From: Flavobacteriaceae bacterium
Lineage (GTDB): Bacteria > Bacteroidota > Bacteroidia > Flavobacteriales > Flavobacteriaceae
Assembly: GCA_024643425.1 (NCBI GenBank)
Contig: JAHEMY010000013.1
Location: 1 to 36,468 of the forward strand
Direction of reading: 5' to 3'
Length of the DNA stretch: 36,468 nt
Position numbers and translations under genes: made by a program. The notes under the pieces are model-generated. The model searched no databases. It was not told the origin of the DNA and was given only the letters and a program-made list of their open reading frames with translations. Below, piece after piece: positions 1-36,468 of the stretch. The first letter of the stretch is position 1. The number at the start of each line of letters is the position of its first letter.

Positions 1-1
1 G

Positions 2-2014
2 CTATTGTTTAAAATATTTGCCGATATCGATGTATTTGATATTGAAGTGGGTACAGAAGATATTGATTCCTTTATCGAAACGGTCAAAAATATTGCACCC
101 ACGTTTGGAGGGATAAACCTTGAGGACATAAAAGCACCAGAAGCGTTCGAGATCGAGCGTCGATTAAAGGAAGAACTCAATATTCCGGTGATGCACGACG
201 ACCAACATGGTACGGCAATCATTTCAGCAGCGGCACTATTGAACGCATTAGAATTAGCTGAAAAGAACATCGCTGAAGTTCGAATTGTAATAAGTGGTGC
301 AGGAGCAGCTGCCGTTTCATGTACAAAACTCTACAAGGCGTTTGGTGCTAAAGGTGAAAACATTGTAATGTTGGATAGTAAGGGAGTGATTAGAAAGGAT
401 CGTTCGGACTTGTCAAAAGAGAAAGAAGAATTTGCTTCCCATCGAAAAATAGACACCCTTGAAGAAGCTATGGTCGATGCCGATGTATTTGTTGGGTTGT
501 CCATTGCCGATATCGTGACTCCGAAAATGCTAAAGAGTATGGCCAACAATCCTATTGTTTTTGCCATGGCCAATCCGGATCCTGAAATAGCGTACGATGT
601 TGCGATAAAAACTAGGAAAGATCTCATTATGGCTACCGGTCGAAGCGATCATCCTAACCAAGTGAATAATGTATTGGGCTTCCCATTTATTTTTAGAGGG
701 GCTTTGGATGTGCGTGCAACCAAAATCAATGAGGAGATGAAAATGGCCGCCGTTGAAGCCTTAGCGTCATTAGCCAAAGAACCGGTTCCGGAGCAAGTAA
801 ATATTGCTTATGGAGAAACTAAATTGCATTTTGGTCGTGAATACATAATTCCTAAACCCTTCGATCCTCGTCTCATTGCTACAGTACCCCCTGCAGTTGC
901 CAAAGCAGCTATTGAAAGTGGCGTAGCGCAAGAACCCATAAAAGATTGGGCTAAATATGTAGACGATCTCAATGATCGAATGGGTAGCGACAATAAAATG
1001 ATTCGATTGCTCATGGATCGTGCACGAAATAAACCCAAGCGTGTAGTCTTTGCGGAGGCAGATCATCTGGATGTAATGAAAGCAGCCCAAATTGTTTTTG
1101 AGGAAGGCATTGCGATTCCTATTTTATTAGGGAGAAAAGAGGTGATTAAAGAATTGATGAACGAATTGGATTTTGATGAGGACCTCCAAATTATCGATCC
1201 AAAATCCGACGAACAAAATGAAAAACTGCTCGAGTACGCTAAGAAGTATTGGCAGTTGCGAAAACGTAATGGAGTGACCGCTTTCGATGCGAAAAGACTG
1301 ATGCGAGAGCGTAATTACTTTGCCTCAATGATGGTAAATACAGGTGATGCGGAAGCAATGGTGTCTGGATACGCAAGGTCTTATCCAACCGTGGTACGTC
1401 CCGTTTTGGAAACAATCGGCAAATATGAAGGGGTAAACAAAGTAGCTGCCACCAATTTAATGCTTACGCCTCGGGGGCCATTGTTTATTTCAGATACTTC
1501 AATCAATATTGATCCCACAGCAAATGAATTGGCCAATATCGCTCAAATGACGAGCTATACCATGAAAATGTTTGGATTGAAGCCTGTGATTGCCATGATT
1601 TCGTATGCTAATTTTGGATCTTCAAAGGACCCTCATGCAGCCAAAGTACGGGAAGCGGTTAAAATATTACATCAATCAAACCCGGATATGATTGTAGATG
1701 GCGAGATTCAAACCGATTTCGCACTGAATGGAGATATGCTAAAGAATAAATTCCCATTTTCTAAATTGGCCGGAAATAAAGTGAATGCATTAATCTTTCC
1801 TAACTTGGATTCGGCAAATAGTAATTATAAAATGCTGAAGGAACAAAAAGGGGTCGAATCGATTGGTCCAATATTGCTTGGAATGAAAAAACCGGTGCAT
1901 ATTTTTCAGTTGGGAGCAAGCGTGGAAGAAATGGTGAATATGACTGCAATTGCGGTGGTAGATGCACAACAAAAAGAGAAGCGAGCGAAAGAAGATCAAA
2001 AGAAAAATAACTAG
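2..2014 (+). CDS. maeB: NADP-dependent malic enzyme with phosphotransacetylase-like C-terminal domain (5' partial)
   Basis: Oxidative decarboxylation of malate to pyruvate with production of NADPH, in the cytoplasm. The reading frame is open to the left edge, so the true start and roughly the first 90-100 residues lie outside; the TTG at 5 is not a credible start. Visible residues: the metal/substrate motif HDDQHGTA at about 64-71, then a Rossmann dinucleotide fold with GAGAAAVSC at about 98-106. From about residue 330 to the end the protein is a phosphate acetyl/butyryltransferase-like domain (starting near NKMIRLLMDRARNKP). In MaeB enzymes this domain is known to serve as an acetyl-CoA regulatory module and not as a working transferase; that is family knowledge. 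The total length expected for the family is about 760 residues, and 669-670 are seen. The stop TAG is at 2012-2014. The gene is followed by its own 87-nt gap containing the ruvA promoter, so it is probably a separate transcription unit. Confidence 0.95.
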   Translation, partial: LLFKIFADIDVFDIEVGTEDIDSFIETVKNIAPTFGGINLEDIKAPEAFEIERRLKEELNIPVMHDDQHGTAIISAAALLNALELAEKNIAEVRIVISGAGAAAVSCTKLYKAFGAKGENIVMLDSKGVIRKDRSDLSKEKEEFASHRKIDTLEEAMVDADVFVGLSIADIVTPKMLKSMANNPIVFAMANPDPEIAYDVAIKTRKDLIMATGRSDHPNQVNNVLGFPFIFRGALDVRATKINEEMKMAAVEALASLAKEPVPEQVNIAYGETKLHFGREYIIPKPFDPRLIATVPPAVAKAAIESGVAQEPIKDWAKYVDDLNDRMGSDNKMIRLLMDRARNKPKRVVFAEADHLDVMKAAQIVFEEGIAIPILLGRKEVIKELMNELDFDEDLQIIDPKSDEQNEKLLEYAKKYWQLRKRNGVTAFDAKRLMRERNYFASMMVNTGDAEAMVSGYARSYPTVVRPVLETIGKYEGVNKVAATNLMLTPRGPLFISDTSINIDPTANELANIAQMTSYTMKMFGLKPVIAMISYANFGSSKDPHAAKVREAVKILHQSNPDMIVDGEIQTDFALNGDMLKNKFPFSKLAGNKVNALIFPNLDSANSNYKMLKEQKGVESIGPILLGMKKPVHIFQLGASVEEMVNMTAIAVVDAQQKEKRAKEDQKKNN

Positions 2015-2070
2015 GACAGAAGTAGGATAATTTTAGTTTTGTCAAAGCTGGCAGATGCAAATAATTGTAC

Positions 2071-2078
2071 TATCTTTG
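2071..2078 (+). promoter_or_regulatory. Putative -7 box for ruvA-sprA
   Basis: TATCTTTG is an exact match to the Bacteroidota -7 consensus TAnnTTTG and lies 23 nt before the ruvA ATG. The expected -33 position (about 2048-2051) shows only a poor TTTG-like match. Predicted from sequence only. Confidence 0.5.
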
Positions 2079-2101
2079 AACCATTAACCTTTTATTAACA
2101 C

Positions 2102-2683
2102 ATGATTGCCCATATACAGGGAAGATTAGTAGAAAAGAATCCGACCGATGTGGTGATAGACTGCCATGGAGTAGGCTATTTTTTGAATATATCATTGCAT
2201 ACATTTTCGCAACTCCCCACCACTGAAAATGTAAAATTATACACCCAATTGTTAGTCCGTGAAGATGCTCATACTTTGTATGGCTTTTCTACGGTTGAAG
2301 AACGTGAAGTGTTTAATTTATTAATTTCAGTTTCCGGGGTTGGAGCCAGTATTGCGAGGACGATGTTATCGTCCCTAACACCCGATCAAATAAGGGATGC
2401 CATTGTATCGGAAGATACGGTGACCATACAAGGAGTTAAAGGGATAGGGACAAAGACTGCACAACGTGTGGTATTGGATTTAAAAGATAAAATTTTAAAA
2501 GTGTATACAGCATCATCTATTTCTCTGAAGCCAAGCAATACGAATCGAAATGAAGCGTTATCTGCATTGGAGACATTAGGTTTTGCAAGGAAACAGGCTG
2601 AGAAAGCTTGTGATGTATTTTTAAAAGATCATCCACAGGCCTCTGTAGAAGAAATAATCAAACAAGCCTTAAAAAATTTGTAA
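2102..2683 (+). CDS. ruvA: Holliday junction branch migration protein RuvA
   Basis: RuvA binds four-way DNA junctions as a tetramer and recruits the RuvB motor for branch migration in recombinational repair. The 193-residue length is normal for the family. An OB-fold domain occupies residues about 1-65 (start MIAHIQGRLVEK, with HGVGYF near 23-28). Two helix-hairpin-helix motifs lie in the middle, seen as SVSGVGASIA (about 77-86) and GVKGIGTKTAQR (about 112-123). The small C-terminal RuvB-contacting domain covers about 148-193. The ATG is 23 nt after a good -7 box. The stop is only 4-10 nt from the sprA start, so ruvA and sprA are almost certainly cotranscribed; this order is commonly seen in Flavobacteriaceae. 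Confidence 0.97.
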   Translation: MIAHIQGRLVEKNPTDVVIDCHGVGYFLNISLHTFSQLPTTENVKLYTQLLVREDAHTLYGFSTVEEREVFNLLISVSGVGASIARTMLSSLTPDQIRDAIVSEDTVTIQGVKGIGTKTAQRVVLDLKDKILKVYTASSISLKPSNTNRNEALSALETLGFARKQAEKACDVFLKDHPQASVEEIIKQALKNL

Positions 2684-2693
2684 AGATTTGGGA

Positions 2694-5600
2694 GTGAAAA
2701 ATTACAATTTTAGAAACAGCTTCGCTAAATACATATTATTCGGAATTTTCATTTTAGCCGGAACCTTGGTACAAGCACAAGAGGATTCTACGGCAACCGG
2801 CTTTGATGTTGGTAGAATGGACCTTCCCAACCCAACCAGCATTCAAAACCTTTATACCTACGACCCCATAACGGATCGTTATATTCTTAGTCGAACCTTA
2901 GGAGATTTTAGTATTTCTTATCCGGTAATCTTAACACCGGAGGAATATCGTGACCTCGTTTTGAAGGAACAAATGAAAGAATATTTCAAAGAAAAAATCG
3001 ATGCTGCAGATGGACGTAAAGAGGGGGCGGAAGAAGCACAGAAAAATCTACTTCCAACTTTTTATGTGAATTCCAGTTTCTTCGAATCGGTTTTTGGAGG
3101 AAATACCATTGAAATCATACCACAAGGTACCGTAGAAATGGACCTTGGAATACTCTATACCAAACAAGATAATCCACAATTCTCTCCTAGAAACCGAAGC
3201 AATTTGTCTTTTGACTTCGACCAGAGAATTAGTTTGAGTTTATTAGGGAAAATTGGGGAACGCCTTCAAGTAACGGCCAATTATGATACCCAATCGACCT
3301 TCGACTTTCAAAATTTAATCAAACTTGAATATACGCCTACCGAGGACGATATTATTCAAAAAATTGAAGTGGGTAATGTGAGCATGCCTTTAAACAGTTC
3401 ACTTATTCAAGGAGCCCAAAGTTTGTTTGGGGTAAAAACACAATTGCAATTTGGAAAAACAACCATAACGGGTGTCTTCTCTGAGCAACGTTCAGAAACG
3501 CGATCGGTGGTGGCCGAAGGAGGAGCAACCGTTACAGATTACGAATTGTTTGCACTAGACTACGACGAAAACCGACACTTTTTCCTTGCGCATTACTTTC
3601 GAGATAATTACGACCGTGTCTTGCAGAATTATCCTTTTATCAATTCTCAAGTGCAAATTACCCGCGCAGAAGTTTGGATCACTAATAGAAATACAACCAC
3701 CAACGATGTTCGAAATATTGTGGCGCTTCAGGATATTGGAGAAGCCGATATTAGTAATATTGGTCTGAGTGTGGTTCCCGGAGGGTTTATCAACCGACCA
3801 AAAAATTCATTTCCCGATAACCGAAATAACGACTTTAACCCGTTTGGAATCGATAACCCTGCGGAACAAAGTATTTTAAATAACTCAATTCGAGATGTAG
3901 CGACAGTGCAAGGCGGATTCGGTGGTGTTCAAGTAAATGATGGAATTGATTATGTGAGCTTAGAAAATGCTCGAAAACTTCAGCCCAACGAATACCAGAT
4001 GAACAACCAATTGGGGTATATATCGCTAAACCAACGTCTCAATAACGACGAAGTATTGGCGGTGGCGTTTCAGTATACAGTGAATGGTAAAGTATATCAA
4101 GTTGGAGAATTTTCGACTGATGGTGTGGAAGCTACCGGACAAGAAGGAGGAGGCGTTATTCCTCCTGGTGGAGATCCCAATGGAGGTGGCCAACAAGGAA
4201 TTCCTCAAAACCTGGTGGTTAAACTTTTGAAGAGTAATATCACCAACGTGAACGAACCTGTTTGGGATATTATGATGAAAAACATTTATCCTATTGGTGC
4301 TTTTCAATTGGAACAAGAAGATTTCAGGTTGAATATTTTGTATTTAGACCCGTCACCACTAAATTATATTTCCCCGGTGGAAGGCACTCCTTTTCCAGAT
4401 CCGGACCTAACAGATCCTAATGCCGTCGATTTAAACGACGCAACGTTGTTGAGAGTTTTCAATTTAGACCGATTAAACTATAATAACGACCCACAGCAAG
4501 GGGGAGATGGTTTCTTTGACTTTTATCCGGGAATCACCGTAGACCAGCAAAATGGTCGAATTATCTTTACAAGCGTAGAGCCTTTCGGATCTTTCCTTTT
4601 CAACAAATTAGAGAATAGCACATCGGAGGATTATGGAAATCCACAAACGTATAACGCGAATCAGCAGAAATACGTTTTTAGAACGCTATATCGCTCTACA
4701 AAAACACAGGCCGAACAGGAAGAAAGTGATAAAAATAAGTTCCAGTTAAAGGGTACTTACAAATCAACCGGATCCGATGGTATTCCAATTGGAGCATTCA
4801 ATATCCCACAAGGATCGGTAACGGTTACCGCAGGAGGAAGAACCTTGGTTGAAGGAGTAGATTATACGGTGAACTATCAGTTGGGAAGAGTTCAAATCTT
4901 GGACCCTTCTTTGCAAAATTCAAACACTCCCATTAACATTAGCGTTGAAAATAATACGCTTTTCGGGCAGCAGACTAAACGATTTACAGGATTGGATATT
5001 CAACATAGATTCAATGATCAGTTCCAATTGGGAGGAACCTTCTTAAATCTTAATGAACGTCCGCTGACTCAAAAATCGTCCTTCCAAAATGAACCCATCA
5101 ACAATACCATGTTCGGTATTAATGGGAATTATTCAGCCGAAATACCTTTCCTTACGCGATTGGCCAATAAATTACCCAACATTGATACCGATGTGCCTTC
5201 AAACATTTCGATGCGTGGAGAATTTGCTTATTTGGTGCCAGGGGCTCCTAAAGTGTCGGATTTTGGAGGAAAGACGACTGCTTATGTTGACGATTTTGAA
5301 GCAGCACAAACAGCAATCGATATTTCAACACCACTTACCTGGTTCCTTTCTAGTACACCTATTGGTTTGGGAGGGGAAATAGAGAACAATAATTTAGCTT
5401 ACAACTACAACAGGGCTAAACTTAATTGGTACACCATCGACCCAATTTTCTATAGCTCACAGCGGCCTGATGGTATTTCAGAAGCAGACCTTTCTTCTCC
5501 ATTTACAAGAAGAATTTTTAGAAATGAGATCTTTCCTGATCAGGATTTAGTTCAAGGACAAACACAAGCATTGTTCACCTTGGACCTAGCGTATAAACCG

Positions 5601-8600
5601 AGTGAACGAGGACCCTACAACTTCAACCCGGTAGCAGCAGGAGGAAATACCTTGCCAAATCCTGAAGCTAGATTTGGTGGGATATCGCGACAATTAACCA
5701 CAACCGATTTTGAACGTTCCAATGTGGAATACATTCAGTTTTGGTTGATGGACCCATTTATTTATGATGAGAATAGTACTAATCCGGGAGGAAAATTAAC
5801 ATTCAACTTAGGAAATATTTCTGAAGACGTTCTTAAGGATGGTAGAAAACAATATGAAAACGGACTCCCTGAAGACGGATCCGAATTAAACACGCTTACC
5901 ACAGAATGGGGTAGAGTTCCGAGCAACCAATCTTTAGTATACACCTTCAGCAGCACAGGAGCAGGAAGAGCCAATCAAGATATTGGATTGGATGGTTTGA
6001 ATGATGGTGCAGAAGCTGCAAAATTCCCCGATTTTGCCAATCAGCCTGACCCTGCTAATGATAATTACCAGTATTTTTTACAAGCAGAAGGGAATATTCT
6101 AGAACGCTATAATCTTTTTAACGGAACAGAAGGAAACGCTCCGGAGACCTTGAGCAATACTAATCGTGGTGCTACCGCTCAACCGGACGTGGAGGACATC
6201 AACCGTGATAACACGATGAATACGGTCGACAGTTATTATGAATATGCGATCAATTTGGTTCCGGGAATGACCTTAGAGTCGCAATATGTTTCGGATATTA
6301 AGGAGATTACAATCACTACACAAACCAACGAAGATATTCCTGTGCGATGGATTCAATTTAGAATTCCGTTGAGTGATTATACCGATGCGATAAATGGAAT
6401 TTCAGACTTCCGTTCTATTCGATTTATGAGAATGTATATGTCCGAATTTCAACAAGAAACAGTACTTCGTTTTGGTACCTTGGAACTCTTTAGAGGGGAT
6501 TATAGAAGGTATATCGAATCCTTGGATGCCGATGGAAGTAGCAATGATCTTGACAATACCACTTTCGAGAACGAAGCTGTAGGGATAATTCAAAATAGTA
6601 ATTACGTAATTCCGCCCGGTGTATTTCGAGAAGAATTAAATAATAATAACAACATTATTCGTCAAGATGAGCAATCATTGGCATTACGTGTTTGTGAATT
6701 AGAACCGGACGATGCTCGTGCAGTTTACAAGAATTTTAACGTAGACATGCGACAATACAAGAATCTGGAAATGTTTATTCACGCGGAATCCTTGCCTCCT
6801 CCGGCAACCTTATTGTCCGATGGAGATATGGCGGCGTTCATCCGATTGGGGAACGATTTAAATACCAGTTTCTACGAAATTGAAATTCCGTTAAACGTCT
6901 CTCCAAACCTTGAAAATCCATCAGATTCTGATGCAGACATTGTTTGGCCTTTAGAAAACAGATTAAACTTGCCTTTGCGATTACTGCAGGATGTTAAGGC
7001 AAGAGTTCTCGGAGATCCAACTAGCGATATTACGGAAATCACGTATTTTGATCAATCCGAACTAGATCCAAGTTCTGTGGGTTCTGAAAACGAACTTCGA
7101 ATAGGAATTAAAGGGAATCCAAGTTTTGGTAATGTTCGTGTGATTATGATCGGACTTAGAAATAAATCAAATAGTGATGTTTGCGGAGAAGTTTGGTTTA
7201 ACGAACTTAGAATGAGTGAGTTAGAGAATAAAGGAGGTTGGGCTGCCGTGGCGAATATGGATGCGAATATTGCAGATTTTGCCAATGTGAGTGCGACGGG
7301 AAGAGTTTCGACCATTGGGTTTGGTTCGATTGAGCAAGGGCCAAATCAACGAAGTTTGGAGGATACCAAACAATACGACGTTGTGACTAATTTCAATTTA
7401 GGACAATTATTACCTCCTAAATGGGGAATTCAACTTCCGTTTAATTATGGGATTGGGGAAGAATTAATTACCCCAAAGTACGACCCGGAATTCGATGATA
7501 TTGAATTACAGGAACGCTTAGACAGTACCACTGATGCTGCTCAAAGGGATGCGATCGAGGAACAGGCCATAAATTATACCAAACGCCAGAGTATAAATTT
7601 CATTGGGGTTCGAAAAAATAAAACGGGAGAAAGTAAACCGATGCCGTATGATGTCGAAAACTTCACTTTTTCTTACTCGTACAACCAAACCGATCATCAC
7701 GATTTTGAAATAGAAGATGCATTGGATCAAAATGTTCGATTGGGTGGAACGTATGATTATTCCTTTGTTCAAAAACCAATTGAACCTTTCAAAAAGAACG
7801 ATTCCTTGTTTACTGGGAAGTACTGGCAATTCCTGAAAGATTTAAACTTCAATGCATTACCCAGTAATATTTCTGTAAGCTCAAACATTACTAGGCAATA
7901 TAAAGAGCAGAAATTTAGAGAGTTAAATTTACTGCCTGGACAAATAGGGTTGCCGGTGTTATACCAGAGAAACTTCTTGTTCGACTGGCAATACACCATT
8001 AATTATAACCTTACCAATTCACTCCGCTTTAATTTCAATGCGGCGAACAATCGCATTATAAATAATTATATCCAAGATGGAATCGTCGATAATTCGATTG
8101 GCGTTTGGGATGGATTTTTCCAAGTGGGTGATCCAAACCAACATTTCCAGTCGTTGCAGCTGAACTACGATTTGCCTACGGCGAAGTTTCCATTCTTAAA
8201 ATGGATAAGAGCAACCTATTCTTATCAAGGAGATTTCCAGTGGCAGGATGGATCCGATTTGTTTAGTAACATTCAAGTTCCTTCTGAGGATGGTGATCCT
8301 ATAAGTTATAATCTAGGAAATTCTATTCAAAATGCGAGTACGCATCGAATCAATTCGACGCTTGATATGAATAGCTTTTATCGTTATATCGGATTAACAA
8401 AAATTAAAGGGAACAGAGCCGGTGGTCGTTCTGGTGAAGAAGAAAAAGGAGGAGACTCCTCACGCGGTGGGGATAATGATGGTAGTAACGATGGCAAAGC
8501 ACCCTCAGCCGATGACAAACGAAACCAGATTAGAAATGGCCGTGGTGGCGGAGATGGAGTTGTTGGAGGATCTGGATCTTTAAATGGAGGCCAAAAAGCA

Positions 8601-9941
8601 ATGAATACCTTGATTGGTTTGCTTACCTCGGTTAAAAAAATTCAACTAAATTATCAGGAAAACAATGGTATTTTCTTGCCAGGATATACACCGGATGTAG
8701 GATTTGCAGGTACCTTAAAACCAACAACTGGATTTGTATTCGGAAGTCAGGCCGAGGTGAGAGAATTGGCAGCTCGAAAGGGATGGCTTACTTTATATCC
8801 TGAATTCAATGAACAGTATACCGAGGTGGAATCTAGACAATTGGATGCACAAGCCAACATCGAATTATTACCTGACTTAAAAATTGACTTGAATGGTTCA
8901 AGAGTATACTCAGAAAATTATACCGAGAACTATATTGTTGAAGATGATATTTATCGATCATTAACACCCAATACATTTGGAAACTTTAATATTTCAACGC
9001 TCTTGGTAAAAACAGCCTTTAGTAAAAGCGACGAAACGGGATCTGATGCCTTTAATGATTTTAGAAGTAATCGTATTACCATTGCAAATCGTTTGGCAGA
9101 AAAATTCTATGGGTCGACTACTTATCCTAGGGATGATGAAGGGTACCCGGTTGGATTTGGTAAAACGAGTCAGCAGGTATTGTTACCTTCTTTCCTATCT
9201 GCCTATAAAGGAAGTGATGCATCGAAAGAAGAGACCGGAATATTCAGGGATATTCCTATCCCTAACTGGGATCTGAAATATACGGGCTTAATGCGTATTA
9301 AGTGGTTTAAAAAACAATTCAAACGTTTTTCAATCCAGCATGGATACCGAGCTGCCTATACGGTGAATCAATTCCAATCAAACTTGGACTACGATCCAAA
9401 CAATCCTGAAGATGTTGATCAATCCGGGAATTTCAAAGCCCCTACCTTGTTGAACAATGTGAACCTTACAGAACAATTCTCACCTTTAGTTCGAATTGAT
9501 TTTGAAATGCAAAACTCAGTAAAAATTCTTGCCGAGCTTCGAAAAGATCGAGCATTGTCTTTAAGTTTTGCAAATAACCTGCTTACTGAAATTAAAGGAG
9601 ATGAGTTGATTCTCGGACTCGGATACCGTATTAAAGATTTGAGAATTGGAACCAATTTTGGTGGAAAGAAAACGGTCTTACGCAGTGATTTAAACTTTAA
9701 GATGGACTTCTCCGTGCGAGAGAACAAAACCATCATTCGATACTTAGATATTGAAAATAATCAAACTACAGCAGGACAAACCATTTATGGATTGCAATTC
9801 TCGGCCGATTACGCGCTGAGCAAGAATTTAACAGCCTTGTTCTATTACGATCATACGTTCTCTGAATATGCGATCTCTACGGCATTCCCGCAAACTACAA
9901 TTCGAAGCGGGATTACCTTGCGATATAACTTTGGAAATTAA
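2694..9941 (+). CDS. sprA: T9SS outer-membrane translocon / cell surface gliding protein SprA
   Basis: SprA forms the very large outer-membrane beta-barrel of the type IX secretion system, through which gliding adhesins such as SprB and RemA and secreted enzymes leave the cell (established for Flavobacterium johnsoniae). The product is about 2415 residues, the usual family size. A signal peptide is visible (hydrophobic ILFGIFILAGTLVQAQ within the first 31 residues). The early segment around residues 55-110 (YDPITDRYILSRTLGDF) matches the SprA N-terminal domain, and the rest alternates barrel-like strands with long loops, ending in an aromatic strand (LRYNFGN). No ATG is available near the N-terminus. 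GTG at 2694 gives a typical signal peptide start; TTG at 2688 would add two residues. There is no T9SS sorting domain, as expected for the translocon itself. Two glycine-rich low-complexity inserts occur (see findings). It is cotranscribed with ruvA; gcvH follows after 24 nt. Confidence 0.96.
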   Translation: MKNYNFRNSFAKYILFGIFILAGTLVQAQEDSTATGFDVGRMDLPNPTSIQNLYTYDPITDRYILSRTLGDFSISYPVILTPEEYRDLVLKEQMKEYFKEKIDAADGRKEGAEEAQKNLLPTFYVNSSFFESVFGGNTIEIIPQGTVEMDLGILYTKQDNPQFSPRNRSNLSFDFDQRISLSLLGKIGERLQVTANYDTQSTFDFQNLIKLEYTPTEDDIIQKIEVGNVSMPLNSSLIQGAQSLFGVKTQLQFGKTTITGVFSEQRSETRSVVAEGGATVTDYELFALDYDENRHFFLAHYFRDNYDRVLQNYPFINSQVQITRAEVWITNRNTTTNDVRNIVALQDIGEADISNIGLSVVPGGFINRPKNSFPDNRNNDFNPFGIDNPAEQSILNNSIRDVATVQGGFGGVQVNDGIDYVSLENARKLQPNEYQMNNQLGYISLNQRLNNDEVLAVAFQYTVNGKVYQVGEFSTDGVEATGQEGGGVIPPGGDPNGGGQQGIPQNLVVKLLKSNITNVNEPVWDIMMKNIYPIGAFQLEQEDFRLNILYLDPSPLNYISPVEGTPFPDPDLTDPNAVDLNDATLLRVFNLDRLNYNNDPQQGGDGFFDFYPGITVDQQNGRIIFTSVEPFGSFLFNKLENSTSEDYGNPQTYNANQQKYVFRTLYRSTKTQAEQEESDKNKFQLKGTYKSTGSDGIPIGAFNIPQGSVTVTAGGRTLVEGVDYTVNYQLGRVQILDPSLQNSNTPINISVENNTLFGQQTKRFTGLDIQHRFNDQFQLGGTFLNLNERPLTQKSSFQNEPINNTMFGINGNYSAEIPFLTRLANKLPNIDTDVPSNISMRGEFAYLVPGAPKVSDFGGKTTAYVDDFEAAQTAIDISTPLTWFLSSTPIGLGGEIENNNLAYNYNRAKLNWYTIDPIFYSSQRPDGISEADLSSPFTRRIFRNEIFPDQDLVQGQTQALFTLDLAYKPSERGPYNFNPVAAGGNTLPNPEARFGGISRQLTTTDFERSNVEYIQFWLMDPFIYDENSTNPGGKLTFNLGNISEDVLKDGRKQYENGLPEDGSELNTLTTEWGRVPSNQSLVYTFSSTGAGRANQDIGLDGLNDGAEAAKFPDFANQPDPANDNYQYFLQAEGNILERYNLFNGTEGNAPETLSNTNRGATAQPDVEDINRDNTMNTVDSYYEYAINLVPGMTLESQYVSDIKEITITTQTNEDIPVRWIQFRIPLSDYTDAINGISDFRSIRFMRMYMSEFQQETVLRFGTLELFRGDYRRYIESLDADGSSNDLDNTTFENEAVGIIQNSNYVIPPGVFREELNNNNNIIRQDEQSLALRVCELEPDDARAVYKNFNVDMRQYKNLEMFIHAESLPPPATLLSDGDMAAFIRLGNDLNTSFYEIEIPLNVSPNLENPSDSDADIVWPLENRLNLPLRLLQDVKARVLGDPTSDITEITYFDQSELDPSSVGSENELRIGIKGNPSFGNVRVIMIGLRNKSNSDVCGEVWFNELRMSELENKGGWAAVANMDANIADFANVSATGRVSTIGFGSIEQGPNQRSLEDTKQYDVVTNFNLGQLLPPKWGIQLPFNYGIGEELITPKYDPEFDDIELQERLDSTTDAAQRDAIEEQAINYTKRQSINFIGVRKNKTGESKPMPYDVENFTFSYSYNQTDHHDFEIEDALDQNVRLGGTYDYSFVQKPIEPFKKNDSLFTGKYWQFLKDLNFNALPSNISVSSNITRQYKEQKFRELNLLPGQIGLPVLYQRNFLFDWQYTINYNLTNSLRFNFNAANNRIINNYIQDGIVDNSIGVWDGFFQVGDPNQHFQSLQLNYDLPTAKFPFLKWIRATYSYQGDFQWQDGSDLFSNIQVPSEDGDPISYNLGNSIQNASTHRINSTLDMNSFYRYIGLTKIKGNRAGGRSGEEEKGGDSSRGGDNDGSNDGKAPSADDKRNQIRNGRGGGDGVVGGSGSLNGGQKAMNTLIGLLTSVKKIQLNYQENNGIFLPGYTPDVGFAGTLKPTTGFVFGSQAEVRELAARKGWLTLYPEFNEQYTEVESRQLDAQANIELLPDLKIDLNGSRVYSENYTENYIVEDDIYRSLTPNTFGNFNISTLLVKTAFSKSDETGSDAFNDFRSNRITIANRLAEKFYGSTTYPRDDEGYPVGFGKTSQQVLLPSFLSAYKGSDASKEETGIFRDIPIPNWDLKYTGLMRIKWFKKQFKRFSIQHGYRAAYTVNQFQSNLDYDPNNPEDVDQSGNFKAPTLLNNVNLTEQFSPLVRIDFEMQNSVKILAELRKDRALSLSFANNLLTEIKGDELILGLGYRIKDLRIGTNFGGKKTVLRSDLNFKMDFSVRENKTIIRYLDIENNQTTAGQTIYGLQFSADYALSKNLTALFYYDHTFSEYAISTAFPQTTIRSGITLRYNFGN

Positions 9942-9965
9942 CGAACCTAAAATATTGATATAAGC

Positions 9966-10346
9966 ATGAATGTTCCTTCAAATTTAAAGTATACCAAAGA
10001 CCACGAATGGATTTTAATTGATGGTGATATTGCCACGGTAGGTATCACCGATTTTGCTCAAGGTGAGCTGGGTGATATTGTTTATGTAGAGGTGGAAACA
10101 GTCGACGAGACCTTAGGCCAAGAAGAAGTTTTTGGAACGGTGGAAGCGGTAAAAACTGTTTCAGATCTTTTCCTTCCGCTATCCGGAGAAATAATTGAAT
10201 TCAATGAAGCTCTGGAAGGGGAACCCGAAATTGTGAATTCTGATCCTTATGGAGATGGGTGGATGATTAAAATAAAAATCTCTAATCCTGACGAAATTGA
10301 AGGTCTCTTGGATGATGCGGCTTATAAAGCGATTATTGGGGGGTAA
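9966..10346 (+). CDS. gcvH: Glycine cleavage system H protein
   Basis: Lipoyl-carrying protein that shuttles the aminomethyl intermediate between the P, T and L proteins of the glycine cleavage system in the cytoplasm. The 126-residue length is typical. The N-terminus [10 protein letters not shown] and the mid-region [12 protein letters not shown] are hallmarks; Lys63 within the latter is the expected lipoylation site. The acidic C-terminal part ([11 protein letters not shown]) also fits. The P, T and L genes are not in this window. It lies 24 nt after sprA with no obvious terminator between, so readthrough from ruvA-sprA is plausible, and its 3' end overlaps the VanZ-like gene. Confidence 0.97.
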
Positions 10347-10707
10347 GTCTGTAGTCGTCATTGCGGTGCTATTCCATATAGTAATTACTGCATTGATGCT
10401 CATGCCTTCTGCTGAAATAGGTTATATAGATATCTCTCAATTAGATAAATTAATTCATGCAGGTATTTATGTATGTCTTTTTATTCTCTGGGCCAGTGTA
10501 ACGATTAAAAGGGAAGCTTCAAAGCCTAGTATTTTTTGGGTGGCCATCGCGTTATTTATTTATGGTATAGTTATTGAAGTTCTTCAAGAAAAATGGATTG
10601 TTACCCGGACTTTTGATTTTTGGGATATCGTGGCAAATTCAGTGGGAATTGTGATTGGATATATCGTATTTCATCAACTGACAACACGTTTAAATCTTAA
10701 AAATTAA
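10312..10707 (+). CDS. VanZ-like family membrane protein
   Basis: Small integral membrane protein of the VanZ-like family, whose biochemical function is not established. About 131 residues with four hydrophobic segments (residue ranges about 11-27, 41-58, 67-85 and 103-124). It carries the family signatures [16 protein letters not shown] and the later E-x-x-Q ... R-x-x-D-x-x-D-x-x-AN-x-x-G pattern ([19 protein letters not shown]). I chose ATG 10312 ([11 protein letters not shown]), which gives a short positively charged N-terminus; a TTG at 10297 would add five residues. Either start lies inside gcvH, in another frame (35-nt overlap), suggesting translational coupling. The gcvH-VanZ-tonB order next to sprA is common in flavobacteria. 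Confidence 0.85.
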
Positions 10708-10713
10708 AATTCC

Positions 10714-10744
10714 TTTTAAAACAATACTTTTTTATCTATTTTAG
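10714..10744 (+). promoter_or_regulatory. Putative promoter of tonB-like gene
   Basis: TTTT at 10714-10717, a 19-nt spacer, then TATTTTAG at 10737-10744, one mismatch from TAnnTTTG. The ATG at 10766 follows 22 nt later, the same geometry as for the better promoters in this window. Sequence-only prediction. Confidence 0.4.
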
Positions 10745-10765
10745 CAACACTATAAATACTCTATT

Positions 10766-11488
10766 ATGGAACCGAAAAAAAACCCAAAAGCCGATTTGAA
10801 TCGTTGGAGTTCAATCTACCTTCTATCCGGATTGGTTTTAATGTTATTTATCGCTTGGCAGGCAGTTGAATGGAAAACCTACGATAATGACGATTTTGCA
10901 AAACAAACGCTTGATGTAGGGGACGACTTACTTGAAGATGTGCCAATTACCCAAACGATTACTCCTCCGCCGCCACCACCGCCACCACCGCCAACTCCTG
11001 AAGTGATTGAGGTTGTTGAAGATGAGGATGAAGTGGAAGAAACCATAATAAAGTCTACAGAAACAAATCAAAATGAGCAGATTGTTGAGATCGAGGAAAT
11101 TGAAGAAGTAGAAGAAGAAGAAATTGCCGACGTACCTTTCGCAGTCATTGAAAATGTGCCTATTTATCCTGGATGTGAAAATGCCGGAAATAATGATGGT
11201 AAAAAGAAATGTATGTCTGAAAAAGTGCAACAATTCGTTCAAAAGAAATTTGATACGGATTTAGCAAACGATTTAGGTCTCGAAGGAAGACAGCGAATTT
11301 CAGTACAATTCAAGATAGATAAAAATGGAAATGTAACTGATGTACGTGCTCGTGCACCGCACCCTCGATTAGAGCAAGAAGCGATCTCGGTAGTGAAATC
11401 ACTCCCTAAAATGACTCCTGGAAAACAACGAGGAAAACCAGTAGGAGTATTGTACGCCTTGCCAATTTTATTCCAAGTAGAGAATTAA
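10766..11488 (+). CDS. TonB-type energy transducer protein
   Basis: Inner-membrane-anchored periplasmic protein of the TonB family, expected to pass proton-motive-force energy to outer-membrane transporters. The 240 residues divide into a cytoplasmic N-terminus, one membrane span (about 17-34, YLLSGLVLMLFIAWQ), a run of ten prolines near residue 70-80, an extremely acidic Glu/Val/Ile linker (about 85-123), and a TonB C-terminal domain (about 165-240; RISVQFKIDKNGNVTD, PKMTPGKQRGKPVGV). Two cysteines sit in YPGCEN and KKCMSEK, a pattern found in many flavobacterial TonB paralogues. A possible promoter precedes it and a strong terminator follows, so it is likely monocistronic or the distal gene of the sprA unit. 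Its proximity to sprA invites, but does not prove, a link to surface protein transport. Confidence 0.9.
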   Translation: MEPKKNPKADLNRWSSIYLLSGLVLMLFIAWQAVEWKTYDNDDFAKQTLDVGDDLLEDVPITQTITPPPPPPPPPPTPEVIEVVEDEDEVEETIIKSTETNQNEQIVEIEEIEEVEEEEIADVPFAVIENVPIYPGCENAGNNDGKKKCMSEKVQQFVQKKFDTDLANDLGLEGRQRISVQFKIDKNGNVTDVRARAPHPRLEQEAISVVKSLPKMTPGKQRGKPVGVLYALPILFQVEN

Positions 11489-11513
11489 TAGAACACTTGT
11501 ATTTAAATGATAC

Positions 11514-11547
11514 AAAATCGCCTCCTTATTGGGAGGCGATTTTCTTT
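11514..11547 (+). terminator. Rho-independent terminator after tonB-like gene
   Basis: Perfect 12-bp stem AAAATCGCCTCC (11514-11525) with GGAGGCGATTTT (11532-11543), 6-nt loop, T-rich tail. The A/T flanks make it usable from both strands, so it may also end transcripts coming leftward from the C45 gene. Confidence 0.9.
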
Positions 11548-11633
11548 TACAGCCTTTGATTTATGATCTTGTAGTATTATTCGTTTGAATCTGCTAGGAG
11601 CCCTTGTAGTTTTTTTCTGGTGTTATCGGGTTA

Positions 11634-11663
11634 GTATATAAGTCGTTTGAATGGCTTATATAC
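11634..11663. repeat. AT-rich inverted repeat downstream of the C45 gene
   Basis: GTATATAAG (11634-11642) and CTTATATAC (11655-11663) form a perfect 9-bp inverted repeat with a 12-nt loop, 17 nt beyond the C45 gene's stop. No T-run follows on the minus strand, so a classical terminator is doubtful; it could be a 3'-end stem. Confidence 0.4.
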
Positions 11664-11680
11664 ATTGTTGGTCATAGTTA

Positions 11681-12856
11681 TTAATCGTTGCCTGAAAAAT
11701 CAAATCTTTTATATTCAGATTCGTCTGGTGGACCAACAGTTAATTTAATATAAGGCTGTTCAGACATTGCCATTACGATTGAAGCAAAAGTGAATCCATA
11801 ACCATTGTTGCGATTTGTGCGACAAACAGGATTATATTTACTGTCTTTAGATTTTAAAGTTTCCATCAGAATTGATTCGTTCAATTCTGTGTTAGTTGCT
11901 ATTCTCTTTTCTAAAGCTTCAAATCTATATAAGCTATTAAATTTTGATGGTTTTGATTCTTCAGACAAGTTGGGGTTATATTTTTCATACGAGGGTTTTA
12001 CATCGTCGTTTACTAAAGGATGATTTGTATGATAAACCGTTCCATTTTCATTCATTGGGTTAAACGGAGCAACTTTATTTGCAGAAGCTTCATAATCAAA
12101 AACTTCTCCTTTAATCCCAATAATGTAATTTTGTCCTGAAGCATGATTTACATTTTGCACAAAATTTAACACGTCTTCTCGCTCACTTGAGTTTATAATT
12201 CGTCTAACCACAAAGGCAACTGGTAACCCGGATGGAGAAGCTCTTAATTGCATTATGGTATTAACGCAAACTCCAACACCTTTTTCATTAAGTCCATTCA
12301 AAGCAATTAAACCTGGATGAGTTAAAATTAGCTGTTCAGGTCGATTAGCTGTCCTGTTTAAACGCATGAGAACCTGAAAACCATCTGTATAGTTTTCAAG
12401 ATCCATGTTTTGTGACAGGTAACCTGGATTTCCATTATTTGAAGGAACACCAATCCCACTGCAATGATGATTATTTTCATTATCTATATACACCCAAAAT
12501 TCATCAAGTAAATTCAAAACAAAAACATCATTGAAACGTTGTCCTGAACCTTCAGCGATTCCTCTAATTTCTTCATACAAATCAGGAGTCCATTTCATAA
12601 TGGATTCGTTAAAATCTGCATAATCAAAAAATTTATCGATAACAATATTCGCATCCTCATCTAATTGGTTTTCAACATTTGTTTTCCAAGCTTTAATTAT
12701 TTCGCCAATTTCTTCTTTTAATTGTGCGCCATGTTGATAACCTAATTCATAGCCAGAACCTTCAAAACTTACTACTTTAAGTTCTCTAATTATTGGTTCT
12801 TGAGAACAGCTTGTTAACAGTATTACTGCTGCTAATAATTTGGTTAATTTTTTCAT
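11681..12856 (-). CDS. C45-family autoproteolytic acyltransferase/hydrolase, predicted lipoprotein
   Basis: Predicted Ntn-fold hydrolase related to acyl-CoA:6-aminopenicillanic acid acyltransferases (peptidase family C45); the substrate cannot be read from sequence. 391 residues. A type II signal peptide with lipobox LLTSC puts the lipidated cysteine at residue 17. The family motif GYELGYQHG occurs at about 35-43. Cys132 in HHCSGIGV is the likely nucleophile that becomes the new N-terminus after self-cleavage, followed by SQNMDLENY (about 148-156), the usual QN-x-D motif. The stretch looks more AT-rich than the neighbouring gliding genes. It lies 27 nt downstream of the Hpt gene on the same strand and may be the last gene of that operon. 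It is convergent with tonB, and terminator and hairpin sequences lie between them. Confidence 0.82.
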   Translation of the reverse strand: MKKLTKLLAAVILLTSCSQEPIIRELKVVSFEGSGYELGYQHGAQLKEEIGEIIKAWKTNVENQLDEDANIVIDKFFDYADFNESIMKWTPDLYEEIRGIAEGSGQRFNDVFVLNLLDEFWVYIDNENNHHCSGIGVPSNNGNPGYLSQNMDLENYTDGFQVLMRLNRTANRPEQLILTHPGLIALNGLNEKGVGVCVNTIMQLRASPSGLPVAFVVRRIINSSEREDVLNFVQNVNHASGQNYIIGIKGEVFDYEASANKVAPFNPMNENGTVYHTNHPLVNDDVKPSYEKYNPNLSEESKPSKFNSLYRFEALEKRIATNTELNESILMETLKSKDSKYNPVCRTNRNNGYGFTFASIVMAMSEQPYIKLTVGPPDESEYKRFDFSGND

Positions 12857-12883
12857 AATGTTGAAGTTAAAGAGGAATATCCC

Positions 12884-13219
12884 TCATAAATTTTTTAAGT
12901 GAATTTTTAGTTGTTCACAGGATGTAGTGTGCAATTGCAAAGCTTCCCTATAGAGATCTTCAAGGGCATCATAGGCTTTGATTTTTGCCTTGTTCTCGAT
13001 AGCCATCAGGACTTGTTTCAAAGAATCTATTCCCATAAATTCTACCTGAGGTTTTAGCGAATGGGCGCAAATGGCCAGCTTGGCCCAATCTTTATTTTTA
13101 ATACATGCTTCCATTTTCTCGAAAACAGGGGATGATTCGGTTAGATACATCCTTATGTAGCGCTGCATTTTGGCCGAATCGCCTTTGGTAAATTTTTCTA
13201 AAAAAGCTAGATCGACCAT
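12884..13219 (-). CDS. Hpt (histidine phosphotransfer) domain protein
   Basis: Stand-alone phosphorelay intermediate of 111 residues, predicted to be an all-helical bundle in the cytoplasm. His53 in CAHSLKPQ matches the phospho-accepting histidine of Hpt domains (usual pattern AHSLKG/S); the following VEFMGIDSL and a later helical region also fit. Its ATG abuts the stop codon of the receiver gene with zero spacing, so translation is probably coupled. Together with the upstream hybrid kinase (His then Asp) and the small receiver (Asp), it completes a His-Asp-His-Asp relay. The final output protein is not obvious; the divergently encoded LytTR regulator is a candidate by position only. Confidence 0.85.
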   Translation of the reverse strand: MVDLAFLEKFTKGDSAKMQRYIRMYLTESSPVFEKMEACIKNKDWAKLAICAHSLKPQVEFMGIDSLKQVLMAIENKAKIKAYDALEDLYREALQLHTTSCEQLKIHLKNL

Positions 13220-13606
13220 TTATAAATTTGCTTTAATTAAATCGTGAATTTCTTGAAAAGCATCAGGACCTTTGATTACGTAGTGAACAGCCCCATACAT
13301 TATGGTTTGCCCGGCTGTGCTGTAACTTTCCTGACTAGAAAGCATGATTACAGGTAGTGCCTTGTTCGATTTTTTCAGCTCCTTAAGTATGTCCAATCCA
13401 TTTGCCGCATTTTTCTCTCTCGAATTTAAGTAATAGTCTAATATCACCAAGTCGGGATGAGTGTCCAGGGCTGCCAAACAGTCCTCTCCCGTAGGATAAC
13501 TATTTATGGCAAATTCAGGATCTTGAGTCAGTAGGAAATCGGTTAGCATTTCCGACAATAAAGGCTCATCGTCCACAATGAATATCTTTGGATTTTTTTG
13601 TGTCAT
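13220..13606 (-). CDS. Single-domain response regulator receiver
   Basis: 128-residue CheY-like receiver without an output domain. Acidic pair Asp12-Asp13 (IFIVDDEP), phospho-acceptor Asp57 (LVILDYYL), Ser90/Ser91 switch position (IMLSSQES) and Lys112 (YVIKGPD) are all present. The loop after Asp57 is unusual: the common xMPxxxG is replaced by YYLNSREKNAANG, so the conserved glycine falls at Asp+13 in place of Asp+8 and the proline is missing. It lies 4 nt after the hybrid kinase stop and directly abuts the Hpt gene, so all three are one operon. It probably acts by protein-protein contact or as a phosphate sink in the relay. Confidence 0.9.
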   Translation of the reverse strand: MTQKNPKIFIVDDEPLLSEMLTDFLLTQDPEFAINSYPTGEDCLAALDTHPDLVILDYYLNSREKNAANGLDILKELKKSNKALPVIMLSSQESYSTAGQTIMYGAVHYVIKGPDAFQEIHDLIKANL

Positions 13607-13610
13607 GGTC

Positions 13611-16277
13611 TTAGCGTTTTAAGGTGAATAATTTTTGTATCAAATTTTTAGTATCGAAGGGCTTGCCAATAAAGTCATCCATTCCCGCTTCATAACAGAG
13701 GGCGATTTCTTCCTTGAGCACATTCGCTGTCATGGCTATGATAGGAATGCTGGATTTTTCTCCGGACATTTTTCGGATGGCTCGGGTGGCCTCATAACCG
13801 TTCATGGTGGGCATCTGTACGTCCATCAGGACGATATCGAAATTCGCATCAGATATTTTTTGAACCGCAATAGCGCCGTTTTCAGCAACTTCAACGACTA
13901 CCTCGGGAATGGCATCCTCCAACTCTTCCTTAGCGACGATAGCATTGAAATTGTTGTCCTCGACAAGGAGAATCTTGGCGCCTTTAAGATGCTCGATTCT
14001 GTTTCTCTCTTCCACCAAATCGATGGGTTCTGTCGAAATAGTTCCGTCCCCACTCAGGGAATACGACAATACAAAATGAAATTGACTGCCTTGTCCTTTG
14101 TTGCTCTCAACCCAAATACGGCCTTTTTGAAGCTCAACCAACTTTTTGGAAATGCTCAACCCCAACCCGGTGCCCCCGAATTTTCGAGTGGTATCGGCAT
14201 AGGCTTGTTCAAAGGATTCAAATATTTTGTTAAAGCGCTCTTGATCGATGCCAATACCCGTATCCGAAACTGTGAAATGGGCTTTTAGAGTATTCTCGTT
14301 GGTTTCATCTTGTATGGTCACCGTGGTGCTAACGGTCCCTTTTTCGGTAAATTTTATGGCATTGCTGATGAGGTTCACGAGAATTTGTCGCAGGCGAGAA
14401 GGGTCTCCCAAGACCATTGGAACATCTTTCGGGACTACTGTTTTCAACTTTAACCCTTTTTCTTCAGCCTTAAATTTCATAATGGCATCTACATTGGAGA
14501 TGACCTGTTGGATGGAAAAGGGAATTTGCTCGAGTTCAATTTTACCCGCTTCTATTTTAGAAATGTCCAGGATGTCATTGATGATTACCAAAAGCGAATC
14601 CGATGACTCTTTGATGCCTTGAAGGTATTCTAGTTGCTCCTTTTTTGGTTTCCTTCGCAGTAAGATGTCGGACATGCCTTTTATGGCATTCATCGGAGTT
14701 CGAATTTCGTGACTCATATTCGCAAGAAATTGGTGTTTGGCTCGTTCCGACGATTTGGCTTTCTCTTTTTCTAATTCGATAACCGTATTTTTTTCTTGGA
14801 GTACTTTCTGGATTTTTTTTGAAGAGCGAAGTCTAGAAAATAGCCCTATTGAAAACAAGAGTGCAATCATTCCAAAGCCGATAATAACATTACGTCTTGA
14901 TTTTTCTTGGTGTATTTTGTCTTGAAAATTAAGTTCTCGAGCTAGATTTTGTTTAGCGATTTTTAAACTATCGGCATAACGTTCTTGTTGAAAATTGTTT
15001 TCCAATTCTAGACGGGTTACTTCTTGACTATTTCTTAGAACACCCATAGAGTCATTTACCTTTACATAGTCCTTATAGGTATTATAAGCTTTGGGATAAT
15101 TCCCAAGTTGTTCCCAAGATTTATAGAGAACTTCTAGATTGTTCTTGGTGTCGAATAATGTGATGTATGGATACTTTTCATGTTTTAGGCCTTTTTCTGC
15201 AGAAGCAATCGCTTGCTTGTAGTTTTTTAAACCGTGATAAGCAACACCTAGTTGATAATAAAAAAAGCTCTCGTTTACACGTGGCTCGGAGGTATTTTCA
15301 TAATACGATTTTGTTTCGAGTAGTTTTTCGAGTGCCTTTTGGTAGTCTTTTTCTTCATTATAAACAGCGGCTTCTAAATTGAAAGCATAATTGAGGCAAC
15401 TAACACATGCTTCATAATCGGTGAGGGGCTTCATAAAAGTAATGGCGGAATCAAGATATTGTTTTGCCAATTCCGGTTTCTTTTCTCGCAGTCTTAAGGT
15501 TGCGAGGTGGACATAAGAAGTCCCAAGCAAAAGGGTGTCGTTATCCTTTTTATTCAACGCTAGCCCTTGTTGAAAGTAATTTTCTGCTTCTTTAAAATTC
15601 TCTATATCCGAATTTATTTCCCCCATTCTATTTAATACATAAGAGAAATTTTGATGCTTTTCGCTGAGTTGCTTATATAATTTAGCGTATTTTCTATAGG
15701 CGGTAAGCGCCTCCGGATATTTGGATTGTTCGTAATAAAAATTGCCAACCATAAAATGAAAAGTCACCGCATCTTGCGGATTTTTTAATGCGGCTTCAAT
15801 TTTTGGAAACAAATCTTGCAACATCGATGGGGCATATTTTTGATTAATGTTTGGGCAAGGTATATAGAGAAAGAAAAAGATTAATTGTCGTTGCGTAATG
15901 AAATCATCAATAGATATGGCGCCATCCATAGCTGTTTGTGCAAGTTCACAAATTTCATTACCGGGGCCGATCATCTGAGATCCGTAAATCACCTTATAAG
16001 AAATGAGCCTAGGGACATAGTTTTCATTATCAGTCGACTCGGCTAAAGAAATCCCGGCATCCATGGAATTGTTCCACATATCTAGTTTTTCAAAATTGGG
16101 TCGGCCCTGAAAATCGATAGTAGCCACTTCAGAAAGTGATTCCAATCGTTCTTTTGCTGTTTTTGTTGAGTCTAGCCATCGTTCATAAAAAACATCTTTT
16201 TCATCAGATTGCCCAAAAAGACCGGTCGGGAATACCACAATTAAAAAAAGAATTATGCTCTGTTTAAATAATTTCAT
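13611..16277 (-). CDS. Hybrid sensor histidine kinase with periplasmic TPR region
   Basis: Membrane-bound hybrid kinase of about 888 residues (895 if the ATG at 16298 is used; I prefer 16277 because it gives a clean signal peptide, MKLFKQSIILFLIVVFPTGL). Order: signal peptide; periplasmic helical tetratricopeptide-like repeats (about 50-440, e.g. ALTAYRKYAKLYKQL, AENYFQQGLALN); one transmembrane helix at about 464-484 (VIIGFGMIALLFSIGLF); short coiled coil; HisKA with His523 in NMSHEIRTPMN; HATPase with N-box LISNAIKFTEKG and G-boxes DTGIGID and GGTGLGLS; and a C-terminal receiver with Asp819 in VLMDVQMP and KPF. All catalytic boxes are intact. The signal is unknown; TPR sensor regions suggest protein or peptide sensing. 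It heads the kinase-receiver-Hpt(-C45) operon and is divergent from the LytTR gene. Confidence 0.93.
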   Translation of the reverse strand: MKLFKQSIILFLIVVFPTGLFGQSDEKDVFYERWLDSTKTAKERLESLSEVATIDFQGRPNFEKLDMWNNSMDAGISLAESTDNENYVPRLISYKVIYGSQMIGPGNEICELAQTAMDGAISIDDFITQRQLIFFFLYIPCPNINQKYAPSMLQDLFPKIEAALKNPQDAVTFHFMVGNFYYEQSKYPEALTAYRKYAKLYKQLSEKHQNFSYVLNRMGEINSDIENFKEAENYFQQGLALNKKDNDTLLLGTSYVHLATLRLREKKPELAKQYLDSAITFMKPLTDYEACVSCLNYAFNLEAAVYNEEKDYQKALEKLLETKSYYENTSEPRVNESFFYYQLGVAYHGLKNYKQAIASAEKGLKHEKYPYITLFDTKNNLEVLYKSWEQLGNYPKAYNTYKDYVKVNDSMGVLRNSQEVTRLELENNFQQERYADSLKIAKQNLARELNFQDKIHQEKSRRNVIIGFGMIALLFSIGLFSRLRSSKKIQKVLQEKNTVIELEKEKAKSSERAKHQFLANMSHEIRTPMNAIKGMSDILLRRKPKKEQLEYLQGIKESSDSLLVIINDILDISKIEAGKIELEQIPFSIQQVISNVDAIMKFKAEEKGLKLKTVVPKDVPMVLGDPSRLRQILVNLISNAIKFTEKGTVSTTVTIQDETNENTLKAHFTVSDTGIGIDQERFNKIFESFEQAYADTTRKFGGTGLGLSISKKLVELQKGRIWVESNKGQGSQFHFVLSYSLSGDGTISTEPIDLVEERNRIEHLKGAKILLVEDNNFNAIVAKEELEDAIPEVVVEVAENGAIAVQKISDANFDIVLMDVQMPTMNGYEATRAIRKMSGEKSSIPIIAMTANVLKEEIALCYEAGMDDFIGKPFDTKNLIQKLFTLKR

Positions 16278-16289
16278 GGCTGCAGTTTT

Positions 16290-16476
16290 GTTAATCATTG
16301 GTTAGACCGTTTTGTAGGCTTTCATAGGGCCAATATAAGAATGAGAAATACCTTTTGATTCGAAGCAATTATCAAATGGTCCTTTTGGTTATCGAACGGT
16401 CAATTTCTGTGTTAATCATTATTTGTTTATCTTCCTTTTGATTAAATATAAAGCAACCTTTTGTGTAATCATGAAT
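16290..16476. repeat. Repeated boxes in the divergent HK/LytTR intergenic region (possible operators)
   Basis: CCTTTTG occurs at 16351, 16381, 16434 and 16457; the first and third are CCTTTTGATT, the second CCTTTTGGTT. Two of them (16381 and 16434, 53 bp apart) are followed at exactly the same 33-nt offset by AATCAT, making an imperfect ungapped direct repeat. GTTAATCATT occurs at 16290-16299 and 16411-16420. GACCGTT at 16305-16311 and AACGGTC at 16395-16401 are inverted copies and resemble the core of LytTR-family half-sites as I remember them. No clear -33/-7 pair was found for either gene. Confidence 0.5.
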
Positions 16477-17214
16477 ATTAAATCCCTCATAATTGACGAT
16501 AATAGATTTATGGCGACCCTTTTATCGGATCTATTAAAGGAATGTGACGCAGCAATCGAAGTTGTCGCCATTGCGAATAGCGGTCAAGAGGGGATTGATA
16601 AAATAAAGGCATTTCAGCCGGATTTGGTGTTCTTGGATATTCAAATGCCCGATATGAATGGTTTTGAAATGCTTACTCAATTGGAGGAAATAAATTTTCA
16701 AACGGTGTTTACCACCGCATATAGCCAATATGCCATTCAAGCCTTTAGATTTAATGCTTTGGATTATTTGCTGAAGCCCATCAAGGAAGATGAATTGATT
16801 CAGGCAGTAAAAAGATTTCGAACGAATTCATTAGTAGAAACACAAGCACAAATTAAAAATGCGCTTGAGAATGTGAGCATAGTAAATCCTGAGAATCAAA
16901 AACTTGTTTTACATACGCAGAAAGGGAGATTAAGGATAGCACTGAAACAGATTGTTAAAATTGAAGGAGATCGAAATTACAGTTACCTTCATTTGGTAGA
17001 CCAAACTAAAGAACTTTCCTCTAAAACCCTGGGATATTTTGAAGAGCTATTAGCAGAGAAAGGATTTTTTAGAAGCCATCGCTCTTATGTAGTGAATAAA
17101 ATTCATATCGAAGGAATTCGAGATCAAAGTTGGTTTATCTTAAAAGATGGATCGGAAGTACCCATATCGAGGAGAAAAAAAACGGAAGGGAAAGATTGGT
17201 TCCATAATTCGTAA
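16471..17214 (+). CDS. LytTR-family DNA-binding response regulator
   Basis: Two-domain transcription regulator of the LytR/AlgR type, 247 residues from ATG 16471; an upstream in-frame ATG at 16423 would add 16 non-homologous-looking residues and is rejected. The receiver domain occupies about 1-120 with Asp9-Asp10 (LIIDDN), phospho-acceptor Asp56 (VFLDIQMPD), Thr in FTTAYS and Lys in LLKPIK. The LytTR domain follows from about 145 to 245 (IVKIEGDRNYSYLHL, FFRSHRSYVVN, EVPISRRK). No LytS-type partner kinase is adjacent; the neighbour is the divergently transcribed hybrid kinase operon, so cross-talk or autoregulation through the shared 193-bp region is an inference. An inverted repeat follows the stop. 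Confidence 0.92.
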   Translation: MNIKSLIIDDNRFMATLLSDLLKECDAAIEVVAIANSGQEGIDKIKAFQPDLVFLDIQMPDMNGFEMLTQLEEINFQTVFTTAYSQYAIQAFRFNALDYLLKPIKEDELIQAVKRFRTNSLVETQAQIKNALENVSIVNPENQKLVLHTQKGRLRIALKQIVKIEGDRNYSYLHLVDQTKELSSKTLGYFEELLAEKGFFRSHRSYVVNKIHIEGIRDQSWFILKDGSEVPISRRKKTEGKDWFHNS

Positions 17215-17222
17215 TGTCAAGT

Positions 17223-17248
17223 AAGCTTTAAGGATGTTAATAAAGCTT
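17223..17248. repeat. Inverted repeat after LytTR gene, possible weak terminator
   Basis: AAGCTTTA (17223-17230) and TAAAGCTT (17241-17248), perfect 8-bp arms with a 10-nt loop, starting 9 nt after the LytTR stop. No T-run follows, so termination strength is doubtful; it also lies about 80 nt upstream of the remB-like gene. Confidence 0.35.
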
Positions 17249-17292
17249 CATTGTCCGAGTTATTCCCAAATCTATTCGTTTTAAAAAATCCG

Positions 17293-17300
17293 TATCTTTC
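17293..17300 (+). promoter_or_regulatory. Putative -7 box for the remB-like gene
   Basis: TATCTTTC, one mismatch from TAnnTTTG, 27 nt before the ATG at 17328. No convincing -33 element at the expected distance. Confidence 0.35.
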
Positions 17301-17327
17301 CGAAGAAATAATAAATGCCCTCAAATC

Positions 17328-19418
17328 ATGAAGCAAAATGTGTCTCTTATTTTGTTTTTCCTTTTCGCATTAACGTTCTCTTTTGGTCAAAACGAGCAAG
17401 ACGAACTCAACATCTATCCCATCTTTTCGAAATGTGATCAAACAACGGGAAAAGAATTAGAGTCATGTTTTAACAACACGGTGCTCGAACTTGTGTTCGC
17501 CAATTTTAAAATGCCCGAAGGAATCGATCAGGGAAATTATTCCGGAGAGGTAAAAGTTTTGTTTGAAGTAGATCAGGAGGGAAAATTCAAAGTGGTTTAT
17601 GTCGATACTGCCCACGACGAAATTCGCCTAGAAGTTGAACGAACATTTACGCAGTTTCCGCAAATTCAAGCACCCACTTACAATGGGAAACCTACGTATA
17701 TGCAATTCACCATTTCCTTTGCCGTTCCGCTAGGCACGGTTGTAGGGGCTTCAACGGCTAACGAGCCTACGGTCGATTCCAGAGCCTCCTTGAATCAAGA
17801 ATACGATCAAGTTGAGGAATTGCAATATACCAACCGCGAATATCGAAGCGGAATTAACATTCCATTGTCGCATCATAACTATAGTTTATTTGATTCCAAT
17901 ATGAATAGGGTTGGCACGAATAGCCATACAGCACAGAAACCATATACCTATGCAGAGGTTAATAAATATTACGATTTTGAATCAAAAAATCAAGAACTCT
18001 TGAAGTCAAGCCGAACATGGCTTGGAAGGAAATGGTGGAACGAACATCTTGTGGCCTTCGAAAGTGAAGATTATTGGTTTACCCTTGATCCCGGTGTAGA
18101 TTTGCAAGTAGGGAAAGATACAGAAGGGGACATTAACACCTACAACAATACGCGTTTAGTGTATGCACAAGGAGGGATTGGGAAACAGTTTGATTTTTTT
18201 GCAGTGGTTTATGAAAGTCAAGGGCGGTTTGCAGATTACTTTAATCGGTATGCCGAATCCATTCGTCCCGATGGTGGGAATCCTGCCATTATTCCCGGGC
18301 GCGGAATTGCCAAAGAGTTTAAAGAGGATTCGTACGATTATCCTGTTGCCACAGGACATATTTCATATACGCCTTCAAAATATTTCAATATTCAATTAGG
18401 TCATGGCAAGAATTTTATAGGAGATGGATATCGTTCTTTGTTAATGAGTGACAATTCAAGTCCGTATCCTTTTTTTAAAGTCAACACCAATATTTGGAAA
18501 ATTAAATACACCAATACCTGGATGTCGCTTCGCGATGTGCGACCGGAAGTCACCGCAGATGGTTCTTTTAGGACAAAATATATAGCAAATCATTACTTGA
18601 GCTATAATGCTACCAAACGATGGAACATTGGGCTTTTCGAGTCTGTGATTTGGGAGAACGATAATGATCGAGGCTTTGATTTTAATTATTTAAACCCTGT
18701 AATTTTTTATCGTGCCATCGAATTTTCGACCGGATCCAGAGGGGGGAATGCCTTAATTGGACTCTCATCCAAATACAAAATAAACGACCGTGTGAATGCC
18801 TATGGCCAATTAATTATCGATGAGTTTTCCTCTAGCGATATTTTTGGTGGCAAGGGAAGCTATAAAAATAAAGTAGGCTATCAATTAGGAGCAAAATATT
18901 ATGACGCCTTTGGTCTAAAGGGCTTATTGCTGCAAGGTGAATACAATCGTGTTCGACCATATACCTATTCCCATAATACCGTAATCTTAAATTATGGTCA
19001 TAACAACCAGTCTATGGCCCATACGTTAGGAGCAAATTTTTCAGAGTTCATTACGATAGCACGCTACCAGCGCGGACGAATTTTTGCCGACGCAAAATTA
19101 ATTTTTGCAAAGCGAGGGTTTGAATTCAATACGGAAGAAGACTCATTTTTCTATGGTGGAGATATCTATGGTACGGAAGACAATCGTGTATCGGATGATG
19201 GCAACGATCTAGGACAAGGAAATACCACCGATTTTTTCCATGGGGAATTCCAGGCGGGTTATTTGATTAACCCTGCGACCAATCTTAAAATTTACGGAAG
19301 TTTTATTTACCGAGATTTTAGTCCGGAGATAGATACAGCGACTGTTTTTAACAATCAAACCGTGTGGTTCAATTTTGGAATAAGAACCGACTTATTTAAC
19401 TGGTATTATGATTTCTAA
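17328..19418 (+). CDS. remB: RemB-like outer-membrane gliding motility protein with TonB-C-like N-terminal domain
   Basis: Predicted outer-membrane beta-barrel. Signal peptide in residues 1-20 (LILFFLFALTFSFGQ). Residues about 25-145 resemble a TonB C-terminal domain (VKVLFEVDQEGKFKVVYVD, QFPQIQAPTYNGKP) with paired cysteines at IFSKCD and LESCFN. From about 175 onward come segments typical of flavobacterial RemB (SHHNYSLFDSN, RTWLGRKWWNEHL, EDYWFTLDPGVDLQVGKD), then many alternating beta strands rich in Tyr/Phe and a terminal aromatic residue (NWYYDF). From memory, F. johnsoniae remB lies a few genes after sprA and before cyoE, matching the layout here except for the inserted signalling block; the same barrel is sometimes labelled Wzi-like capsule assembly. 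RemB contributes to gliding, but its exact job is unknown. The stop codon overlaps that of the convergent hydrolase gene by 4 nt. Confidence 0.78.
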   Translation: MKQNVSLILFFLFALTFSFGQNEQDELNIYPIFSKCDQTTGKELESCFNNTVLELVFANFKMPEGIDQGNYSGEVKVLFEVDQEGKFKVVYVDTAHDEIRLEVERTFTQFPQIQAPTYNGKPTYMQFTISFAVPLGTVVGASTANEPTVDSRASLNQEYDQVEELQYTNREYRSGINIPLSHHNYSLFDSNMNRVGTNSHTAQKPYTYAEVNKYYDFESKNQELLKSSRTWLGRKWWNEHLVAFESEDYWFTLDPGVDLQVGKDTEGDINTYNNTRLVYAQGGIGKQFDFFAVVYESQGRFADYFNRYAESIRPDGGNPAIIPGRGIAKEFKEDSYDYPVATGHISYTPSKYFNIQLGHGKNFIGDGYRSLLMSDNSSPYPFFKVNTNIWKIKYTNTWMSLRDVRPEVTADGSFRTKYIANHYLSYNATKRWNIGLFESVIWENDNDRGFDFNYLNPVIFYRAIEFSTGSRGGNALIGLSSKYKINDRVNAYGQLIIDEFSSSDIFGGKGSYKNKVGYQLGAKYYDAFGLKGLLLQGEYNRVRPYTYSHNTVILNYGHNNQSMAHTLGANFSEFITIARYQRGRIFADAKLIFAKRGFEFNTEEDSFFYGGDIYGTEDNRVSDDGNDLGQGNTTDFFHGEFQAGYLINPATNLKIYGSFIYRDFSPEIDTATVFNNQTVWFNFGIRTDLFNWYYDF

Positions 19419-20482
19419 TTTTTCTTAGAACTCGTATTCCAAGAATATTTCTGAGCAGATTCTTGATAGGCAGCTCTGATTAATTTTTCAGTAGAAATAA
19501 AACCATTTCCAAAACCTTTATTGTCATACTCTTTAGTGATGTCTTTCATCGCCAAAACTTGCTCCACGGTTTTTTTAGCAATCCTGTGGTAGTCCACATT
19601 TTTAGTAATAAATTCTAACATGGAGGCCATATATTTTACATCGGCCAATGAGGCAATTTCTCCGTGTCCGGGAATAATTTTTGTATCCTCATTTGCGATC
19701 ATTTGTATTTTACTCAACGCACTTTGGTAGCCGCTAAAAGTACCTCCGTGGTCCGCATCGATGAATGGGTATTGACCATTTACAAATGCATCGCCTGTAT
19801 GTAATACATTGCTTTTGGTAAAGAAAATCATTGCGTCCCCATCGGTATGTGCATTGTGGACATGAAAAACCATAATTTTTTCATCATTAAAATTAAAAGT
19901 CAAGTCATCACTAAAGGTAATCATGGGTGTAATTCGCTTCTCCAATTCCAAACTTTCCATGGAAGGAAGGTCTCTTTTCGCTTTTTCCTGCGCGAGTGTT
20001 TCTTCCATTCCATTAGACGTGAGTTTTACTACTTTTTCCTCAAACTTTTTCTCCATGAGTTCAGAGGCTTTTATCATTAAATCATTTAGAAGCGTCTTTC
20101 GCACGTTTTCATGAGCAAATATTATTGCTCCTTTCTCGTGCATGTTATCATTTCCACCTAAATGATCTCCATGAAAATGAGTATTCACTAAAAATTTAAC
20201 AGGTTTGTCGGAAATGTTTTTAACCGCCGAGAGAATACTAGGCGTAGATTCTTCAAATTTGTCATCAATCATGAACACACCATCTTCCCCGGTAAAAACA
20301 CCTATATTGCCCCCTTTTCCTGTAAGCATAAAAAGATTGTCTGAAACTTTCTGGGTGCGCACATTAAACTCAGAGTTCGATGTACTGTCTTTTTTTTGTC
20401 GATCTTTAGATTTGTCTTGAGAAAGGCATGGTTGAATGCTTATAAAAAGGAAGACTGCAAAAGAGTAAAAATAGTATTTCAT
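19415..20482 (-). CDS. Secreted MBL-fold metallo-hydrolase
   Basis: 355-residue metallo-beta-lactamase superfamily protein with a signal peptide (FAVFLFISIQPCLSQ), so probably periplasmic. Zinc ligands are intact: HFHGDH at about 102-107, the His in HNAHTDGD, the Asp in LHTGDAF and the His in PGHGE. The domain is followed by a helical C-terminal tail of about 80 residues. Members of this group include cyclase/SoxH-like and B1-like hydrolases; substrate cannot be inferred, and I would not call it an antibiotic beta-lactamase. It is monocistronic, divergent from cyoE, and its TAG stop overlaps the TAA stop of the remB-like gene on the opposite strand. Confidence 0.87.
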   Translation of the reverse strand: MKYYFYSFAVFLFISIQPCLSQDKSKDRQKKDSTSNSEFNVRTQKVSDNLFMLTGKGGNIGVFTGEDGVFMIDDKFEESTPSILSAVKNISDKPVKFLVNTHFHGDHLGGNDNMHEKGAIIFAHENVRKTLLNDLMIKASELMEKKFEEKVVKLTSNGMEETLAQEKAKRDLPSMESLELEKRITPMITFSDDLTFNFNDEKIMVFHVHNAHTDGDAMIFFTKSNVLHTGDAFVNGQYPFIDADHGGTFSGYQSALSKIQMIANEDTKIIPGHGEIASLADVKYMASMLEFITKNVDYHRIAKKTVEQVLAMKDITKEYDNKGFGNGFISTEKLIRAAYQESAQKYSWNTSSKKN

Positions 20483-20550
20483 GACATGTTTTTTAAATCG
20501 CTGTGAAGTTAGTAAAAGTACCTATACCAGCCAATATAATCCTTTAGATG

Positions 20551-20582
20551 TTGTGAAAAAAGAAGGGGGAAATGTATCTTTG
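20551..20582 (+). promoter_or_regulatory. Putative promoter of the cyoE-cox operon
   Basis: TTGTG at 20551-20555 (-33-like), about 20-nt spacing, then TATCTTTG at 20575-20582, an exact TAnnTTTG. The TTG start codon of cyoE follows 22 nt later, which supports that start. Confidence 0.55.
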
Positions 20583-20604
20583 TCGTCAAAATTAAAATAA
20601 ACCA

Positions 20605-21498
20605 TTGTCCACACAAATAGCACCTGCAGTTTCTAAGAATTGGCTTGGCACTTTTATGGAGATAACGAAGTTTCGTTTATCGGCCAGTGTTGTGTTTTCC
20701 TCGGTTGCAGGATATTTTTTAGGCGCCGACACGATTAGCTGGACGATAGTGTTGTTGTTGGCCATAGGAGGGTATTGCATGGTTGGCGCATCCAATGTTT
20801 ACAATCAAATCATTGAAAAAGATTTGGATGCCTTGATGAAACGTACTCAAAACCGGCCCCTTCCTACCGGAAATGTTGGAGTTCGTCCGGCCTTCCTATT
20901 GGCAAGCTTGCTAACGATTGTTGGAATAACCATCCTGTACCTTATTAATCCGCAAACAGCGATGTTTGGTGCGATCTCCATATTTATGTATGTGAGCTTG
21001 TACACACCGCTGAAAACAAAAACACCCTTATCGGTGTTTGTGGGTGCTTTCCCGGGAGCAATCCCTTTTATGTTGGGTTGGGTGGCTGCAACAAACGATT
21101 TTGGTATTGAGCCCGGAACCCTTTTTATGATACAGTTTTTTTGGCAATTTCCACACTTTTGGGCGATTGGATGGTTTTTATTTGAGGATTACAAACGTGG
21201 AGGTTTTTTTATGCTTCCTTCCGGGAAACAAGATAAAGGAACGGCGATACAAATTGTTTTATATACCATTTGGACAGTATTGATCTCTTTAATTCCGGCC
21301 TTTCATGTTACCGGGAAATTAAAATTAAGTTTAATAGCGGCCATCATTTTAGCTGGGTTGGGGGTTTGGTTTATAAGTTTCGCACTTCGATTGTATCGAC
21401 AACGAACCGAAAAAGCTGCAAAGCAATTGATGTTGGTAAGTGTAAGCTATATTACGTTGCTTCAGATTATTTATGTAGTTGATAAATTTTTACAATAA
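20605..21498 (+). CDS. cyoE: Heme o synthase (protoheme IX farnesyltransferase)
   Basis: Integral membrane UbiA-family prenyltransferase (also called CtaB) that farnesylates protoheme to heme o, precursor of heme a for terminal oxidases. About 297 residues with eight to nine hydrophobic helices. The first Asp-rich motif is NVYNQIIEKDLDALMKRTQN (about 72-91) followed by RPLPTG; a second conserved motif is EDYKRGGFFMLPSGKQDKG (about 193-211). No ATG fits: the preceding in-frame stop is at 20593-20595, and TTG 20605 gives LSTQIAPAVSKNWL, an N-terminus typical for flavobacterial homologues. Internal ATG at about 20656 would cut into the conserved start. It overlaps the next gene by one base (TAATG), so the cox genes are translationally linked. 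Confidence 0.95.
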   Translation: MSTQIAPAVSKNWLGTFMEITKFRLSASVVFSSVAGYFLGADTISWTIVLLLAIGGYCMVGASNVYNQIIEKDLDALMKRTQNRPLPTGNVGVRPAFLLASLLTIVGITILYLINPQTAMFGAISIFMYVSLYTPLKTKTPLSVFVGAFPGAIPFMLGWVAATNDFGIEPGTLFMIQFFWQFPHFWAIGWFLFEDYKRGGFFMLPSGKQDKGTAIQIVLYTIWTVLISLIPAFHVTGKLKLSLIAAIILAGLGVWFISFALRLYRQRTEKAAKQLMLVSVSYITLLQIIYVVDKFLQ

Positions 21499-22082
21499 TG
21501 GATTATACCGAAGGGACAGAAGAATTAAAAATTCGTCGGGCAAAAAAAATGATGCTGTGGTTTGGGATTGTGAGCTTAGGAATGAGCTTTGCCGGCTTGA
21601 CAAGCGCCTATGTAGTGAGCAAGGAACGCGCGGATTGGTTGGAAAATCTGGAAATTCCAAATGCTTTCATCTATAGCTTGATTATTATCATGCTTAGTAG
21701 TGTTACCATGCTACTTGCAAAAAATGCAGTTTTGAAGGGCGAGCGAACCAAAGGATTTGTTTTTTTGGTCAGCACACTGTTATTGGGCGTACTATTTTTG
21801 GTTTTTCAGTACGTAGGATTCTCTCAAATCTATAACGATTTTGGATATGCCTTTACGGGAAGCACGAGCAGTATTACCTATTCATTCGTGTTTTTGATAG
21901 TTGTGGTGCACATAGCGCATGTAATTGCTGCGCTAGTTTCGCTTTTAGTCGTAATTTATAATCATTTTAAACAGCGTTATGTAAACGGTAAAACCCTTGG
22001 TATAGAACTATGTGCTACTTTCTGGCACTTCGTTGATTTCTTGTGGATTTACCTCTTTTTGTTTTTCTATTTCGTTAGATAA
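21498..22082 (+). CDS. Cytochrome c oxidase subunit III-type protein (short, 194 aa)
   Basis: Heme-copper oxidase subunit III family, inner membrane. About five hydrophobic helices: 18-40, 57-78, 86-106, 125-153 and 172-193. Conserved features include GMSFAGLTSAYVV, the central VVHIAHVIAALVSLL and the terminal FWHFVDFLWIYLFLFFY, the family signature. Starts with ATG overlapping the cyoE stop by one nucleotide. It is followed by a second, longer subunit III gene, an arrangement usual in Bacteroidota, where the subunit III function appears to be split or duplicated. Subunits I and II are not encoded nearby. Confidence 0.93.
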   Translation: MDYTEGTEELKIRRAKKMMLWFGIVSLGMSFAGLTSAYVVSKERADWLENLEIPNAFIYSLIIIMLSSVTMLLAKNAVLKGERTKGFVFLVSTLLLGVLFLVFQYVGFSQIYNDFGYAFTGSTSSITYSFVFLIVVVHIAHVIAALVSLLVVIYNHFKQRYVNGKTLGIELCATFWHFVDFLWIYLFLFFYFVR

Positions 22083-22100
22083 AAAATATACTTATTTTTG
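22070..22100 (+). promoter_or_regulatory. Putative internal promoter for second subunit III gene
   Basis: TTTC at 22070-22073, 19-nt spacer, TATTTTTG at 22093-22100 (exact TAnnTTTG), 25 nt before the ATG at 22126. It overlaps the end of the previous gene, implying extra expression of the distal cox genes. Confidence 0.5.
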
Positions 22101-22125
22101 CAAACTAATAAACCAATTACTCTGT

Positions 22126-23109
22126 ATGGAAGCTACTGTTGCTAAAACAGGTACTGAAGGAAAAACTTGGGGCGGAGGAAACCGTCCGCTCAATGCCAGT
22201 TATGGCAAATTGATGATGTGGTTTTTCATAGTTTCGGATGCCTTAACTTTCTCGGGCTTTATTGCCTCTTACGGTTTTTCAAGATTTAAATTTATCGATG
22301 CCTGGCCGGTTGCAGATGAAGTGTTTACACACGTTCCATTTTTGCATGGTGTTCCAGCTCCTATGTATTACGTAGCTTTCATGACCTTGGTGCTTATTTT
22401 CTCCTCGGTTACGATGGTATTGGCTGTAGATGCAGGACACAAGATGCAACGAACTAAAGTAGCATGGTATATGTTCTTCACTATTATTGGTGGAGCTATT
22501 TTCGTGGGTTCTCAAGCTTGGGAATGGGCTACTTTTATTAAAGGAGACTATGGAGCCGTTGAAACCAAAGGGGGAAAAATTATTCAATTTTTAAATACGG
22601 AAGGGGAACGCGTTGCCCTTGCCGATTTTGCGAAACAATTGCCCGGAGATCGTGAAATTCACGAAAAGAAAAACGGAATCTGGTATGCGGAAGAGCCCGT
22701 AACCATGACGACTTTTTCTTTTGAAGAAGTTAAAGCTGGATTCTTGGCGAACGATGATCTGTTAATACGCACACAATATTTAGATGAACATGGACACCCG
22801 ACGGTGTTGTCTCGTGAAGCATCTATTGAAAAATTAGTAAATGACGGTAAACTCGTGGTTGAAGGTGCTAACCTTCGTCATAACGAGTACGGTCATCCAC
22901 TTTTTGCCAATTTCTTCTTTTTCATTACAGGTTTCCACGGATTCCACGTATTCTCGGGAGTAGTAATTAACATCATTATCTTTTTCAACGTAATTCTAGG
23001 AACCTACGAACGTAGAAAGAACTACGAAATGGTTGAAAAAGTTGGACTTTATTGGCACTTTGTAGATTTGGTTTGGGTATTCGTATTCACCTTTTTCTAT
23101 CTTGTATAA
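22126..23109 (+). CDS. Cytochrome c oxidase subunit III (327 aa, with soluble insertion)
   Basis: Membrane subunit of a heme-copper oxidase. Start ATG 22126 (MEATVAKTGTEGKTWGGG) is preferred over an in-frame upstream ATG at 22012 that lies inside the preceding gene. Helices at about 24-46, 67-90 and 103-122 precede a hydrophilic stretch of about 115 residues (about 123-240, KGDYGAVETKGG to RHNEYGHP), then helices with the signature FFFITGFHGFHVFSGV and terminal LYWHFVDLVWVFVFTFFYL. The large insertion between helices is common in Bacteroidota homologues and lies on one membrane face. The gene follows the short subunit III gene after 43 nt and precedes subunit IV by 17 nt. Confidence 0.95.
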   Translation: MEATVAKTGTEGKTWGGGNRPLNASYGKLMMWFFIVSDALTFSGFIASYGFSRFKFIDAWPVADEVFTHVPFLHGVPAPMYYVAFMTLVLIFSSVTMVLAVDAGHKMQRTKVAWYMFFTIIGGAIFVGSQAWEWATFIKGDYGAVETKGGKIIQFLNTEGERVALADFAKQLPGDREIHEKKNGIWYAEEPVTMTTFSFEEVKAGFLANDDLLIRTQYLDEHGHPTVLSREASIEKLVNDGKLVVEGANLRHNEYGHPLFANFFFFITGFHGFHVFSGVVINIIIFFNVILGTYERRKNYEMVEKVGLYWHFVDLVWVFVFTFFYLV

Positions 23110-23126
23110 TTTTGAAAAAATAAGCC

Positions 23127-23510
23127 ATGGCGCACGAACATAAATTAGAAATTTTTAGAGGTCTTTGGAAATTCAAGTCCAACATATCCAAAATCTGGGG
23201 AGTATTTGCATTCCTTTGTGCAGTAACAGCCGTAGAGGTAGTGCTGGGGATTGTAAAACCTGAGTCGCTTACCGATTCTCATTTTCTTGCAATGAAGACC
23301 CTTAACTGGATCTTCATTATCCTCACTTTAGTGAAGGCATATTATATCACCTGGGATTTCATGCACATGCGTGACGAATGGAAATCGTTGAGACGATCTG
23401 TGGTTTGGACTGCCGTTTTCTTAATCTGCTACTTAATTTTAATACTATTGATAGAAGGAGATTATATCTTTGACGTTTATAAAATGAACTATATAAAATT
23501 TGATTTTTAA
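23127..23510 (+). CDS. Cytochrome c oxidase subunit IV family protein
   Basis: 127-residue inner-membrane protein with three hydrophobic helices (about 24-41, 53-75 and 88-109), N-terminal MAHEHKLEIFRGLWKFK, matching bacterial oxidase subunit IV (COX4_pro/CyoD-like). Conserved VWTAVFLICYLILILL near the C-terminus. Role: stabilises the oxidase complex. It is the last gene of the cyoE-cox unit and is followed by a terminator. Confidence 0.9.
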   Translation: MAHEHKLEIFRGLWKFKSNISKIWGVFAFLCAVTAVEVVLGIVKPESLTDSHFLAMKTLNWIFIILTLVKAYYITWDFMHMRDEWKSLRRSVVWTAVFLICYLILILLIEGDYIFDVYKMNYIKFDF

Positions 23511-23530
23511 TCAATTCCTTTAAAAAATTT

Positions 23531-23557
23531 AAACCCTGTTCTACACAGGGTTTTTTT
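23531..23557 (+). terminator. Rho-independent terminator of the cyoE-cox operon
   Basis: AAACCCTGT (23531-23539) pairs with ACAGGGTTT (23545-23553), 5-nt loop, seven T's from 23551. Separates the cox genes from the following SCO-like unit. Confidence 0.9.
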
Positions 23558-23581
23558 ATACATTAAATTAACGAATCAGGG

Positions 23582-23612
23582 TTGTCCATCCTTTTTTTCA
23601 ATCGTATTTTTG
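23582..23612 (+). promoter_or_regulatory. Putative promoter of the SCO/DUF420 unit
   Basis: TTGT at 23582-23585, 19-nt spacer, TATTTTTG at 23605-23612 (exact TAnnTTTG), 21 nt before the ATG at 23634. The best-formed -33/-7 pair in the window. Confidence 0.6.
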
Positions 23613-23633
23613 TCAAAATGATTATCTGATATT

Positions 23634-24278
23634 ATGAAGAAATATATTGTTTTGGGCGTTCTGTTTATTTTACCCATAACTGTTTATTTGTTTTTTGCTT
23701 CAGGAGTGAATCACTTTGCCAAGCTCCCTATTCTTACTCAAGAAGTTACAGAAGTAAGTTCCTTTAAATCCTTAGACGGAGGAGAAGTCAATCTGCAAAA
23801 TCACATTACGGTATTAGGATTCTTTGGAACTTCAGTAGAGGCTAAAAAAGCCAATGCTTTTAACTTAGCGCATAAAATTTATAAGAAAAACTACGGATTT
23901 GAAGATTTTCAATTCATTATTTTGGCTACTGAAGATCAGCGTGACGATATCCAAAAACTCAAGGAAGAATTGAACCAAATCGCAGATCCATCGAAATATA
24001 TCTTCGCCCTAGGCAGTACTGAAGCAATTTCCAATGTTTTTCACTCCTTACAAACAAACGGCACACTCGATAGTCAGTTTGCGACCAATCTAGTATACAT
24101 CATCGACAAAGAAGGACACCTTCGCGGCAGAACCGATGATGAGGATAATGGAATGATGTACGGTTTTGACGCAAGTGATTATGCCGAAATTAACAATAAA
24201 ATGGGGGATGATGTAAAAATTATCCTAGCAGAGTATCGATTAGCACTCAAAAAATATAAATCGAATAGAGAAATTTAG
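23634..24278 (+). CDS. Cysteine-free SCO-like (thioredoxin-fold) membrane-anchored protein
   Basis: 214 residues with one N-terminal membrane anchor (YIVLGVLFILPITVYLFFA) and a predicted extracytoplasmic thioredoxin-like domain. It parallels the next gene's SCO protein: ITVLGFFGTSVEAKKAN aligns with the SCO strand and CxxxC loop but has no cysteine, and VYIIDKEGHLRGRTDDED aligns with ALVDQEGNIRSRKDDNG, yet the metal-binding His before that strand is absent. The whole protein contains no cysteine. It therefore cannot bind copper or do thiol exchange as SCO does. It is the first gene of a four-gene unit (gap of 2 nt to the SCO gene). Function unknown; an assembly scaffold is one possibility. 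Homology to SCO is my inference from alignment by eye. Confidence 0.7.
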   Translation: MKKYIVLGVLFILPITVYLFFASGVNHFAKLPILTQEVTEVSSFKSLDGGEVNLQNHITVLGFFGTSVEAKKANAFNLAHKIYKKNYGFEDFQFIILATEDQRDDIQKLKEELNQIADPSKYIFALGSTEAISNVFHSLQTNGTLDSQFATNLVYIIDKEGHLRGRTDDEDNGMMYGFDASDYAEINNKMGDDVKIILAEYRLALKKYKSNREI

Positions 24279-24280
24279 AA

Positions 24281-24973
24281 ATGGGTAAAAAACCTAACTA
24301 TTCCTACATAGGAATATCATTTGTAATCTTGGTCTTTGGAATATTATTCATTCCAAAAATTTTAAACCGCATTTCAAATAAAGAAATTGTCGATATGGAT
24401 CGGCACCAATTGGAGCGCAAAAAGGATTCAGAACCCAGAGAATTGGTTACCATTGGTAAAGTTCCCAATTTTAAAATGGTCAATCAAGATCAAGATACCA
24501 TCTCCAATGAATACTATGCGAGAAAGGTATACGTGGTAGAGTTCTTCTTTACTACCTGCCCATCCATTTGTCCTATCATGAATGAGAATATGACTAAAGT
24601 ACAGTATGCCTTCAAGGACAATACTAATATTGGCATTGCCTCCTTTACTATAAATCCGGAATACGACACTCCTGAAATATTAAAAGAATACGCCAACACC
24701 TATAAAATATCACATCCCAATTGGCATTTACTTACGGGTAAAAGGACCGAAATATATGACCTCGCAAATTCAGGCTTCAATTTATATGTTGGTGAAGCTG
24801 CAGAGGTAGAAGGAGGGTTTGAGCATTCCGGATTTTTTGCATTAGTCGATCAAGAGGGAAACATTAGAAGTAGAAAGGATGATAATGGGAATCCAATAAT
24901 CTATTACGACGGATTGGAAGAATCCAATATTGGGATGCTTATTGAAGACATAAATACCTTATTGAATGAATAA
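24281..24973 (+). CDS. SCO1/SenC-family copper chaperone
   Basis: Membrane-anchored thioredoxin-fold protein that delivers copper to the CuA site of cytochrome c oxidase subunit II. 230 residues: anchor at about 9-27 (GISFVILVFGILFIPKIL), then the SCO domain with CPSIC at about 94-98 (FFFTTCPSICPIMNEN) and the third copper ligand His in GFEHSGFFALVDQ (about 184). All three ligands are intact. Located between its cysteine-free paralogue and the DUF420 gene, whose ATG overlaps its end by 8 nt, so the unit is tightly coupled. Context with cyoE and cox genes supports an oxidase assembly role. Confidence 0.94.
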   Translation: MGKKPNYSYIGISFVILVFGILFIPKILNRISNKEIVDMDRHQLERKKDSEPRELVTIGKVPNFKMVNQDQDTISNEYYARKVYVVEFFFTTCPSICPIMNENMTKVQYAFKDNTNIGIASFTINPEYDTPEILKEYANTYKISHPNWHLLTGKRTEIYDLANSGFNLYVGEAAEVEGGFEHSGFFALVDQEGNIRSRKDDNGNPIIYYDGLEESNIGMLIEDINTLLNE

Positions 24974-25502
24974 TATGGAAAAATCAAACCTTGAAAAGCG
25001 ATATAACTTGGCGACTTGGATTTTATCCATTGCCATCCCGGTGGTGGTGGCGATATTATTTCGCGTGAGAATACCTAATGTAGAACCTTTAGATTTTTTA
25101 CCCCCCATTTATGCAACTTTTAACGGCATTACTTCTTTATTGCTAGTATTGGCAGTATATCAAATTAGGAATGGAAATCGGTTTTTACATGAAGTATTCA
25201 TGAAATCGGCCATCGTTTTGTCTTTATTGTTTTTAGTAATGTATGTTGCGTATCACATGACGTCAGACCCTACACCATTTGGAGGTGAGGGTTGGGTAAA
25301 GACGGTGTATTATTTTATTTTAATATCACACATTATATTGTCGGTGGCGGTGATTCCTTTCGTATTAATAACCTATATGCGTGCAGCATTAGGGAAGTTC
25401 CCACAGCACAAAAAAATAGCCAAAATCACCTTTCCAATTTGGCTCTATGTTTCTACGACCGGAGTTATAGTCTATTTAATGATTGCACCTTATTACTCTT
25501 AG
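24966..25502 (+). CDS. DUF420 family membrane protein
   Basis: 178-residue integral membrane protein with five predicted helices (about 15-32, 47-66, 79-100, 112-136 and 155-173). Family hallmark residues include ATFNGITSLLL, FLHEVFMKSAI and VAYHMTS with conserved histidines, and a later ISHIILS, suggesting metal or heme contact. As I recall, DUF420 proteins (YozB/CtaM type in Firmicutes) are required for aa3-type oxidase maturation; in Bacteroidota the family commonly sits beside SCO. ATG 24966 overlaps the SCO gene; ATG 24975 (MEKSNLEKRY) is an equally possible start. The small CxxC gene follows after 3 nt. Confidence 0.88.
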   Translation: MNNMEKSNLEKRYNLATWILSIAIPVVVAILFRVRIPNVEPLDFLPPIYATFNGITSLLLVLAVYQIRNGNRFLHEVFMKSAIVLSLLFLVMYVAYHMTSDPTPFGGEGWVKTVYYFILISHIILSVAVIPFVLITYMRAALGKFPQHKKIAKITFPIWLYVSTTGVIVYLMIAPYYS

Positions 25503-25505
25503 CCC

Positions 25506-25730
25506 ATGAAGTTTCGTTTTCTTCTACTTCTTGTTTTGTTATTCATGGCATTGCCGGCCGAAGCGCAATGCGCCATGTGTAGGGCAGTATTGGAAAACGA
25601 GGAAGGAGGAGCTGCGGCAAAGGGAATTAATAATGGAATCGTCTATTTAATGATTTTTCCTTATTTGCTTATTGGGGGTGTTGGCTATTTTATTTATCGA
25701 ATGAAACGCTCAAAGGAATCGGGTAATTAG
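25506..25730 (+). CDS. Small secreted CxxC membrane protein (74 aa), unrecognised
   Basis: I do not recognise a named family. 74 residues: a signal peptide (FRFLLLLVLLFMALPAEA), immediately followed by QCAMCRAVLENEEGG, then a single membrane helix (about 44-65, NGIVYLMIFPYLLIGGVGYF) and a short basic tail. The mature N-terminus would present CxxC right outside the membrane, compatible with metal or thiol chemistry. It is the last gene of the SCO-DUF420 unit (3-nt gap), which suggests a role in oxidase/copper assembly by association. Real gene support: codon use like neighbours, clear signal peptide and the tight spacing. Confidence 0.8.
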   Translation: MKFRFLLLLVLLFMALPAEAQCAMCRAVLENEEGGAAAKGINNGIVYLMIFPYLLIGGVGYFIYRMKRSKESGN

Positions 25731-25873
25731 TTCTAGTCCATTTGTCTTACTGTAACATTTTGAATCTTAGGCCGTCTTATACATAGACTGCACTAACCAT
25801 TTCCGCAAGTCTTAACATGAATTTCACACAAAGCAAGAGCAAACATCTTTTCTTTGTACTATATGAATTTGCT

Positions 25874-26581
25874 ATGATTGAGATAAAAGACTTACATAAA
25901 TCCTATCAAATGGGGCATAATTCCTTGCATGTACTTAAAGGAATTAGTTTTGAAGCCAAAGAAGGTGAAATGGTAGCGATTATGGGGTCCTCCGGATCAG
26001 GTAAATCTACTTTTCTAAATATTATTGGAATGTTGGATGAAGCCGATAAAGGCTCTTACCATTTGGATGGAAAACCCATAAAAAATCTAAATGAGAAGAT
26101 CGCTGCCCAATACAGGAATCAATTCTTGGGCTTTATTTTCCAATCCTTTAATCTTATCTCTTATAAATCTGCTCTCGACAATGTTTCAATGCCTTTGTAC
26201 TATCAGGGCGTGAAGCGAAGTTTGCGAACCGAGAAAGCCATGCATTATCTTGAAAAAGTAGGGTTAGCCGATTGGGCAACACATTTACCCAGCGAATTAT
26301 CAGGAGGACAAAAACAGCGTGTGGCCATTGCTCGCGCCTTGGCGAGTGATCCTAAAGTTCTATTAGCCGATGAACCTACCGGAGCTTTGGATTCAACCAC
26401 ATCTTACGAGGTAATGGAACTTATCCAAGGAATAAACGATGAAGGAAAAACGATACTATGTGTGACCCATGAAGATGATATTGCACACATGTGTAAGCGA
26501 ATCGTTCATTTAAAAGACGGATTAATTATTAACGATAATCCCGTGGTCCAAGTTAAAGCTAAGAAGAGCGAGTATGTTTAG
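25874..26581 (+). CDS. ABC transporter ATP-binding protein (MacB/LolD type)
   Basis: Cytoplasmic ATPase of a MacB-like ABC system, 235 residues from ATG 25874 ([14 protein letters not shown]). The in-frame ATG at 25817 would add 19 residues with no family similarity. Walker [10 protein letters not shown] (about 40-48), Q-loop FQSF, ABC signature [15 protein letters not shown] (about 142-156), Walker [14 protein letters not shown] (about 163-175) and the switch His in CVTHEDD. It starts the efflux operon: the first permease gene overlaps it by 8 nt. A TTTCTTTG box at 25849-25856 is a weak promoter candidate. Confidence 0.94.
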
Positions 26582-27818
26582 TATTGAACGCTGGCAAGAA
26601 ATATTTGAAACCCTTCAGAAGAATAAGTTACGCACCTTTCTAACGGGACTGTCTGTTGCATCCGGAATTTTTATTTTAGTGATTCTATTGGGATTCAGCA
26701 CCGGAATTCAAAAAGGTGTAAAATCACAATTTGAGGAAGACGCAACCAATCGAATTTCAATTTGGGCAGGAACTACAACGAAAGGATATAAAGGCTTGAA
26801 TCCGGGCCGAAATATTCAATTAAAAAATGCTGACTTTGAAGAAATGAGTCGGAAGTACGACGACAATCTTGAGTACCGTACTTCGATATATTCTATCTGG
26901 GGTGGAACCATAAACTATAAAAATCAAACCGGAAATTATCGCGTTGAAGGAGCCTTTCCCGATCAACAATTTATCGAAAATGAATCCATGGTTGCCGGCA
27001 GATTTGTGAATCAGAACGACATGGACAACACTGAAAAGGTTGCGGTGATCGGAAACCAAGTGAAACTAGACATCTTTAAAGAAGAAGAGGCGGTAGGGAA
27101 GAGCATTGAAATTATGGGAATCAATTTTGTAGTGGTGGGAGTGTATTCAGACCCGGGAGGTACAAGAGAGGAGACTAGAGTCTTTATACCCTTAACTACT
27201 GCCCAAAAAGCATTTAATGCTGGTGATAAGGTGCGATCCATTGCTTATACGGTTAAAATGAGTGACAATTTTGATGAAGCAGTGGCACTTTCGGCAGCAC
27301 TTTCAAAAAATATGGATAACGACATTCGAACCAAACATTTCATTGCGCCCGACGACAGGAGTGCAGTACGCGTTTGGGATACCCTAGAAGAAGCAAAAAA
27401 GATCTATACGCTATTAGACACTATTCGAGCCGTATTTTGGTTTGTGGGAATAGGAACTATTATTGCCGGAATCGTAGGGGTGAGCAACATCATGCTTATT
27501 GTGGTAAAAGAGCGCACCAAAGAAATTGGAATTCGTAAGGCAATTGGAGCCCTTCCTTCATCTATTGTGGGAATGATTTTACAAGAAGCTATTTTTATCA
27601 CAGCCATCGCTGGTTTTACCGGGCTTTTTCTTGGTGTTGGTCTTCTGGAATTAGTAAGCCCCATGGTGAATAGCGACTTCATTAAATTCCCTCAAGTCGA
27701 TTTTAATACGGCCATCACTACCGTAATAATTTTGATTGTTGCTGGAGCATTCGCTGGATTCATTCCTGCACGAAGAGCAGCGAATATTAAACCTATTGAA
27801 GCCTTAAGAGACGAATAA
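26574..27818 (+). CDS. ABC transporter permease, FtsX/MacB family (first copy)
   Basis: 414-residue inner-membrane permease with MacB topology: one N-terminal helix (about 19-42, FLTGLSVASGIFILVILLGF), a large periplasmic MacB_PCD domain (about 45-280), then three C-terminal helices (about 283-307, 335-360 and 375-397). Conserved cytoplasmic FtsX loop VKERTKEIGIRKAIGA (about 311-326) and ending PARRAANIKPIEALRDE. Unlike canonical MacB, the ATPase is on a separate polypeptide. Start overlaps the ATPase gene; a second paralogous permease follows after 1 nt, so a heterodimer is likely. Confidence 0.93.
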   Translation: MFSIERWQEIFETLQKNKLRTFLTGLSVASGIFILVILLGFSTGIQKGVKSQFEEDATNRISIWAGTTTKGYKGLNPGRNIQLKNADFEEMSRKYDDNLEYRTSIYSIWGGTINYKNQTGNYRVEGAFPDQQFIENESMVAGRFVNQNDMDNTEKVAVIGNQVKLDIFKEEEAVGKSIEIMGINFVVVGVYSDPGGTREETRVFIPLTTAQKAFNAGDKVRSIAYTVKMSDNFDEAVALSAALSKNMDNDIRTKHFIAPDDRSAVRVWDTLEEAKKIYTLLDTIRAVFWFVGIGTIIAGIVGVSNIMLIVVKERTKEIGIRKAIGALPSSIVGMILQEAIFITAIAGFTGLFLGVGLLELVSPMVNSDFIKFPQVDFNTAITTVIILIVAGAFAGFIPARRAANIKPIEALRDE

Positions 27819-27819
27819 T

Positions 27820-29079
27820 ATGTTTAGCAGAGACCGTTGGAATGAAATATTAGAAGCACTCAATGCAAATAGGTTTAGAACCTTACTTACCGCTTTTGGG
27901 GTATTTTGGGGTATTTTTATTCTCGTTATTTTATTGGCGCTTACCAATGGTCTGAAGAATGGGGTAAAAGCAGATTTTGGTGATTTTGCTACCAATTCTA
28001 TCTTTATGTGGTCGCAACAAACGTCGATGCCTTTTAAAGGTTTTTCAAAAGGAAGAAGATTCAATTTCAAAATTCAGGACGTTGACATCTTAAAGGAAAA
28101 AATCCCAGAACTTAAATACGTCTCACCAAGAAATCAATTAGGGGGTTACCGTGGAGCGAATAACGTTACTCGAAATGAAAAAACAGGGGCTTATAATGTC
28201 TATGGTGATTATCCGGAATACATCAATCAAGAGCCTTTGGAAATTCTATCCGGACGCTTTTTAAGTTATTCAGACATCCAAGAAAAACGAAAAGTGGCAA
28301 TTATTGGTCAGGATGTGGTAAAAGGTTTATATGATAGAAATGAAGAACCTCTAAGCACCTACATAAAGATTAATGGTATCAACTTTATGGTGATTGGCAC
28401 TTTCAAAAAGAGCAATAGCCAGGGGGATCAGGAAGAAGATGCGAATACGATATTTATTCCATTCACCACCTTTTCCCAGGCCTTCAATTATGGTGAAGAT
28501 GTGGGTTGGATGGCCATTACAGCTACAGACAATGTGAGCATCACTCAAATTAAACCTGAAATCATGTCGATCATGCGGGAGTTAAGAAGCGTCCATCCGG
28601 ACGATGAACGCGCGATTGGCCACTTTGATTTGTCTGAGCAATTCGCACGCATTATGGGACTTTTCTCCATTTTAACTTTTGTGGGTTATTTTGTGGGGGC
28701 CTTGGTCTTACTATCAGGAGTGATTGGAATAAGCAATATCATGCTAATTGTTGTAAAAGAAAGGACCAAAGAAATTGGTGTTCGACGAGCCATTGGAGCG
28801 AGTCCGTGGAATATAAGACTTCAGATTTTACAAGAATCAATGGTACTAACCATTATTTCCGGAATGGTTGGAATTGCATTTGCCGCAGGAATTATCTGGA
28901 TTCTGAATTCAATTTTGGATCAAGTTGGACCTGTTGAAAATTTTGCAAATCCTTCCGTGGGTATTGGAGTGATTATCGTCGCATTGACCATATTGATAAT
29001 TTCAGGAATTTTAGCAGGATTAATTCCTGCCACACGAGCTACCCAAATGAAGCCGGTAGACGCATTAAGATTAGATTAA
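27820..29079 (+). CDS. ABC transporter permease, FtsX/MacB family (second copy)
   Basis: 419 residues, paralogue of the preceding permease with the same layout: helix about 18-42 (TLLTAFGVFWGIFILVILLA), periplasmic domain, three C-terminal helices and the loop VKERTKEIGVRRAIGA. Begins MFSRDRWNEILEAL, closely parallel to [14 protein letters not shown] of copy one, pointing to tandem duplication. The ATG lies 1 nt past the previous stop. The MacA-like adaptor follows after 24 nt. Confidence 0.93.
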   Translation: MFSRDRWNEILEALNANRFRTLLTAFGVFWGIFILVILLALTNGLKNGVKADFGDFATNSIFMWSQQTSMPFKGFSKGRRFNFKIQDVDILKEKIPELKYVSPRNQLGGYRGANNVTRNEKTGAYNVYGDYPEYINQEPLEILSGRFLSYSDIQEKRKVAIIGQDVVKGLYDRNEEPLSTYIKINGINFMVIGTFKKSNSQGDQEEDANTIFIPFTTFSQAFNYGEDVGWMAITATDNVSITQIKPEIMSIMRELRSVHPDDERAIGHFDLSEQFARIMGLFSILTFVGYFVGALVLLSGVIGISNIMLIVVKERTKEIGVRRAIGASPWNIRLQILQESMVLTIISGMVGIAFAAGIIWILNSILDQVGPVENFANPSVGIGVIIVALTILIISGILAGLIPATRATQMKPVDALRLD

Positions 29080-29103
29080 CTAGTGAACCAATAATAACAA
29101 AAA

Positions 29104-30255
29104 ATGAAAAGAAGAGGCACCATCATAACCTTAGTGGTAATCGTTGTTTTATTTATTCTGGGTATTCGATATATCTGGATGAAAGACAGGCAAGATCCTG
29201 TTGTCTATGAAACAGATACCCCTGCAGTGGACAATGTGATTAAAAAAACAGTGGCAACCGGAAGTATTGTTCCTAAGGAAGAAGTACTCATTAAGCCAAA
29301 CATTTCAGGGATTATCGATGAAATTTTCGTTGAGGCAGGTGATGTTATTCAAACAGGGGATCTTATCGCTAAAGTGAAAGTGGTACCGAATGTGAATTCA
29401 TTGAATTCAGCAAAGAACAGCATAAATTCAGCACAGACTCAGGTCGAAACTGCTCGATTGGCTTTCGAAAGTCAGAAGAATATTTACAGCCGTCAAAAGG
29501 AACTCTTTGAAAAAGGAGTGATATCCGCAAACGAATTTGATAATGCCCAATTGGCCTATAACCAAGCCTTGCAGCGTTATAACCAAGAAAAGGTGACCTT
29601 GCAAGGGGCTCAGCAAACCTACGATATAGTAAAAACAGGAACCGCAAGTGGACTTGGTGCAGCGGCTAATACCGAAATTAGAGCGACTGTATCTGGGATG
29701 GTCCTTGATGTTCCGGTAAAAGTTGGAAATCAAGTAATCGAGTCAAATAATTTCAACGACGGAACTACCATAGCCACCTTGGCCGACGTAGGGAAGATGA
29801 TTTTTGAAGGAAAAGTGGATGAAAGTGAAGTAGGTAAAATTACCGAAAACCTGCCGCTTGAGATTACTGTAGGAGCAATCGAAAACAAGAAATTCGATGC
29901 GGTGTTGGATTACATAGCTCCAAAGGGTGTTGAAGAAAATGGAGCGATCCAATTTGAAATAAAGGGGACGTTAAGTAAAAAAGATACCACGTTTATTCGT
30001 GCCGGCTTAAGCGCCAATGCCTCGATTATTTTAGCAAGAGCCGATAGTGTACTTACTATTAAAGAAGCTCTGGTGCAATACGATCCAAAAACGCAAGCGC
30101 CTTTTGTGGAAATTGAAACCGGAGATCAGCAATTTGAGCGAAAGGATTTGGAATTGGGGATTAGTGATGGAATTATTGTTGAAATAAAGCAGGGGGTTAG
30201 TAAAGACGACAAGATTAAAGTTTGGAATCAAATTACCAAGCCACAACAGTATTAA
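29104..30255 (+). CDS. MacA-like periplasmic adaptor (membrane fusion protein), first copy
   Basis: 383 residues: N-terminal membrane anchor (about 6-23, TIITLVVIVVLFILGIRY), biotinyl/lipoyl-like halves (GIIDEIFVEAGDVIQTGDLIAKV near 62-85, and EIRATVSGMVLDVPVKVGNQV later), a helical coiled-coil hairpin between them (about 95-180, rich in Gln/Asn/Ala), and beta-barrel and membrane-proximal domains. Bridges the inner-membrane transporter to a TolC-like channel. Lies between the permeases and the TolC-family gene, and a second adaptor follows TolC. Confidence 0.93.
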   Translation: MKRRGTIITLVVIVVLFILGIRYIWMKDRQDPVVYETDTPAVDNVIKKTVATGSIVPKEEVLIKPNISGIIDEIFVEAGDVIQTGDLIAKVKVVPNVNSLNSAKNSINSAQTQVETARLAFESQKNIYSRQKELFEKGVISANEFDNAQLAYNQALQRYNQEKVTLQGAQQTYDIVKTGTASGLGAAANTEIRATVSGMVLDVPVKVGNQVIESNNFNDGTTIATLADVGKMIFEGKVDESEVGKITENLPLEITVGAIENKKFDAVLDYIAPKGVEENGAIQFEIKGTLSKKDTTFIRAGLSANASIILARADSVLTIKEALVQYDPKTQAPFVEIETGDQQFERKDLELGISDGIIVEIKQGVSKDDKIKVWNQITKPQQY

Positions 30256-30328
30256 CATATCCTAATTATTTGGGATAATCTGTAACACTTTAAACAAACT
30301 AAAGACCAATTTAGCAACCAGTTCAATT

Positions 30329-31660
30329 ATGAAGAAAATAGGTTTTATTATAATATTTTTAAGCTTAGGGCTTTCCCTTCAGGCACAAACAAAAATGTGG
30401 ACCCTGCGCGAATGTGTGGAATATGCGCTTGAAAATAACATTTCGGTGAAACAAAGCTTGCTCGATCTCGATGCAACCCAAGCCGATAAACTAGCAGCCA
30501 TTGGAAATTTTATTCCAAGCATCAATGGATCTTCCACTTACTCGAAGAATACAGGGGCGAATATTAACCCGGTGACCAACGTTTTCGAAAACGAATCGTT
30601 TAATTCGGTGACGATGGGGATCAATTCTGGATTAACGCTTTTTGATGGCCTACGAAACGTGCGAGAACTACAGCGGGCAAAAATTTCTAAGCTATCTGCT
30701 CAGTATCGATTGTCAAAAATGAAAGACGATATTTCATTATTTGTGGCCAATGCATTTCTCCAAATTTTAACGAACAAAGCCAACTTAGAAGTACTTCAAT
30801 CACAAAATGCTGTGACACAAGAGCAAATAACCCGAACGCAAGAATTGGTCGATGCGGGTGTTTTACCAAAAGGTGACTTATTGGAAATACAAGCAACAGA
30901 TGCAACCGAAAAGCAAAGCATCGTAGTGGCAGAGAATGCAGTGCAGATAAGCCGAATAAATTTGGCACAATTGTTATTAGTCCCAGATTATGAAAACTTT
31001 GATGTGATGGATGAAGGCTATGAAATTATTGATGAAGGAATTTCGGCCAAAACCATTGGTGAAATTATTCAAAACGCCAAGGAAAATCGTTCGGAGGTTA
31101 AAGTAGCACAAGCTAATTTGGAGCTCGCTGAAAAAGATTTGCAGATTGCACGATCCGCATATTATCCAACGGTAAATGCCTTCTTTAGCTACAACACACG
31201 ATTTTCCAATCCGGATTTCTTGGATCGAGGATTTGTGGATCAATTATGGCAAAATGATGGTACCGGCTATGGATTACAGTTAAACATTCCCGTTTTAAAT
31301 GGTTTTTCAACTCGGAGCAATGTGATTCGAAATAAAATCAATATCGAAAGAAGCAAGTTTCAACTAGAGCAAACAAAATTGGATTTGGAGTCCACCATTT
31401 ACCAAGCTTATGTAGACGCAAAAGGAGCCTATAAATCGTTTGAAGCAGCTGAGAAAGCGCTTGAATCGCAAGAGCTAGCATATGATTATGCTAAGGAACG
31501 ATACGATGTTGGACTTACGAATGCCTTCGATTTTAGTCAATCAAAAACTCGATTCGACAATGCGAAAATAGAAGCGAATCGCACAAAATATGACTATATA
31601 TTCAAACTAAAAGTACTGGAATTGTATTTTGGTATTCCGGCAACGGAACTTAAGTTTTAA
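30329..31660 (+). CDS. TolC-family outer-membrane efflux protein
   Basis: 443 residues with a signal peptide (KIGFIIIFLSLGLSLQAQ) and two internally repeated outer-membrane efflux protein halves: first about 25-215, second about 225-440. Typical features: LRECVEYALENNISVKQS, ELVDAGVLPKGDLLEIQATD, NAKENRSEVKVAQANLELAEKDLQIARSAYYP (in separate stretches), YDVGLTNAFDFSQSKT. It should trimerise into an outer-membrane channel with a periplasmic tunnel. It has a 73-nt gap upstream, the longest in this operon, with only a weak TATCC/GGATA inverted repeat; the second adaptor begins 5 nt after its stop. Confidence 0.94.
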   Translation: MKKIGFIIIFLSLGLSLQAQTKMWTLRECVEYALENNISVKQSLLDLDATQADKLAAIGNFIPSINGSSTYSKNTGANINPVTNVFENESFNSVTMGINSGLTLFDGLRNVRELQRAKISKLSAQYRLSKMKDDISLFVANAFLQILTNKANLEVLQSQNAVTQEQITRTQELVDAGVLPKGDLLEIQATDATEKQSIVVAENAVQISRINLAQLLLVPDYENFDVMDEGYEIIDEGISAKTIGEIIQNAKENRSEVKVAQANLELAEKDLQIARSAYYPTVNAFFSYNTRFSNPDFLDRGFVDQLWQNDGTGYGLQLNIPVLNGFSTRSNVIRNKINIERSKFQLEQTKLDLESTIYQAYVDAKGAYKSFEAAEKALESQELAYDYAKERYDVGLTNAFDFSQSKTRFDNAKIEANRTKYDYIFKLKVLELYFGIPATELKF

Positions 31661-31665
31661 CACTC

Positions 31666-32946
31666 ATGAAAAAAAAGACTCTTATTTGGATTATTATTGC
31701 GTTTGTTGCGCTCATCATCCTGCTTGTTGTTTGGAAAAAAATGTTTGGAAAGGATAGTAATGAACGAGAAGTCCAAGTCGCTAAAATTGAATTGCTAGAT
31801 ATTACAGAAACGGTAGCCGCTACCGGTAAAATTCAGCCGGAAATTGAAGTAATGCTTTCTTCGGAAGTGTCCGGGGAAATTATCGAACTACCTGTCAAGG
31901 AAGGGCAATTGGTGGAAAAAGGAGATTTGCTGGTTAAAATCAATCCCGATTTAATTCAATCAGCTTTAAGTCAAGCTCAAGCAGGGCTTCAAAATTCAAG
32001 AGCTCAATTGGCACAAGCAACCGCCTCATTAAAAAATGCTGAATTAAATTATAATCGAAATAAAACCTTGTATGAAAGAGGGGTGATTTCAAAAAGTGAA
32101 TGGGATAGGATTGTGGCCGATTTTGAAATGGCTCAGGCAAATAAAGAATCTGCCTATTATAGCGTGCAAAGTGCTGCTGCCAATGTAAAACAAACACAGG
32201 ACAACTTAACGCGTACGTCCATATATGCTCCGATGTCCGGAACCATATCCAAGCTCTCTGTTGAGTTAGGAGAACGTGTTGTTGGAACCGCTCAAATGGC
32301 GGGGACCGAAATTGTTAGGGTAGCGAACTTGTCCAACATGGAGGTTGAGGTAGATGTAAATGAAAACGATATTGTTAAGGTGCAGATTGGTGATTCAACG
32401 ATCGTTGAAGTCGACGCTTATTTAAAAAGAGAGTTTAAAGGAGTTGTGACCGAAATTGCTAATTCGGCTGAAACAGCGCTTTCTGCAGACCAGGTAACCA
32501 ATTTTAAGGTGAAGGTGCGAATCCTTTCTAGCTCTTATAGTGACCTCACCGCAGGAAAACCGGATAGTTATTCTCCATTCCGCCCGGGAATGACAGCCAC
32601 AGTAGATATTATTACCGAAAGTAGAAACAACATTGTAGGTGTGCCTATTAGTTCGGTGGTGATTAAAACGGATACGACCAATGCAAAGAAAGATTTTACC
32701 GTGAAGAAGGAGGACAATGTGTCCGATGAAAAATTTGAATGCGTGTTTGTGAATGAAGGCGGAATTGCAAAATTAAGAGTTGTAGAAACAGGAATTCAAG
32801 ACGATAGTAATATCGAGATTACTTCAGGTTTGAAAGAGGGCGAGGTTGTCATTACCGGGCCCTATAATACCGTGACTAAGATTTTGGAGCCAGGAGATAA
32901 AGTAGCTGAAGAATCTAAAGAAAAATCAAAAGAGGAAATAGAATAA
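31666..32946 (+). CDS. MacA-like periplasmic adaptor (membrane fusion protein), second copy
   Basis: 426 residues: N-terminal anchor (about 5-24, LIWIIIAFVALIILLVVWKK), lipoyl-like motif (GEIIELPVKEGQLVEKGDLL), coiled-coil hairpin (about 100-180), second lipoyl half (YAPMSGTISKLSVELGERVVG), beta-barrel domain (VEVDVNENDIVKVQIG) and a highly charged Glu/Lys C-terminal tail. Longer than the first adaptor by about 40 residues and only moderately similar. Its TAA overlaps the tsaB ATG by one base. Confidence 0.93.
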   Translation: MKKKTLIWIIIAFVALIILLVVWKKMFGKDSNEREVQVAKIELLDITETVAATGKIQPEIEVMLSSEVSGEIIELPVKEGQLVEKGDLLVKINPDLIQSALSQAQAGLQNSRAQLAQATASLKNAELNYNRNKTLYERGVISKSEWDRIVADFEMAQANKESAYYSVQSAAANVKQTQDNLTRTSIYAPMSGTISKLSVELGERVVGTAQMAGTEIVRVANLSNMEVEVDVNENDIVKVQIGDSTIVEVDAYLKREFKGVVTEIANSAETALSADQVTNFKVKVRILSSSYSDLTAGKPDSYSPFRPGMTATVDIITESRNNIVGVPISSVVIKTDTTNAKKDFTVKKEDNVSDEKFECVFVNEGGIAKLRVVETGIQDDSNIEITSGLKEGEVVITGPYNTVTKILEPGDKVAEESKEKSKEEIE

Positions 32947-33605
32947 TGGCAAAAATACTTTGCTTAGAAACAGCAACGACTAATTGCTCAGTAGCGCTTT
33001 CGATCAACGGGAGCGTTGCTGCATTTAAGGAAGATAATAGTCAAAGTTTCTCCCACGCGGAACGATTGCACACCTTTATTTCCGAAGTTTTATCCATGGC
33101 AAATATAGAATTCAGTGAATTGGATGCCGTGGCCATTAGCAAAGGTCCGGGATCTTACACGGGATTGCGCATTGGGGTTTCTGCAGCAAAGGGACTGTGC
33201 TTTTCGTTGGACATTCCATTAATTTCGGTTTCTACATTACAATCTTTGGCCAATCAAGTTACAGAGGAATCTAATTTTGTAGTTCCTATGTTAGATGCCA
33301 GGCGCATGGAAGTGTATGCAGCTGTTTTCAATGAACAGAAGGAATTTGTACGCAATACTAAGGCTGAAATTCTCGACAAAGAGTCCTACAGTGATTATTT
33401 GGATCTAGGAAAGGTTATTTTTATTGGAAATGGAGTTGATAAATTTCAGGAACTGTGTGCCCATCCAAATGCCATTTATTTAAGCGATTTGTTGCCTTCT
33501 GCAATACAAATGGTTCCCTTAGCTGAAGAAAAATTTAGAGAAGCTAATTTTGAAAATGTAGCTTATTTTGAGCCTTACTATCTTAAAGATTTCGTGAAAT
33601 CGTAA
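32946..33605 (+). CDS. tsaB: tRNA threonylcarbamoyladenosine biosynthesis protein TsaB
   Basis: Inactive ASKHA-fold partner of TsaD in the synthesis of t6A37 in tRNAs that read ANN codons; essential in most bacteria. 219 residues, normal length. Hallmarks: ILCLETATTNCSVAL at 4-18, SHAERLH at 35-41, AISKGPGSYTGLRIGVSAAKG (about 63-83) and DARRMEVYA (about 118-126). It overlaps the adaptor stop by one base, so it may be translated from the efflux transcript. A hairpin follows the stop. Confidence 0.95.
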   Translation: MAKILCLETATTNCSVALSINGSVAAFKEDNSQSFSHAERLHTFISEVLSMANIEFSELDAVAISKGPGSYTGLRIGVSAAKGLCFSLDIPLISVSTLQSLANQVTEESNFVVPMLDARRMEVYAAVFNEQKEFVRNTKAEILDKESYSDYLDLGKVIFIGNGVDKFQELCAHPNAIYLSDLLPSAIQMVPLAEEKFREANFENVAYFEPYYLKDFVKS

Positions 33606-33632
33606 GGAATTTTGTCAATACACCATAGGGTG

Positions 33633-33668
33633 AAAAAAAAAGGACATCAATCTAACGTCAATGTCCTT
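33633..33668 (-). terminator. Terminator between tsaB and the convergent secreted protein gene
   Basis: AAGGACAT (33640-33647) and ATGTCCTT (33661-33668), 13-nt loop. On the minus strand the stem is followed by a run of nine T's (A's at 33633-33641), so it best ends the 33690-34379 gene and may also help stop tsaB transcripts. Confidence 0.7.
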
Positions 33669-33689
33669 AAATTACCAATATAATGTAGG

Positions 33690-34379
33690 TTATAGTGTAT
33701 TGTAATAAGCGACCACTTTTTTCAGGGCCCACTCTTTGTTTATGTTTAAGCCTTCTACTTTGGCGTAGTTTTTCACTTCCTTTTTCTTGTCTTTGAACAA
33801 ATTAAATTTACCACTTTTAGAACTTGGAAATTCTTCAAATGCTCCCGACTTTTTATCAACTAGATAATAGGTTTCCTTTTCTTTATAGGTAGTTGGGATA
33901 TCTCGAGTTAAGGAAGTCATTGCTTCCGATCCTTCTATGTACTCCTTGGTTATTTTTTTGTACAATCCTGCGTGATCACCTTCCGTTAGTACCATAAAAT
34001 ATCGAGGACGACTCATTCCTTCTGCAGTAGGACTGAAAACAAACAATTTGTTCAACATTTTAACATAAATATCCGGATGCTTAATCATTACTTTGGCAGT
34101 TGCGTCCGGAGCATTTAGATTGGCTTTTACTTCCATCTCGTCTCTGAAAGCGTTATAGCGAAGACCTACGTTGGTGGCAAGAATTTCACCATTTTTAAAA
34201 ATTACTCCATTCACAAATTCATCATCCTCATAGGCAGAACCTGCAAAGTGAACGGCTTCTGGATTAAGGGTAATGTTTTTACTGGAAAGGAATTGATTGG
34301 TACTAATTTCTTCTGTGACATTTTGCGCAAAGGTTCCTAAGCTTAAAATCATTAAAAAGAAAGAAAGAAGTTGTTTCAT
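33690..34379 (-). CDS. Secreted protein of unknown function (229 aa)
   Basis: I do not recognise a family. Signal peptide (LLSFFLMILSLGTFAQ), no lipobox and no further membrane helix, so periplasmic or exported. The body mixes beta strands (GVIFKNGEILATNVGLRYN, DEMEVKAN) with a basic C-terminal part (KSGKFNLFKDKKKEVKN); no T9SS sorting domain is apparent. Residues 55-150 contain DEFVNGVIFKNGEI, reminiscent of flavobacterial proteins that track a structural property, but I assign no role. It lies downstream of, but 168 nt from, the DUF255 gene, with its own possible promoter, and ends at the hairpin beyond its stop. Confidence 0.8.
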   Translation of the reverse strand: MKQLLSFFLMILSLGTFAQNVTEEISTNQFLSSKNITLNPEAVHFAGSAYEDDEFVNGVIFKNGEILATNVGLRYNAFRDEMEVKANLNAPDATAKVMIKHPDIYVKMLNKLFVFSPTAEGMSRPRYFMVLTEGDHAGLYKKITKEYIEGSEAMTSLTRDIPTTYKEKETYYLVDKKSGAFEEFPSSKSGKFNLFKDKKKEVKNYAKVEGLNINKEWALKKVVAYYNTL

Positions 34380-34481
34380 GTCGAGTGAATTTTATTAGGT
34401 TAAAAGCCAATAGAAAATCATTTTAAAGTTAATTGCTATGATACTTAACCTTTGAATACACTGATTTTCAATTTAAAGGTG

Positions 34482-34489
34482 CGAAGATA
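34482..34489 (-). promoter_or_regulatory. Putative -7 box for the secreted protein gene
   Basis: On the minus strand TATCTTCG, one mismatch from TAnnTTTG, followed by CACC. It is 102 nt upstream of the ATG at 34379, so the leader would be rather long. No good -33. Confidence 0.3.
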
Positions 34490-34547
34490 AGAATACCACG
34501 TGGGCAATTATGTTAAAGAAATGGAAAAGTAATCTTAAATCATAAAA

Positions 34548-36468
34548 TTAATTGACGATTAAATCCAGTGCTTTCGGAATTTCCTCAACCGGAAGTTTAC
34601 AGGTATTGTTCACGCATACATAGATCAGAGTTCGTCCTGAAGTAAATCTTCCCTCAAGTAAGGGTAAGTTTTCGCTGCGTTCACTTCCTGCAATTAACAC
34701 ATTGGGAAGGTAATTTGTGTTGAGTTCACTAATAACTTCCTTAGCTTTTGGACCCACGACGACCAATTCGAAATACTTAGATCGATAGTCGGCCAAAACA
34801 TCAAACCAATTGGAAAAACTAGTTGGGTATTGTTCCATTTCTGGAAGGACATTTTTAAGCATTTGCTCTGCGGTATCACGATATCTATTATTGTCAAAAT
34901 GATGCGCTAAACGAAATAGATTCTTCGCCATTATGGAATTTGAAGCAGGAATTACATTATCGCGATATTCGAAATTTCTAGAAATAATTTCATCATCCTC
35001 CGAGGAGGTAAAATAGAACATATGTTTTTCTTCGTCATAAAAATGTTCGTAAGCATAGGATGTCAAGGCATCGGCAGCTTTCAAATACTCTTGGTCTAAA
35101 GTAATTTCATACAAAGCGATGAAGGCATCGATAACAGTGGAATAATCTTCCAAATACCCATTGATACCACTTTTTCCATTCTTATAAGAATGAAATAATC
35201 CTCCATCTTGCTTTAGTTGTTTCGTTAAAATGAAACGAGCATTCTTTTTTGCGGTTTCCAAATAGGAAGGGGTTTGAAAGGTTTTGTAGGCATCTACATA
35301 ACCCGATAGCATCAATGCATTCCAAGAAGTGAGGGTTTTATCATCCAACCTAGGACGAGATCTCAAATTTCGGAAGTTTATGAGTTGTGACTTCCATTGC
35401 ACTACTTTTTTCTGAAGTTCTTCGGCCGTCAGCGAATGTGTCTGGGCAAATTTTAAATCGTTCTCACTTCTAACAAGAATGTATTTTTGTTCTTCCTTCC
35501 AAAAACCATAATCGTTTACGTTGTAATACTCGGAAAACAAATTCCAATCATTAGCGATGGTGTTTTTAAGTTCTTCCAAGGTATAGGTGTAAAAAGCACC
35601 TTCTTCCAATTTACCTTCTTCGTTATCGCTATCGGCATCCAATGAGGAGAAAAACGCACCTTCATCATTGGTTAATTCACGTTCTACAAAATCTAAGGTT
35701 TCGACAACAATCGATTTATACAAAGGATTTTTGTCTAATCGAAAAGCTTGGCTGTACAAGCGAACCAATTGCGCATTGTCGTAAAGCATTTTTTCAAAAT
35801 GAGGGACATGCCAGCGTTCATCGGTACTATATCGTGCAAAACCACCGCCTGCTTGGTCATAAAGCCCACCAAAAGCCATTTGCTCAAGCGTTAGATGAAC
35901 ATAATTTTTTAATCCTTGGTCGTTATTCTTTTCGGCAATTCTCAATAAAAACTGCAGTTGACTAGGCATCATAAATTTAGGAGCTCCTCGACTTCCGCCA
36001 TCAATGGTATCCAGGCTATTTTTCCAGCGATTCAAAGGTGCATCCAAATCAAATGCGGTAAAGTCGACGGCATCTGTGTTTAGTTGAATAAGATCAATAT
36101 TTTTAATTCCTTCCTCAAGGCGCGAGGCGTACTCTTCCAATTTTTGTGGCTCAGTTTCATAAAGTTCTTGAATTTGATGCAACGCTTGTATCCAATCGTC
36201 TTTCTTAAAATAGGTTCCTCCAAAAATAGGGCGCCCATCGGGCAAGGTAATTACATTCAAAGGCCATCCTGCGTTTCCGGTCATTAGTTGTACCGCATTA
36301 ATATAGGTTTGATCTACATCGGGCCGTTCTTCGCGATCCACTTTAATGGATATAAAATGCTTGTTCATTACGGCAGCCACCGTCGAATCTTCGAAGCTCT
36401 CATGTTCCATCACATGACACCAGTGGCAAGCGGCATAGCCAATGCTTACAATCATTAGTTTTTTTGAT
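34548..36468 (-). CDS. Thioredoxin domain-containing protein, DUF255/YyaL family (5' partial)
   Basis: Large cytoplasmic protein of the YyaL/SSP411 (spermatogenesis-associated 20) family, function poorly known. The gene runs off the right edge: the codons before ATG 36453-36455 stay open (KKL) and homologues have about 40-50 more N-terminal residues, so that ATG is not the start. In the visible 635 residues: a thioredoxin-like domain with the CHWC motif at about 10-13 (GYAACHWCHVMEHESFED), DREERPDVD at about 40-48 and GWPLNV, followed by an alpha/alpha toroid of the six-hairpin glycosidase type (GGLYDQAGGGFARYSTDERWHVPHFEKM in parts, about 193-222). C-terminal strand CVNNTCKLPVEE has an extra Cys pair. 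Stop TAA (plus-strand tta) is at 34548-34550. Confidence 0.92.
   Translation of the reverse strand, partial: SKKLMIVSIGYAACHWCHVMEHESFEDSTVAAVMNKHFISIKVDREERPDVDQTYINAVQLMTGNAGWPLNVITLPDGRPIFGGTYFKKDDWIQALHQIQELYETEPQKLEEYASRLEEGIKNIDLIQLNTDAVDFTAFDLDAPLNRWKNSLDTIDGGSRGAPKFMMPSQLQFLLRIAEKNNDQGLKNYVHLTLEQMAFGGLYDQAGGGFARYSTDERWHVPHFEKMLYDNAQLVRLYSQAFRLDKNPLYKSIVVETLDFVERELTNDEGAFFSSLDADSDNEEGKLEEGAFYTYTLEELKNTIANDWNLFSEYYNVNDYGFWKEEQKYILVRSENDLKFAQTHSLTAEELQKKVVQWKSQLINFRNLRSRPRLDDKTLTSWNALMLSGYVDAYKTFQTPSYLETAKKNARFILTKQLKQDGGLFHSYKNGKSGINGYLEDYSTVIDAFIALYEITLDQEYLKAADALTSYAYEHFYDEEKHMFYFTSSEDDEIISRNFEYRDNVIPASNSIMAKNLFRLAHHFDNNRYRDTAEQMLKNVLPEMEQYPTSFSNWFDVLADYRSKYFELVVVGPKAKEVISELNTNYLPNVLIAGSERSENLPLLEGRFTSGRTLIYVCVNNTCKLPVEEIPKALDLIVN

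What the first reader, a model, noticed from the sequence alone, without database searches (positions are those of the whole stretch)
23634..24278. Cysteine-free SCO paralogue next to a canonical SCO
The 214-residue protein matches the SCO layout of its neighbour strand by strand yet lacks both CxxxC cysteines, the copper-binding His and in fact any cysteine. It heads the same transcription unit and is likely conserved with it. A pseudo-chaperone that binds apo-oxidase or SCO, or that holds another cofactor, would be a new type of assembly factor.
Basis: partly seen in the sequence, partly recalled or inferred. Interest (0 to 1): 0.55.

Follow-up and report, generated by a model that had tools for sequence, protein, structure and literature searches.

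The report
SCO-like protein lacking its copper site
Flavobacteria carry, beside the usual copper-delivery protein for their respiratory oxidase, a conserved sister protein of the same shape that has lost its copper-binding residues, which suggests that this protein shape has a second, copper-free job in building the oxidase.

Summary
The 214-aa product of 23634-24278 has no cysteine, and no His at the copper-ligand position. It is nevertheless a SCO homologue: AlphaFold2 pLDDT 89.9, VIA Z 15.3 to a solved SCO, profile-profile probability 97% with the adjacent SCO. It is not local decay: 189 of 199 Flavobacteriaceae genera encode it, 80 of 80 named loci keep it directly upstream of a CxxxC SCO, dN/dS is about 0.08, and no member in the 51- and 80-row sets has Cys at either CxxxC position. 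With SCO and DUF420 (CtaM) it forms its own transcription unit: after COX4 a terminator and a flavobacterial -7 box are conserved. It keeps the membrane anchor and C-terminal helix of the lone operon SCO of other Bacteroidia; its neighbour keeps the copper site. Elsewhere in Bacteroidia the operon SCO lost its ligands independently (at least 5 changes; a single clade is rejected); all 9 such genomes keep CuA and 8 keep another canonical SCO. Best reading: a copper- and thiol-independent scaffold for oxidase assembly, after subfunctionalisation of SCO. Function is inferred. Plant HCC2 is a known SCO paralogue without copper ligands, so this is a new variant of a known kind.

The parts
23634..24278 (+). 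ligand-less SCO paralogue (called PSCO here), 214 aa, 0 Cys
23637..23702 (+). PSCO residues 2-23: N-terminal membrane helix, resembling the anchor of the lone operon SCO of other Bacteroidia
   Evidence: AF2 helix; anchor HMM: 17 of 21 PSCO above 10 bits, adjacent SCO 0 of 20, unlinked SCO 0 of 20
23826..23864 (+). PSCO residues 65-77: former CxxxC loop, now with invariant Gly65 and Asn77
   Evidence: G65 and N77 in 80 of 80 rows, no Cys at positions 64-77
24123..24131 (+). PSCO R164-G165-R166 on the strand after the shortened Sco loop; both Arg shared with SCO
   Evidence: R164 in 51 of 51 PSCO and 67 of 67 SCO; R166 in 50 of 51 and 61 of 67
24180..24269 (+). PSCO residues 183-212: C-terminal helix (DD-K-IILAEYRLALKK), as in the lone operon SCO
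   Evidence: AF2 helix 183-212; tail HMM: 18 of 21 PSCO above 10 bits, adjacent SCO 3 of 20
23531..23553 (+). terminator hairpin after COX4 (9-bp stem, 5-nt loop, T-run)
   Evidence: present in 60 of 78 homologous gaps, at most 2 in 20 shuffle rounds
23605..23612 (+). TATTTTTG, flavobacterial -7 box (TAnnTTTG); a TTG lies at 23582
   Evidence: TAnnTTTG in 70 of 78 homologous gaps, shuffle mean 8.5, maximum 17; consensus in PMC6847099 and PMC9723704 (passages read)
24281..24973 (+). canonical SCO (CPSIC, His182)
   Evidence: PF02630; AF2 pLDDT 87.5
24966..25502 (+). DUF420 protein, the CtaM family of oxidase biogenesis
   Evidence: PF04238 E 1e-44; CtaM role from PMC9145763 section 9 (read)
23127..23510 (+). 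cytochrome c oxidase subunit IV (COX4_pro), last gene of the upstream unit
22126..23109 (+). COX3-type subunit (the listed ORF starts at 22012; an internal ATG near 22126 is the likelier start, inference)
   Evidence: PF00510
21498..22082 (+). second COX3-type subunit
   Evidence: PF00510
20605..21498 (+). UbiA-family prenyltransferase, heme O synthase (CtaB) by context
   Evidence: PF01040; CtaB assignment is inference

Best explanation
PSCO is a membrane-anchored periplasmic SCO-fold protein that works in cytochrome aa3 assembly without binding copper and without thiol chemistry. Shown: homology, fold, loss of the copper ligands, conservation, purifying selection, fixed place at the head of a PSCO-SCO-DUF420 unit (by sequence signals, not by transcript data), retention of the anchor and tail of the lone operon SCO, and repeated ligand loss in this operon slot while CuA and, in 8 of 9 genomes, another canonical SCO stay. 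Inferred: the ancestral operon SCO had two jobs, delivering copper or electrons to the CuA site of subunit II, and docking or positioning an assembly intermediate (subunit II, subunit III/IV or CtaM) at the membrane. In Flavobacteriaceae the jobs are split: the neighbour SCO keeps the copper site, and PSCO keeps the docking job, as a scaffold or adaptor that holds apo-subunit II or SCO in place, probably through the conserved R-x-R strand, the remodelled Gly65/Asn77 loop and the C-terminal DD..LAEYR helix.
For: Fold and homology. Present in 189 of 199 family genera; 8 of the other 10 also lack DUF420, and one of the remaining two (G213) has a diverged Cys-free copy in the slot. 80 of 80 named loci have PSCO then CxxxC SCO, 79 of 80 then DUF420 (the exception, L145, is a short contig end). 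Own promoter box and upstream terminator conserved; median PSCO-SCO gap 3.5 bp. Purifying selection: median dN/dS 0.08 over 56 measurable pairs of 81 (SCO 0.043 over 44, DUF420 0.067 over 64). Anchor and tail kept by PSCO but mostly not by its neighbour. In Bacteroidia, 8 of 40 fetched operon SCOs lack CxxxC; they and L236 also lack the ligand His; at least 5 changes on the tree, one clade rejected with p-AU 2e-6. All 9 such genomes keep the CuA motif and 8 of 9 have another CxxxC SCO. Ligand-less lone copies are also under purifying selection (dN/dS 0.07-0.21 in 3 measurable pairs of 5). No conserved His or Cys, only Met190. Literature: HCC2 without ligands rescues a yeast sco2/sod1 deletion under oxidative stress, and the role of such SCOs is called open (PMC6307045, PMC6696091, passages read).
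Against: No experiment and no complex model. G415 has DUF420, COX3 and SCO but no PSCO was found, so PSCO is not strictly needed in the family. 33 of 48 genomes with an operon SCO not scored as ligand-less have two or more SCOs without such a loss, so a second SCO does not force it. Deep branching is unresolved: neither 'PSCO and SCO are sisters' (p-AU 0.185) nor 'the neighbour SCO comes from the unlinked type' (p-AU 0.086) is rejected, so tandem duplication against replacement is open. PSCO dN/dS is about twice that of SCO. Pfam does not see the family.
Confidence: 0.58

Rival explanations
1. PSCO is a structural (supernumerary) subunit of the mature aa3 oxidase or of the ACIII-aa3 supercomplex rather than an assembly factor.
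For: One TM helix plus a periplasmic domain, conserved next to subunit genes. The F. johnsoniae supercomplex is listed only as map EMD-7447 (PMC8361435, passage read), so absence of a related chain in the PDB is weak evidence.
Against: It shares its transcription unit with two assembly factors (SCO, DUF420/CtaM) and is cut off from the subunit genes by a conserved terminator and promoter box. It is a paralogue of an assembly factor.
Confidence: 0.13
2. PSCO is a decoy or regulator: it binds SCO or subunit II and limits copper or thiol transfer when copper is scarce or stress is high.
For: A ligand-less paralogue can compete for the partner of the active one (inference); placed in one unit with SCO.
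Against: Retained even in family genomes of 1.2-1.9 Mb; similar losses occur in genomes where the active SCO is unlinked.
Confidence: 0.1
3. Stress-defence role as proposed for plant HCC2, separate from oxidase assembly.
For: HCC2 loss gives UV-B sensitivity with normal COX activity, and HCC2 rescues a yeast sco2/sod1 double deletion under oxidative stress (PMC3971200, PMC6307045, passages read).
Against: PSCO is fixed beside oxidase genes, and 8 of 10 family genomes without a hit also lack DUF420. It usually has no Cys at all (71 of 80 rows), whereas HCC2 keeps five (PMC3971200, passage read).
Confidence: 0.09
4. PSCO binds another cofactor (heme, another metal) in place of copper.
For: Met190 is conserved (46 of 51, 80 of 80); acidic residues D192, D193 and E200 are invariant in the 80-row set.
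Against: No His or Cys conserved in half or more of the members; the Sco loop is shortened.
Confidence: 0.04
5. Decaying duplicate or relic without function.
For: Faster evolution than SCO.
Against: 189 of 199 genera, intact frames, dN/dS 0.08, invariant residues, conserved promoter box.
Confidence: 0.01

Closest known systems
SCO1/SenC copper chaperones (PF02630; BsSco/YpmQ, Bradyrhizobium ScoI, human SCO1/SCO2)
   Same: Fold (VIA Z 15.3 to 4hde, 14.5 to 1xzo), N-terminal membrane anchor, oxidase gene neighbourhood, shared D158, R164, R166 and D193.
   Different: No CxxxC, no ligand His, shortened Sco loop, below Pfam detection.
Plant HCC2 / AtSCO2
   Same: SCO paralogue lacking both Cys of CxxxC and the His, kept beside a canonical SCO (PMC3971200, PMC6307045, passages read).
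   Different: Mitochondrial; still has five Cys; not needed for COX activity in Arabidopsis. PSCO is bacterial, usually Cys-free and fixed in an oxidase assembly operon. Common origin was not tested; independent loss is assumed.
Eukaryotic SCO1/SCO2 pairs with recurrent divergence (PMC7414715)
   Same: Independent SCO duplications (at least eight) followed by recurrent asymmetric change (passages read).
   Different: There the recurrent changes are two substitutions and two indels; the passages read do not describe loss of the copper ligands.
Lone operon SCO of other Bacteroidia (COX4-SCO-DUF420)
   Same: Same slot, same anchor and C-terminal helix.
   Different: Mostly keeps CxxxC and His; lost independently in several lineages.

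Membership tests
SCO copper chaperone | thioredoxin-like SCO fold | tested here: met
   AF2 pLDDT 89.9; VIA Z 15.3, rmsd 2.5, 152 aligned to 4hde
SCO copper chaperone | sequence homology to SCO | tested here: met
   hhalign 97.2%, E 4.3e-11; local SCO profile hits the window protein at 2e-5. PF02630 itself gives no match in 23 members
SCO copper chaperone | CxxxC copper/thiol motif | tested here: not met
   no Cys at either position in 51 of 51 and in the 80-row A3 alignment
SCO copper chaperone | third copper ligand His in the Sco loop | tested here: not met
   His182 column: no His among 21 PSCO; GGF of the loop absent in 51 of 51. In the A3 alignment 3 of 80 have His at position 150, the window protein has Ala
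SCO copper chaperone | single N-terminal membrane anchor with the domain outside | tested here: met
   helix 2-23 in the AF2 model; orientation inferred from the positive N-terminus
SCO copper chaperone | binds copper and is needed for CuA assembly | not testable with these tools
   needs purified protein and a deletion strain
HCC2-type ligand-less SCO | SCO paralogue lacking CxxxC and His, coexisting with a canonical SCO | tested here: met
HCC2-type ligand-less SCO | orthology with plant HCC2 | not tested
   no plant sequence was put on the tree
Oxidase assembly module (SCO + CtaM) | co-transcription with SCO and DUF420 | tested here: inconclusive
   gene order in 79 of 80 named loci and conserved terminator and promoter box ahead of PSCO point to it; no transcript data

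The most novel reading that the evidence does not exclude
The SCO fold has a second, copper- and thiol-independent job in heme-copper oxidase assembly. Bacteroidia have separated that job from copper delivery several times by stripping the ligands from the operon copy while another SCO keeps the copper site; in Flavobacteriaceae the outcome is a fixed three-part assembly module, PSCO-SCO-CtaM.
Probability: 0.45. Interest if true: 0.75.

Novelty: new variant of a known kind. Interest (0 to 1): 0.56.

Why it matters
Why SCO proteins without copper ligands persist and can replace other SCOs has been called surprising and open (PMC6696091, concluding section, passage read). Here is a bacterial family in which ligand loss is complete, fixed across nearly a whole family, repeated elsewhere in the class, and genetically accessible: F. 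johnsoniae deletion strains of the ACIII-aa3 branch were made, on the reasoning that a bd oxidase is also present (PMC8552683, passages read). It would let the copper-free role of SCO be tested apart from copper delivery.

Tried and rejected
Simple decay: rejected by distribution, intact frames and dN/dS. Misaligned motif: rejected, as the window protein has no Cys at all and the ligand-less class copies have no C-x3-C in the motif region. Ligand loss explained by loss of CuA: rejected, 9 of 9 such genomes keep C-x3-C-x3-H-x2-M in COX2. Weak Pfam hits to XdhC_C and DUF4303 (below cut-off) and weak PDB hits to a flagellar motor protein (E 0.47): treated as chance. Profile search of the PDB with the family: no chain at E up to 1. 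A sigma-70-type promoter scan of the region gave no more than shuffles, as expected for this phylum; the TAnnTTTG box was used instead. Whether PSCO arose by tandem duplication or by arrival of another SCO: tested and left open. One clade of all ligand-less copies was rejected, but L203, L053, L162 and L204 are long branches; without them 5 changes remain. The grouping of L203 with PSCO on the tree may be long-branch attraction. Link between ligand loss and a second SCO: all but one of the ligand-less genomes have one (the exception, G567, is 88% complete), yet 33 of 48 genomes with an operon SCO not scored as ligand-less also have two or more, so no statistical claim is made. Dropped rows: A3 holds 79 of the 80 named loci (L097 left out) plus the window; A4 holds 44 of the 80 neighbour SCOs plus the window; dN/dS uses only pairs with PSCO identity of 75% or more and drops pairs with saturated dS (PSCO 25 of 81). 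Of the 101 class genomes outside the family that matched the PSCO profile, 40 were fetched, mostly the best-scoring, so 8 of 40 is not a frequency. L236 was not checked for its neighbours; its sister genome G553 has the copy in the operon (L209). The tree used 113 hand-picked rows with the motif and His columns removed. The anchor and tail HMMs were cut by script at a consensus position; a first, longer N- and C-terminal test gave the same trend for the N-terminus but no difference for the C-terminus, because it took in part of the core domain. The viral fold library, phage, plasmid and E. coli collections were not searched, since they do not bear on the question. In literature searches (listings) I saw no description of a Cys-free SCO in Bacteroidota; the library holds only open-licence papers. 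The genome survey of SCO proteins by Banci 2007 and the supercomplex paper of Sun 2018 are not held and were not read. Remarks on -33 spacing and type II membrane topology are recalled or inferred.

Full report
What is there. The ORF at 23634-24278 codes for 214 residues without a cysteine. It follows ctaB-like, COX3, COX3 and COX4 genes and precedes a canonical SCO (24281-24973, CPSIC) and a DUF420 gene. DUF420 is the CtaM family, needed late in oxidase biogenesis in Bacillus and Staphylococcus (PMC9145763, section 9 read). I call the ORF product PSCO.

Homology and fold. Pairwise BLAST sees only one short stretch between PSCO and its neighbour, and Pfam gives no SCO match for 23 family members. 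Profiles settle it: hhalign of 23 PSCO rows against 45 SCO rows gives 97.2% and E 4.3e-11 over 148 columns, and locally built profiles cross-hit in a part of the loci. AlphaFold2 gives pLDDT 89.9 and VIA Z 15.3 and 14.5 to two solved SCO proteins, above disulfide oxidoreductases, glutathione peroxidases and peroxiredoxins at 13.1 and lower. Shared residues are D158, R164 and D193 (51 of 51 PSCO; 67 of 67 SCO) and nearly R166.

Loss of the copper site. In 51 PSCO from two searches and later fetches no Cys lies at either CxxxC column, and the GGF of the Sco loop is absent in 51 of 51. In an 80-row set 71 have no Cys at all, and the other nine have one at positions 62, 98 or 154; 3 of 80 have a His at the position of the ligand His. 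No His or Cys is conserved in half or more of the members; Met190 is. This speaks against another metal or heme.

Distribution. PSCO was found in 19 of 19 family genomes of the first draw and in 189 of 199 genera of the family. Of the ten without a hit, eight have no DUF420 match; G213 has a diverged Cys-free SCO-like protein in the same slot; G415 has DUF420, COX3 and a CxxxC SCO but no PSCO, a true exception. In other families of the order f10, f12 and f13 also have PSCO, whereas f7, f8, f11, f14 and f15 have a single CxxxC SCO after COX4, with DUF420 next to it or, in f11 and f15, not adjacent. Of 19 order genomes without a P0001 match that were tested, 18 lack DUF420, and the nineteenth, G043, proved to have a ligand-less copy followed by SCO and DUF420.

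Transcription unit. The gap between COX4 and PSCO holds a 9-bp terminator hairpin with T-run (23531-23553) and then TATTTTTG (23605-23612), which fits the flavobacterial -7 consensus TAnnTTTG/TAHHTTTG (PMC6847099, PMC9723704, passages read). In 78 homologous gaps, 60 have a terminator (at most 2 in 20 shuffle rounds), 70 have TAnnTTTG (mean 8.5, maximum 17 in 200 shuffle rounds), and 58 have both in that order. Within 100 bp upstream of SCO the box occurs in 5 of 80, of DUF420 in 2 of 79, of COX4 in 17 of 76, and of PSCO in 65 of 78. So PSCO most likely heads a separate PSCO-SCO-DUF420 unit. That favours an assembly role over a structural one.

Selection. For 81 pairs with 75% or more PSCO identity, the median dN/dS of the measurable pairs is 0.08 for PSCO (56), 0.043 for SCO (44), 0.0435 for COX4 (74) and 0.067 for DUF420 (64). 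PSCO is constrained, somewhat less than SCO.

Division of parts. An HMM of the N-terminal anchor built from 43 lone operon SCOs scores above 10 bits in 17 of 21 PSCO but in 0 of 20 adjacent SCOs and 0 of 20 unlinked SCOs. An HMM of the C-terminal tail does so in 18 of 21 PSCO, 3 of 20 adjacent SCOs and 6 of 20 unlinked SCOs. The training set itself scores 41 of 43 and 43 of 43. PSCO thus kept the anchor and tail of the operon SCO, and the neighbour kept the copper site. Whether the neighbour is a tandem duplicate or an incoming SCO is not resolved (p-AU 0.185 and 0.086).

Repeated loss elsewhere. Of 198 class genomes, 107 matched the PSCO profile. I fetched 40 loci out of the 101 outside the family. 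In 8 of these 40 the SCO-like protein in the slot lacks CxxxC, and a ninth case (L236, genome G645) came. All nine also lack the His. Two species of one genus lost different cysteines, while a third keeps both (L187, L208, L210). Two more copies keep CxxxC but lack the His, which look like intermediates. On a careful tree without the motif columns the ligand state changes at least 6 times (5 without four long rows), and holding all ligand-less rows together is rejected (p-AU 2.2e-6). All nine genomes keep the CuA motif of COX2, and eight have another CxxxC SCO; the ninth (G567) is 88% complete. Two same-genus pairs show dN/dS of 0.085 and 0.072, and a third pair 0.21. Among 48 genomes with an operon SCO not scored as ligand-less, 15 have one PF02630 match at E 1e-10 and 33 have two or more, so a second SCO permits but does not force the loss.

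Reading. The pattern is best explained by a copper-free function of the SCO fold at this place in the operon, most simply docking or holding an assembly intermediate of the CuA subunit. That step is inferred. Plant HCC2 shows that ligand-less SCOs can be functional, and a review states that their role is unexplained (PMC3971200, PMC6307045, PMC6696091, passages read). PSCO is therefore filed as a SCO paralogue that fails the defining copper-site tests, a new variant of a known kind.

Noticed in passing
window 23511-23633: Conserved terminator plus -7 box splits ctaB-COX3-COX3-COX4 from PSCO-SCO-DUF420; in other Bacteroidia the operon SCO often overlaps or abuts COX4 with no such gap.
   Followed up: yes
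L187, L208, L210 (one genus, G538, G573, G495): Operon SCO caught in stepwise loss: one species lost the second Cys, one the first, one keeps both; both losers also lack the His.
   Followed up: partly
L162 (G213) 6196-6903: Diverged Cys-free SCO-like protein in the slot of a family member that P0001 does not find; on the tree it does not join the other PSCO (long branch).
   Followed up: partly
L161 (G415): Family genome with DUF420, two COX3-type genes and a CxxxC SCO but neither PSCO nor a COX4 profile hit; probably a different oxidase cluster.
   Followed up: no
L094: Record titled Rhodobacter sp. MAG carries the flavobacterial operon (60% identity); likely a misassigned contig.
   Followed up: no
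window 2688-9941: 2417-aa SprA-type protein (Pfam SprA_N), type IX secretion translocon.
   Followed up: no
window 17328-19418 and 33690-34379: ORFs of 696 and 229 aa without a Pfam match at E 1e-5.
   Followed up: no
G000 C75:1911-2306 (L080, L172): Second, unlinked canonical SCO (CTSIC) in the window's own genome.
   Followed up: partly
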